From the IMG/VR virus record IMGVR_UViG_3300046004_000860, positions 1-46,043 of that record: a stretch of 46,043 bases of DNA. One strand, written 5' to 3'. This DNA is from a virus. This document shows positions 1 to 46,043 of the stretch, piece after piece; position 1 is the stretch's first letter, and the number at the start of each line of letters is the position of its first letter. A model generated the notes under the pieces. That model was not told where the DNA came from. It saw only the letters and a list, made by a program, of their open reading frames with translations, and did not search any database. Both the position numbers and the translations under genes were made by a program.

Positions 1-126
1 ACCAGTGTGTGGTCGACGTCTGGCACATAGGTCTGCCCGTCCACGGACACGTCCATGTTGCCAAGCGTGGCTGGGTCGGACTGCAGTGTGAACTGCGTTG
101 TGACGCCGTCGCCAGTGAACGTGTCG
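1..126. repeat. Left copy of terminal direct repeat
   Basis: Bases 1-126 are identical to 45915-46040. The repeat lies inside the tailspike gene, and the reading frame is continuous when the two copies are superimposed. The contig therefore represents a circular assembly or a terminally redundant/permuted phage chromosome. A length near 127 is also what a short-read assembler leaves on a circular contig, so this need not be a physical terminal repeat. Confidence 0.9.
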
Positions 127-668
127 TAGCGCATCGTGGCGTAGGCCACGGCGGTGGCGAGATCCGACAACTGGTAATTCTGCAGGCCGTCGGCGGCGGT
201 GTTCCAGCCGATCAGTGCAGTGGACTCAGGCGCGGGTAGTTCGACGTCTGCGCCGGTCGTGACGCTGGCGCGCAGGGAGCGGTTGATCTCCTCCTTGAGC
301 TGCTGCACCTGCATGACGATTCGGTCCAGTTCGTTCTCGAGCGCGGCCGGGCTGAAGTTGCCACCCGACGGAATGTCCAGGGGCTGGTCGTAGTCGAGAT
401 CGCCAGTTATGGAGAGCACGCTGCCCACGGGCAGCGCTGATCCGCTGATGGGATAGGTCACCGTGCCGCCAGGGCTGGTGTCCTGGTTCGCGTTCAGGCT
501 GACGCTGTAGTCGGTGTTGAGCACCAGTGCGGTCTCGACGCCCAGGCTATCGGCGATGGTGACGGCGATGTCGCTCTCAGCGAAAACCTTGAACGTGAAC
601 GGCCAGCTGGTCTGCGCGCCGGTGCCAAGAAGAGGCCCGGCCTTGCGCTGGGTAGAGGGTGTTGTCAT
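1..668 (-). CDS. Tailspike/tail fibre, N-terminal part (continues at right edge)
   Basis: This open frame starts at ATG 668 and runs off the left edge. Superimposing the terminal repeat puts it in frame with the 602-codon frame ending at 44162, giving one protein of about 806 residues. The N-terminus (MTTPSTQRKAGPLLGTGAQT) has the look of the virion-attachment domain of phage tail fibres: a short beta-rich head with a TVTYP segment, then a helical stretch (LENELDRIVMQVQQLKEEI) and a second beta-rich module (FTGDGVTTQFTL). AGGAG lies 9 bases before the start. The gene follows the giant virion protein gene by 59 bases. The split is a contig-edge effect, not a biological truncation. Confidence 0.85.
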   Translation of the reverse strand, partial: MTTPSTQRKAGPLLGTGAQTSWPFTFKVFAESDIAVTIADSLGVETALVLNTDYSVSLNANQDTSPGGTVTYPISGSALPVGSVLSITGDLDYDQPLDIPSGGNFSPAALENELDRIVMQVQQLKEEINRSLRASVTTGADVELPAPESTALIGWNTAADGLQNYQLSDLATAVAYATMRYDTFTGDGVTTQFTLQSDPATLGNMDVSVDGQTYVPDVDHTL

Positions 669-675
669 TGCGCGG

Positions 676-712
676 GACTCCTGCGAATTGCCTCATGGTA
701 GAGGCGGGAGTC
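676..712 (-). promoter_or_regulatory. Hairpin covering the tailspike ribosome-binding site
   Basis: GACTCC (676-681) pairs with GGAGTC (707-712), and an inner GCCTC (690-694) pairs with GAGGC (701-705). On the minus strand the AGGAG that should direct translation from ATG 668 falls in the outer stem. Folding could therefore limit tailspike translation. The pairing is visible; the regulatory role is inferred. Confidence 0.4.
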
Positions 713-717
713 ACGTT

Positions 718-726
718 CACGGACAC
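718..726 (-). promoter_or_regulatory. Post-stop motif GTGTCCGTG, copy A
   Basis: On the minus strand GTGTCCGTG begins one base after the TAG stop of the 2793-residue virion protein gene and 50 bases before the tailspike ATG. The same 9-mer follows the stops of three other late genes, at 15043, 20464 and 22413. Confidence 0.5.
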
Positions 727-727
727 A

Positions 728-3700
728 CTACTTACTGGCTGGACTGGGGGTTCCGGTGACCACTCCGCGCGCCAGGTCGACCGGCCCAGTCGGGTCGATC
801 TTGTCATCAGCCACGCCTGCCAGATACCCCAGCGGGCGGGCTACGGCCACCGCCGGCAGACCCGTTGCGATGCTCACGGCGCTGGCCACATCGCGCACCA
901 TGTTGCGTTTGTTCACGTCGCCAGTGATCGCCTTGTAGATGTCCACCGGCACGCCCACTGCAGACTCGAGCAAGCTCACCGCAGGTGACAGGCTCATCTT
1001 GTCGTCGGCCGGATTGCCGTTGAAGCGGTTGATGCCGGCGTTGGCCAGCTGCCCGATGAACGGCACCATGGCCAGGCTGCCCTTGATCGTGCCCATGCCG
1101 AACACGGCGGCCAGCCAGTCGTCCAGGTAACCGTCCTTGTCCTCGTCGTCCGGGCCCCCACGCATGGCCTGCGCGATCGCCTCGGCAATCCACAGAGGCA
1201 CCAGCATGCCGAGCGCCACGACGCCCAGCGCCTTGCCTGCACCCTTCTTGAGGCCCATCTCCTGGGAGATCTTCTTGAGCTCGGTCGCGTTGGTGTTGGC
1301 CATCATGTTGAAGTAGCCCACGAACTGCGTGAACATCCGAGCGTAGGCTGGGCCTGTCTCGATACGGCTCACGTCCTCGGGCAGCGTGCTGCCCTGGGTG
1401 GTGCGCACCACACTGTCGGCATGGCGCACGGCATCGCGCTCGCCCTGCCCTTGCGCGATGGCGTCGTTGTAGGCCGCCGTCCAGATGATGGGCTCCATGG
1501 TGTTGGCCATGGCCGTCTGCAGGAAGTAGGCGTGCTTCTGGCTCCAGGCCTGTGCCTTCTCGTACAGGTTGGGGTCCAGCAGGATCTCGTCCATGGCGTC
1601 GTTGATGGCCGAGATCTCGTTGTCCATGCGGTTGGCCATGAACTCACTCGCATCGCTCACGGTCTTGGCCATCTTCTTCGGGCTGGCGATGAACTCGGCT
1701 GTCGCCTTCATCATGCTCGAGGGCTTGACCTTCACCGCGGCCAGGCTGAAGCCCGTGAGCTGCTGGATCGTGTTGCTGACGTTGGCAAACATCAGCGCCA
1801 TGCCTGCCCGGTTGCGCGCCGCGGAGAGCACGCGCGAGACACCGCCGTCGCCCGCGATCGGGGTCTCGACGATCTGGCGGGCGCTGCGGTTGAGCCACGG
1901 CGTCAGCATGCCAGCGTAGGCGGTCGGGTCGATGCGGCCCAGCGAGTAGCTCACGCCCTTGCGTGAGAGCAACTTCTGCACGTCACGCACCGCGGGCTCC
2001 ATGTGCGAGAACAGCAGCACCTTGTCGATGTGCTGGCCGATCGTGCGCAGGTCCAGCATCAGCGGGCGGTTGTACTCGACGCGGCCCTTGGTGAAGCCCT
2101 TGTTGGTGCCGGGGAAGCTGAACGCCATGTTCTCGTTCTCAGCCTCGGCCAGCTTGCGGAGATCCGCGTCTTGCACGATGCGCGGATCGGCCTGGGCTGG
2201 CACGTAGCCGCCACGGTAGCTGCCGAACGGGGTCTCGAAGCTGTCGGCCGTGACCTCGGCGAAGTAGCGCCCGAACACGTCGCGGTGCGTCTTCTGTGCC
2301 AGGGGCTTGGTCTCTTCCAGCAGATCCCACACGCCCTGCGCAAAGTCGTAGTGCGCCTTGTTGAGCACGCCGGTGTCGTGCATGCGCTTCAGGAACGCAT
2401 CCCACTTGGTCGTGTCCAGTGTGCCGTCGTCGTTCTCGGTGGCCCAGCGTCGGCCCAGCAGGAGCTTGCGCTTGTTCGACTCGTTGCCGGTGTGCAGGAT
2501 CGCGTGCAGCAGCTCGGCGTGGCCGATGCCGTTGTGACCCTTGCCAAAGGTGTAGCCGAGCTCGGGCGCCTCGATCAGGCCCTTGGTGAGTGAGGGCGCC
2601 ACGTTGTCGATGAGCGCCTGGTACTTCTTGCGGTACTTCACGCGGTCAGCGCGGTAGGCGTTGGCGGCGTCCTTCACAGGCTGGAACACCAGCCGGGTGA
2701 ATTCGTTGCCCATGCCTTGGGCCCACTGCTCCACCCGGCGCAGGATCGAGCCGGCGAACTGGAGCTTGCGTGCGAGCTCTTCGCGCTTGGTCAGCGCGCC
2801 GGACTCGCCGGGCATTTCCAGCGGCACACCGATGGTCTGCATGCGGGCCTGGAGCTCGTCCTCGGCGTCCTGCATGTCCATCAGGTTGCCGTCGATCTCC
2901 ATCTGGCGGGAGCGCTTGGCCAGGTGCCACATGGCCTGCATCTCATCGTGCAAGCCGCGCAGCTCCTCCATGGTCATCTCGGCGATGGGCTTGGCGTTGG
3001 CGAGCGCCGCGTCCACCGAAGCCTTGAGCACACCGTGCATGGCCGGGTCGTTCTTCTCGACCACGTCCAGGTACTCGGTGGCCGACTTCTCCAGCCGGGG
3101 CGCCACGTCGTAAGACGCGAGGATCGCGCGCATGGCGTTGACCACGTCGGGGTCGCGGCCCTTGGTGACGGTCTTCTCGTTGCTGTCCTTGGTCACGCGC
3201 CGGAAGAACTCGAGGATCTTCTTGGCTTCAAGCTGCGCTTCCTGCAGCGCCTTGACCGTGTAGTTGTTGAGCACCTGGTCGCGCTTGGCGGACACCGCGT
3301 CCTTGGTGTTGCCCGCGGCCGTGGCTTCCTGCCAGCGCTTGCCGGCTCGGGCCTCGGCAGCGCGGTGCTGGTGCGCGGCGTTGCGCAGATCCTTGACCCG
3401 GCGGCGTGCCACCAGGTTCTGGGCGAACTGCTTGGCCGCCTCGGTGATGGCGTTGACAGTGATCTTGCTGCCCTTGGCGTTCACCTGGCCGGTGTCCTGC
3501 CGGGGGTTGAGCATCTCGGCCTGGGACTTGAGCTCGGTGGCCAGGGACTTGGCGCGGGCCTCGTTGTGCACGGCCTCGTTGGCGGCGTCCTCGATGGCGC
3601 GCTGGTCGACCAGGTCACCGTGGCGCTCGAGCATGCGCTGGTCGGTCATGCCTTCGATCATGTCGGCCTTGCTGCCGAAGGCGTCGATGGCGGCCAGCAT

Positions 3701-6700
3701 CTCCTCGACCGTGGCGTAGCCGAAGCTGTCGGCCACGGTGGCCATGTCCTGGTCGGTCGCGTTGACCGGGCGCTGGGGTTTCGGGTTGGCCTTGTCCCAC
3801 TCGATCATGCGGGCCTCGACCAGGTTCTTGATCGTGCGCTTTTGCTTGGCCAGGAACTGGCCCTTCTTCAGGCCCTTGAGCTCGCCGTTGGCGGCTACTT
3901 CCTCGGCGACCAGCTGCTGCGTGATCTCCTCGGTGGTGGCCTCGAGCGCCGCCTTGCGGGTTTCCTTGTGCTCGTTGAGCAGGACCTGGTGGTCAGGGGT
4001 CACCTGCAGCGCGTCCAGCGCCGCCTTGGCACGCACCTCGGGCATCTGGTTCACCTCGATGGTGACCTCTTCCTCGATGCCCTTGCGCAGCTCGGCGGCC
4101 TGCTTCTGCAGGGCCTTGATCGCTTTGTTGCGGGCGTTCACCGCCCACTTGAGATCGCGCAGGGAGCGGGCCTGCAGTTTCTCAATCGCCTCGTTGGTTG
4201 CGTCGAAGTCGGGCAGGAGGCCTGCGGTCTCCTCGGCCTGGGCGATCTGTTCGTCGGTGGCGACCATGCGGTCGAACACCTTGCGGATCTCGTCGCTGAC
4301 CTGCAGGTTGCGCCCGCGCATGAAGTGCGTGAGCGACTTGTAGACGTTGACCATCCAGGAGCGGAAGCGCCGGAAGAGCCCCTGCAGTTCGGCGTTGGGG
4401 GCCTTGCCCTCGAGGAGGTATTGCTCGAACGACTCGGCCCACTTCTCGTGGTACGGGCGCTTCTGGTCCAGGGTGTAGGAGTTCCAGGTCGCCAGATCCG
4501 GCACGCCAAACCACTTCATCGTGGCGGCCATGTCGTCGACGATCTGCTGCGGGGCGTTGGGCTGGCTGGCCAGGTCGGCCATCACCTCAAGGAAGAAGTG
4601 GCCAGACTCGTGCAGGAATGTGGAGAGGTCGGCGTTCTCACCCAGCGTGACCAGCAGGGTTTGCGGGTTGAAGGTGCCGCGGGGGCCTTGTTCTAGCGGT
4701 CGGTCTGCGGTTTGCTCGGGGGCTCCGCTTGCGGTGCCTGCTCGACGGGCGTCGAGGGCTTCGCGGAGGAGCTGGGTCGCTTCTGCCCGAAGATTATCCG
4801 GCCGCCTTTGAGCGGGTGATTGTCGGGAAGCGGTGTTCCCTTCGGGTTGTGTGTCAGTTTGCCCATAGCCATAGTCCTCCTTGCTGGGAAATGCAGAGTA
4901 AATTGTATCACTTGCTACATCGAACTCGCCGCCCAGGTGGTCGAATATCGTCTTGGAAAGCTCCTCGGTAGTGAGGTTGCTGTAGTTCAGGATCACCATC
5001 TGGCCGTCGGCCGTGGTGTGGCCGCCGACCAATTCTTGCCCGCCGCTCTTGAGCTCCCACAGACGGTCGTACAGTGCCGCGACCTGGGCCTCGCCGTAGC
5101 CTTCGGGCAGCTGGATCGTGACGGCGCCGACTTCCTCGGAGCCCACCACCTGGTCCTCGGTTACCACCATCATGCTGTCCTGCGCGAGCGCATGGCCCAG
5201 CAGCTTGGCCGCGGTGAGACTGAGCTCAGGGCGTGCCAGGCGCAGCGTCATGGAGGGGTTGGTGGCGCCCATGTAGCCACCGAGCTGCATCACGAAGTCG
5301 CCATCGGTGCCGAGCTCTTTAAGGACCTTGGGCACGACCTTGGCGGCCACCTCCTGGCTGATGCGCAAACGCTCCTCGGACGACAGCGCGTTCCACTCGG
5401 CGGTCAGTGCTGCGTCGTTGGGATCGGGTGCGACCTCGAACATAATCTTGGCGGTCGGGGTCTCTGCAGCACCCACGTTGCCACGCTCGTCGATGGCTTT
5501 CTGCGCCGGGCCTTCGTAGGTACGGCTGGGCGTGTCGTTGAACGGCACGTCGGTCCACGACGGTGGGGTGATGTCACCAGCCAGCTCGAGGATCTCTTTC
5601 TGCGCCTGCTCCTGGTCGATCTCACCCGCCTTGTAGCGCTCCCAGATCGCGTTGGCGGGTTTCTTGAGACCGCTCTTTTTGGCTGCCTCGAAGAGCCCGC
5701 GCACGGCCTCCCAGGTGATCGACTGCATCTCGCGTGGCAGGATGCCGCGAGCTTCAGCCGCGCGACGGTAGGCCTCGAGGTAAATCGGGTAGGTGCCATT
5801 CAGGCCAGTCACCGCAGACGATGAGGAGCCACCGCCACCGAACGCCTGGGCGACCTCGATGTCGGCCGACGCCAGGGGGCGCAGCAGTGCGGCCGCCACC
5901 GCGTGCGTGTCGATCGTTGCGTAACCCAGCTCGCTGTTGGGCGCGAACAGGTTGTTGTAGAAGTTGCGGACCTTGTGCTCTTTACCGATCTGGTAGTGCA
6001 CGTTCTCGGCACGCCCGTCCATCAGCACGGAGATCGCTTTGGCGATCGTGCTGTACGACTTCCACATCATCGTGGCATCGGCACCCTTGCCGGTCTTGAC
6101 GTAGTCGGCCGCACCGCCCTCGGGCGTGAGCACGCGGTAGGCGCGGTTGTTGTAGGTCTGGTCGTAGACACGCGCCCAGCGGGCCGCGATGTCGGGCGTG
6201 GCCAGCAGCTCGCCCAGGGTCTTGCCGACGGCCGCTTCCATGCGTGGATCGAGTCCGTCTTCGCTCGAGATGCGCCGGGCCTCGGCCGTCATCGCATCGT
6301 CCCAGGCGAAGTCGCGCAGGCCGAACACCATGTCGGCGATGCGCTCGGCCTGGCTCACGTTGGCGAACCAGCCATTCTGTGGGGACAGCACAGCGATCGC
6401 TGCGGCGCCTTGCATCTCGCTGATGCCGTAGCGATCGGCCCAGGCCTCCACCGTCTTGCGCCCGCCGTCGTACCAGAGGTGAGCGCGTTCGCGCATCTCC
6501 TTGGGCATGTGGTCGTGCAACCACAGCAGGTTCTTGGTGACGTGGTCGATGAACGCCTCGACGTTCTTGACCGGGTCCTTGGCGCCCTTGCCCCTGAGCT
6601 TGCGCACGTTGGGCAGGCCCTGCAGCGCGGCGACGTTCTTCTCGAGCGTCTTGGTGTCGGAGAGCACCGTGTCGAAGGTGATGTTTAGCACGCTGGCCAG

Positions 6701-9109
6701 GGGGTCTTCCGTGGCCTTGACGGCAGAGGGCAGACGGCTGGAGAGCGATTGCGCGTAGGTGCCGCCCTTCTTGCGCACCTGCAGCTCACGGCCCTCGATG
6801 CGCATGTCGTAGTCGGCCCAGGCGGGCATGGACTGCATGCGCTCGAGCTTCATCTGCAGCATGGTGGGCTCGCCGCTGGCCTGGGTTTCCCATTGCGGTT
6901 CGACCGTGGCCAAAGGCGCCACGCGCTGACCGTTGTCGATGCGACTCTGCGCACCCAGCAGCTCGGGCTTGAAATTCTGTTTGCCCAGCATGATGACCTG
7001 GCCAGGTTGCGTGCCGTCCATGCGGGTCAGGTAACCGTTGTAGCCCAGGTCCAGGAGCTTGGACTCGAACGCACGGGCGTCACCGCTGCGCAGTTTGAGC
7101 GGGTCGGCATCGCTGTCGTAGACGCCGGTCAGTTGCACGCGGTGCGCACGGCCACCCACGCCACTCTCGGGGCGGATGCCGGTGCCTTTGTCGAAGTAGA
7201 ACGACAGGCGCTGACGCAGGCGTTTGTCGGGGTGGTTCAGGATCTCGTCGCGGGCGCTGCCCTTGAGACCGGTGCCAAAGGCTTCGGTGGTCAGCACGCT
7301 GCGATCGACGGGGCTGAAGTGGTAGCCCTCGACCGAGACCTCGCCGACCTTCTCGCCGGCGTTCAGCACGGCGCCCTGCCCTGCCTGCGCGCCGGCCTTG
7401 AGGCTGTAGCGCTGGTAGAGCTCCTCGGGCGTGAGCCCTAAGCGTGCTGCCATCGTGCTGAAGAAGTGCATCTGCAGCGTGGCGTAGGCTTCATTGACGT
7501 CGGAGCTGAAGCGCCCTGCGTCGTTGAGCTGGGTCCAGATCGTGTTCTTGACGTTCTCGCTGCTGGTGGCCCAGGCCTGCTGGTCCTGCGCTTCGGTGAG
7601 CACGCGCTCGGCTTCGTTCTTGATGAACTCCTGCGCCTTCTCACCGGCCTGCTGCACCTCGATGCGCGAGAGCGACTCGGGGGTCATGCGGGCGTTGTCG
7701 TTGAGCACTTGCTCGAGCGGTGTGCCCGGCGCAATCGTCAGCACGTCGGCCATGGGGATGGCCACGGGGCTGGAGCTCGCGGCGGCCTCGGCGATCTGCT
7801 CTTGCACGGAGGCCGGCAACTGCGCCAGCACGTCCTGCGGGAGCTGCGCCAGCACCTGGCCGTCGACGAAGATCTCCTGCTTGGCGCCGTCGTTGTTGTC
7901 GAGCACCTGCTGGATGTGCGCACGGAACTGCTCGGGGCTGCGTTGGCGCAGGAGTGACTGCGCGGCCAGGGCCATCTGCTCCTGGAACTGGTCCTGCTCG
8001 AAGGTCAGCTTCTGGTTGCTGGCCTTCTCGATGATTTTGTCGATGCCCTTGATCGTGGTGGTCTGCACGCCCACACCCACGAGCGTGGCGATGAAGGTCT
8101 GGTAGGCCGCGTCCGGGCGCTCGGCGATGAAGTCGCCCAGCGTCTTCTCCGGGTGCAGATTCATCCACTCGTTGAAGTCCTGCGCGACGGTGGTGACCTG
8201 CTCGGTCCAGCCTTCGCTGAACATTTGCTTGCCGATGGTCTTGACCAGCCCTGTGTTGGCGGCGATGTCGCCGAACAGCTTGGAGGCCGGGATCTGCTCG
8301 AACACGTACTCGAACGCCGCCTCGGGGATGGCGTACTGCCCCGCCTGCAGGATGCCCTTGCCCTGCTCGCGCGCCTGGTTGAACGCATCGGCACCGACGC
8401 CGGCCGACATGAGCCCGGCCACGGCCGAGGCGGCAGAGTTCGCGGTCTGGAACAGTGAGCGCTCGAGACCAATGGGCAGCATGGCCAGGTTCTGGCCGGC
8501 CGACTGCAGGCCGGATTTGACGGCCTTGGCGGTGCTCGACTCGGCGTCCATGCCGAAGTAGTCCATCGACTCCTGTGCGCGCTTGGCGCTCTGGCGTGCG
8601 GACTTGGCGCCCGACTCCCAGCCGATCAGGTCGTTCACGACCCCGGCCACGTCGAACAGCATCTTGCCCACGCCCACCGTGGCGCCCAGGCCCAGCGAAG
8701 TGGCAGCACCCGCCAGATCCCGCGGCAGACCCTTCACGGTCTTCTCGAGGTTCTTCAGCGTGTCGAGGTCGTCCACCGAGGTGGTGGTGAACGTCGGGTC
8801 CATGAGCTGGCGGTAGAGCACCGGGGAGTCCTGCGCCATCGACAGCAGATCCACGGCACGGGCCTGCTCCTTGACGCGCAGCTCCTCGAGGTTGCGCTCG
8901 ACCACGCGCAGCGGCACGCCGCTGGTTTGCGACAGACGCTGGCGCTCGGCGGCCACGTCGGGGTTGTCCTTGTAGGCCAGCTCCAGCACCGTGCGCACCT
9001 GATTCTGCTGCAGCTTCTGCTGCTCCTGCGCCATGGGCAGGTACGGGTTTTCCTCGTTGATGGGTGTTTGCGGTGCGCGCTCGCGGGCCAGCTGGAGGTA
9101 ATCCGTCAT
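728..9109 (-). CDS. Giant polyvalent internal virion protein (2793 aa)
   Basis: This 2793-residue protein is probably carried in the capsid and injected with the DNA, as the largest core proteins of podoviruses are. Successive regions are visible. Glycine/alanine-rich hydrophobic segments lie near 135-170. A possible ADP-ribosyltransferase-like fold lies near 590-710 (GYHFSP ... LSFYF ... YNGYLTR ... VIML). A conserved phage domain of unknown function lies near 830-1160 (SPQNGW near 907, KVRNFYNN, TIDTHA near 1063, ITWEAVR). A zinc metallopeptidase motif HESGH starts at H1500, with a candidate third ligand Glu in WAESFEQYL near 1560. Long charged helices follow, then a hydrophobic C-terminus resembling the LPD38 polyvalent domain. 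It follows the gp15-like gene with a 4-base overlap. The GTG-to-stop frame is intact. Domain names other than the HESGH motif are tentative. Confidence 0.85.
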   Translation of the reverse strand: MTDYLQLARERAPQTPINEENPYLPMAQEQQKLQQNQVRTVLELAYKDNPDVAAERQRLSQTSGVPLRVVERNLEELRVKEQARAVDLLSMAQDSPVLYRQLMDPTFTTTSVDDLDTLKNLEKTVKGLPRDLAGAATSLGLGATVGVGKMLFDVAGVVNDLIGWESGAKSARQSAKRAQESMDYFGMDAESSTAKAVKSGLQSAGQNLAMLPIGLERSLFQTANSAASAVAGLMSAGVGADAFNQAREQGKGILQAGQYAIPEAAFEYVFEQIPASKLFGDIAANTGLVKTIGKQMFSEGWTEQVTTVAQDFNEWMNLHPEKTLGDFIAERPDAAYQTFIATLVGVGVQTTTIKGIDKIIEKASNQKLTFEQDQFQEQMALAAQSLLRQRSPEQFRAHIQQVLDNNDGAKQEIFVDGQVLAQLPQDVLAQLPASVQEQIAEAAASSSPVAIPMADVLTIAPGTPLEQVLNDNARMTPESLSRIEVQQAGEKAQEFIKNEAERVLTEAQDQQAWATSSENVKNTIWTQLNDAGRFSSDVNEAYATLQMHFFSTMAARLGLTPEELYQRYSLKAGAQAGQGAVLNAGEKVGEVSVEGYHFSPVDRSVLTTEAFGTGLKGSARDEILNHPDKRLRQRLSFYFDKGTGIRPESGVGGRAHRVQLTGVYDSDADPLKLRSGDARAFESKLLDLGYNGYLTRMDGTQPGQVIMLGKQNFKPELLGAQSRIDNGQRVAPLATVEPQWETQASGEPTMLQMKLERMQSMPAWADYDMRIEGRELQVRKKGGTYAQSLSSRLPSAVKATEDPLASVLNITFDTVLSDTKTLEKNVAALQGLPNVRKLRGKGAKDPVKNVEAFIDHVTKNLLWLHDHMPKEMRERAHLWYDGGRKTVEAWADRYGISEMQGAAAIAVLSPQNGWFANVSQAERIADMVFGLRDFAWDDAMTAEARRISSEDGLDPRMEAAVGKTLGELLATPDIAARWARVYDQTYNNRAYRVLTPEGGAADYVKTGKGADATMMWKSYSTIAKAISVLMDGRAENVHYQIGKEHKVRNFYNNLFAPNSELGYATIDTHAVAAALLRPLASADIEVAQAFGGGGSSSSAVTGLNGTYPIYLEAYRRAAEARGILPREMQSITWEAVRGLFEAAKKSGLKKPANAIWERYKAGEIDQEQAQKEILELAGDITPPSWTDVPFNDTPSRTYEGPAQKAIDERGNVGAAETPTAKIMFEVAPDPNDAALTAEWNALSSEERLRISQEVAAKVVPKVLKELGTDGDFVMQLGGYMGATNPSMTLRLARPELSLTAAKLLGHALAQDSMMVVTEDQVVGSEEVGAVTIQLPEGYGEAQVAALYDRLWELKSGGQELVGGHTTADGQMVILNYSNLTTEELSKTIFDHLGGEFDVASDTIYSAFPSKEDYGYGQTDTQPEGNTASRQSPAQRRPDNLRAEATQLLREALDARRAGTASGAPEQTADRPLEQGPRGTFNPQTLLVTLGENADLSTFLHESGHFFLEVMADLASQPNAPQQIVDDMAATMKWFGVPDLATWNSYTLDQKRPYHEKWAESFEQYLLEGKAPNAELQGLFRRFRSWMVNVYKSLTHFMRGRNLQVSDEIRKVFDRMVATDEQIAQAEETAGLLPDFDATNEAIEKLQARSLRDLKWAVNARNKAIKALQKQAAELRKGIEEEVTIEVNQMPEVRAKAALDALQVTPDHQVLLNEHKETRKAALEATTEEITQQLVAEEVAANGELKGLKKGQFLAKQKRTIKNLVEARMIEWDKANPKPQRPVNATDQDMATVADSFGYATVEEMLAAIDAFGSKADMIEGMTDQRMLERHGDLVDQRAIEDAANEAVHNEARAKSLATELKSQAEMLNPRQDTGQVNAKGSKITVNAITEAAKQFAQNLVARRRVKDLRNAAHQHRAAEARAGKRWQEATAAGNTKDAVSAKRDQVLNNYTVKALQEAQLEAKKILEFFRRVTKDSNEKTVTKGRDPDVVNAMRAILASYDVAPRLEKSATEYLDVVEKNDPAMHGVLKASVDAALANAKPIAEMTMEELRGLHDEMQAMWHLAKRSRQMEIDGNLMDMQDAEDELQARMQTIGVPLEMPGESGALTKREELARKLQFAGSILRRVEQWAQGMGNEFTRLVFQPVKDAANAYRADRVKYRKKYQALIDNVAPSLTKGLIEAPELGYTFGKGHNGIGHAELLHAILHTGNESNKRKLLLGRRWATENDDGTLDTTKWDAFLKRMHDTGVLNKAHYDFAQGVWDLLEETKPLAQKTHRDVFGRYFAEVTADSFETPFGSYRGGYVPAQADPRIVQDADLRKLAEAENENMAFSFPGTNKGFTKGRVEYNRPLMLDLRTIGQHIDKVLLFSHMEPAVRDVQKLLSRKGVSYSLGRIDPTAYAGMLTPWLNRSARQIVETPIAGDGGVSRVLSAARNRAGMALMFANVSNTIQQLTGFSLAAVKVKPSSMMKATAEFIASPKKMAKTVSDASEFMANRMDNEISAINDAMDEILLDPNLYEKAQAWSQKHAYFLQTAMANTMEPIIWTAAYNDAIAQGQGERDAVRHADSVVRTTQGSTLPEDVSRIETGPAYARMFTQFVGYFNMMANTNATELKKISQEMGLKKGAGKALGVVALGMLVPLWIAEAIAQAMRGGPDDEDKDGYLDDWLAAVFGMGTIKGSLAMVPFIGQLANAGINRFNGNPADDKMSLSPAVSLLESAVGVPVDIYKAITGDVNKRNMVRDVASAVSIATGLPAVAVARPLGYLAGVADDKIDPTGPVDLARGVVTGTPSPASK
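4693..4866 (-). CDS. Possible nested small protein inside the giant gene (57 aa)
   Basis: In a different frame from the giant gene, ATG 4866 opens 57 codons: MGKLTHNPKGTPLPDNHPLK, then a basic, Pro/Ser-rich tail ending PQTDR. A strong AGGAGG lies 9 bases upstream, and an extended -10 (TGATACAAT) with the phage's recurrent palindrome lies at 4902-4917 on the same strand. An upstream in-frame ATG at 4872 sits only 3 bases from the same site. The host gene encodes a low-complexity linker here, which would tolerate overlap. I do not recognise the product. The signals may be coincidental. Confidence 0.35.
   Translation of the reverse strand: MGKLTHNPKGTPLPDNHPLKGGRIIFGQKRPSSSAKPSTPVEQAPQAEPPSKPQTDR
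4902..4917 (-). promoter_or_regulatory. Candidate internal promoter with palindromic operator
   Basis: Reading the minus strand, TAGCAAGTGATACAAT has the same geometry as the early plus-strand promoters at 29763 and 36059: a TAGCA..TGnTA palindrome (one mismatch here) whose last two bases begin the -10 hexamer TACAAT, preceded by TG. No clear -35 is seen. The surrounding bases are unusually AT-rich for this gene. Confidence 0.4.
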
Positions 9110-10746
9110 TTAACCTGTCCCTTCGACACGTTCTTGTTTTTGCCGTCCACGAACATCTGCACGATGTTCTGCTCGGACACGGGCAGGCCCGTGGCCTTGA
9201 GCGCGGCGATGATCTGCAGGCGGTCGGTGGAGGGCACCGACGACACCGGCACGTTCTTGCCGTTCACGTTGACGTAGGCCTTGGCCATCTCCTCGGGTTT
9301 GAGCATGGCCACGGGTTTCTGGGAGTCAGGCCCCCACGCATCCACGTACACCTTGTCTAGCACCACTGAGTCGACGACCTTCTGCTTCTCATCGGCCGTG
9401 AGGTCCTTGCCGCCCTTGGCGAGCGAGGCTTGGCGCACGCGCCGGTCGATCTCGGTGGTGACCAGGGCCGCGGTCTCGGGGTCCTTGGTCTTGTTGACGC
9501 CCAGACCCACGAGCGCGGTGTTGATGCGTTGCTCGTCGGTGAGCATGCTGTCTTGCTTGGCGCTGCCACCCTTGGCCGCCGACGTCTGGATGTCGATCAG
9601 CTGCTCCATCTGGGTGGGGCCGATCTTCTCGGTGAGCCCGCGCAGGTCGACCTTCTCGCCCCGGGCGAGTTTCTCGCGGGTGTCGATGTAGGTGGCCCAG
9701 TCGGTCTTGACCGGGTGGCCCGCGACAGCGCGGTCGGCGCGTGCGCGCTGGGATTCCTGGAGCTGTGCGCGTTCGCGCCCGTCCATCCCGGCCAGCACGG
9801 CTTCGGGGATCTTCTTGCCTTGGGAGAACAGCTGCCAGGCCTGGTCGCTGAACTTGGCTTCGGTCTCGCGCTTGGCCTGCTCGACCATCGCGTGGTTGTT
9901 CTTGATCTCGACCAGGGCCTTCTCGCGTTTCTGCGGGTCCTTGATCCCGCCTGCTGCGGCCAGCTGCTCGGACAGGGGCTTGCCGGCCTGTTGCGCGGCG
10001 AACTGCGTGGCGAACTGGTTGTCGGCTTCCTTCTTCAAGACCTCTTCAACGCGGGGCTGGGCCGAGGCGGAGATCTCCACCTTGTTGGCGTCGTAGTAGG
10101 CCTGTGCTTTGGCGGGGTCCTGCTCGGCCAGCTTGGTGATCTGTGCCAGGTGCAGCCCGCTCAGGTTCTTGAGTTGCTCGGCCTGCACCTGCTCGGTGGT
10201 CCAGCCCTTGCGTGCGCCCTTGGCCGCGGCCATGTTGCGCAGCTGCTCGGCGGAGCCTGCGACATCCCCGGTGGAGATGCCGAACTGGACCGCGGAGGCG
10301 ACCGAGGCGGCGTTCACGTCATCGGCGTGGCGCTCCTGCTCGGCGCCCACGAACTGGACGACGTTGCCCATGGCGGCGCCTTGCTTGCGCACGAGCGAGC
10401 GCGAGGCCAGCGCCTTGGCGCGCGGGTCTAAGTCCTTGCCGTAGGTCTCGGAGGCTTTCTTCCACCACTCCTCGGCGGCCGCGGTGTAGGCCGGGGCGTT
10501 CTCGCCCTGGTACTTGCGCCGGTTCTCGGCGTCCCACTTCAACCACTCGGTGGAGATCTGCGTGTCGACGGTCTCGGCCTTGACCACGGCGTCACGTTCA
10601 CCGATGCGATCGGCCACTTCACTGACGGCACCGAGTCCCCGTGCCAGCGCCTGGGCACCGGAGGAGACATCGACATCACTTTGGTAAACGGGGCGCAGCG
10701 GCTGGGCGCGTACCTGCGGGCCGTCATACGTTGGTACGGTTGGCAT
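9106..10746 (-). CDS. Internal virion protein (gp15-like core protein, 546 aa)
   Basis: The protein is soluble, strongly helical and Ala/Gln/Glu/Lys-rich, starting MPTVPTYDGPQVRAQPLRPV. It has no signal or membrane segment. Proteins of this style lie just upstream of the largest injected protein in podoviruses and form part of the internal core or ejection channel. That assignment rests on position, length and composition rather than a motif. ATG 10746 overlaps the TAA of the inserted HNH gene (TAATG), and its 3' end overlaps the start of the giant gene by 4 bases, so the two virion proteins are translationally coupled. Confidence 0.7.
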   Translation of the reverse strand: MPTVPTYDGPQVRAQPLRPVYQSDVDVSSGAQALARGLGAVSEVADRIGERDAVVKAETVDTQISTEWLKWDAENRRKYQGENAPAYTAAAEEWWKKASETYGKDLDPRAKALASRSLVRKQGAAMGNVVQFVGAEQERHADDVNAASVASAVQFGISTGDVAGSAEQLRNMAAAKGARKGWTTEQVQAEQLKNLSGLHLAQITKLAEQDPAKAQAYYDANKVEISASAQPRVEEVLKKEADNQFATQFAAQQAGKPLSEQLAAAGGIKDPQKREKALVEIKNNHAMVEQAKRETEAKFSDQAWQLFSQGKKIPEAVLAGMDGRERAQLQESQRARADRAVAGHPVKTDWATYIDTREKLARGEKVDLRGLTEKIGPTQMEQLIDIQTSAAKGGSAKQDSMLTDEQRINTALVGLGVNKTKDPETAALVTTEIDRRVRQASLAKGGKDLTADEKQKVVDSVVLDKVYVDAWGPDSQKPVAMLKPEEMAKAYVNVNGKNVPVSSVPSTDRLQIIAALKATGLPVSEQNIVQMFVDGKNKNVSKGQVK

Positions 10747-11213
10747 TAGGCGCTCCTTGCAAATTCACCAGCGGCTTGGCTAGCGGCGGTGAGGTACGCC
10801 TGCCCGGCGTCTTCCTCGCTGTCGAAGAAACCTAAGTGCTGATGTTTGTAGTTCTCGTGCAGACGCGCCTGCCATTTACGTTTTTGCTTGTTCCAGTGCA
10901 CGCCCTTACACACGGACGTTGGGTTGACCCCCCGCTTGCGGGCGTTCCATTGGTTTTGTTGGCGTGTGCATTCGCGCAGGTTTTCGATCCGGTTGTCTTG
11001 GCGTTGGCCGTTGGCGTGGTCGACTTCAACCGGCCAGTAGTCGTGAACAAACGCAAAAGCTAATCGGTGGGCGTAGTAGTACTTTCCGCGCACACGGATG
11101 CGCGTGTAGCCGTTTGACCATGCCGTTCCGGCGCGGCGCCCGCCGGGTTTCCAGGCGAATTCGCCCGTGGCGGGGTTGTAGTCCAGCAGTGCTTTTATTT
11201 GAGAGATGTCCAT
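10746..11213 (-). CDS. HNH homing endonuclease with AP2-type DNA-binding domain (155 aa)
   Basis: The N-terminal half carries an HNH nuclease core (YYAHRLAFAFVHDYWPVEVDH, then N..N..NLR..T). The C-terminal half is an AP2/ERF-like three-stranded DNA-binding domain (KGVHWNKQKRKWQARL, then HLGFFDSEEDAGQAYL). Freestanding proteins of this build are selfish nucleases. It sits between two virion genes that are otherwise expected to be adjacent, and its stop overlaps the next start (TAATG). I chose ATG 11213, since the longer frame to 11252 runs into the preceding gene. It resembles the gene at 37566-38042. Confidence 0.85.
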   Translation of the reverse strand: MDISQIKALLDYNPATGEFAWKPGGRRAGTAWSNGYTRIRVRGKYYYAHRLAFAFVHDYWPVEVDHANGQRQDNRIENLRECTRQQNQWNARKRGVNPTSVCKGVHWNKQKRKWQARLHENYKHQHLGFFDSEEDAGQAYLTAASQAAGEFARSA

Positions 11214-11214
11214 A

Positions 11215-11679
11215 TCAGCGGTACCACTTCGATGCAACCTGACCGGCGCCACCCAGCATGGTGCCCATCACGGCCAGCTGACCGTTGCTCTGTGCGGCGC
11301 TGGCTTGCGTGCGGTAGTTCTGACCCTGGGCGCGGTAGCCCCAGGCGTCCTTGCGTGCGTTGTTGCGCACGGTGTTGACGTCTTCCTGTGCGAAGAAGTC
11401 GGTCTGGTCTTGCAGGTCGGCCGGCGTGCCGTAGCCCAGGTCCAGGCCGTGAGCGGCAGCGCCCACGCGTTGCGCGCTCTTGAGCGCGGCAGCACGGCGC
11501 TGCACTTCCATCGCGTCCTGCTCGCCCTTGCGCTGCGCGTCCTCGGCGGCGTACTCGGCCATCGTGGCGTTGTTGCGCGCGATGCCGGAAGTGACCGCAG
11601 CCTGGTCGGACTGGGCCTTCATCGAGACCGCTGTCGACGCGGCCATGGCCACCATGGCAATTGTGGTTGGCTCACACAT
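11215..11679 (-). CDS. Virion core protein, T7 gp14-like (154 aa)
   Basis: It starts MCEPTTIAMVAMAASTAVSM, a hydrophobic small-residue segment, followed by a long amphipathic Ala/Gln-rich helix and a Gly-rich C-terminus (VMGTMLGGAGQVASKWYR). This is the usual build of the small internal protein that lines the ejection channel of T7-like phages and inserts into the outer membrane. Gene order agrees: after the nozzle and GNAT-like genes and before the two larger core proteins. Confidence 0.75.
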   Translation of the reverse strand: MCEPTTIAMVAMAASTAVSMKAQSDQAAVTSGIARNNATMAEYAAEDAQRKGEQDAMEVQRRAAALKSAQRVGAAAHGLDLGYGTPADLQDQTDFFAQEDVNTVRNNARKDAWGYRAQGQNYRTQASAAQSNGQLAVMGTMLGGAGQVASKWYR

Positions 11680-11680
11680 A

Positions 11681-12145
11681 TCAGCCTCTCATCTCGAACT
11701 TGTGAAAGGGCTCGCCCAGCGCGCCGTATGGCATGGCCTCGTGCAAGGTGAACCCCAGGCGACGCAACCACCGAACGCTGGTTCGATTCTTCGTGTGAAC
11801 GAAATTCACCAGGTGTGGGAACGCCTTTAGCATTCTGGCAATGTACTCTGGCGTCATTCGGACAAGGATACGGCTGTGCGCGTCGAGCACCGGGGTGCCC
11901 ATCATCCAGGGCGAGCCGATCCCGCTGACCATCGACAGCGGTGACACCCCGAGGATGCAAGCGAGCTCGCCGTCGATGTAGGCCGACCAGGCCAGCACGG
12001 AGGTGGCCACACAGCGGCGCAGCGCGACCTCGTGGGAGTCGGTGTGCCCGTAGGCGCGCATCTCGGCACGATCGCTGTCACGCAAGTTCTGCGCCAGCAG
12101 GACCGCGTCGTCGAGCTGTGCAGGGACGATCAGTACATCAGCCAC
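11681..12145 (-). CDS. GNAT-like N-acetyltransferase fold protein (154 aa)
   Basis: The protein has the pattern of a GNAT-fold protein: an N-terminal ADVLIVPAQLDDAVLLAQNL segment, a central Leu/Val-rich strand (WSAYIDGELACILGVS), and a C-terminal TKNRTSVRWLRRLGFTLHEA motif typical of acetyl-CoA-binding relatives. Equivalent genes stand between nozzle and core-protein genes in many podoviruses and are annotated as internal virion protein or acetyltransferase. Whether it is catalytic cannot be told. It overlaps the nozzle gene end by 8 bases. Confidence 0.7.
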   Translation of the reverse strand: MADVLIVPAQLDDAVLLAQNLRDSDRAEMRAYGHTDSHEVALRRCVATSVLAWSAYIDGELACILGVSPLSMVSGIGSPWMMGTPVLDAHSRILVRMTPEYIARMLKAFPHLVNFVHTKNRTSVRWLRRLGFTLHEAMPYGALGEPFHKFEMRG

Positions 12146-14369
12146 CCGTCTGCAGCTCGAGTGTCATGGACAACACGGTGAGCGGCAGCGGCAGATCCTG
12201 ACGCACGCAGATCGCACCGTCCTGGTTCCAGCTGGGGTCGACGGACAGCGAGAGCTCACCGTCGCGCAGCGCGGGCGGCGAACCGTAGGGGTCGGTGATG
12301 GCCCGTGCCGGGTACTCGCGCAGGCGGTCGAACGCGGGGCCGGCCTTGACGACCGAGGACTGGCTCACGCGCAGGTGGACCTTACTGATGTTCTTGACCG
12401 TGCCTTGGCCCGCAGCGCCCATGCCCTCGATGGCGAGCGGCAGCGTGCGGATGTCGGCGGTGATGGGCAGGCCGATGTGCACCACGCTGGCGGCGGTGCC
12501 GAGCGTGACTGCACCGCCCGTGACGGCCTGGCGGGTTTCCACGGCGCCGTCGGCCAGGATGTCGACGGTCTCGCCTTCGAGGTGGTACAGGCCACTGATC
12601 GTGGTGACCGGGCTGCCGCTGTAGGTGAGGCCGGAGTCAACGTAGAACGCATCGGCCTGGGCCGTGAAGATCCGCGTGCGCAGGCGCTCCACATACCGCA
12701 CGTCGCGCCCGTTCACCGTGCGCTTGACCACCACGTAGAGCACGTCCTCGTTGTCCTCGGCCACCGTGCAGCACGACTCGAAGGTGCCGTCGGTGTCGTG
12801 GGCGTGCCAGCCATAGACCTGCTGGTCGGGCACGTAGGTCATGCCCAGTAGCGTGCCGTCATTGCGGATGCCCCACAGCATGGGGTCGGGGGCGCGGGCG
12901 TAGGCCAGCTGACTGACCCCGTAACCGTTGAACCGATGCGGCGCCATGATCGAGATGTCGATCGAGCGGTACATGTTGGTTTCCCAGTTGTAGGCCAGCT
13001 CCCGGATGCGCGAGCCTTGCGCCTGCACGTAGAGCACCGAGCCCGAGGTCACCACGGGCTGCACGTTGTTGGCGCCCGAGTACCCCTGCGGTTTGATCGA
13101 CACGCTGGTGGGCGTGATGGCCGGCGCGCCGTCGGCGAATATGCGGAACTCGCCACCCTGGGTGAGCGCGATCAGATCCGACAGCGGTATCAGGTGCCGG
13201 ATCTGGTTGTTCTGGCTTGATGCCACGCGCAGCTCCATCCCGTCGGCATCGCGCGAGGGCAGCGAGCTCGTCAGGTTGGTGTTGGTGCCGGTGCGGGTGG
13301 CCCACATCACCTGGGTCTTCAGGTTGGTGCCCGCGAACCAGCGGCGCTGCTCGTGGTAGGTGGTCGCTGCCGGGTAGTCCCCTGCCCCGCTGTTTAAGTC
13401 GATGATGTCCTCGGGCGGCGACTGGGTGGTGTCGGGCAGGATGTTGTCATCGTTCGCGCTCAGGGTCGTGGTCTGGCCCATGTAGCCAAAGCCCCCGCCG
13501 CGGCGCTTGTAGACGTAGTAGCGGCTGGCGCCGGTGACGGCCAGCCAGGAGATCGTGTTGTAGTTGCCGGCGATCGACAGGTCGTTGGAGACCGTGGTGC
13601 TCGCCGAGGCCAGCGACTCGGTCACGCCGTCGGCGGCCACGGCCGTGACGCAGTATTCGCACGGTGAGGGTTTGCCGGCGGTGGGTGCGGTGACGGCCAC
13701 CGAGGGTGCGGCCGGCGCGGAGAGTGTCGGCGCAAACGACACCGTGGTCAGTGTCCAGTTGGTGGCGCCCAAGCGCTTCAATTCGCTGGCAGCGTAGCTC
13801 GGGTGCGTGATCGTGATCACGTCGGAGTCCTGCGCGTAGTGCAGGTCGAAGAGATCGGTGTCAGCGTAGCTGGTGCTGATCGTGTAGACGCGCGCCGCGG
13901 TGGTGCCTGAGGCGGTGGTGGCCACGCCCCACAGGTCGGTGGTGGTGAACGTGTCGACGCCGGTGGAGGTGACCTTGTGGTAGCGCCCACCGATGTAGAC
14001 CCAGTCGCCCGTGCTGTAGCCGTGAGCCGTCACCGTGACGGTCGAGCCCACGATGGACACGATCGCCTTGTTGGCCTCGAGGAGTGTGGCGCCGTCGATG
14101 TGAAAGCGGATGTACTGGTGCCCGAACTCGAGCACCACGGTCTGCGTGGCGCTGAACGAGAACGGGATCAGGCGCACGGCGCGCGTGGAGTCCTTGGCTT
14201 CGTTGATGAACTCGAAGCCGGGGCGCCGGGTCGCAGGTCCGTGGGGCAGCGTGATGAAGTTGCGCGCCAGGCTCAAGCCGGTCTGGTACTTGGTGAGGTC
14301 CAGGCGGCCGGCGAGCTCGGGCGTGATCTCGCCCCCGGCGAACGAGCGGAGCAGGTTCTTGACGCTCAT
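12138..14369 (-). CDS. Tail nozzle protein, tail tubular protein B-like (743 aa)
   Basis: It starts MSVKNLLRSFAGGEITPELA, with a nearby LARNFITLPHGPATRRPGFE motif, the characteristic opening of phage nozzle/tail tubular B-like proteins. The remainder is beta-rich with Ig-like stretches (TAPTAGKPSPCEYCVTAVAA) and no membrane segment. It should form the distal tail tube or nozzle below the gp11-like adaptor. ATG overlaps the TGA of the gp11-like gene (ATGA). Confidence 0.88.
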   Translation of the reverse strand: MSVKNLLRSFAGGEITPELAGRLDLTKYQTGLSLARNFITLPHGPATRRPGFEFINEAKDSTRAVRLIPFSFSATQTVVLEFGHQYIRFHIDGATLLEANKAIVSIVGSTVTVTAHGYSTGDWVYIGGRYHKVTSTGVDTFTTTDLWGVATTASGTTAARVYTISTSYADTDLFDLHYAQDSDVITITHPSYAASELKRLGATNWTLTTVSFAPTLSAPAAPSVAVTAPTAGKPSPCEYCVTAVAADGVTESLASASTTVSNDLSIAGNYNTISWLAVTGASRYYVYKRRGGGFGYMGQTTTLSANDDNILPDTTQSPPEDIIDLNSGAGDYPAATTYHEQRRWFAGTNLKTQVMWATRTGTNTNLTSSLPSRDADGMELRVASSQNNQIRHLIPLSDLIALTQGGEFRIFADGAPAITPTSVSIKPQGYSGANNVQPVVTSGSVLYVQAQGSRIRELAYNWETNMYRSIDISIMAPHRFNGYGVSQLAYARAPDPMLWGIRNDGTLLGMTYVPDQQVYGWHAHDTDGTFESCCTVAEDNEDVLYVVVKRTVNGRDVRYVERLRTRIFTAQADAFYVDSGLTYSGSPVTTISGLYHLEGETVDILADGAVETRQAVTGGAVTLGTAASVVHIGLPITADIRTLPLAIEGMGAAGQGTVKNISKVHLRVSQSSVVKAGPAFDRLREYPARAITDPYGSPPALRDGELSLSVDPSWNQDGAICVRQDLPLPLTVLSMTLELQTGG

Positions 14370-14998
14370 GCCCGGGCGGCCACCGAGGATGGCGTGAAGT
14401 CGTGGGTGCTGGAGCTCGCATTCGCCGAGGCCGTGGCGGCGATGTCAGCCAGGGCCATGGCGCGCTCGCGCATGGCGTCACCCACTCGCGTGCCCTCGTT
14501 GCCCTTGATGATGGGCCCGGCGAGGTAGGAGGCCAGCAGGTAGGACAGTGCGCTGGTGAAGCTCGGGGTGAACTTGGTCGAGTCGGTCACGTCGCGCACG
14601 TAGACCAGCACGGCGTCAGGCTCGTTGGTGTAGAGCACGTCGCCTTCCATCTCGAAGTCGGCCGAGTCGGCGTCGTTGGGGGAGTAGCTCGCGTCGTCCT
14701 GGTTGAAGACGGTGAGCGCCGACATGGGGCGCAGGATGCGCTTGGGCGCCAGGCAGTCCGAGGGCAGCGCGTAGGCGTAGGCCCAGCTGGTGCTCGCGTT
14801 TGTGACCTGGGCCAGCGTGGCGCGCTTCAACACGAAGCGCCAGTTGCCGGGCTCGATCATCTCGGTGCGCGCGATGTCGTAGAAGGTCGCGCAGTGACCA
14901 GCCTCGACGCTGCCGTCAGGCGGGCTGATGCTCGAGACTCTGGCCTCTGAACCGATGTGGCTCAAGGCCACGTTGCAAATTTGGACTACGCTAGCCAT
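14366..14998 (-). CDS. Tail tube adaptor, tail tubular protein A-like (210 aa)
   Basis: It starts MASVVQICNVALSHIGSEAR, and WRFVLKRATLAQV and AYALPSDCLAPKRIL follow; these are hallmark segments of gp11/tail tubular A proteins, which join portal to nozzle. The length matches the family (about 200). It is translationally coupled to the nozzle gene by ATGA. Its 54-base leader contains the post-stop motif copy B and a strong hairpin. Confidence 0.9.
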   Translation of the reverse strand: MASVVQICNVALSHIGSEARVSSISPPDGSVEAGHCATFYDIARTEMIEPGNWRFVLKRATLAQVTNASTSWAYAYALPSDCLAPKRILRPMSALTVFNQDDASYSPNDADSADFEMEGDVLYTNEPDAVLVYVRDVTDSTKFTPSFTSALSYLLASYLAGPIIKGNEGTRVGDAMRERAMALADIAATASANASSSTHDFTPSSVAARA

Positions 14999-15007
14999 GT
15001 GGTTTCT

Positions 15008-15038
15008 CCGATGGCGTCCAGTTTATGGACACCATCGG
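15008..15038 (-). promoter_or_regulatory. Strong hairpin in the leader of the tail tube gene
   Basis: CCGATGGCGTCC (15008-15019) pairs with GGACACCATCGG (15027-15038) with one C-A mismatch, closing a 7-base loop. It lies between post-stop motif B and the ATG at 14998. There is no T-run after it on the minus strand, so it is more likely a mRNA-stability or attenuation element than an intrinsic terminator. Confidence 0.5.
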
Positions 15039-15042
15039 GGGA

Positions 15043-15051
15043 CACGGACAC
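15043..15051 (-). promoter_or_regulatory. Post-stop motif GTGTCCGTG, copy B
   Basis: On the minus strand this begins one base after the TAA stop of the repeat-protein gene and 45 bases before the tail tube A start codon. It belongs to the set at 718, 20464 and 22413. Confidence 0.5.
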
Positions 15052-15052
15052 G

Positions 15053-15931
15053 TTACCGGCGACGCAGCCAGATCTGGCCACCGCCGACAAGCGTGCCGGT
15101 GTACTCGACGCCGGTCGGCCCGTATTCCACGCCAAGCCTCACGTCGGCGGGGCTGGGCCAGACGAGACCCACGACGTAGCCATCAATGACGGCGGAGGCG
15201 GTGATCGACTCCGTGCGCGCACTGACCATGACCTGCGTGGCGCCCATCGCTTCGGCCACCGCAATCGCCTCGGCCAGCGAGTTGGCAAAGATCTGCCCAG
15301 CGCTGAAGGTGGCGTCGAGCGTGATGCTCTCGGAGATCGTGGCGGTGAACACCTGCGCGCTGGTGAGCGTGTCGCTCAGGGTGACGGTCTCGCTGAGCGC
15401 GTTGGCGAAGACCTGCGCGCTGATCAACGCGTCGGCCATGGCCAGCGCTTCGGCCAGGGTGTCGTTGTAGGTGACGCTGCCACCTGTAACGGTTCCCGTG
15501 TAGTCGTCCAGCAGCGTGGTGCTCTCGGACAGCGTGGCCACGTAGACGGCCACGCCGGGGCCGGCGTCCGCTGGAGTGACGGCCTCGGTCAGCGCGTTGC
15601 CGAACGTGGCAGCACCGGCGTAAGCGTCGGCCGTGGCGACGCTCGCCAAGTGCGTGTTGGGGAACGTGGCGGCGCTTGCGTAGGCATCTGCCGGGGCTAC
15701 CGATTCGGAGAGGGTGTCGTTGTAGGTGGTGCCACCTGCGCCAGGAATCAGGACATCGGCGAGCGTGGCGTCGAGCGCGACCGACTCGGTCAGGGTCTCG
15801 TTGTAGGTGGTTCCGCCCGAAGCGGGCGTGAAATAGTCAAGGTCAAGGAGGTCGCCGCCTTCGCGCAGGTCGAATTCGGCGGATGCGCCACGTTGACTAC
15901 GCAGGTCATAGTTGGCGTAGTCAACGGCCAT
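15053..15931 (-). CDS. Tandem-repeat virion protein (292 aa)
   Basis: Roughly residues 40-250 consist of about ten degenerate 20-residue repeats of the pattern Y/F-x-N-x-L-x-E-S-V-T-x-x-D-A (for example FANALSETVTLSDTLTSAQV). The C-terminus ends in a distinct SPADVRLGVEYGPTGVEYTG segment that also occurs at the end of other phage and bacterial repeat proteins. It lies between head/structural genes and the tail tube, so a decoration or tail-associated role is likely. The function is not recognised. Repeat number may vary between relatives. Confidence 0.7.
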   Translation of the reverse strand: MAVDYANYDLRSQRGASAEFDLREGGDLLDLDYFTPASGGTTYNETLTESVALDATLADVLIPGAGGTTYNDTLSESVAPADAYASAATFPNTHLASVATADAYAGAATFGNALTEAVTPADAGPGVAVYVATLSESTTLLDDYTGTVTGGSVTYNDTLAEALAMADALISAQVFANALSETVTLSDTLTSAQVFTATISESITLDATFSAGQIFANSLAEAIAVAEAMGATQVMVSARTESITASAVIDGYVVGLVWPSPADVRLGVEYGPTGVEYTGTLVGGGQIWLRRR

Positions 15932-15934
15932 GCG

Positions 15935-16774
15935 CTACCCCTGAATAATCTTGCCGAAACCCTTGACCGTGCCAGTGGATGTTGCAGTCGCAAGCATGAT
16001 GCCGAACAGGCAGGAGTTGTTGCGAATCTTGGGCAGGCCAAGCTGCGCCCAATCGAACGTGGCCGATTGGTTGGCTACAGCGCCAGTCCAGAGCAGCGTG
16101 CGCTGGCGTGTCGCCGTGACACCAAAGTTGCCAGCGGTGGCGGTAGAGGCAGACAGCGTGACCGTGTTCACGCCCTTGATGTCTAGACCGCTGGCGTGGT
16201 TGCTGATCAGCTTGATCATGCGGCTTGCGCCGATTGCAGTTCCGCCCACAGCAATAGCTGCAAGATTGCCGGTGCTGTTATCGCTGAATGTCACGTTCAC
16301 CGTGGCGTTGGAAGCAGTCGCGCCAGTTGCGGTGTACCACTCCAGCCACCATGTCACGTCCGAGTAATCCGCTGCACCCAGTCGGCTGTCGCCTACAGGG
16401 CCACCAGCGTTGATGGTGCCGAGGTCGATACCGACCGTCTGCGCCGTGGTCACAGTGCCGCTCAAGCCGCCCATGTGGGCCAGCCGGTCATGAATCTCAA
16501 GGTTGGTGTTGGCGTTGCCGGTGGTCAGCGTGTGCCAGCCGAGATACCCCACCGCAGGGGCAGTCTGATTGGTGATGGCAATGGAGCCCAGCAGTGCCGA
16601 TGTGCAGTAGGCCGCAGTCGTGGGGTTAGCCCCGGCAGCAGGCAGGCCCGTTGCTTTCCAGAGGCTGGAGTAGCCACCAGAGACTTGGCCTGTAATGGTG
16701 GCCTTGTCCCACAGAATTTTGTCGTGCTGGTTGCCCAGTGCACTGATCAGCGCGTCACGGGTGTCGATGGTCAT
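15935..16774 (-). CDS. Putative phage structural protein (279 aa)
   Basis: The protein is Gly/Thr/Ala-rich and predicted beta-rich, starting MTIDTRDALISALGNQHDKI and containing WWLEWYTATGATASN. It has no membrane segment. Its place in the head-to-tail gene run suggests a virion protein (head decoration, fibre or tail accessory). It overlaps the upstream 54-residue gene by 4 bases (ATGA) and is 3 bases from the repeat-protein gene. Function is not recognised. Confidence 0.65.
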   Translation of the reverse strand: MTIDTRDALISALGNQHDKILWDKATITGQVSGGYSSLWKATGLPAAGANPTTAAYCTSALLGSIAITNQTAPAVGYLGWHTLTTGNANTNLEIHDRLAHMGGLSGTVTTAQTVGIDLGTINAGGPVGDSRLGAADYSDVTWWLEWYTATGATASNATVNVTFSDNSTGNLAAIAVGGTAIGASRMIKLISNHASGLDIKGVNTVTLSASTATAGNFGVTATRQRTLLWTGAVANQSATFDWAQLGLPKIRNNSCLFGIMLATATSTGTVKGFGKIIQG

Positions 16775-16935
16775 GGGGCCAGCTCCAGGTAGATGGCGTC
16801 AAACCCGCCGTGCTCACCCAGGATATAGGCGGTCGTGCCGTCGCCACTGTGGACGACGTCAGTGATTGTGTAGGCATCAGGGAAGGATTCGTTGAACGGC
16901 GCCTTGACCGTCACGATGTCACCGATACTGAACAT
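16771..16935 (-). CDS. Small conserved-looking structural-region protein (54 aa)
   Basis: A short frame from ATG 16935 encodes MFSIGDIVTVKAPFNESFPD, then YTITDVVHSGDGTTAYILGEHGGFDAIYLEL. It has the look of a small SH3/KOW-like beta barrel (GDIVTVK). Its stop overlaps the next start (ATGA), and it begins 3 bases after the upstream gene, so the frame is needed to fill an otherwise perfectly packed operon. Function unknown. Confidence 0.65.
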   Translation of the reverse strand: MFSIGDIVTVKAPFNESFPDAYTITDVVHSGDGTTAYILGEHGGFDAIYLELAP

Positions 16936-16938
16936 GGC

Positions 16939-17424
16939 TTAGGTCGCCGATACGGTCAGGGTCACATTCAGTGTGTCGCCCGATACCACCGATCGAGACA
17001 CCGCGAAGTCGCCCGCGCTGTACAGCGTGCCACTCGTGCCCGATGCAACCGAGCACACGAACGCGCCGGCCACGGTGGTGGGGCCTGCCAGGGTGATGGA
17101 GTAGCTCACGGCAGTGGCCGTGTTGCTGCCACCACTGGTGGTGCCGAAGGTGATCGCCGAGCGGTTGCCGGTGTAGGGCGTGACTTCAGCCCAGGCTGCG
17201 TGCGAGGCCAGCGTGTCGCCGATTGCTGCCGCGCCAGCGCCCTTGAGGCCCAGATACCAGGCAGCGGTGTATGCGCTGCCCTTGAAATATTTGTCGATGA
17301 TGTCGGTCTTGCCGACCGTGGTCACCAGGTTCTCGTACTTCTCAGTCCACTTGACCTGGCCGTCTTCGCCGATGCACTCCACCTCGTAGGTGAAGTACGG
17401 ACCAAAGCGTTCTTTGTTGTCCAT
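16939..17424 (-). CDS. Phage structural protein (161 aa)
   Basis: It starts MDNKERFGPYFTYEVECIGE and contains IGDTLASHAAWAEVTPYTGN, a segment common to a family of small phage virion proteins, followed by beta-rich repeats (SVASGTSGTLYSAGDFAVSR). There is no membrane segment. Position suggests a head or tail accessory protein. The exact role is not known to me. Confidence 0.65.
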   Translation of the reverse strand: MDNKERFGPYFTYEVECIGEDGQVKWTEKYENLVTTVGKTDIIDKYFKGSAYTAAWYLGLKGAGAAAIGDTLASHAAWAEVTPYTGNRSAITFGTTSGGSNTATAVSYSITLAGPTTVAGAFVCSVASGTSGTLYSAGDFAVSRSVVSGDTLNVTLTVSAT

Positions 17425-17434
17425 GTTGTGTTCC

Positions 17435-17791
17435 TTAGATCGACTTGCGGCCTGACATCACCACCTTGAGAGCGGTCGTGCCGTCGCCACCGAATACGCG
17501 GGGCTTGAGGTAGATGGGGAGCTCGACGATCTGCTTGAGCGCACCGCCCGACAGCGTGAGCGGTTGGCCCGAGGTGTCGGTCAATGCGTGATAGGTCACG
17601 CCGTCGTTGCTGCCACCGATGGTGATGCTGGCGCCACCGAACTCACCAGACACCTGGATCGCCCGGTCGGAATAAACGGCGAGCCGTACTGGCTCGCCGT
17701 CGTCATCCGCTGCCATGTTGTCCCAGGTCGTGACCGCTACGTCCGAGGAGGTCTCGAACGGAAAGGTTGTGACCGGGACAACCGTTGCCAT
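17435..17791 (-). CDS. Phage structural protein (118 aa)
   Basis: A small beta-rich protein with a SDRAIQVSGEFGGASITIGG segment followed by SNDGVTYHALTD, a pattern seen in small structural proteins encoded just after the capsid/cement genes of BPP-1-like podoviruses. It has no motif of enzymatic type. The role (decoration or head completion) is inferred from position only. Confidence 0.6.
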   Translation of the reverse strand: MATVVPVTTFPFETSSDVAVTTWDNMAADDDGEPVRLAVYSDRAIQVSGEFGGASITIGGSNDGVTYHALTDTSGQPLTLSGGALKQIVELPIYLKPRVFGGDGTTALKVVMSGRKSI

Positions 17792-17794
17792 CGC

Positions 17795-18013
17795 TTAGGC
17801 CAAGACGTCGTTGAACTTCTTGGCGTCGGCGGTGCCGAGCTCAGACAGCGCCTTGGGTTCCGGCTTGGCCGGTTTTTCCTTGGCGGTCTTTGCTTCGGGC
17901 GAAGCCACGGGCGCAAACCACGAGCCTTTGGTCCCTTGCGGGATGTCGAGCTCGTCGCCTACGCGCACGCGGCGCCCGTTGTAAAACGCTGTTTTGATGG
18001 CAACGATTTTCAC
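17795..18013 (-). CDS. Small phage protein after the cement gene (72 aa)
   Basis: It starts MKIVAIKTAFYNGRRVRVGD and LDIPQGTKGSWF, a short conserved head, followed by a Lys/Pro/Glu-rich linker (AKTAKEKPAKPEPKALSE) and a short C-terminal helix. Genes of this build are common next to capsid genes in short-tailed phages, where their function is unknown. It lies 3 bases before the 118-residue gene and 10 after the cement gene. Confidence 0.65.
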   Translation of the reverse strand: MKIVAIKTAFYNGRRVRVGDELDIPQGTKGSWFAPVASPEAKTAKEKPAKPEPKALSELGTADAKKFNDVLA

Positions 18014-18023
18014 GGGCTACTCC

Positions 18024-18494
18024 TTAGAGCTGGAACGGTGCGTCAAACGACTTCTGGGTCACCGGGGACGGTGTCAGGTAGGCGTTGATCTTGCCGGCCG
18101 TGGTGGTCGTGGTGCCCGTGGTGCACAGGATGCCCAGGTAGCGCTCGTAGGTGCCCTTCGGCAGCTCGACCTGCAGCAGGGTCTTGCCTGCAGCCAGGTT
18201 GGCGTTGGTGGACGCAGCACCCGTGGCCTGGGACTGGGTGTTGGCGTGCAGCGTGCAGCTGGCAACAACGCCGCCACCCAGGGTGGCGAGCGAGTCGGAG
18301 ACCAGGAAGAACTGCACCGTGCCGGCCACACCGCCGGTGATGATTTCCGTGTCAACGGAGATCACGGCGTACAAGCTGTCGACGTCGTTGACGCCGTCGG
18401 TGCCCAGGTCGATCACGTCACCGATCAGCGCGGTGCCGGCGGCAGCGGCCACCGATACGGCGTCTGCGAATTCATTGCGTTCGTCGAGAATCAT
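18024..18494 (-). CDS. Capsid cement protein, Bbp16-like (156 aa)
   Basis: It starts MILDERNEFADAVSVAAAAG and DVIDLGTDGVNDV, the typical opening of the BPP-1 cement protein family, with the later QFFLVSDSLATLG and LQVELPKGTYERYLGILC segments. Such proteins bind the outer capsid surface and stabilise it. The gene directly follows the major capsid gene, as in BPP-1. Confidence 0.8.
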   Translation of the reverse strand: MILDERNEFADAVSVAAAAGTALIGDVIDLGTDGVNDVDSLYAVISVDTEIITGGVAGTVQFFLVSDSLATLGGGVVASCTLHANTQSQATGAASTNANLAAGKTLLQVELPKGTYERYLGILCTTGTTTTTAGKINAYLTPSPVTQKSFDAPFQL

Positions 18495-18525
18495 TTTGAT
18501 GTCCTTTCAGTGTTCAGGGGTGGGC

Positions 18526-19521
18526 TTAGACCACGCGGGTTTCGGTGTTGATCAGCGCGTCGGTGCGACGGACAGGGATGTCGTCGAACGTCATCACGCG
18601 CTTGCCCGACACGGATTCCCAGGTCAGGTTGGTGGACACCTTTTCCAGAATGCCCAGGCGCAGCTTCTCGCGCAGGTTGCGGTTCATGTAGAAGCACGCA
18701 CGGCCCTTGCCCAGCTGGGGGATACGCTCGGCCGCCTGAATCATCCAGGTGATCAGGTTCTTGGTGTTGGCGATCGTGTTCAGCTCGGACACGTCGATGT
18801 TCGCGATGCGAACAAAGTAGCGCCAGTCGCGGATCGTGAGGCCTGCGTCCCAACGGTAGTGGGTGCGGTAGCCTTCCATGCGGCCGCCCGCGCCGTCGAC
18901 GTTCTCGATGGTCACCTGGCCCTTGTCTTCCATCTGCAGGCCGCCCTGGCTGCCCTTCGGGTAGATACCGAAGCCAGTCTGGGGACCCCACACGCACAGC
19001 CAGATCGAGGTCAAGTCACCGCCGGCGCCGCTGAAGGCGTCGATGATGTTGTCGGCGTTCTGGGCAGACAGGGAGTTGAAGCGCGGTGCCAGGCCGGTGA
19101 AGGCTTCGGGCTCTGTGCCCTCGTTGCCGTAGAACAGGGTCTGTGCCTGCTCCTGGGCCATGCCTTCAATGTGCGCGGCGTCTTCCGACAGACGGAACGC
19201 AGCGGTGTTGCCGTTCAGGTCGGCCAGTGCCTTGTCGACTTCGGCGTAGGCTTCCAACATACCGCACGAGTCAGTGACCTGCGCGGTGGTGGACTTGCCG
19301 GGCTGCACGCCGCCGTACAGCTTGCGCCAGGTCGGAGTGGGCAGGCCGGTGCGCACGGTGGTCTTGTGGCCGGTGGGCAGGTTGCCTTCCTGCCAGCTCA
19401 TGTCTTCCAGCACAGGGTTCTGCGCGGCCATCAGTTCAACGATGGAGTCGATCTTGCCGTTGGGGTCCAGACGCTTGGAAACGTCCAGCAACGTGGGGTT
19501 GTTTACTGCGAGGGTTGCCAT
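18526..19521 (-). CDS. Major capsid protein, epsilon15 gp7/Bbp17-like (331 aa)
   Basis: It starts MATLAVNNPTLLDVSKRLDP, with GHKTTVRTGLPTPTWRKLYG, QPGKSTTAQVTDSCGMLEAY and DKALADLNGNTAAFRLSED, a strongly recognisable signature of epsilon15/BPP-1-type HK97-fold capsid proteins. Length matches the family (about 330). The run scaffold, capsid, cement reproduces the BPP-1 gene order. GGTT with a purine run precedes the ATG. Confidence 0.92.
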   Translation of the reverse strand: MATLAVNNPTLLDVSKRLDPNGKIDSIVELMAAQNPVLEDMSWQEGNLPTGHKTTVRTGLPTPTWRKLYGGVQPGKSTTAQVTDSCGMLEAYAEVDKALADLNGNTAAFRLSEDAAHIEGMAQEQAQTLFYGNEGTEPEAFTGLAPRFNSLSAQNADNIIDAFSGAGGDLTSIWLCVWGPQTGFGIYPKGSQGGLQMEDKGQVTIENVDGAGGRMEGYRTHYRWDAGLTIRDWRYFVRIANIDVSELNTIANTKNLITWMIQAAERIPQLGKGRACFYMNRNLREKLRLGILEKVSTNLTWESVSGKRVMTFDDIPVRRTDALINTETRVV

Positions 19522-19532
19522 TTTTTAACCTT

Positions 19533-20120
19533 TCAATTCATGGAGGGGAACATACGTTTTGCAATGTCGGTCTCGGCGCCCTTGGGGCTGCCCGGGACAA
19601 ACTTGTCTTCGCTGATGGCTTTGCCGGCTTTGTAGAACGCCTTGATCACCGCGGGGTGGTTGCCCAGTCCCGTGGAATTCAGCACGTCCTTCAGTTCAGG
19701 CGTGCCGAATGCGTCCATCGCTTTGCGTGCAACGGCCAGGTTCTCGTCGAGCTTGTCGCCACCGATCTCTGTGTCGGTCTTGACCTGTTCGACCCAAGAC
19801 TCCACCAACTTGACGTGCGCTTCGGTCTGACGCTGGGCCATCTTGGCTCCGACGTCGGCGACCTTTTGCGCCGTGGCTTGGTCGAGCTTCAGTTCCTTGG
19901 CAATCGCAGAGAACTCGTCGGCCGCGGCCTTATCGAGCTCAATCCCTTCCGGCATCTTGTACTCGTAGCTCTCTGGGACTTGGGGCTCGGGAGCCTTGTC
20001 ATCCGCATTGGGCTGCGCGTTCGCGTCTGCCGCAGGTGCGCCTGCATTCACATCAGCTTTATTCGGTTCCCCGGCGTCGTTGGAAGGTGTGCCGGTCCCC
20101 GCATCAATAGGATCACTCAT
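19533..20120 (-). CDS. Capsid scaffolding protein (195 aa)
   Basis: It has an acidic, Ala/Pro/Asp/Asn-rich disordered N-terminus (about 50 residues), a helical middle with KELKLDQATAQKVADVGAKM, and a basic C-terminal tail (AKRMFPSMN). This is the standard composition of podovirus scaffolding proteins that guide procapsid assembly. It lies 11 bases before the capsid gene and overlaps the Bbp19-like gene by 8 bases. Confidence 0.82.
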   Translation of the reverse strand: MSDPIDAGTGTPSNDAGEPNKADVNAGAPAADANAQPNADDKAPEPQVPESYEYKMPEGIELDKAAADEFSAIAKELKLDQATAQKVADVGAKMAQRQTEAHVKLVESWVEQVKTDTEIGGDKLDENLAVARKAMDAFGTPELKDVLNSTGLGNHPAVIKAFYKAGKAISEDKFVPGSPKGAETDIAKRMFPSMN

Positions 20121-20442
20121 CGTTGCCCTTGTACTCTTTGAGGAGTTTGAAATATCCCTCGGGTGCAGCCTCGAGAACTTCCGCTGTGAAGAACAAACCG
20201 ATGTGCCTCTTGCCTTCGTTGAACGCCATCAGGGAGCCTGAGTGGTTGAACGAGGTTCGATTGACACCGGCCTCCTCCAGCAGACGACTCACGATGCGTC
20301 GCCCTTGGGGGTGGGCCATCAGCCACTTCAGATCGTCAAGTTCCCTGCGGCGTCGTTCGCGTGCCCCTGCCTCGTCGGCTTCGGCCTCGCGCTCCAGGCC
20401 CCGCAGGTCCGTCGGGTCCGTCGTGTTTGACTTGGTCGCCAT
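20113..20442 (-). CDS. Bbp19-like small virion-region protein (109 aa)
   Basis: It has a charged helical N-terminus, then a conserved block GRRIVSRLLEEAGVNRTSFN with EGKRHIGLFFTAEVLEA and a FKLLKEY end, matching the Bbp19 family found between portal and scaffold genes of BPP-1-like phages. Function is unknown. It overlaps the scaffold start by 8 bases. Confidence 0.75.
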   Translation of the reverse strand: MATKSNTTDPTDLRGLEREAEADEAGARERRRRELDDLKWLMAHPQGRRIVSRLLEEAGVNRTSFNHSGSLMAFNEGKRHIGLFFTAEVLEAAPEGYFKLLKEYKGNDE

Positions 20443-20463
20443 CCTAGTGCGGTGCTTTCATCT

Positions 20464-20472
20464 CACGGACAC
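20464..20472 (-). promoter_or_regulatory. Post-stop motif GTGTCCGTG, copy C
   Basis: On the minus strand the 9-mer begins two bases after the TGA stop of the portal gene and 22 bases before the Bbp19-like ATG. Confidence 0.5.
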
Positions 20473-20474
20473 GC

Positions 20475-22160
20475 TCAGACCGCGGAGGCCGAGGGCGTGT
20501 TGTAGCCCATCAGTCCGTTCATCACGTCCTGCAGGCCCTGGGTGTTGATCTCGCTCGCGGTCTTGGCGCTGTCGACCATCTGCGGTGCGGCAGCGGCGGC
20601 CTGCTGTGCGGCCATCTGTTGCGCACGTTGCGCACGGTTCTGTGCGACCACCTCGTCGGCCACGATGATCTTGGGATTGACCCCGTACATCTCGCCGTAG
20701 TCGTCGACGACCTGGTCGAAGTCCACCTTGTCCAGCACCTCGGGCTTGAGGGCGGCGAGCTGGCCGACGGTGCCCAGCAAGCGGTCGACGCCTTGGGCTG
20801 CGACGGCGCGTTGTGCCTGTGCCAGCACGCTGATGAACTGCACGTTCAGATCCACGCCCTGCAGCTCGGGCGGTGCCTCGGGCAGGATGCCGGCCTCGTG
20901 CGCGTAGTCGAACGCCATGTCGATGAGCGGGCTCAGGAGCTCGTTGTGCAAGCGCTCGAGCACCGGGCCCAGCATCAAGAGCTTCTCTTCGTGGCGCTCG
21001 GCGACTTCGGTCGCGGTGATGCCAGAGCGCGAGTCGTTGGCCAGCATCATGAACAGGTCGGCGTAGTACGCACTGCGGATGCGCTCGCGCACGTCCTGCA
21101 CGTCCAGCAGCAGGTGCTGCAGGTTCAGGTTGACGTCGAACGCCGAGCGCACGCCGGCGCTCTGGCCGTTGCTGTCGACGTAGAACACGCCGCCCGGCAA
21201 CCTAGCCTTGGCCGATTCCTTGTAGCGCGTGGGCACTTGCAGCGGCGGGTTGACCTGGTAGTCGATCGCCTGGCCCTTGCGCAGCTGTTGGTGTTGCAAC
21301 TGCTTCACGTCGCCCAGGCACTCCATGCCGGGGCTGGTGCCGTAGACGTCGTTGCCGGTCACGACCCAGCGCGGGGCCAGCGCCGGGAAGCGCTTGAAGC
21401 CGGATTCGCTCAGGTACTTGTCGAACTGGTCCTTGCCGGGCTCCATGTAGAGCGAGGCAAAGCGCATGTTCTTGGCATCGCGCTTGGTCAGGTCGCGGTT
21501 GCGCCGAGGCTCGATCATGTGCACCACGTCGACCCACTGGTCGTAGTTGCCGCGGTTGTAGAGCGAGCGCACGGTCTCGCTGCAGTTCTCTTTGCCGAAG
21601 CGCTCGACCATCTGGCCGACCGTCATCTGGAACTCGCGGCACAGCGTGTCGACCATGCCCTTGTCGTTGGTGGCCAGTGCGTACTCACCCACGGTCAGCG
21701 GGTAGTGGTGCAGCACGTTGTCGAAGTCGGGCAGCACGATGCTCGAGCCCGTGCCGAAGAGGCCGAGCTCCTCGTAGATCGTGTGCAGCGCGCGGTAGGT
21801 GTTGGAGGCGGAGAAGATGGCGCGCAGCAAGGCGGCGCTGTCGTGCAGCCAGGCCTTGACCGCGGGCGACTCCATCAGGTCCTTGTCCTGGATCTCGAGC
21901 TTGAACCACGGCCGGGCCGGGCTCGTCATGCCCGACATCAGGCCGGCGGCCAGGGTGCGGGCGCCGAACACGGCGGTGTTGTCCAGGATGGAGTTGGCGC
22001 GCTTGTCGCCCTTGTTGCGATCGGTCACGACAAAGCGGCCCGCACGGGGCTGCTGGTACTCGCTGATCTCACGCCAGTGCGTGATCCAGCTCGAGCGCTC
22101 GTTCCAGAGCGCCGCCTTACGGGCGAGTACGCGCTGTCGTTTGTTGATCGGTTGGTCCAT
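20475..22160 (-). CDS. Portal (head-tail connector) protein (561 aa)
   Basis: It starts MDQPINKRQRVLARKAALWN, followed by WITHWREISEYQQPRAGRFV and RTLAAGLMSGMTSPARPWFK, diagnostic of podovirus portal proteins. The C-terminus is Gln/Ala-rich (RAQQMAAQQAAAAAPQM), the usual barrel/crown. A dodecameric ring at the packaging vertex is known for the family. I chose ATG 22160, which overlaps the preceding stop (TGATG); a GTG three bases earlier is possible. Confidence 0.92.
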   Translation of the reverse strand: MDQPINKRQRVLARKAALWNERSSWITHWREISEYQQPRAGRFVVTDRNKGDKRANSILDNTAVFGARTLAAGLMSGMTSPARPWFKLEIQDKDLMESPAVKAWLHDSAALLRAIFSASNTYRALHTIYEELGLFGTGSSIVLPDFDNVLHHYPLTVGEYALATNDKGMVDTLCREFQMTVGQMVERFGKENCSETVRSLYNRGNYDQWVDVVHMIEPRRNRDLTKRDAKNMRFASLYMEPGKDQFDKYLSESGFKRFPALAPRWVVTGNDVYGTSPGMECLGDVKQLQHQQLRKGQAIDYQVNPPLQVPTRYKESAKARLPGGVFYVDSNGQSAGVRSAFDVNLNLQHLLLDVQDVRERIRSAYYADLFMMLANDSRSGITATEVAERHEEKLLMLGPVLERLHNELLSPLIDMAFDYAHEAGILPEAPPELQGVDLNVQFISVLAQAQRAVAAQGVDRLLGTVGQLAALKPEVLDKVDFDQVVDDYGEMYGVNPKIIVADEVVAQNRAQRAQQMAAQQAAAAAPQMVDSAKTASEINTQGLQDVMNGLMGYNTPSASAV

Positions 22161-22363
22161 CACCCACCCAGCAATGTGCTCTTGCCGGTGTTGAGCGCGC
22201 TGGCCGCAATGCCGGTGGGCCCGGTGAGCAGGGAGCCTGCACCCATGGCGGCGCTGTTGCGACGCTGGCGCATCATGTCGGCGGGCTTGGCCGCGTTATC
22301 GGGCTGCTTGATCTCCTGGGGAGGGGGCGGCGGCGGTGGCACGCTGGGGGTACTCATGCACAT
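22160..22363 (-). CDS. Proline-rich small virion-region protein (67 aa)
   Basis: It starts MCMSTPSVPPPPPPPQEIKQ, then ADMMRQRRNSAAMGAGSLLT and a Gly-rich end. Similar small proteins immediately precede the portal gene in BPP-1-like podoviruses and are probably virion-associated. ATG 22363 has AGGAG 8 bases upstream; a second ATG lies 6 bases in. That ribosome-binding site lies partly within a perfect 7-bp hairpin. The stop overlaps the portal ATG by one base. Confidence 0.7.
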   Translation of the reverse strand: MCMSTPSVPPPPPPPQEIKQPDNAAKPADMMRQRRNSAAMGAGSLLTGPTGIAASALNTGKSTLLGG

Positions 22364-22366
22364 GGT

Positions 22367-22386
22367 GCGAACTCCTATCAGTTCGC
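22367..22386 (-). promoter_or_regulatory. Hairpin presenting the ribosome-binding site of the pre-portal gene
   Basis: GCGAACT (22367-22373) and AGTTCGC (22380-22386) are a perfect 7-bp inverted repeat around a 6-base loop. On the minus strand the AGGAG for ATG 22363 spans the loop and the first bases of the 3' arm. It could act as a translation control element for the coupled small protein/portal pair; the role is inferred. Confidence 0.45.
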
Positions 22387-22412
22387 GGCATTGTGCAAGG
22401 CGGCGCAGCGGT

Positions 22413-22421
22413 CACGGACAC
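22413..22421 (-). promoter_or_regulatory. Post-stop motif GTGTCCGTG, copy D
   Basis: On the minus strand it begins one base after the TAG of the large terminase gene and 50 bases before the next start codon. It shares flanking bases with the other copies (TAG-C-GTGTCCGTGAC). Confidence 0.5.
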
Positions 22422-22422
22422 G

Positions 22423-24024
22423 CTACAGGTTGCGGTAGGGGTCGTAATCCAGCGAGCTCTCGGGCTCGCGCAGTGCGCGGATGGCGCGCACCTTGGGCGT
22501 ATCGATCAGCGCCAGGATCACGGCGGTGGCCCGGTCGGGGCTGCGGCCCACGCGCTCGATGATGTCGTCGCGGCTCTCGACCTTGATCGTCATGCCCGAC
22601 ATTTCCCAGCGCGGTGCACAGAGTTCGGCCAGCAGGTCCTTGTCGTCGGGCAGTGCGATGCCGTTGTCGGCCTGCGGGTCCAGTGCCTCGCGCATCTGCC
22701 ACCACAACTGGCTGCGCAGGTTGAAAAACGACAGGCGCCCGGACTTGTCCAGGCTCGTGGCGCGCTCGCTCACGTTGACGCCGTAGACGTCCTGGCCTGC
22801 GGAGTTGAGCACGTCGTAGGGGCTGGCGCCGACACCGATCACGTCCAACTGGATCGGTGCATGGTCGCGCCGCTCGCCGATCACCAGCCCGGCCACCACG
22901 TTGCCGTTGGGGGTCTCGCTGCCTGGGTAGACCTTGAGCTTGTCGAACCACAGCGTGGTCTCGGGTGCCTTGTGGCGCGTGGCGATGATCGTGTTGTCCT
23001 TGCCACCGCGCGCCACGTCCACACCCATGGCCATCATCTCGCCGCGGGGGTTGCGCTCTTTCCAGCGCGCCATGGCCATCTCTACCCACTTGGTGGGTAC
23101 AACCTGCCAAGGGTCATCTTCCATACCCGCCTCGAAGTCACCGCGCAGCATCTGACTGCGCAATGGCTCGGGCAGCGCCTGCAGCTGCGACATGTAGCCG
23201 GTCGACACGAGGAACGGGTTGTCGGTGATGCGCGAGGGGATGAACGTGCGCGACTCGGGCTTGATGATCTCCTCGGGCAGGTGCGCCAGGATGTCGAAGT
23301 CGTAGACGCGCTGCCCGGCTTCGAGCACGAACATGCGCGCATCGTTGTCGGCGATCCACACGTCCTTGCCGGTCTCGGGGTCGACGTACACGTAGCGCAG
23401 CACACCCGGGTCGGTCGGGTACAACGGGTGCTTCTTGTTGAGCCAGGGCGCGAAGAAGTCGATCACCCAGCGACCTTCAGCATTGGTCGGTGGGTTGAAC
23501 GTCAGCAGCGTGCAGGTGCGCTGCCCGGGCCGCGTGGTACGCACCCAGCCCTTCACGAAGCGCACCTGGGCCTCGAGGAAGTTGGCGGCCTCGTCGATCA
23601 CCAGCAGGTCCTTGGGTCGGCCCTGGTACTTGGTCTCGTCGCCCAGGTTGGGCATGGAGTTGAATTCGATTTGCCGGTCGTCGCTGTCGCGGTACACGGT
23701 GGGCTTGCCGTTGATGTCGGCGCGTGAGCCCACGATCTCGGCCAGGCGATCGATGATGCCGGTGAGCTGTGGGCCTTCACGTCGGAAGATCTGCGTGCGG
23801 TAGTGCTTGGTGATGGCCAGCCCCACGGCCAGATCCGTCTTGCCACCGCCGGCAGCGCCACCGAACCCGATCACATCCGCCTGGCTCTCGTAGGCCATCT
23901 GCTGCGGGCCTGGCAGCGGGCGCCAGCGCGCCTCCTCCAGGTCGGCTGCCACCAATGCGTTGAGCTCCTCGCGCTCGGCTGGGGTCAGGTAGCGCTCGAG
24001 GTCGCGCGCCTCTTGTGGGGTCAC
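22423..24024 (-). CDS. Terminase large subunit (533 aa)
   Basis: This is the DNA-packaging motor. Walker A is GGAAGGGKT at residues 55-63, and Walker B is LLVIDEAANF with Asp/Glu at 144-145. The C-terminal RNase H-like nuclease begins near 340 (MGVDVARGGKDNT), with a further Asp in LDVIGVGASPYDVL. Length is normal for the family. Translation starts at GTG 24024, which overlaps the TGA of the tiny membrane protein (GTGA), so the two are coupled. Confidence 0.95.
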   Translation of the reverse strand: MTPQEARDLERYLTPAEREELNALVAADLEEARWRPLPGPQQMAYESQADVIGFGGAAGGGKTDLAVGLAITKHYRTQIFRREGPQLTGIIDRLAEIVGSRADINGKPTVYRDSDDRQIEFNSMPNLGDETKYQGRPKDLLVIDEAANFLEAQVRFVKGWVRTTRPGQRTCTLLTFNPPTNAEGRWVIDFFAPWLNKKHPLYPTDPGVLRYVYVDPETGKDVWIADNDARMFVLEAGQRVYDFDILAHLPEEIIKPESRTFIPSRITDNPFLVSTGYMSQLQALPEPLRSQMLRGDFEAGMEDDPWQVVPTKWVEMAMARWKERNPRGEMMAMGVDVARGGKDNTIIATRHKAPETTLWFDKLKVYPGSETPNGNVVAGLVIGERRDHAPIQLDVIGVGASPYDVLNSAGQDVYGVNVSERATSLDKSGRLSFFNLRSQLWWQMREALDPQADNGIALPDDKDLLAELCAPRWEMSGMTIKVESRDDIIERVGRSPDRATAVILALIDTPKVRAIRALREPESSLDYDPYRNL

Positions 24025-24113
24025 CAGCGGCCCTTGCTGGCCCCATCAAGCCACAAGAGGGCGGCAATGACTGCAGCCGCCAGGCCAATGATGTAGATCG
24101 GTTCGATGTTCAT
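24021..24113 (-). CDS. Tiny single-span membrane protein between TerS and TerL (30 aa)
   Basis: ATG 24113 opens MNIEPIYIIGLAAAVIAALL, then WLDGASKGRW: one hydrophobic helix of about 18 residues with a short basic tail. It is flanked by two 4-base overlaps: its ATG with the previous TGA (ATGA), and its TGA with the TerL GTG (GTGA). This double coupling argues that it is a real gene. Function unknown. Confidence 0.7.
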   Translation of the reverse strand: MNIEPIYIIGLAAAVIAALLWLDGASKGRW

Positions 24114-24364
24114 GCGGCCACCTGCTGTTCTCCGGGCTTCGCAGTAACGGGAGGCAGCGGCTCAAGCCAGTCTTGCGCGAAGTCGGCGGTGGGGCCGATT
24201 GCCCCGTACTCGGTGACTATCTCGCCGACGACAGCAGTGCATCGCCAGATTCGTCCCAGCTTCGAGTGCTCGCCCTGCAGGGATACCACGCGCACGGTCT
24301 TGCCGACGTTCAGGCCGTCGGTGCCGCCTATCACTTTGCAAAGAACACCAGCGTAGATTTTCAT
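24110..24364 (-). CDS. Hypothetical protein between terminase genes (84 aa)
   Basis: It encodes MKIYAGVLCKVIGGTDGLNV, GKTVRVVSLQGEHSKLGRIW and an acidic C-terminus. The beta-rich pattern with GKTVRVVS suggests a small KOW/SH3-like barrel, but I do not recognise the family. ATG overlaps the TerS stop (ATGA), and its stop overlaps the next ATG. Confidence 0.65.
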   Translation of the reverse strand: MKIYAGVLCKVIGGTDGLNVGKTVRVVSLQGEHSKLGRIWRCTAVVGEIVTEYGAIGPTADFAQDWLEPLPPVTAKPGEQQVAA

Positions 24365-24930
24365 GCCAGATCCCCGAACTCGTCGGCCTCGATCTTGCGC
24401 TGCTTGGCCATGGCCAGCAGCTGCGCCACGCGCGCACTGCGCTTGGTCTCATCGATCACCACCGGTGCGCCCTCGGCGCCGGTGAGCTCGGTGCGATCCG
24501 CATAGACCTTCTTGCGTCGGCCCTTGAGGTACAGCGCCAGCATGGCGTCGCTGTGCTTGCGCACGGTGAGCGGGATGGGTTGGCCATGCTCGTCCAGCGC
24601 GATGCGCCAGCGTTCCTCCTCGACCTCCTCGCCGGTCTCGGCGTGGCGGTGCTTCACCGTGTAGCGCTCGTAGCGGTAGGCCAGGCGGCCCTTGTCGATC
24701 ACCGGCTCCTCGTAGCCCGTCACGGCGCGCCGGTAGGCCTCCTGCTCGGCCTTGTCGATGCCTTGCTCCATGGCGTCGTCCCAGGCTAGGGCGAAGTCGG
24801 CATCGGCCTCACGGGCACGATAGGCGGTGCTGCGCTCGATCTCCACGGCAGCGCAGGCGTGGGCTACCACAGGCACATCACGCAGTGCTGCCAGGAAGGC
24901 GGGTTTCCAGTCGAAGGGGTGTTTGGCCAT
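24361..24930 (-). CDS. Terminase small subunit (189 aa)
   Basis: Its N-terminal helix-turn-helix lies in FLAALRDVPVVAHACAAVEI and RSTAYRAREADADFALAWDD, then there is a charged central region and a C-terminal helical end (LLAMAKQRKIEADEFGDLA). This is the usual small terminase plan for packaging-site recognition, and it lies upstream of TerL. I chose ATG 24930; a TTG at 24939 is in frame. No good ribosome-binding site is visible for either. Confidence 0.82.
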   Translation of the reverse strand: MAKHPFDWKPAFLAALRDVPVVAHACAAVEIERSTAYRAREADADFALAWDDAMEQGIDKAEQEAYRRAVTGYEEPVIDKGRLAYRYERYTVKHRHAETGEEVEEERWRIALDEHGQPIPLTVRKHSDAMLALYLKGRRKKVYADRTELTGAEGAPVVIDETKRSARVAQLLAMAKQRKIEADEFGDLA

Positions 24931-24951
24931 GGTGTGCAATTTAGCGTGGTG

Positions 24952-25188
24952 CTATTCGGTCACGGATACGCGAACGATCCGTGCAATGGGTTGGCCGCGG
25001 CGCCGGCCAGATGCGATGTGCGCGATGCAGGATTTGCTGACGTCCATCTTCTCGGCCACCTTGGCCAGGGACAGACCCGACTCCAGCAGTTCCAGCACCA
25101 GCTCGACCTCGCTGTCCAGCAGCTTGGCTCGAGGGTGTGACTCACCGACCCGGCGGGAGTTTTCGTTCAGTGCGACCAGTTTCTGCAT
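24952..25188 (-). CDS. Helix-turn-helix DNA-binding protein (78 aa)
   Basis: ATG 25188 opens MQKLVALNENSRRVGESHPR, then a resolvase-type HTH: LESGLSLAKVAEKMDVSKSC followed by IAHIASGRRRGQ. AGGAG precedes the start by about 10 bases and overlaps the stop of the GIY-YIG gene. It is just upstream of TerS, so it may control late transcription or recognise a packaging/origin site; this is inferred. A longer frame to 25407 exists but would run through the GTTGC cluster without coding signals. Its last codons contain the variant late motif. Confidence 0.65.
   Translation of the reverse strand: MQKLVALNENSRRVGESHPRAKLLDSEVELVLELLESGLSLAKVAEKMDVSKSCIAHIASGRRRGQPIARIVRVSVTE
24961..24969 (-). promoter_or_regulatory. 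Variant late motif GTATCCGTG, copy E
   Basis: One base differs from GTGTCCGTG. It lies inside the last codons of the HTH gene rather than after its stop, and 31 bases before the TerS ATG. Its position at the head of the late genes fits the other four copies. Confidence 0.35.
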
Positions 25189-25201
25189 TTTTTGCACGCT
25201 C

Positions 25202-25843
25202 CTATGCCAGTTCGTTGAAATCTGCGGATTCAGTTCTTTTTGACCCCGCAACATTGCAACACTGCAACGTCCCCATAGGGTGACGTTGCGTTGCGTTGCA
25301 AATTTTGTCGCTGCGCAACGTGCAACGGGGTGCAACGTTGCACTGTGCGTTGCACGTTGCAGTGCCCAATCCGCACACGGCTGCAAGTTCAGCGCGCAAT
25401 ATTGCAACTTCGGCCTTCAGCTCCTTGTTCTCCGCACGTAGCTTTTTCATGTACGAATCGCTCGTGTGGGGGCTCCCGAGCGGTGCCAGCGTTACGTTCA
25501 GGTCTGCCTGCCCAGACTGCACCAGGTGTGCTATCCACCGGCTTTCAGCCTCGTGCCGAACCGCACCCTGCGGGTCTCCGACCTCCATCTCCTCCAGAAC
25601 GACGGCATGAATCTCCAGTGCCGACAGTCGCATCGCGGCCAGCCACCCTTCTTTCGGGGTGACCGCCCTTGCCTTGGTGCTGTGCCAATGGGAGTACAGC
25701 CTGTGCTCAATGCAGACCGATGAGCCCACGTACCTGATGCGCCCTGTGTGCGACTCGACCAGGCCGTAAACGCCAGAGGTGCCACGCCCGCCACGGCGGC
25801 GCTGCTCCCCTGACATGGCGCCTTCTAGGGTTATGGTTTTCAT
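25202..25843 (-). CDS. GIY-YIG endonuclease with Cys-rich tail (213 aa)
   Basis: The N-terminal GIY-YIG nuclease has GVYGLV at about residues 25-30, YVGSS, then RLYSHWHS and a later Glu. A coiled coil follows (YMKKLRAENKELKAEVAILR). The last 50 residues are Cys/Asn-rich (CNAQCN, CCNVA) because the DNA here is a cluster of GTTGC/GCAAC repeats. Freestanding GIY-YIG proteins nick DNA, often as mobile elements. ATG 25843 has AAAGG 8 bases upstream; the TTG at 25861 is less likely. The odd tail may be a zinc-binding region or simply read-through of a DNA site. Confidence 0.8.
   Translation of the reverse strand: MKTITLEGAMSGEQRRRGGRGTSGVYGLVESHTGRIRYVGSSVCIEHRLYSHWHSTKARAVTPKEGWLAAMRLSALEIHAVVLEEMEVGDPQGAVRHEAESRWIAHLVQSGQADLNVTLAPLGSPHTSDSYMKKLRAENKELKAEVAILRAELAAVCGLGTATCNAQCNVAPRCTLRSDKICNATQRHPMGTLQCCNVAGSKRTESADFNELA
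25248..25408. repeat. GTTGC/GCAAC pentamer cluster
   Basis: Seven GCAAC (25248, 25256, 25264, 25315, 25322, 25332, 25404) and six GTTGC (25285, 25290, 25295, 25337, 25349, 25356) lie in about 160 bases, several as TGCAAC/GTTGCA and some abutting head-to-head. This is far above expectation for a random stretch. The pattern is that of a multi-site protein-binding region (replication origin, regulator or packaging site) overlapping the 3' end of the GIY-YIG gene. Confidence 0.6.
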
Positions 25844-25854
25844 GTGGCGACCTT

Positions 25855-27831
25855 TCAGCAAATCGTGATGCAGCCATCGTCAGCGATCCAATAGGGTGCA
25901 TCGTCCCCGGTGGTCAGCGCCTCAAGCGCACGGCGCGCCCGCTGCTTGCGCGTGTCGCGCTTGTTATCGGTCGGTGCGTCCAGGCGCTTGACCGCCTCGG
26001 CCAGCACTGGGCCCACCTCGATGCCACTGTTCTGGGCGATCGCGTACTCCTGGATCACAGCGTTGACCACTTGCTCCACCGGGCCCAGTTTCTTCATCGC
26101 AATGCCACCCACGGCCGGCAGCGCTGCCTCGATGACCACGCAGCTGGTGATGGGCTCCAGATCCTCATCGACGCCGACCTTGACCACCTCGAGGTCAAAG
26201 CCCCACATCTGGCCGTCCTCGCCGTCCTTGCTCTTGGTAAGCCTCAAGCTGCGCCCTGCGACCTCGCGCACCACCTCGAGCTCTGCATCAGCGGCAGCAC
26301 GCAGACCCGACCAGCCCCGCGCCCCTTTGCTGGTGTCTTTGCCCGCGTGGTGGATCAGGATGACCATGGCGCCCGTGGCCTCGTGGATGCGCTTGCAGTG
26401 GGTGAGCGCCTTGCCCACGTCCTCGCCCGCGTTCTCGTTGGCGCCTGGCATGACCTGGGCGAACGTGTCCACGATGATGATGTCGGCCCCACCCCACGCG
26501 CGCACCGACTTCACGATGTCGACCGCGTCGGCCTTCTCCATCATGTTGGGCGCGGCGTGGATCACGCCGAAGTCCATGTCGGCCAGGTTGAACCCGTGGT
26601 GCTGGCCGTAGGCTGTCAAGCGCTTCCTGAAGCCCCCACCGCCTTCGGCCGCGATGTAGGCCACCCTGCCCTTGCGCGTCTTCTTGCCGCGCCACGGGAT
26701 GCCTCTGGCGATCGCTGCGGCCATGTCCAGCGCAATGAACGACTTGCCCGAGCCGCTGGCGCCGTACAGCACCACGAGCTCGGCCTGGGGCAGCACGTCC
26801 TTGATCACCCAGGTCGGTGTGGCGCCTTGTGAGAACTCGTGCGCAGGTATGACACCGAAGCGCAGGGGTTTGTCTGGCGCTGGTGGGGCGTCGACCAGGT
26901 CCTCGAACTCATCGGCGCCGGCGGGGCCGTTGAGGCTGATGCGTGCGCCGTACTGGTTGGCCAGGTGCACCAGGCTGCGCCCGGTTACCTGGGTGCCCCC
27001 GCCCTTGCCGAACGAGCGCCAGCGGTCCTCGTTGTACTCGCGCGAGCTGTACTTGCCCGAGCCCATGCACCACTCTTCCCAGATCTCGAACCCGGCGCCG
27101 CTGGTCTCGCAGTGGATGGCCATGCCCACCATCAGGTAGTCGTCGTAGTGCAGGTCGGTGGGCAGTGCGGCCAGGCACTCCTGAATCTGCGCCGTGGTCA
27201 GGCCCGCGGGCTCCCCACTGGTGCCGGTCTCCAGCGGCTCGGTGCTGCGCGTGAAGCGCTCGGCGTGCAGGGCACGCACGACCTCGGGCAGAGGTGCCAC
27301 GACGTCGTCATTGCCTAAGAGCTCGGTGATGTCCAGCGTGTTGCCGGTGAACGTGACAAAGCCCCGGGTGCTGAAGCACTCCATGCCGAAGTCGGTGTTG
27401 CGAATGGATTTGCCGTTGCCCAGGTCGCCTTTGAAGAAGGCCCGGATGCCCTGGCCACTGGGGGAGAACTCGGCGTAGGTGTCGCCCAGCAAGGCCTCCA
27501 CCTGGGGGTGGATCTTGCCGTCGGTGATGCAGTTGTCGAAGTCCAGTGCACAGATGCCGAACGACTGCAGTGCTGCGAAGCCCACGCCGTCGTAGCCCCG
27601 GCGCGCGGCAGCGGCCTTGGCCGCGTCGAACGTCACGAGGTTCGCTACATCCTTCGGTCCACCTTGTTCACCGTGACGTTTGCCGCCGTTGGCGTAATAC
27701 GGAACTTTGCGGGGTTTGCCGCCCCCGGGGACGGCCTCGAAGCGCCAGATCACCCAGGCGGGCAGATCACGAATGGCAGCAGGGGCTTCGACGTTGCGTA
27801 AGTGTGGGGTGATGTGTGCAACGTTGCTCAT
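25855..27831 (-). CDS. Primase-helicase: PrimPol-like N-terminus and RepA-like ATPase (658 aa)
   Basis: The N-terminal part resembles a bifunctional primase/polymerase domain (ICALDFDNCI near 95, FSPSGQGIRAFFKG). A middle PriCT-like segment follows (YDDYLMVGMAIHCETSGAGF). The C-terminal half is a RepA/DnaB-type ATPase with Walker A GASGSGKS near 355, Walker B IIIVDTFAQV and an LIHHAGKD motif. It should prime and unwind DNA with the phage polymerase. It begins 166 bases after the regulator operon, a gap rich in inverted repeats. GGGGTA stands about 8 bases before the ATG. Confidence 0.88.
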   Translation of the reverse strand: MSNVAHITPHLRNVEAPAAIRDLPAWVIWRFEAVPGGGKPRKVPYYANGGKRHGEQGGPKDVANLVTFDAAKAAAARRGYDGVGFAALQSFGICALDFDNCITDGKIHPQVEALLGDTYAEFSPSGQGIRAFFKGDLGNGKSIRNTDFGMECFSTRGFVTFTGNTLDITELLGNDDVVAPLPEVVRALHAERFTRSTEPLETGTSGEPAGLTTAQIQECLAALPTDLHYDDYLMVGMAIHCETSGAGFEIWEEWCMGSGKYSSREYNEDRWRSFGKGGGTQVTGRSLVHLANQYGARISLNGPAGADEFEDLVDAPPAPDKPLRFGVIPAHEFSQGATPTWVIKDVLPQAELVVLYGASGSGKSFIALDMAAAIARGIPWRGKKTRKGRVAYIAAEGGGGFRKRLTAYGQHHGFNLADMDFGVIHAAPNMMEKADAVDIVKSVRAWGGADIIIVDTFAQVMPGANENAGEDVGKALTHCKRIHEATGAMVILIHHAGKDTSKGARGWSGLRAAADAELEVVREVAGRSLRLTKSKDGEDGQMWGFDLEVVKVGVDEDLEPITSCVVIEAALPAVGGIAMKKLGPVEQVVNAVIQEYAIAQNSGIEVGPVLAEAVKRLDAPTDNKRDTRKQRARRALEALTTGDDAPYWIADDGCITIC

Positions 27832-27856
27832 GCACTACCCCAGGCGTTGATGGACA

Positions 27857-27971
27857 TTTGGCGCTTTCAAGAAAGGCACCTAGGTGGAGGCTGGGCGAAA
27901 GCGCCAACCTCCCCCGCGTGTACGGGTTCCCAGCCCCCACCTAGGGGCACACGTTAATTTCGGTTGGCGCT
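27857..27971. repeat. Nested inverted repeats upstream of the primase gene
   Basis: A 17-base arm at 27879-27895 matches its inverse at 27929-27945 with one mismatch. Around and inside it lie TTTGGCGCTTTC (27857-27868), its inverse GAAAGCGCCAAC (27897-27908) and GGTTGGCGCT (27962-27971). The whole 27832-27997 gap has no coding signal. It may combine a terminator for the regulator operon with an operator or origin for the primase gene. Confidence 0.6.
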
Positions 27972-27997
27972 CAGACTTTAGCAGAACGTAAACGGCG

Positions 27998-28171
27998 CTA
28001 CACCTTGACGCCGAACTTGCGCAGGTAGACCCCGCTGAACTCGACCTCGCCACGGGCCCTGGACAAGGCCGTGAACTCGCACACCCAGTGCATGCGCTCA
28101 CGGCGCAAGAGCACGATGACGTTGCCGCTGGGCAGCAACACCCGCATGCCTGAGTGCAGGGTGGTGATCAC
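27998..28171 (-). CDS. Small regulator-operon protein (57 aa)
   Basis: GTG 28171 overlaps the TGA of the preceding membrane protein (GTGA) with GAGGAG just upstream. The product starts VITTLHSGMRVLLPSGNVIV and ends FSGVYLRKFGVKV, a compact beta-rich, basic protein. No family is recognised. The longer open frame to 28477 is antisense-like composition in another gene's territory and was rejected as the start. Confidence 0.6.
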   Translation of the reverse strand: MITTLHSGMRVLLPSGNVIVLLRRERMHWVCEFTALSRARGEVEFSGVYLRKFGVKV

Positions 28172-28275
28172 TCCTCGTACCGCCCGTTGGCGGCCATGAG
28201 TGCTGCCACGAAGAAACCGACCATGAATCCGGTCCACATCCCGAACAGCAACGTCATACCGAGCATCAACGTCAT
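28168..28275 (-). CDS. Tiny membrane protein (35 aa)
   Basis: ATG 28275 opens MTLMLGMTLLFGMWTGFMVG, continuing FFVAALMAANGRYEE: a single Met/Phe-rich hydrophobic helix with a charged end. Both ends overlap neighbours (ATGA with the Cro-like gene, GTGA with the 57-residue gene). Function unknown; it could be a small inner-membrane effector. Confidence 0.65.
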   Translation of the reverse strand: MTLMLGMTLLFGMWTGFMVGFFVAALMAANGRYEE

Positions 28276-28601
28276 ACCGGCAGCTCCATTTGGCGGGGGT
28301 CAACAATCGGGAAGTCCGAGACCACGGCGCGCGGTCCCAAGCATTTGGCTGCGTACTGGCAGCTACGGCAGGCCTCGCACAGATCCGTGCGGTAGACCTT
28401 GGGCAGACGGCCCTTGCTGTGCTTGTGCATCTCGGCGGTGGCCGCCTCGATCGCGCCCGCTCGAGCTGCGCTCGCATCGCGGTGGCCGCCGGCGTATTGG
28501 TAGAGGTTGCCGCGGGTCGTGCCGACGTGGCGGGCCAGGGTCTCTTGCTCGTCAGCGGTGGCCGCAGCCATCCAGGCCTTCATGGGGGTAATGGTTTTCA
28601 T
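28272..28601 (-). CDS. Cro-like HTH regulator with C-terminal cysteine cluster (109 aa)
   Basis: It starts MKTITPMKAWMAAATADEQE and contains LARHVGTTRGNLYQYAGGHR, a Cro/YdaS-type helix-turn-helix. The C-terminal part carries CEACRSCQYAAKC, a C-x2-C-x2-C-x5-C cluster that could hold zinc or an Fe-S centre. It lies in the leftward operon next to the CI-like gene, the position of cro in lambdoid phages. ATG 28601 overlaps the upstream stop (ATGA), and MKTIT is also the start of the GIY-YIG protein, both with the same codons. Confidence 0.72.
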   Translation of the reverse strand: MKTITPMKAWMAAATADEQETLARHVGTTRGNLYQYAGGHRDASAARAGAIEAATAEMHKHSKGRLPKVYRTDLCEACRSCQYAAKCLGPRAVVSDFPIVDPRQMELPV

Positions 28602-29065
28602 TCTGTTACGTCCACGTAAACGGTCGTTGGGGTGTACGGGAAGGTGATAGGAACCAGGCTGTCCTTGTTGGTGTAGCAAGATCCAGAAGGTTCGCGGAAC
28701 ACCCTGCCGTCCAGGTCATAGGCCTGGCCGTCGAAGCGGTCGGCACTCTTGAATACATGGCTGCAGCGGTTGTTTTGGAATACACCCGGACCGACCTCGT
28801 TCCACTCGCTGTCCTCACCGGTCAGCGGTCGCAGGGGCTTATACGCAAGCAGCTTGTCCAAGCACTGGCGGGCGTAACTAGCACTGAAGCCGCTATGGCC
28901 ATGCGTGCCAAACACCAAGATCATCTCGCGCAGCTGCTGGTTCATCAGCTCCTGCATTTCGTCGCCATTCGGGGCGGGGAGCTCGCGGTCGGCGTGGGCG
29001 AGCAGGTTTCCTGGCTGCTGGCGCAGAACGCGATAGCACAGGCCGAGTTTTTGTTTAAGGTTCAT
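28598..29065 (-). CDS. First gene of the leftward operon, hypothetical (155 aa)
   Basis: It starts MNLKQKLGLCYRVLRQQPGN and contains CSHVFKSADRFDGQAYDLDG, then VYVDVTE at the end. It is soluble, with no recognisable catalytic motif. Proteins with the CxxVFK...DGxAYDxxG pattern occur in other phage early regions without known function. No ribosome-binding site precedes ATG 29065, and an extended -10 (TGCTAAACT) lies 8 bases upstream, so the message may be leaderless. Confidence 0.7.
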   Translation of the reverse strand: MNLKQKLGLCYRVLRQQPGNLLAHADRELPAPNGDEMQELMNQQLREMILVFGTHGHSGFSASYARQCLDKLLAYKPLRPLTGEDSEWNEVGPGVFQNNRCSHVFKSADRFDGQAYDLDGRVFREPSGSCYTNKDSLVPITFPYTPTTVYVDVTE

Positions 29066-29131
29066 GGCCTGCAGTTTAGCAGTCTGTAAAGGGATTGCAG
29101 CAAGCTGCTATGGTTTGCTACCCTGCGCCGT
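29066..29131. promoter_or_regulatory. Divergent control region of the switch
   Basis: Sixty-six bases separate the two oppositely oriented operons. On the minus strand an extended -10 TGCTAAACT (29081-29073) places the start of transcription at or next to ATG 29065. On the plus strand TGCTACCCT (29116-29124) with TTGCAG at 29095-29100 (18-base spacing) does the same for ATG 29132. Two imperfect palindromes, TTTAGCAGTCTGTAAA (29075-29090) and GCAGCAAGCTGC (29097-29108), overlap these elements and are operator candidates. Confidence 0.55.
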
Positions 29132-29548
29132 ATGCCCATCTCCGTGTACAAAACGCGCCGGGAAAACCTGCGCAAGCTGATGACCGAATGGGGTGGGCCC
29201 ACCTCCCTGTCCAAGAAGCTGGGCCACTCCAACGGCAGCTACATCGCCCAGCTGGCCGGGCCCCACCCTTCCAGGGAAGTGTCCGAGAAGGTCGCCCGTG
29301 AGATCGAGGCCACGCTCGGGCTGCCCACCGGCTGGATGGACCAGGCCCACGACGGCAACCGCAAGGTCGACGACGAGACCCTGGCCATGTGCGTGGGCGC
29401 GGTGGCCGCTGCGGTTCGTGATGCCGGTCTCAAACCGGATTCCAAGACCTATGGCACGCTTGTACAGCTGGCCTATGAGCACACTAAGCTCACGGGCCGC
29501 GTTGACGAAAATTACATCCAACGGCTAGTGAGGTTGACAGGGAAATGA
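29132..29548 (+). CDS. CI-like HTH repressor (138 aa)
   Basis: The N-terminal XRE-type DNA-binding domain has LRKLMTEWGGPTSLSKKLGH, then SNGSYIAQLAG, and REVSEKVAREIEATLGLPTG. The C-terminal helical part (LAMCVGAVAAAVRDAGLKPD) may dimerise. It lacks the Ser-Lys LexA-type protease domain of lambda CI, so it would not be cleaved by RecA. It is transcribed away from the Cro-like operon, and no ribosome-binding site precedes its ATG, as for leaderless repressor messages. It could be lysogenic or simply an early-gene switch. Confidence 0.78.
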   Translation: MPISVYKTRRENLRKLMTEWGGPTSLSKKLGHSNGSYIAQLAGPHPSREVSEKVAREIEATLGLPTGWMDQAHDGNRKVDDETLAMCVGAVAAAVRDAGLKPDSKTYGTLVQLAYEHTKLTGRVDENYIQRLVRLTGK

Positions 29549-29703
29549 TGACCGACCAAGAGATCAAGCAGCGCATCGCCTACCTGGTAGAGCACGGCGG
29601 CATCTGTGACGATCCATTAGTAGACATCCGCAGAGACATTCGCATCCTCTACGTCCTGCTCGGCCTGGTGGCCGTGTTCGAGTTCATCGAACTGTTCATG
29701 TAA
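29545..29703 (+). CDS. Small C-terminally anchored membrane protein (52 aa)
   Basis: ATG 29545 overlaps the repressor stop (ATGATG). The product has a soluble charged head (MMTDQEIKQRIAYLVEHGGI) and a C-terminal hydrophobic helix (ILYVLLGLVAVFEFIELFM). Co-expression with the repressor suggests a regulatory or superinfection-related role; this is inferred. Confidence 0.65.
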   Translation: MMTDQEIKQRIAYLVEHGGICDDPLVDIRRDIRILYVLLGLVAVFEFIELFM

Positions 29704-29724
29704 TCGGTTGCGTTGCGCCTAAAG

Positions 29725-29749
29725 ACCCGGCTTTTCAGTCGGGTTTTAT
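29725..29749 (+). terminator. Intrinsic terminator after the repressor operon
   Basis: ACCCGGCT and AGTCGGGT form an 8-bp stem with one G-T pair around a TTTC loop, followed by TTTATT. It separates the repressor unit from the early operon promoter at 29763. Confidence 0.75.
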
Positions 29750-29762
29750 TGCGCCAATGTTT

Positions 29763-29778
29763 TAGCATCTGCTACAAT
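29763..29778 (+). promoter_or_regulatory. Early promoter with palindromic operator
   Basis: TAGCATCTGCTA is a perfect TAGCA-N2-TGCTA palindrome whose last two bases begin the -10 TACAAT (29773-29778), preceded by TG at 29770-29771 (extended -10). No good -35 is seen. It drives the gene set starting at 29805. Confidence 0.7.
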
Positions 29779-29804
29779 TTGTCCATCAACAACGAAAGCA
29801 CCAA

Positions 29805-30035
29805 ATGGACTACGCAGCAAACCTCGCTCTCTTCCTCCTTGAAAAGACCGGTACCGTGTTTGGCCGCTGGGTGGGCAAGCTGACCGCTACAGAGCAGCGC
29901 GCCCTGTTTGGCCGCTGCATCGGCAAAGGCCGCATCGTGATCGACGGCGAAGAGGAGACCATCAGCAACTTGGTGTCGGTCTGCTTTGGCCGGGACTACG
30001 ACTACCGAAACGTGACTAAGTGGGGTGTGCTGTGA
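29805..30035 (+). CDS. Early hypothetical protein (76 aa)
   Basis: It encodes MDYAANLALFLLEKTGTVFG, with ATEQRALFGRCIGKGRIVID and a C-terminal RDYDYRNVTKW. It is soluble, with no known motif. It is the first gene after the repeated promoter/operator, a typical place for a phage protein that takes over the host. The ribosome-binding site is weak (GAAAG). Confidence 0.6.
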   Translation: MDYAANLALFLLEKTGTVFGRWVGKLTATEQRALFGRCIGKGRIVIDGEEETISNLVSVCFGRDYDYRNVTKWGVL

Positions 30036-30352
30036 GCACCACCAAACGCCTGACCAAGGCCTTCAGCGATGCCATCCCGTTGGGCCCACACCCAGCCCCA
30101 CACTCCGAATGGATCTCGGTGCGCCTGGACTTTGTGCAAGAGGCCATCGACCACCTTGACTGGCTGGAGAAGGGCAATGCCGAGTGGCGCGCCGAATACC
30201 AGCGCACCGCAAAACATGCAGAGGCAGCACACGCCACGGCTCGAGTCGCCATCGCCCATCTGGAAAAGGTGCTCAACGGTTGCCGCAACGCAGTCGAGCA
30301 ACAAGCAGCAGACACCGCAGCACGCGACTGGCTGGCGTCGATTGGAGCCTGA
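30032..30352 (+). CDS. Early hypothetical protein, helical (106 aa)
   Basis: GTG 30032 overlaps the upstream TGA (GTGA). The product is almost entirely helical with long Ala/Glu/Arg-rich stretches (RTAKHAEAAHATARVAIAHL) that could form a coiled coil. No family recognised. Confidence 0.6.
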   Translation: MSTTKRLTKAFSDAIPLGPHPAPHSEWISVRLDFVQEAIDHLDWLEKGNAEWRAEYQRTAKHAEAAHATARVAIAHLEKVLNGCRNAVEQQAADTAARDWLASIGA

Positions 30353-30354
30353 TC

Positions 30355-30666
30355 ATGGCCATGAAATTCAAAGCCCTCATCAACGGCGAGCGCAAGGAGA
30401 TCCCGGCGCGCCGTTTCTCCCACTACGTCGACAACGTCCGCTTCTGGTTTGCCGTCCACCCATCCACCCAGTTCGTCGGCCAGCTCACCGTGTCGCACTG
30501 GGAGTCGGGCAAGGCCGTGTGCCACATCGACAACCTGACCCGCATTGCCGGTGTCGGCATGTCGGACCCCGACCTGGGCCGCGCCCAGATCAACAAACTG
30601 GTCGGCCGTGTCGGCGCCATCAAAGTTTCCACCACGCTGCGCGAAGCAGAGAAAGCAAGCCAATGA
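30355..30666 (+). CDS. Early hypothetical protein (103 aa)
   Basis: It starts MAMKFKALINGERKEIPARR and contains RFWFAVHPSTQFVGQLTVSH, with beta-strand character in the first half and a helical end. The start 2 bases after the previous stop and the 4-base overlap with the next gene place it in the early operon. Function unknown. Confidence 0.6.
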   Translation: MAMKFKALINGERKEIPARRFSHYVDNVRFWFAVHPSTQFVGQLTVSHWESGKAVCHIDNLTRIAGVGMSDPDLGRAQINKLVGRVGAIKVSTTLREAEKASQ

Positions 30667-30872
30667 AAACAACCATCCAAGAAACCCCGGCCTACCGGCT
30701 GGACATCGATCTTGAGCGCGGTGCCCATGGCACCTCGCTCAAACTGATCAGCTTCGTGCCGACGGCACGCCGCCCCGAGGAGCAGGTCAAGTTCCAGGCT
30801 TTGCTGTCGGATACCGAGCTAAATAAATTGCAAAAAGTTTTGTCTGAAGCTGTAGCAGACGCTACAATCTAA
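30663..30872 (+). CDS. Early hypothetical protein (69 aa)
   Basis: ATG 30663 overlaps the previous stop (ATGA). It encodes MKTTIQETPAYRLDIDLERG, then SLKLISFVPTARRPEEQVKF and a short C-terminal helix. It is small, acidic-to-neutral and soluble. No family is recognised. The promoter and operator for the next gene overlap its last codons. Confidence 0.55.
   Translation: MKTTIQETPAYRLDIDLERGAHGTSLKLISFVPTARRPEEQVKFQALLSDTELNKLQKVLSEAVADATI
30840..30868 (+). promoter_or_regulatory. Promoter with palindromic operator before the nuclease/SSB set
   Basis: TTGTCT (30840-30845) and TACAAT (30863-30868) are spaced by 17 bases, a good sigma70 arrangement. TAGCAGACGCTA (30853-30864) is the phage palindrome with one mismatch and again shares TA with the -10. 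It lies inside the 3' end of the preceding gene. Confidence 0.65.
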
Positions 30873-30897
30873 TTTACCAACCACGAAAGGAAATGCT

Positions 30898-31365
30898 GTG
30901 ATCCAAATCACCCTCAACTTCACCTCGATAGAGGCAGCCCGTGCCGCCCTGCTCGAGATCCCCGAGAGCTCCCTGGTAGCAAGTGCTACGCCTGCAAAGG
31001 TGGAAGCCCCAAAGCCTGTAAAAGCGGAGGCCCGTGCTGCTACCCAGCCTGCCCCCGCGACGGCTACGACGACCCCGAAGGCTTCTGCGAAGGCCGAGAC
31101 TGCTGCGGAATCCCCTTCTGAGGGAAAGCCTGCTGCAGCGGCTACCCCCGCTGCACAGCCTGCTTCTTCGCCGAAGCCCTCCGACTCAGTCGACTACCCT
31201 ACTTTGCAGAAAGCGGTGTTCGCCCTGGCAGGCAAGAGTCGTGAAGCTGCTGCAGCGGTTGCTGGTTCCTTCGGCGTGAAGACGTTCAAGGAGCTGCCCG
31301 AAGCCAAGTGGGCCGACGCCCTGGCCGCCGTGTCCGACAAGCTGGCCGAGCTCGAGGCTGCGTAA
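30898..31365 (+). CDS. Ala/Pro/Lys-rich linker protein (155 aa)
   Basis: GTG 30898 has AAAGGAAA upstream. The N-terminus MIQITLNFTSIEAARAALLE is a short folded head, residues about 30-100 are a low-complexity Ala/Pro/Lys/Thr linker, and the C-terminus (LQKAVFALAGKSREAAAAVA, VKTFKELPEAKWADALA) is a helical domain. Together with the SSB and nuclease genes that follow, it may tether replication or recombination proteins; this is inferred from neighbours. A further perfect TAGCAAGTGCTA lies at 30977-30988 inside the gene. Confidence 0.6.
   Translation: MIQITLNFTSIEAARAALLEIPESSLVASATPAKVEAPKPVKAEARAATQPAPATATTTPKASAKAETAAESPSEGKPAAAATPAAQPASSPKPSDSVDYPTLQKAVFALAGKSREAAAAVAGSFGVKTFKELPEAKWADALAAVSDKLAELEAA
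30977..30988. promoter_or_regulatory. Intragenic operator-like palindrome
   Basis: TAGCAAGTGCTA is a perfect TAGCA-N2-TGCTA palindrome but is followed by CGCC, not by the AAT needed for a -10 element. It could be an auxiliary repressor site downstream of the 30840 promoter. Confidence 0.4.
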
Positions 31366-32633
31366 TGTCTGAAGCCGCCCACTCCCTGTGGTCTGCCTCG
31401 AAGTTCGAGAGCCTGATGCTCTGCCCCGGCAAGATCGTGCTCGAGGCCGGCAAGCCCAACAGCACCAGCAAGTACGCTGCTGAAGGTACTGCTGCGCACC
31501 AGGTACTGACCTGGGCGCTGCAGGAGGACCGGCCCGCCGCTGCTTACATCGGCCGCGTGATCGAGGCCGATGGCTTCATCTTCGAGGTGGACGAGGACAT
31601 GGCCCGCCACGTCCAGGTCTGCGTCGACTACGCCGCGGATCTCAAGGGCGACGACGGCATCGTGTTCGCCGACATCCGCGTGAACTACGCCCAGTACCTG
31701 GACACACCAGAGCTCGAAGCCTGGGGCACCGCCGACGTGATCATCGCCCGGGGCACCGAGCTGATCGTGGTCGACTTCAAGTACGGCATGGGTGTCGAAG
31801 TCTCGGCCGAGAAGAACCCGCAGATGTCGCTGTACGGCCTGGGCGCGCTCCAGCAGTTCCACGGCGTGGTCGCCGACTTCGATCGCGTGCGCATGGCCAT
31901 CAGCCAGCCCCGCATCAAGACGGCGCCCAGCGAGTACGACATCACTGTCGAAGAGCTCGAGGCCTGGGGCCGTGGCGCTGCGCGCAGTGCTGTGAACAGC
32001 TGCAAGGCTGCGCAACTGAGCAAGGACCACGCTGAGTTCGACGCGACCTTCCTGCGCCCGTCCGAAAAGGGCTGCAAGTTCTGCAAGGCTAAGGCCACCT
32101 GCCCTGCCCTGCGCGCCGAGGTTGCCAGCACTGTGGCCCTGGAAAGCTACGCCGCAGACCCTGAAGAGTTTGCCGACATGGAGCCGCTTACACCGACCGG
32201 CGCCAGCGACGAAGCCTGGCTCGCTGCGTGCCTGGACAAGGCCGACCTGATCGAGGACTGGGTCAAAGCTGTGCGCGCTGAAGTTGAGCGCCGCCTGCTG
32301 GCTGGTGCTCCGGTGCCTGGCTACAAGCTGGTGCAGGGCAAGCGCGGTGCACGCCAGTGGTCTGACGCGAAGGTCGCCGAGGAAACCCTAAAGAGCATGC
32401 GCGTCAAGCTCGAGGACATGTACGACTTCAAACTTATCAGCCCGACCAGTGCAGAGAAGCTGCACAAGGCCGAGGTCATTGGCCCGCGCCAGTGGCCCAA
32501 GGTCCAGGCGCTGTTCACCCAGTCAGAGGGCAAGCCACATGTGGCACCCGCTACCGATTCTCGCCCGGCTTTGGTGGTCACGCCGGTGATCGAGGACTTC
32601 ACCGATGTGACCACCGCTGACGATCTCGCTTAA
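31365..32633 (+). CDS. DUF2800: PD-(D/E)XK nuclease with Fe-S cysteines (422 aa)
   Basis: It resembles Cas4/AddB-type nucleases. The first cysteine is C20 in SLMLCPGK, the catalytic core includes GTADVIIARG and VVDFKYG (Asp-x-Lys near residue 135), and the other three cysteines lie in GCKFCKAKATC near 236-246. Such proteins degrade or resect DNA ends. In phages DUF2800 genes stand directly before the DUF2815 ssDNA-binding protein and a family A polymerase, exactly as here. ATG 31365 overlaps the previous stop (TAATG). Confidence 0.88.
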   Translation: MSEAAHSLWSASKFESLMLCPGKIVLEAGKPNSTSKYAAEGTAAHQVLTWALQEDRPAAAYIGRVIEADGFIFEVDEDMARHVQVCVDYAADLKGDDGIVFADIRVNYAQYLDTPELEAWGTADVIIARGTELIVVDFKYGMGVEVSAEKNPQMSLYGLGALQQFHGVVADFDRVRMAISQPRIKTAPSEYDITVEELEAWGRGAARSAVNSCKAAQLSKDHAEFDATFLRPSEKGCKFCKAKATCPALRAEVASTVALESYAADPEEFADMEPLTPTGASDEAWLAACLDKADLIEDWVKAVRAEVERRLLAGAPVPGYKLVQGKRGARQWSDAKVAEETLKSMRVKLEDMYDFKLISPTSAEKLHKAEVIGPRQWPKVQALFTQSEGKPHVAPATDSRPALVVTPVIEDFTDVTTADDLA

Positions 32634-32657
32634 TTTTTCATAAAGGACTTTTCACTC

Positions 32658-33233
32658 ATGGCACAAACTCAACCTATCGGCCGCATCCTCCTCAAGAACG
32701 TGCGCCTGGCGTTCCCCAACCTCTTCGAGCCCACCACCGTGGCCGGCGAAGGCAAGCCCCGCTACAGCGCCACGCTGCTGATCCCGGCTGACCATCCGCA
32801 GATCGCGGAGATCCGCAAGGCGCAGGAAGCGATCGCCGCTGCCAAGTGGGGCGCCAAGGCTGCCGCCATCGTGCGTGGCCTCGAGAAGCAGGACAAGCTG
32901 GCGCTGCACGACGGCGACACCAAGAGCAAGTACGACGGCTTCCCTGGCAACTTCTTCATCAGCGCTGCAGCCCAAGAGAACGCAGCGCCGACCGTGATCG
33001 ACCGCGATCGCAGCCCGTTGTCGGCCCGCTCCGGCCGCCCCTACGCTGGCTGCATGGTCAACGCATCGATCGAACTCTGGGCCCAGGACAACAACTACGG
33101 CCAGCGGGTGAACGCCCAGCTGCGTGGTGTGCAGTTCTATGCCGACGGCGACAGCTTCAGCGCAGGCCGTCCGGCAGACGCTGACGAGTTCGAGGAAGTC
33201 ACCGAGGGCGCAGGCGCCGACGACTTCGCGTAA
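32658..33233 (+). CDS. DUF2815 single-stranded DNA-binding protein (191 aa)
   Basis: It starts MAQTQPIGRILLKNVRLAFP, the conserved DUF2815 opening, with an OB-fold-like middle (NASIELWAQDNNYGQRVNAQ) and an acidic tail (EFEEVTEGAGADDFA), as in phage SSBs that contact polymerase or helicase. It would coat ssDNA during replication. It lies 24 bases downstream of the nuclease gene. Confidence 0.87.
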   Translation: MAQTQPIGRILLKNVRLAFPNLFEPTTVAGEGKPRYSATLLIPADHPQIAEIRKAQEAIAAAKWGAKAAAIVRGLEKQDKLALHDGDTKSKYDGFPGNFFISAAAQENAAPTVIDRDRSPLSARSGRPYAGCMVNASIELWAQDNNYGQRVNAQLRGVQFYADGDSFSAGRPADADEFEEVTEGAGADDFA

Positions 33234-33474
33234 GGACACTGCGGGGGCTTGCTCTTCCGCACTTTGACTCACCCACAAGGTAACAAGCTGAGAGATGGGA
33301 AACACCGTCCGCCCGCAATCTTGACACGGCGGAGTTTCTGACCAGGGCCGCGCAAGCCCGTAAGTAGACAGCGGTCATCTCTCGGAACGGGTGGTTTTTG
33401 TTGAGGGCGCCCAAGTATCTGGGCATGCGCAGTAAGTCCCTGCAAGCGCTCTCACCAAAAACAGAAAGCACACA
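33234..33474 (+). other. 240-base non-coding region with RNA-like helices
   Basis: No coding signal is seen. Complementary stretches include TGCGG/CCGCA at 33240-33261, a 10-bp helix CTGAGAGATG (33288-33297) with CATCTCTCGG (33376-33385), and TCCGCC/GGCGGA enclosed by it. The region lies between the SSB gene and the HNH gene and may be a structured leader, or mobile sequence brought in with the HNH gene. I could not match it to a known RNA class. Confidence 0.45.
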
Positions 33475-33960
33475 ATGGAAAATTGGAAAGACATCCCGGG
33501 CTACGAGGGCCGCTACCAGGTAAGCGACCTGGGCAGGGTGAAAGCACCAGAGCGCCGCGTTCGGTTTGTAAGCAAGGCGGGCCGCGAGGCTTCACGAGTT
33601 CGCGCTGAGAAGCTGATGGCCACACAGATCCAGAACAATGGCTATCTGCTTGTGCATCTCATGATGGGCGAGCACCGCAAAGCGTGCACCGTTCACCGCC
33701 TGGTGGCTCAGTCCTTCCTACCGAACCCTGACGCTTTGCCAGAGGTGAACCACAAGGACGGGATCAAAACTAATTGCCGAGTCGATAACCTCGAGTGGTC
33801 CAGCCGCGTCGACAACAAACTGCATGCCGTCAAGCTCGGCCTCAACACGCAGGCAAAGCCGGTCACAGCACCCAGCGGCGTTACCTACCCGTCTATAGTC
33901 CAGGCCGCTCGCGGCGAGCGCGTTCGGGCCAAGACTGCAGCAAAGTGGGTGCAGCCATGA
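33475..33960 (+). CDS. NUMOD4-type HNH homing endonuclease (161 aa)
   Basis: The N-terminal NUMOD4 motif (MENWKDIPGYEGRYQVSDLG) is followed by the HNH core: KACTVHRLVAQSFLPNPDAL, EVNHKDGIKTNCRVDNLEW. The C-terminal end has a small DNA-binding motif (TYPSIVQAARGERVRAKTA). This is the standard build of freestanding phage homing enzymes. Its stop overlaps the polymerase ATG (ATGA), and it is preceded by 240 non-coding bases. Confidence 0.92.
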   Translation: MENWKDIPGYEGRYQVSDLGRVKAPERRVRFVSKAGREASRVRAEKLMATQIQNNGYLLVHLMMGEHRKACTVHRLVAQSFLPNPDALPEVNHKDGIKTNCRVDNLEWSSRVDNKLHAVKLGLNTQAKPVTAPSGVTYPSIVQAARGERVRAKTAAKWVQP

Positions 33961-36035
33961 GGCTCGTGTACGGCGACACAGAAACCTACAGCGAGTGCGA
34001 CCTCACAAAGTGCGGAAGCGCACGCTATGCCGAAGACGACAGCACCGAAATTACCATTGCACAGTGGGCTGTCGGGGATGAAGACCCGACCGTCTGGGAC
34101 TGCACAGCCAAGGGTCGACCCCAGGCGTTCATCGACCTGCTGCTGGCGCCAGACACCCTGTTGGTGTTCCACAACGCCGCGTTTGACATCGCCGTCATGC
34201 GAGAGGCGTGGGGCATCGACATCCCGCCCGAGAAGTTTCTCGACACCATGGTCAAGGCCCTGGCACACGGCCTGCCTGGTTCACTCGACAAAATCGGCCA
34301 GATCGTCGGCCTGCCGCAGGACCTGGCCAAGGACAAGCGCGGGCGTGAACTGATTCAGCTCTTCGCAAAGCCACGCCCAAAGGGCAGCAAGCTGCGCCGC
34401 GCCACACGAGAGTCGCACCCGAAAGAGTGGGATGAATTTTTAAGCTACAGCCGTCAGGACATCGTCGCCATGCGCGCGATCGACCAGCGTCTGCCCAACT
34501 GGAACTACCGTCCAGGCCACGCCGAACTGGATCTCTGGCACCTGGACCGCCGCATCAACGACCGAGGCATCGCCGTCGATGTGGACCTGGCGCACGCCGC
34601 GATCGACGCGGTGGCCCGTGAACAGAAGCGCCTGAAGGCTGCAGTGGTTGATGCAACCGACGGCCTGGTCACCAACGCATCTCAGCGAGACAACTTGCTC
34701 GCGTACATCTGCGCTGAGTACGGCGTCGACCTGCCAGACATGAAGGCCGACACCGTGCGCCGGCGCCTGGAAGACCCAGACTTGCCCGAGGGAGTGAAGC
34801 TGTTGCTGTCGATCCGACTCGAGGCCACGAAGACCAGCACCGCCAAGTACGCCACGCTCACCCGCGCGGTGAGTAGCGACGGGCGCCTGCGTAACACCAT
34901 GCAGTTTGCCGGGGCCTCGCGCACTGCGCGCTGGGCGCACCGCCTATTCCAGCCGGGCAACATGCCCAGGCCTGACATGAAGCAGGCCCAGATCGATGAA
35001 GGCATCGACGCGCTGAAGGCGAACTGCGCCGACCTGTTCTTCGACAACGTCATGCGCCTGACGGCCAACACCGTGCGCGGCTGCATCGTGGCGCCACCCG
35101 GCAAGAAGCTGGTGATCTCCGACCTGTCCAACATCGAGGGCCGAGGCCTTGCGTACCTGGCCGGTGAGCGGTGGAAGCTCAAGGCCTTCGCCGAGTTCGA
35201 CCAGGGCATCGGCGCCGACCTGTACATCCGCGCCTACGCTGCGGCCTTCGGCATCCCACCGGAAGAGGTCACCAAGGCCATGCGCCAGATCGGCAAGGTG
35301 ATGGAGCTGGGCCTGGGCTACGAGGGTGGCGTCGCTGCGTTCCTGACGTTCGCAGCCGTTTACGGCATGGACCTCGACGAGCTCGCCGAAGCCGTGTGGG
35401 CAGCTGCCAGCGCCGAGTCCATCGCCCAGGCGCAGGGGATGTATGCGTGGTTCAAGAAGCAGCGCCGCAGCACGCTGGGCTTGTCTGAGCGCGTCTGGGT
35501 CGCGTGCGAGGTGCTCGTGCTCGGGTGGCGCGAGGCGCACGCCAACACCAAAGCATTGTGGAAAGCCGCAGGCGACAGCGTGCGCGCTGCCATAGCTAAC
35601 CCTGGCGAGACCTTCCCCATCGGGGAACACCTCAAGGCCCGGCGCGATGGTGCCTGGCTGCGCATCCGGCTGCCCAGTGGTCGCTACCTCTGCTACATCA
35701 ATCCCAAGGTCGAGGAGGACGGGCAAATCACTTATTTTGGAGTTAATCAATATTCGAGACAGTGGGGTGCGATCAAAACGTATGGCGGCAAGCTCATCGA
35801 GAACTGCACCCAGGCCTTCGCCCGCGACATTCTGGCCTACAACATGCCGGCCGTTGAGCGTGCGGGCTTTGAGATCGTGTTGTCGGTCCACGACGAGCTG
35901 CTCACCGAGACCATGGACGGTGCGCAGGACATGGTCGGCGAGCTCTCTTCCTTGATGGCCACGGCCCCGACCTGGGCCAAGGGCATCCCGCTGGCCGCCG
36001 CCGGCTTTGAAACTTACCGTTATCGCAAAGACTAG
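33957..36035 (+). CDS. Family A DNA polymerase with 3'-5' exonuclease (692 aa)
   Basis: The exonuclease domain has Asp7/Glu9 in YGDTETYS, a second site in VFHNAAFD and YSRQDIVAM near 165. The polymerase domain has motif A DLSNIEGRGLAYLAGE near 388, motif B RQIGKVMELGLGYEGG near 445 and motif C VLSVHDELLTE near 643. All catalytic residues are present. ATG 33957 overlaps the HNH stop. The in-frame extension to 33795 lies inside the HNH gene and is not needed. Confidence 0.95.
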   Translation: MRLVYGDTETYSECDLTKCGSARYAEDDSTEITIAQWAVGDEDPTVWDCTAKGRPQAFIDLLLAPDTLLVFHNAAFDIAVMREAWGIDIPPEKFLDTMVKALAHGLPGSLDKIGQIVGLPQDLAKDKRGRELIQLFAKPRPKGSKLRRATRESHPKEWDEFLSYSRQDIVAMRAIDQRLPNWNYRPGHAELDLWHLDRRINDRGIAVDVDLAHAAIDAVAREQKRLKAAVVDATDGLVTNASQRDNLLAYICAEYGVDLPDMKADTVRRRLEDPDLPEGVKLLLSIRLEATKTSTAKYATLTRAVSSDGRLRNTMQFAGASRTARWAHRLFQPGNMPRPDMKQAQIDEGIDALKANCADLFFDNVMRLTANTVRGCIVAPPGKKLVISDLSNIEGRGLAYLAGERWKLKAFAEFDQGIGADLYIRAYAAAFGIPPEEVTKAMRQIGKVMELGLGYEGGVAAFLTFAAVYGMDLDELAEAVWAAASAESIAQAQGMYAWFKKQRRSTLGLSERVWVACEVLVLGWREAHANTKALWKAAGDSVRAAIANPGETFPIGEHLKARRDGAWLRIRLPSGRYLCYINPKVEEDGQITYFGVNQYSRQWGAIKTYGGKLIENCTQAFARDILAYNMPAVERAGFEIVLSVHDELLTETMDGAQDMVGELSSLMATAPTWAKGIPLAAAGFETYRYRKD

Positions 36036-36059
36036 GGTTTCCCCTAATAGGGAGTCTTT
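36027..36059 (+). terminator. Stem-loop at the end of the polymerase gene
   Basis: AAAGACT (36027-36033) and AGTCTTT (36053-36059) pair perfectly. The interior can form AGGG/CCCT (36034-36037 with 36042-36045) or the alternative CCCT/AGGG (36042-36045 with 36049-36052). It overlaps the polymerase stop codon and ends where the next promoter begins. The T-run is short, so termination would be partial. Confidence 0.5.
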
Positions 36060-36074
36060 AGCATGTGCTACAAT
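36059..36074 (+). promoter_or_regulatory. Promoter with palindromic operator after the polymerase gene
   Basis: TAGCATGTGCTA is a perfect TAGCA-N2-TGCTA palindrome sharing TA with the -10 TACAAT (36069-36074), with TG at 36066-36067. The same arrangement occurs at 29763. Confidence 0.7.
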
Positions 36075-36105
36075 TTAGTTATCGCCAACCAACTGAAAGA
36101 GGAAA

Positions 36106-36627
36106 ATGAAACTGACCAACTACATCCGCGACGCATTTATAAACTCTGTTATGAACGACGTGCCAGAGAAAGACTTCCACGAGGAAGGCAAAAAGATATT
36201 CGTTAAGCACTACCTCGACCTGCTACCTAAAGAAGTCCAGATGGCGTGGGTGCTGCCGAACTGCAAGGCGTACATCCAGACGCGCTACGCCAGCGTGTGT
36301 GGCCAGTCTTTTGTGGTGCCCCATGACGGGTCCAACGGCCACCGCAATGTAGACGTTCCGCTCAAGGCAAAGGACAAGATCGACGCCTTGACCGCGCAGT
36401 ACAAAACGCAGCAGGACAACCGTGCTGCACTACGTTCCAAGGTCAAGGGCGCGGCCTACGCGTGCACAACCACTAAGCAACTGCGCGAGCTGCTGCCGGA
36501 GTTTGACCGCTACTTGCCCGCCGAGGAAGAAAAGACACTGCGCACGCTGCCGGTGGTGCAGAACATCGTGGCTGATTTTGTGAAAGCCGGATGGCCCGCT
36601 GGCGCCAAGAAAGGCGGCGCAAAATGA
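36106..36627 (+). CDS. Nmad5-like protein (173 aa)
   Basis: It starts MKLTNYIRDAFINSVMNDVP and contains ALRSKVKGAAYACTTTKQLR, then FDRYLPAE. This resembles the phage Nmad5 group (nucleotide-modification associated domain 5). GAGGAAAA precedes the ATG. No clear DNA-modification enzyme is visible nearby, so its substrate is unknown. Confidence 0.6.
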   Translation: MKLTNYIRDAFINSVMNDVPEKDFHEEGKKIFVKHYLDLLPKEVQMAWVLPNCKAYIQTRYASVCGQSFVVPHDGSNGHRNVDVPLKAKDKIDALTAQYKTQQDNRAALRSKVKGAAYACTTTKQLRELLPEFDRYLPAEEEKTLRTLPVVQNIVADFVKAGWPAGAKKGGAK

Positions 36628-36794
36628 ACACACGCAAATACCCCCGCACCATGCAAGAGGCCTTCGGCCCTTACACCAGCCACCGCATAGATGACGTCGA
36701 GCGCCCGTTCGATCACCAGGACTCCATCGTCATGGTCGCGTGCGCCATCGCCGTTGCCCTGCTTGCCTTGATGGCGATCGGAGGTGTGCTGTGA
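36624..36794 (+). CDS. Small C-terminally anchored membrane protein (56 aa)
   Basis: ATG 36624 overlaps the previous stop (ATGA). A polar head (MNTRKYPRTMQEAFGPYTSH) is followed by one hydrophobic helix (IVMVACAIAVALLALMAIGG). Function unknown. Confidence 0.6.
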   Translation: MNTRKYPRTMQEAFGPYTSHRIDDVERPFDHQDSIVMVACAIAVALLALMAIGGVL

Positions 36795-36934
36795 GCTGCA
36801 ACCACGACTGCAAACAGGGTCGGCGCTGCAAGTGCGGCGACGACGATTACGCATGGCTTACTCCCCTGCTCTGGGCGATAGCCATGGTGTACGCAGCTTC
36901 GGCCATCGGCTACCTGTGGGGAGGCTGGAGATGA
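36791..36934 (+). CDS. Cys-rich membrane micro-protein (47 aa)
   Basis: GTG 36791 overlaps the previous stop (GTGA). The head (VSCNHDCKQGRRCKCGDDDY) has four cysteines and a histidine that could bind zinc, followed by a hydrophobic helix (LWAIAMVYAASAIGYLWGG). Function unknown. Confidence 0.6.
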   Translation: MSCNHDCKQGRRCKCGDDDYAWLTPLLWAIAMVYAASAIGYLWGGWR

Positions 36935-37143
36935 AGCCAGCACCAATGACAGATGAGCAGATCAAAGCGTTTGCTGGCTTGGATGCACCATTCGCCAGAG
37001 CCATCATCGCCGCCCGCGATGCACAGTGGGAGCAGATGCTGAACAAGCGCGAGGTCATCAACGATCCCGCCGAGATCCGCCGGGTGTTTGAGATCGACGA
37101 CGCCGAGATGCCACCGCCTGAATCCGGGTTCATGAAGATATGA
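36931..37143 (+). CDS. Small early protein (70 aa)
   Basis: ATG 36931 overlaps the previous stop (ATGA). It encodes MKPAPMTDEQIKAFAGLDAP and ends PPPESGFMKI. It is acidic, helical and soluble, with no recognised family. A tandem ATGAAGAT repeat follows at its stop and leads into the next ATG. Confidence 0.55.
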   Translation: MKPAPMTDEQIKAFAGLDAPFARAIIAARDAQWEQMLNKREVINDPAEIRRVFEIDDAEMPPPESGFMKI

Positions 37144-37147
37144 AGAT

Positions 37148-37318
37148 ATGAAGTGCCCCCAGTGCAAGGCCTGGACCTTCGTGCTCGAGACCCGAGTCCG
37201 CGCGAAGGACGACACCACCCGCCGGCGCTACGAGTGCGCCAATGGACATCGATTTACAACTGAAGAAAGACCTGTATGCGTGAATCAACAATCGAAGCAC
37301 ACCTCGTCAAGCGTGTGA
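37148..37318 (+). CDS. NrdR-like zinc-ribbon protein (56 aa)
   Basis: It encodes MKCPQCKAWTFVLETRVRAK, then RRRYECANGHRFTTEER: a CPxC ... CxNGH zinc ribbon with the RRRYEC/RFTTEER pattern of the NrdR zinc finger, without the ATP-cone. It overlaps the VRR-NUC start by 43 bases in another frame, unlike its neighbours, which overlap by 4. Confidence 0.6.
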   Translation: MKCPQCKAWTFVLETRVRAKDDTTRRRYECANGHRFTTEERPVCVNQQSKHTSSSV

Positions 37319-37569
37319 AGGAACTGGGCGGCGAGGTGCGCAAGGTTCAGTGGCTGGGCCGCAAAGGCGCGCCCGACCGGCTGGTGATGCTGCCCCTTTG
37401 CGGACGCTATGGCCGTGACGGCACCGTCTGCACGTTCTGGGTCGAGCTCAAGGCGCCCGGCGAAAAGGCCAAGCCGCACCAGAAGCGCGAGCACGATCGC
37501 ATGCGCGAGATGGGCCAGCGCGTCGTGGTGATCGACAGCATCGAGGGCGTCGAGGAGTTGCTGTCGTGA
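37276..37569 (+). CDS. VRR-NUC nuclease (97 aa)
   Basis: It starts MRESTIEAHLVKRVKELGGE, has GAPDR and the catalytic Glu-x-Lys in FWVELKAPGE. These are the landmarks of stand-alone VRR-NUC proteins, Holliday junction or flap nucleases in phage replication sets. Length is typical (about 95). Confidence 0.9.
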   Translation: MRESTIEAHLVKRVKELGGEVRKVQWLGRKGAPDRLVMLPLCGRYGRDGTVCTFWVELKAPGEKAKPHQKREHDRMREMGQRVVVIDSIEGVEELLS

Positions 37570-38042
37570 ACGCCGTACCCCTGCACCTGTTCGCTGGATT
37601 CCGCTACAACCCGGACACTGGGAGCATCATCGGCAAGACGCGCAGGCGAGTCGGGGTGTTGACTAAAGGAGGCTACGTGCAAGTTTCGGTGCGCGTAGCG
37701 GGCAAGGTCTACCTGGCCTACGCTCACCGGTTAGCGTTTCATTTGATGGGGCTTGATGCACCCCCGGTGGTAGATCACATCGACGGCGACAAAGCCAACA
37801 ACAAGTGGGCAAATTTGCGCGCCAGCACCAAGTCGCTCAACGCCCAAAACTTGAAGGGCCCTCGCGCCGACAACGCCGTGGGTTTTCTCGGCGTACACCA
37901 AGAACGCCGCACTGGTCGGTTTGTCGCCACGTTGCGACTCGACGGGAAGAACAAGCATGTGGGGTCTTTCGCCTCGCCCGAGGAAGCCTACGCCGCTTAC
38001 CTATCTGCTAAAACAAAATACCACCCACACAGCACGCTATGA
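37566..38042 (+). CDS. HNH endonuclease with AP2 domain (158 aa)
   Basis: GTG 37566 overlaps the VRR-NUC stop. The HNH core is AYAHRLAFHLMGLDAPPVVD, HIDGDKANNKWANLRAST, and the AP2-like domain is FLGVHQERRTGRFVATLRLD with HVGSFASPEEAYAAYL. It is a homolog in plan of the gene at 10746-11213, so this phage carries two copies of the same class of selfish nuclease in opposite operons. Confidence 0.88.
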   Translation: MNAVPLHLFAGFRYNPDTGSIIGKTRRRVGVLTKGGYVQVSVRVAGKVYLAYAHRLAFHLMGLDAPPVVDHIDGDKANNKWANLRASTKSLNAQNLKGPRADNAVGFLGVHQERRTGRFVATLRLDGKNKHVGSFASPEEAYAAYLSAKTKYHPHSTL

Positions 38043-38368
38043 AACGCACTATCCGCAAACTTAACGCCATCGCTCAGGCACAGCTGATCAAGTACATGCT
38101 CGAGGGTATTCATAGCTGCCAAGAACTGGCCGAACTGTCGGGCCTCCATGTGATAACGGTTTACCAATACGCCCGCGAACTGCACAAAGCCGGCGCTGCG
38201 CACATCAGTGCCTGGGAGAAAGACGCCCGGGGCCGCGACGTTATCAAGATTTACAGCCTCGGACCTGGCAAGGACAAGAAGCGCGAGCGCATGACGCCGG
38301 CCCAGCGCCAGGCCAAGGCCCGGTCCAAGCGCCAGCACATCGACATGATGCACAGGATGGCTGCGTGA
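38039..38368 (+). CDS. Winged-helix/HTH-like protein (109 aa)
   Basis: ATG 38039 overlaps the previous stop (ATGA). CQELAELSGLHVITVYQYAR followed by ELHKAG is a helix-turn-helix signature, with a basic tail (KKRERMTPAQRQAKARSKRQ). It may bind DNA in the replication set or regulate early genes. Confidence 0.65.
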   Translation: MKRTIRKLNAIAQAQLIKYMLEGIHSCQELAELSGLHVITVYQYARELHKAGAAHISAWEKDARGRDVIKIYSLGPGKDKKRERMTPAQRQAKARSKRQHIDMMHRMAA

Positions 38369-39774
38369 CCCTGCGTGAATACACCCCTCGTGCGTTCGCG
38401 CCCCTGGCCATGGACCACTTCAACCAGCAGGCACGCTGCGCGCTCTGGGCGAAGCCTGGTATGGGCAAGACAATTCTCACCCTCACCCACCTGGACATCC
38501 TGCACCGCGTGTGGGGCGAGAGCGCGCCGACCCTGGTGCTGGCGCCGCTGCGCGTGGCGCGTGACACCTGGGCCACAGAGGCCGGCAAGTGGCGCCACCT
38601 GCGTGGCCTGGACGTGGTGCCCGTCGTCGGCGACGTCGACCAGCGCAAGGCGGCGCTGCGCAAGGACGCGCCCGTCTATGTGAGTAACTACGAGCAGCTG
38701 CCCTGGCTAGTTGAAACGCTCGGCGATCGCTGGCCATTCGGCACGGTGGTGGCCGATGAGGCCGTGCGCCTCAAAGGCTTTCGCGTGCAGCAGGGCACCG
38801 CCCGCGCCCAGTCGCTGGGCAAGGTGGCGCATAGCAAGGTGAAGCGTTTCGTCCAGCTCACCGGCACGCCCGCCTCCAACGGCCTGAAGGATCTGTGGGG
38901 TCAGATGTGGTTTCTGGATGCAGGCCAGCGCCTCGGGCGCACCTACTCCGCGTTCGAGAACCGGTGGTTCGCGTACAAGCGCGTGATCGATGCGATCAGC
39001 AAGAAGCCCGGCATCGTGCCGGTGATCCTGCCCAACGCGCACGAGGAGATCCACGCACGCCTGGCGGATCTGTGCCTGACGCTGGACCCCAAGGATTGGT
39101 TCGACTTGAAGGACCCGATCGTAAACGTGATCGAGGTCGAGATGCCGAAGTCGGCGCGCGTCAAGTACCGCGAGATGGAGCGCGAGCTCTTCACGATGAT
39201 CGGCGACCAGGAGGTCGAGGTATTCAACGCGGCCGCGCTTTCCAACAAGTGCCTGCAGATGGCCAACGGCGCCGCCTATTTGGACCCTGAGCGCTACGGC
39301 GCCGGCGCCTGGGTGGAGATGCACCGGGAGAAACTCGACGCGCTCCAGGAGCTCATGGACGCCACCGGCGACGATCCGCTGCTGGTGTCGTATGAGTTCA
39401 AGTCCGACCGGGACCGGATAATGCGCGAGTGGCCCGACGCGCTGGACCTGGCCAAGGAAGACGACCTGGCCCAGGCCAAGGCGGGCAAGGGCAAGCTGTG
39501 GGTCGGCCACCCCCAATCAATTGGCGAAGGCATCGACGGCCTGCAGGAGCACTGCAACACCGTGGTGTTCTTTGGCCAGACCTGGAGGCTCGACCTCCAC
39601 GACCAGATCATCGAGCGCGTGGGCCCCATGCGCCAGATGCAAGCAGGCAAGGACCGCAACGTCTTTGTCCACTATATCGTAGCCAGGGGCACGGTAGACG
39701 CCGTCGTCTTGGCCAGGCGCGATGGTAAACGCAGCGTGCAGGACGCGTTGCTTGAATACATGAAAGGTCGGTGA
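38365..39774 (+). CDS. SNF2-type DNA helicase/translocase (469 aa)
   Basis: GTG 38365 overlaps the previous stop (GTGA). Motif I AKPGMGKT is at residues 29-36, motif II VVADEAVRLKG near 130, motif III QLTGTPASNG near 166, and the C-terminal motifs are WVGHPQSIGEGIDGLQ and DLHDQIIERVGPMRQ. The DEAV form of the DEAx box and a Pro in place of the usual second Arg in the last motif (ERVGPMRQ versus QRxGRxxR) are small departures from the family. Confidence 0.9.
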   Translation: MTLREYTPRAFAPLAMDHFNQQARCALWAKPGMGKTILTLTHLDILHRVWGESAPTLVLAPLRVARDTWATEAGKWRHLRGLDVVPVVGDVDQRKAALRKDAPVYVSNYEQLPWLVETLGDRWPFGTVVADEAVRLKGFRVQQGTARAQSLGKVAHSKVKRFVQLTGTPASNGLKDLWGQMWFLDAGQRLGRTYSAFENRWFAYKRVIDAISKKPGIVPVILPNAHEEIHARLADLCLTLDPKDWFDLKDPIVNVIEVEMPKSARVKYREMERELFTMIGDQEVEVFNAAALSNKCLQMANGAAYLDPERYGAGAWVEMHREKLDALQELMDATGDDPLLVSYEFKSDRDRIMREWPDALDLAKEDDLAQAKAGKGKLWVGHPQSIGEGIDGLQEHCNTVVFFGQTWRLDLHDQIIERVGPMRQMQAGKDRNVFVHYIVARGTVDAVVLARRDGKRSVQDALLEYMKGR

Positions 39775-40289
39775 TGAGGGAATGTATTAAGTGCGGAGAA
39801 ACAAAACCGCTTGATCAGTTTCATAGAAACCACAAGGGCAAGGACGGTCGACGGAACACATGTTCGGCGTGCGTTATCGCCTACAACAAGAACTACGTCG
39901 CGGCCAACAGGCAGCAGGTATCCGAACGGATGCGAGCCTACCACCAAGCCAATAGGGACAAGCTGCTGGCGCAGATGAAGGACTACAGGGGTAAGCACCG
40001 AGACACCTTGCTTCCTAAACAAAGGCAGAGGGGCAGCGGGTTCAGTGACGCGATGTTCTACGCAACCCTGGCGCAGCAAGGCGGTGTTTGCGCCATATGC
40101 TCTCTGGACTTGACGGCGTTGCCGAGAAATAGAATCCACGCCGATCACTGCCACGAGTCTGGCTTACCAAGAGGGGTGCTTTGCCAGAAGTGCAACACCG
40201 CACTTGGAGGCTTTAACGACGACCCAGTTCGCCTTAAAAAAGCGCTGGAGTATTTGACTAACCCGCCAACTATGAAAGGCGAGAAATGA
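39774..40289 (+). CDS. Endonuclease VII-like HNH protein (171 aa)
   Basis: It starts MRECIKCGETKPLDQFHRNH, a zinc ribbon with a second CxxC (CSACV). The C-terminal HNH/endonuclease VII core is VCAICSLDLTALPRNRIHAD, HCHESGLPRGVLCQKCNTALG. Such enzymes resolve branched DNA before packaging. I chose ATG 39774 (TGATG with the previous stop); the GTG at 39771 is also in frame. Confidence 0.88.
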   Translation: MRECIKCGETKPLDQFHRNHKGKDGRRNTCSACVIAYNKNYVAANRQQVSERMRAYHQANRDKLLAQMKDYRGKHRDTLLPKQRQRGSGFSDAMFYATLAQQGGVCAICSLDLTALPRNRIHADHCHESGLPRGVLCQKCNTALGGFNDDPVRLKKALEYLTNPPTMKGEK

Positions 40290-40585
40290 TTGATGGACCC
40301 CGATGCCACGAGTGTGGCGAGCGATACGGCGTGGACAACGTGCATGTGTGCTCCCCTGCCAACTTACTGAAACCGCCCAGCGCCCTTGCCGTCCAGGAAG
40401 GCGGCGGCCACTACAAGGATCTGAAGATCCAGCCGATCGAATACATCCACGCGAACAACATCCCGTTCGCTGAAGGCTGCGCGATCAAGTACCTCACCCG
40501 CTGGCGCGCGAAGGGAGGCATCGAGGACCTGAAGAAGGCCCGCCACTTCATCGACCTACTGATCGAATTGGAGACCCGCAAATGA
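40286..40585 (+). CDS. DUF3310 protein (99 aa)
   Basis: The N-terminal zinc-ribbon piece (RCHECGERYGVDNVHVC) is fused to the DUF3310 domain (GGGHYKDLKIQPIEYIHANN, AIKYLTRWRAKGGIEDLKKA). DUF3310 occurs in phage replication regions, including near T7 gp1.1-1.7-type nucleotide kinases; its role is not settled. ATG overlaps the previous stop. Confidence 0.85.
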   Translation: MIDGPRCHECGERYGVDNVHVCSPANLLKPPSALAVQEGGGHYKDLKIQPIEYIHANNIPFAEGCAIKYLTRWRAKGGIEDLKKARHFIDLLIELETRK

Positions 40586-40659
40586 ACATCACCCTACGCT
40601 GTGGAAAATGTGGCCTGGTCTACGAAGGCTGGCGCGTGTGCCCTAGGGGGTGCGCATGA
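40582..40659 (+). CDS. Zinc-ribbon micro-protein (25 aa)
   Basis: ATG 40582 overlaps the DUF3310 stop (ATGA), and its own stop overlaps the next ATG. Sequence plan: MNITLRCGKCGLVYEGWRVC followed by PRGCA, giving C-x2-C-x9-C-x3-C, a minimal rubredoxin-like knuckle. The double overlap supports translation. Function unknown. Confidence 0.6.
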   Translation: MNITLRCGKCGLVYEGWRVCPRGCA

Positions 40660-40850
40660 GTGACAACCTCGACATCGCCAGCGACCGCGAAGAGATGGAT
40701 CGCAACCGCGCCTTGGCGTTCAAGAAACCTGCAGGCCCCTCGCCCACTGGGCGCTGCCTCTACTGCGATGAGATCGTCGGCGACCACCAACGCTGGTGCG
40801 ACAGCGAGTGCCGAGATCAGTGGGAGGTCTTGCGCACCGGCAAACGCTAG
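40656..40850 (+). CDS. DksA-like zinc-finger protein (64 aa)
   Basis: MSDNLDIASDREEMDRNRAL is a short acidic helix, followed by GRCLYCDEIVGDHQRWCDSE with CRDQWE, a four-cysteine finger common in small phage DksA-like proteins. ATG 40656 overlaps the previous stop; GTG 40650 is less likely. It is the last gene of the early operon. Confidence 0.7.
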   Translation: MSDNLDIASDREEMDRNRALAFKKPAGPSPTGRCLYCDEIVGDHQRWCDSECRDQWEVLRTGKR

Positions 40851-40899
40851 TGCATGCTGCACTGAGTTGATACCCCCGCTCCCTCCCCTCCGAGCGGGG
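40849..40899 (+). terminator. Two hairpins closing the early operon
   Basis: AGTGCATGCTGCACT (40849-40863) is a perfect 6-bp hairpin overlapping the stop. CCCCGCTC (40874-40881) and GAGCGGGG (40892-40899) form a perfect 8-bp stem. No T-run follows, so it may be a rho-dependent or mRNA-end element rather than a classic terminator. Confidence 0.5.
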
Positions 40900-40923
40900 T
40901 GCACGATGTAAGTTCTGACCGGC

Positions 40924-40952
40924 TTTACATTTTTGTAAAGGCAGAATATACA
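40924..40952 (+). promoter_or_regulatory. Sigma70 promoter for the DUF3653-like gene
   Basis: TTTACA (40924-40929) and TATACA (40947-40952) are separated by exactly 17 bases. The -35 lies in a perfect inverted repeat CTTTACA-TTTTT... TGTAAAG (40923-40940), a candidate operator. This is the strongest standard promoter I see in the window. Confidence 0.75.
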
Positions 40953-40982
40953 TTATGCGTACTAGGAGGAGCATTATTGCGT

Positions 40983-40994
40983 TAGCGTGTGCTA
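40983..40994. promoter_or_regulatory. Operator-like palindrome downstream of the promoter
   Basis: TAGCGTGTGCTA matches the recurrent TAGCA-N2-TGCTA palindrome with one mismatch. It lies about 25 bases past the expected start of transcription, where a bound repressor would block elongation. It is not followed by AAT. Confidence 0.45.
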
Positions 40995-41011
40995 AAGGTT
41001 ACTGTAGCAAT

Positions 41012-41410
41012 ATGCTTGAGTACGAACAGATCCCCCGCCGCGATTTGGAGCGCCTGCTCGAGCTGATTGGCCAGCTCTCGGTCGAGCGCCAGCTCGATGT
41101 CCACCGCACCACGATCGGCCGCTGGCTCAAGGGCCAGATCAAGATCCCCGGCGCCAAGCACCAGGCCATCCGCGAGCTGCTCGGGCACCTGCCCGGGACC
41201 GACGGCCAATGGGAGGGCTGGCGCTTCTGGAAAGGCAAGCTCAATTCCCCGGGTGGGGATCAGTTCGATCCTGGTCAGGTGCTGTCATTGATCCTGCTAC
41301 GCCAGCAGCTCACGGCCCAGCGCCGTGAGATCGTCGAGCTCAAGGCCCGGTTGATGCTGGCTGAACGCTCGGTCCAGGTCTCCGCGAACGAGGACCTGGC
41401 CTTCGGTTAG
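41012..41410 (+). CDS. DUF3653-like DNA-binding regulator (132 aa)
   Basis: It starts MLEYEQIPRRDLERLLELIG, with an HTH (ERQLDVHRTTIGRWLKGQIK) and the GWRFWKGKLNSPGGDQFDPG segment found in DUF3653 phage proteins, then a coiled coil (RQQLTAQRREIVELKARLML). ATG 41012 is used because the ATG at 40955 would precede the likely transcription start. However, a strong AGGAGGAG at 40964-40971 fits neither well and would suit an ATT at 40973 or 40976 in the same frame. The gene converges with the second tailspike, overlapping by 4 bases. Confidence 0.72.
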   Translation: MLEYEQIPRRDLERLLELIGQLSVERQLDVHRTTIGRWLKGQIKIPGAKHQAIRELLGHLPGTDGQWEGWRFWKGKLNSPGGDQFDPGQVLSLILLRQQLTAQRREIVELKARLMLAERSVQVSANEDLAFG

Positions 41411-42633
41411 GCCACGCGGACTTGGACGGCGGAAGCGTTGCGGTAGAAGCCACCGATCGGAATACCCCCGGCGGCGGCGTTCGCGTCGTTGGTGTAATTG
41501 GCCAACGTCAGCAGGCGGAACTGCCCGGTCAGGAAGTCGATCGTCACCCGTGGGTTCACGTCCCCACTTGCCTTGCCCAGGAGCTGCGAGGCGGAGAGGC
41601 GAAAGTTCCAGTCGGTCGCGTCGCTCGCCCGGTTCAGGTGCTCCACCCCCGCGTCAAAGCCCTGCAGGATGGGGTAGGTGCCCGAGCCCTCGTTGCGCAG
41701 GTTCATGACCACGTCACTGCCACTGAGGGAGCTCACGCGCGGGTTGATCAACCCACTGTAAGGCGACACCCCTGAGCGCGTGAACGCAATGCTCGAGGCC
41801 TTGTAGCCGCCCACGATCAGGTTCTCGTAGCTGCAGGTGACGCTCGCGTGTCCCGTGAACTTGACCGCCGGGGTCACGGCCTCCCAGCGGCAGTTCATAA
41901 AGACGTTGTTGTTGCCCGCGATCTCGGCCTGGAACTCGGCCTCGTCCGACTCGAACGTGGTGCCGATGAAGGTGTTGCCGTTGGGCCAGGTGGTGCTGGC
42001 GCTGGTGGCCACGTCAAGCGGGATCATCTGCAGGTAGCGCGTGCCGCTGATCGCCGTGCCCTCGCTCGAGGGAATGAAAATGCGCCCGTTCAGGAACGTG
42101 TTCTGGTTGGCCCAGCCGGTCGCGTCGTTCTTGCCCTGCAGGCGCACGCCCACCTTGTTGGTGGAGATCATCCCCAGCCGCACGGTGTTGTAGCTGAAGC
42201 CGCTGGTGTAGCCGCCGCAATCCAGCCCCACGGCAAAGCCGTAGACGTAGGGTACGTAAACTTCAGTCTCGTAGAGGTTGGCGAGCTCAATGCCCGTGCC
42301 CTGCCCAACCCAGCCGGTGGTGGGTTTGGTGCTGTTACTGAGGCGCGGCAGGTTGACCTGGCCGTTGATCTGTGCCGTGGCACCGGTGATCGTGCCCACG
42401 CGGATCGCGGGGCTCACGCTGCTCGAGGCGACGGCCATCTCCATCGCCGTCATGTCGACCGGGCAGTTGATGACAAGCGTCGCGGTCAGGGTGTAGGAGC
42501 CTGCGGCGCCCACAAAGCGCTGGCCGCTTGCGGCGCACGCATCAAGCGCGGCCTGCAGGGTCGCGGTGCTCGCCCCGGGTGCAGGGGTCAGGATGTCGGC
42601 CAGTTTTATTTGGTTCTCAAGTGCATTGCTCAT
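41407..42633 (-). CDS. Second tailspike/beta-helix protein (408 aa)
   Basis: It starts MSNALENQIKLADILTPAPG, lacks the virion-binding head of the first tailspike, and is Gly/Asn/Thr-rich with strands typical of a right-handed beta-helix (NTFLNGRIFIPSSEGTAISG, NNNVFMNCRWEA). It is likely a depolymerase or receptor-binding protein that attaches through another protein. It is the last late gene and overlaps the preceding holin-like gene stop (ATGA). Confidence 0.75.
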   Translation of the reverse strand: MSNALENQIKLADILTPAPGASTATLQAALDACAASGQRFVGAAGSYTLTATLVINCPVDMTAMEMAVASSSVSPAIRVGTITGATAQINGQVNLPRLSNSTKPTTGWVGQGTGIELANLYETEVYVPYVYGFAVGLDCGGYTSGFSYNTVRLGMISTNKVGVRLQGKNDATGWANQNTFLNGRIFIPSSEGTAISGTRYLQMIPLDVATSASTTWPNGNTFIGTTFESDEAEFQAEIAGNNNVFMNCRWEAVTPAVKFTGHASVTCSYENLIVGGYKASSIAFTRSGVSPYSGLINPRVSSLSGSDVVMNLRNEGSGTYPILQGFDAGVEHLNRASDATDWNFRLSASQLLGKASGDVNPRVTIDFLTGQFRLLTLANYTNDANAAAGGIPIGGFYRNASAVQVRVA

Positions 42634-43178
42634 GATCTCCCTTTCGTGGCGACCTTGGCCGCCGAATACGATTCAAAACCCTTGCCCACTTGGCGCAGGC
42701 CCGCGTAGGCCCAGGGCAGCGTCAGCAGCAAACCCAGCACGGTCACATCGATCGCCTTCTCGGCGCCGGTGCAGTAGCCCACGTAGATGAGCGCTGCGAT
42801 CAGCGACACCCAAGACTGGCCAGGGCGCGTGCGGCGCACGAAGGGGTCCTCGGCGGTGTCGCCCGCGCGGATCGTTAGCTGGGTCTGCTCGTGCTCGGCC
42901 TGCTTGTCCTTGAGGTCGAGCTCGGTCATTGCACGGATGTGCTCGCGGATGCTGGCCTCCTCCTGGAGTGCGAGCTCGCGCAAGCGGATGACGGTGGTGG
43001 GGTCGGTCTGCAACCGCTCGAGCACCTTGCCCGCCTCCGCCTCACCGGTGGCGCCAGTGGCGAGTGCCACGCCCGCCGCCACGGCGCCCGGCAGGTTGCC
43101 GGTTAGAAGGGAGCCCACGAGGGCTGCGCCCGTTCCTGCGTTGCCCTTAAGCCAGTCACCGACGTCGGACCATGTCAT
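42630..43178 (-). CDS. GTA-type 3-TM holin-like protein (182 aa)
   Basis: It starts MTWSDVGDWLKGNAGTGAAL, with hydrophobic segments at about 17-50 and near the C-terminus (WVSLIAALIYVGYC, VLGLLLTLPWAYAGL) separated by a charged helix (ALQEEASIREHIRAMTELDL). This matches the 3-TM holin family of gene transfer agents and podoviruses. ATG 43178 gives the usual ATGA overlap with the endolysin stop; ATG 43184 is possible. The longer frame to 43244 is not favoured. Confidence 0.72.
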   Translation of the reverse strand: MTWSDVGDWLKGNAGTGAALVGSLLTGNLPGAVAAGVALATGATGEAEAGKVLERLQTDPTTVIRLRELALQEEASIREHIRAMTELDLKDKQAEHEQTQLTIRAGDTAEDPFVRRTRPGQSWVSLIAALIYVGYCTGAEKAIDVTVLGLLLTLPWAYAGLRQVGKGFESYSAAKVATKGRS

Positions 43179-43594
43179 TGCCATTCGCCTGTCTCCATCT
43201 GTTTGGCCATCCGCTTGGCGCGCTCTGGCGTCTGCGTGGCCCACTTGCTCAAAAGCATGTTGTCGGCGGCGGCCTGGTAGTCGCCAGCCTGGATCTTGCC
43301 CAGCGTGTTCTTAAACGCGAGCAGCCCTTCGGTGCCGAGCTGGAACGCCATGCCTACCAGCACGGCCTGGCGCGCCCCGTTCAGTTGCCCCAGCCAGGGC
43401 AGCGCCTTGGCCACCTCGGTCGTCTTGCGCTTGATGTCGTTCGCCAGCAGGAAGTCGATCTCCTCGTCCGTGAGACCGCCACCCTTGCGTTTGTCGATCA
43501 GGCGACCGACGCCGATCGTCCAGTACCCGAGTGAGTCCTGGTAGGCGTGGGTCACACGGCCCTCCTCGTCTTCGAGCATTTGGGCCAGGTTCAT
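43175..43594 (-). CDS. Endolysin, GH24 T4-type lysozyme (139 aa)
   Basis: It starts MNLAQMLEDEEGRVTHAYQD, with the catalytic Glu in EDEEG and the Asp/Thr pair in YQDSLGYWTIGVGRLI, plus DEEIDFLLANDI and MAFQLGTEGLLAFKNTL, all standard for GH24 muramidases. No signal peptide is present, so it needs a holin. Length fits the family. The ATG overlaps the previous stop. Confidence 0.92.
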   Translation of the reverse strand: MNLAQMLEDEEGRVTHAYQDSLGYWTIGVGRLIDKRKGGGLTDEEIDFLLANDIKRKTTEVAKALPWLGQLNGARQAVLVGMAFQLGTEGLLAFKNTLGKIQAGDYQAAADNMLLSKWATQTPERAKRMAKQMETGEWQ

Positions 43595-43956
43595 GGCTTG
43601 TCGGCCTTGTTGTTGATGGCATGCAATAACTCAATGTGCCGCTTGTAGGAGTCCTCACGGTGGTCAGCCATCACCTTGGAGAACTCTTTTCTATCTGCCT
43701 CGGCGTTTTGAAATAGGCGCTCGATGTGCCCGGCCAGCTTGTCGCTGCGGCGGCGCTGGTCGTCTTTCACTTCAGTGATCGCCGAGTCCACGTACTTGTT
43801 TGCATCGTCACGATTCTTTTCATGTGCCCGCCAAAGATCGTCATGCTCTTTCTGGTTGCGTAACCACGCCCAAGAAACAAGACCAAATAACGGCGCAGAA
43901 AGCCACTTGATGATTTCGCCAAGAATGGATAGGAGGTCGTTATCTGGTGAGGTCAT
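43591..43956 (-). CDS. N-anchored coiled-coil protein, spanin-like (121 aa)
   Basis: MTSPDNDLLSILGEIIKWLS with APLFGLVSWAWL is a membrane segment near the N-terminus; the rest is a charged coiled coil (NRDDANKYVDSAITEVKDDQ, RRRSDKLAGHIERLF). The plan fits an inner-membrane spanin subunit or an accessory lysis protein. No outer-membrane lipoprotein partner was found in overlapping frames. Confidence 0.65.
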   Translation of the reverse strand: MTSPDNDLLSILGEIIKWLSAPLFGLVSWAWLRNQKEHDDLWRAHEKNRDDANKYVDSAITEVKDDQRRRSDKLAGHIERLFQNAEADRKEFSKVMADHREDSYKRHIELLHAINNKADKP

Positions 43957-44147
43957 TTTTCAGCCAGAGGTACGGTAGTCAGGAAGCGCAGGCCAGCGGT
44001 GGCCACGCCGATGGCCAGCAGCGCATACGACTGCTGCGTGGCATCCAGGTTGAACAGGCCGATATAGCTGTTGGCTAGGCCCAGCAGGGACAGTGCCGTG
44101 CTGAACAAGACAGTCTTGGATTTGGCAAGTTGGATTAAGGTTGGCAT
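43953..44147 (-). CDS. Holin, two membrane segments (64 aa)
   Basis: It starts MPTLIQLAKSKTVLFSTALS, with hydrophobic helices at about 11-30 (LFSTALSLLGLANSYIGLF) and 38-55 (YALLAIGVATAGLRFL). Size and place before the endolysin fit a class II holin. AGAGGA lies 8 bases before ATG 44147. The frame to 44192 is an unneeded extension. Confidence 0.7.
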   Translation of the reverse strand: MPTLIQLAKSKTVLFSTALSLLGLANSYIGLFNLDATQQSYALLAIGVATAGLRFLTTVPLAEK

Positions 44148-44161
44148 GGTGAGTCCTCTGG

Positions 44162-46043
44162 TTAAGCTGCAATTGCGCCGAATGTTTTCCAAGTACCAGG
44201 TACACCTGCAGTGGTGCAGACCCAGCCGATAGTCCCAGCCGCTGCTGGCGCAGTGTTGTAAACAACGTCACCAACTACCCAGCGATTTGCCACAGGAGCA
44301 GCACTTGCGTACAGCGTCACCTTCTTGGTGATGTCATCGAATTGGATGTTGGAATAGGCAAGATACCCACCGTCATAGACGCCATTGCGCCAGCCTTGAC
44401 GATAAGGGCCACCGGAGAAGGTGCCGGTCACAGTGTTGTTCTTAACCGTGCAGCCATCTTCAACGTTGATGCCATACAGGCCTGTTGCTGCAACGCCAAT
44501 GATGGTGTTATCCACCACCATTCCGCTTGCTGTTATTCCCATGTTGCGCGTTGCGGATGCACTGCGGCCAAAGTTATAGATTGAATTGCCACTCACACAA
44601 CCCATGGTCGAGTTGGAGTAAATGCCGCATCCATCAACGTCTTTGATAATGTTTCCACAAACACGGTGAGATACAGATGTGCCGCCAGCGGTGTAAAGGA
44701 ATATCCCTTCACCCTGGTAATTCACACCGCCGTACACCATGCCCTGGATGCGGTTGTTTGTAACAACAGCGCGAAGGGTTCCACCGTTAGAGAAAATGCC
44801 AGAGATATACGGCCCACTCACCTCGTTGCCGTCAATCGTCACCGCCGTAGTGTTGGTGAATACGATGCCAAGTCCGCTGGTGCTAGAGGACGCACGGAAG
44901 ATATTTCCAGTGACAACGACATCAGAGCAGCCCTGGATGTGAAGTCCATCGCCAAGGCAGTTATCGATCACATTGCCAGTGAAGGCACCACCGTCGATGT
45001 TCGCAACACCATTGGACTCGCAGGAAATGCCGTCGCCGTTGTTCAGGTTCGTAATGACGTTTCCGGTGACCGCCACATCTGAGCAGCCGAGAGTCCAATC
45101 CAGGATCGTTATGCCGTGCCACGACTTCGCGGTCGATGTGTGATTGATCCGGTTGTTGGCGATCACCACGCGCGACACCTGGTGCATGTCGATTGGTGAG
45201 CCAACCGATAGTGTGGCGTTTGTGAAGAAGTTGAGGAACGAGTTGCTGCTGACATCAATGTTGGATGACTTCCAAACCATCACACCAGCGCCAGCGAAAC
45301 TGGAGAACGAGCAATCACGAACAACAAAACCATCGATGCCAGAGTTGTCATCCCAACCGCCGACGCAGATGATTGCCCCATGCATGTTGGCGTTGGGGAC
45401 AGTTGACCCCGCCACACCAGTGTCGTTACCGTCGAAAGTCAGGCCATAAAAGCCGATGTTGGAGCTTGCCAGGCGCGTGCCTGGCGCCGCGAAGTCGGTG
45501 CCGGAGAAGTTCTTGAAGAGCGGCGTATTAATACCGGCGTACCCAGTGCCAATCTTGATCTTCGCGCCGTAGCCGATCACCGTCAGGTTGTCGCAGAGGT
45601 TGATCTGCGAGTTTAGGTAATAGGTGTAGCCAGGCGGAAAAACGATTGCCCCTCGGCCTAGAGTTGCAACGTAGTTGATCGCAAGCTGCACTGCTGCCGC
45701 GTCGTCGGTTACCCCATCACCCACAGCACCAAACCTGGTAACGCTCACGGTTTCGCGCAGCGCTGTCTGAACAGTTGTTGCAACAGCACCTGTGCCTGCG
45801 GGCAGATAGCTCACGTCCTGCGCGTCAGCAGCTGCAACCACCACACCCTGGCCATAGCGCACCAGGATCTCGGCGCCCAGGCTTGGCGCCACGGTGAACA
45901 CCACGTTCTGGCCGACCAGTGTGTGGTCGACGTCTGGCACATAGGTCTGCCCGTCCACGGACACGTCCATGTTGCCAAGCGTGGCTGGGTCGGACTGCAG
46001 TGTGAACTGCGTTGTGACGCCGTCGCCAGTGAACGTGTCGCTC
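44162..46043 (-). CDS. Tailspike, C-terminal part (beta-helix; continues at left edge)
   Basis: Open to the right edge. The first internal ATG (45970) is not the real start, since the frame continues through the terminal repeat into 1-668, giving a protein of about 806 residues. After the attachment region it has a VTRFGAVGDGVTDDAAAVQL motif, the typical start of a pectate-lyase-like beta-helix, and many GNVI/SNNSF-type helical rungs (VVTGNIFRASSSTSGLGIVF). The last 60 residues form a small end domain (DVVYNTAPAAAGTIGWVCTT). It probably binds or degrades host polysaccharide. Confidence 0.85.
   Translation of the reverse strand, partial: SDTFTGDGVTTQFTLQSDPATLGNMDVSVDGQTYVPDVDHTLVGQNVVFTVAPSLGAEILVRYGQGVVVAAADAQDVSYLPAGTGAVATTVQTALRETVSVTRFGAVGDGVTDDAAAVQLAINYVATLGRGAIVFPPGYTYYLNSQINLCDNLTVIGYGAKIKIGTGYAGINTPLFKNFSGTDFAAPGTRLASSNIGFYGLTFDGNDTGVAGSTVPNANMHGAIICVGGWDDNSGIDGFVVRDCSFSSFAGAGVMVWKSSNIDVSSNSFLNFFTNATLSVGSPIDMHQVSRVVIANNRINHTSTAKSWHGITILDWTLGCSDVAVTGNVITNLNNGDGISCESNGVANIDGGAFTGNVIDNCLGDGLHIQGCSDVVVTGNIFRASSSTSGLGIVFTNTTAVTIDGNEVSGPYISGIFSNGGTLRAVVTNNRIQGMVYGGVNYQGEGIFLYTAGGTSVSHRVCGNIIKDVDGCGIYSNSTMGCVSGNSIYNFGRSASATRNMGITASGMVVDNTIIGVAATGLYGINVEDGCTVKNNTVTGTFSGGPYRQGWRNGVYDGGYLAYSNIQFDDITKKVTLYASAAPVANRWVVGDVVYNTAPAAAGTIGWVCTTAGVPGTWKTFGAIAA
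45915..46040. repeat. Right copy of terminal direct repeat
   Basis: Identical to bases 1-126. The three bases that follow (46041-46043, CTC) differ from the corresponding bases 127-129 (TAG), so the identity stops just short of the contig edge. That could be an assembly-edge error or a minor sequence variant in the population. Confidence 0.9.

Follow-up and report, generated by a model that had tools for sequence, protein, structure and literature searches.

An array of GTTGC words beside a viral primase-helicase gene: a predicted replication origin whose words co-vary with the C-terminus of its proposed initiator

We analysed a stretch of viral DNA, hereafter called the window, which comprises 46,043 bases of the virus record IMGVR_UViG_3300046004_000860. 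On its minus strand, a primase-helicase gene, a GIY-YIG ORF, a dense array of short words and the genes for an HTH protein, TerS and TerL follow one another in this order. The primase-helicase (25855..27831), which we propose as the initiator, consists of an AEP-type N-terminus, PriCT_2 and an AAA_25 helicase. The GIY-YIG ORF (25202..25861), situated between the primase-helicase and the array, matches PF01541 below the cut-off. The HTH protein is encoded at 24952..25188, the terminase small subunit (TerS, phrog_4044) at 24361..24939 and the BPP-1-like terminase large subunit (TerL) at 22423..24024, all on the minus strand. The window terminase shares 67% DNA identity with that of Bordetella phage BPP-1.

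An earlier note, made from the sequence alone, pointed to thirteen GTTGC/GCAAC pentamers lying before the HTH gene and TerS, and considered a replication origin, a multi-site regulator target or a packaging signal. Counting yields exactly these thirteen at 25248-25408 (seven GCAAC and six GTTGC), and HTH (25188-24952) and then TerS (24939-24361) do come after the cluster. The array proper, however, comprises twelve sites (25248..25360, minus strand), arranged as >>><<<|>>>tip<<< and kept in relatives. The thirteenth site, a GTTGC at 25404..25408 on the minus strand, is located beyond both hairpins described below, in the part of the GIY-YIG ORF coding for a coiled coil, and probably does not belong to the array. 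Over the whole window GTTGC/GCAAC is found 152 times, against a shuffle mean of 152.1, so that about 0.5 matches are expected per 160 bases. The array is the densest group in the 46-kb genome, where such a site occurs once; the runner-up holds four matches in 157 bases. In 20 Markov-shuffled windows, the top count per 160 bases was 3-5 for GTTGC and 6-8 for any pentamer. Cumulative GC skew, which is confounded by the genes, reaches its maximum at 23.7 kb and does not clearly mark the array.

The GIY-YIG ORF reads through the cluster, and its last ~55 codons form the Cys/Asn-rich nuclease tail already remarked upon in the earlier note. The note suggested weighing conservation of this tail against that of the pentamers, and it is the array that is conserved: the GIY-YIG protein has no relatives in the viral contigs or in the phage collections, and the ORF is missing at this place in nearly all relatives of the locus. 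The Cys/Asn-rich end is mere translation through the predicted origin array.

Next, relatives of the locus were compared. Scanning with the HTH protein as query produced 65 loci, most of them keeping the order primase-helicase, array, HTH, TerS, TerL. In close relatives the 300-base stretch preceding the HTH gene carries 8 to 18 GTTGC words, about ten times the expectation. In others an equally dense group is built of a different word, namely CCCTTCA (L003/L004), AGTCGG (L035/L036), GTGGGA (L040), CGAACA (L019) or GGTGACA (L047-L049). The ~60 C-terminal residues of the primase-helicase vary together with the word. In one locus (L033) the array follows directly after the primase-helicase stop, ~570 nt from the HTH gene. 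The genome collection contained only two relatives of the primase-helicase, and no such array was found in the genome of Caulobacter phage RW, even though it encodes a full-length homologue, a fact that counts against the origin reading put forward below. Another locus (L028, 3624-3920) possesses tandem arrays, the first with nine copies of GGTAAC and the second with eight of GGGACA; each has a tip of its own, and both come after one primase-helicase; two readers or a recent change of origin are possible explanations.

The 150-nt flanks of the arrays (57 loci) contain a second motif, ~CG[TC]GCA[AG]AANTTTGC, which is independent of the word. Its density amounts to 1.05 per kb near the array and 0.012 elsewhere, a difference of ~90-fold. 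Examples are found in L107, L078 and L100, and a near match lies at 25186-25200 of the window. It is frequently found near the start of the HTH gene and could serve as the site of the HTH protein or as part of a promoter.

A scan with an alignment of the helicase region found helicase matches in 120 loci, of which 80 were distinct, and a tree of the helicase core, built without the C-terminus, included 77 rows (L028, L068 and L149 were left out). In 61 rows the C-terminus contains a D[TS]R[KR] helix, and 57 of these are informative. In the helix KRD[TS]R[KR]-x-X, where X is the position of Arg631 in the window, His goes with GGTGC, while Arg, Lys, Leu, Met or Val goes with GTTGC. All 57 informative loci obey this code, 10 with His/GGTGC and 47 with non-His/GTTGC (Fisher 2e-11 with kinship ignored). 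The four remaining rows comprise two exceptions, L019 (DSRRSR), which has CCGAACA, and L045, with only a weak GTTGC group, and two contigs that end soon after the stop (L131 785 nt and L114 11 nt after it). L126, L156 and L159, which have DTRKQR but lack an array close to the stop, carry GTTGC groups farther off, at 713 to 2273 nt. On the helicase-core tree His is gained or lost at least seven times, and all five independent pairs on well-supported branches agree with the code, which alone gives p 0.06.

Two later scans added 54 new C-termini, of which 13 have the motif and 10 are informative; the code holds in all ten. The exceptions here are L182, with mixed GGTGA/GGTGC words, and L276 and L274, which have neither word despite the helix motif. 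The motif does not cover the DTRAQH proteins of L184, L190 and L197; AAGTGCA words accompany two of them, L190 and L197, and L184 has no words within 900 nt. Other helices are paired with words of their own, such as DTRAQH with AAGTGCA, DQRRTT with GCTGCA, and the DRRR type with GCCACA/GTGGCA and kin (loci L190, L197, L271, L255, L278, L046, L086 and L089). As far as sequences can tell, these pairs suggest a wider residue-to-base code. That the C-terminus of the primase-helicase reads the words, one residue predicting one letter of the word, is strongly supported by this co-variation.

To avoid choosing loci by their protein, the second half of the array was searched as DNA in viral contigs. 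This element-first search returned 62 GTTGC and 37 GGTGC stretches, of which 14 and 3, respectively, had fewer than nine words and were set aside. All 40 of the remaining 48 GTTGC arrays for which 700 nt of upstream sequence were available follow a primase-helicase ORF within that distance. Among the 34 GGTGC arrays, 29 had upstream sequence available and 26 of these follow a primase-helicase according to the script. Inspection of the other three revealed that in L362 and L370 the ORF is truncated but ends in the same C-terminus, and that L376 has a primase-helicase on the opposite strand, ending ~120 nt away. The residue in the DxR helices is Arg in 32 of 32 GTTGC arrays and His in 13 of 13 genuine GGTGC cases, a single G in the GGTGC tally being the product of an artefact ORF in L376. 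Many contigs of this set overlap earlier ones; five C-termini new to it (three Arg, two His) also obey the code. The helicase beside the array is not always joined to an AEP primase: in some loci an AAA_25 helicase with a fused Toprim primase precedes the array. Among 19 such Toprim-type loci with at least 1500 nt of downstream sequence, none showed an HTH gene within 1 kb, and four had a terminase within 2 kb, though the queries may miss distant terminases. Arrays thus occur where no HTH gene and mostly no terminase was detected, and their constant partner is the helicase rather than either of these genes.

The C-terminus and the word have also been exchanged together in nature. In L071 and L092 the helicase matches that of the window residue for residue through '...AALPAVGGIA'. 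The L071 DNA is 94% identical to the window up to ~26099 and then diverges into a different C-terminus and word: a C-terminus of the CCCTTCA type is followed by two CCCTTCAC words before the contig ends inside the array, which is thus only partly visible. Further sister pairs with swapped C-termini and words are L110/L130, L108/L093, L118/L105, L036/L109 and L121/L027. In comparisons of GN/GD-type with DTR-type C-termini, seven of seven independent pairs differ in their word (p 0.016). The contig of the near-twin L071 (IMGVR_UViG_3300046005_001222) breaks off in the word array, its other end lying in TerL; the break inside the array suggests that such origins may be assembly breakpoints.

The C-terminal domain proposed to read the words covers residues 560-658 (25858..26154, minus strand). 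An AlphaFold2 model derived from 66 aligned C-termini (mean pLDDT 85, pTM 0.72) shows a winged-helix fold consisting of a helix, a second helix, a recognition helix and a two-strand wing. The predicted recognition helix, RKQRARRALEALT, spans residues 628-640 (25912..25950, minus strand; helix 69-81 in the DSSP assignment of the model). Residue 631, whose change from Arg to His accompanies the change from GTTGC to GGTGC in relatives, is located at its start (codon 25939..25941, minus strand). Structural neighbours in VIA-align are ORC, Cdc6, Fur and other winged helices, with Z of 8.3 and below; for a predicted model, these matches support only the fold, which is a common one. A sequence search of the C-terminal profile against the PDB gave chance-level matches only. 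The origin-binding domain of P4 was absent from the fold lists, but nothing follows from this.

On the minus strand the array folds into two hairpins. Hairpin one (25315..25360 in the DNA fold of the minus strand) consists of three forward and three reverse words. Hairpin two (25248..25311, minus strand) begins with a closing stem GCGAC/GTTGC and an A-rich bulge; three forward words then lead to a CACCCTATGGGG tip, and three reverse words come after it. The tip region, GTCACCCTATGGGGAC, occupies 25269..25284 on the minus strand, and the CACCCTATGGGG tip and its kin recur in arrays composed of other words. Folding of the whole element on the minus strand gives z -5.3 as DNA and -6.0 as RNA. The closing stem of hairpin two, which is not a word, could be matched to a pattern in 31 of the 57 loci, giving 16 distinct stems; 67 of their 80 cells are paired versus 41.5 after shuffling, a value not reached in any of 5000 shuffles. 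Since the closing stem stays paired despite changes of its sequence, hairpin formation itself seems to matter. Among mismatches on the array strand, G.T exceeds A.C by 7 to 1, which is too weak to argue for a strand-specific reading as RNA. Across the 57 loci the arrays contain 6 to 13 exact words, the first lying at a median of 36 nt from the primase-helicase stop. Exact words read >>><<<>>><< in 13 of the loci and a looser form of this order fits 39.

Of the three roles considered in the earlier note, a replication origin fits best. We consider the array most likely to be an origin to which the primase-helicase binds through its C-terminal winged-helix domain, and assign this reading a probability of about 0.86. 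The winged helix of the upstream-encoded protein would bind the GTTGC words directly; as these form two groups, each with three forward and three reverse copies, there could be room for two helicase hexamers. DNA opening by the helicase would then take place at the array, where the N-terminal primase would also prime. Origin identity is inferred from analogy with the SaPI, pRN1 and PLE systems.

All co-variation evidence concerns the reading of words rather than origin activity, and the primase-helicase might instead bind the array as a copy-control, incompatibility or autoregulatory site that is not the origin itself. Phage P4 offers a precedent, having a second alpha-binding region, crr. We regard this alternative as unlikely: there is one array per genome here, its architecture fits two hexamers, and the SaPI and pRN1 sites known at this position are, in the available parts of the published accounts, origins.

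Another proposal, that the element is a structured RNA or a single-strand hairpin in which words are repeated only through mutual pairing, could draw on the strong DNA and RNA folds, on the closing stem that pairs through changes and on the excess of G.T over A.C mismatches. It is quite improbable, since pairing alone explains neither the joint change of all copies nor the tie between the word and a residue of the recognition helix; moreover, Rfam at its gathering score yields no match in 24900-25900. A role of the hairpins besides binding, by analogy with pRN1, is quite possible.

The packaging signal proposed in the earlier note, that is a pac/cos-like site bound by TerS, is not supported. 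In the window 300 bp separate the array from terS downstream of it, and AEP-type relatives likewise have terS close by, but the word of the array follows the C-terminus of the primase-helicase and a terminase was detected nearby in only the four Toprim-type loci mentioned, which makes this reading very improbable. We give hardly any credence to the words being operators through which the neighbouring HTH protein, the product of 24952 named as a candidate ligand in the earlier note, regulates the packaging genes: its gene adjoins the array in most AEP-type relatives, but its recognition helix SKSCVAHIATGRRR is identical at loci with three different words (L012, GTTGC; L003, CCCTTCA; L024, GTAGGG-like), the HTH tree disagrees with the words, no HTH gene could be detected near any of the 19 Toprim-type arrays, and the L033 array lies beside the primase-helicase stop, well apart from the HTH gene. 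The HTH protein thus appears as a conserved neighbour, not as the reader of the words.

The origin proposed here, read by the C-terminal domain of its primase-helicase, would have counterparts in several known systems. The alpha protein of phage P4 is a primase-helicase with a C-terminal winged-helix origin-binding domain and iterons at ori1/crr; it belongs to another helicase family than the window protein and its iterons are longer. We found no sequence link between the window primase-helicase and P4 alpha. In the window a DNA-binding domain at the C-terminus is present as a predicted winged-helix fold, and specificity, as known from SaPI/P4-type origins, is seen as co-variation, with the exceptions L182, L276, L274, L019 and L045. 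Pfam finds AAA_25 and PriCT_2 instead of D5_N, and the helicase falls neither into the SaPI Rep/D5 family nor into the SF3 helicases of pRN1. By analogy, the window protein would work like initiators of the SaPI/P4 type but belongs to none of their helicase families.

According to the available part of PMC7581432, SaPI origins lie directly downstream of the helicase gene, their iterons are bound by its C-terminal domain, apparently as two hexamers, and SCCmec Cch2 does likewise in vitro. With SaPI Rep and Cch2 the window has in common that a short-repeat array comes immediately after the helicase gene and, as proposed here, is read by the C-terminal domain. It differs in that the helicases described there are of the DUF927 or D5/Primase_Cterm type, whereas that of the window is AAA_25/RepA-like and fused to AEP, or in relatives to Toprim, and in that its words form a two-hairpin array (PMC7581432, same part). 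In the literature searched, no origin of this kind was described for AAA_25/RepA-like helicases.

In plasmid pRN1 a stem-loop 3' of the replication gene is needed for replication, and a similar one was proposed for BIP-1/BPP-1, in which the accessible text leaves the binding motifs open and reports no iterons (PMC4234260). The window resembles them in having, 3' of a replication gene with an AEP primase, a long stem-loop whose structure is conserved despite differences in sequence, and in the C-terminal winged helix; their enzymes, unlike its own, have SF3 helicases (PMC4234260, as far as available). BPP-1, a structural-gene relative of the window, has a word-type inverted repeat, ACGAGGCAAACGAGGCAA twice, at ~26.6-26.7 kb and not at the stem-loop published at 27,177 (PMC4234260, available part). 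This perfect inverted ACGAGGCAAACGAGGCAA pair (L069 9488-9591, corresponding to NC_005357 ~26607-26710) lies between the DNA primase gene and HTH bbp27 and is a candidate origin of a cultured phage. The code presented here supplies binding motifs that the pRN1/BIP-1 model, in the portion available, left open (PMC4234260). More generally, the rule would locate origins and predict their words from protein sequence across many uncultured phages.

It is conceivable, and we propose it tentatively, that winged helix and word array, linked by a simple residue-to-base code, constitute a portable initiator cassette which is recurrently swapped by recombination. If so, its exchange may let phages evade replicon incompatibility, satellites or origin-directed nucleases, and the GIY-YIG gene may be such an origin nuclease, targeting the array, or a homing element that settled there. 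Its position against the predicted origin recalls the ICP1 nuclease Odn (PMC8263062, available part). The switch between Arg and His, together with the C-terminal exchanges found in nature, provides a testable case of initiator and origin changing together. In the PLEs, as described in the part of PMC8263062 available, initiator DNA-binding domains and origins have likewise been exchanged together under pressure from an origin-directed nuclease. The PLE initiator is of the RepA_N type, satellite-borne, with ~30-bp iterons and, in that part of the source, no helicase or primase described; PLE RepA/ori and the locus analysed here have in common that the DNA-binding domain of the initiator co-varies with its iterons and has been swapped repeatedly (PMC8263062).
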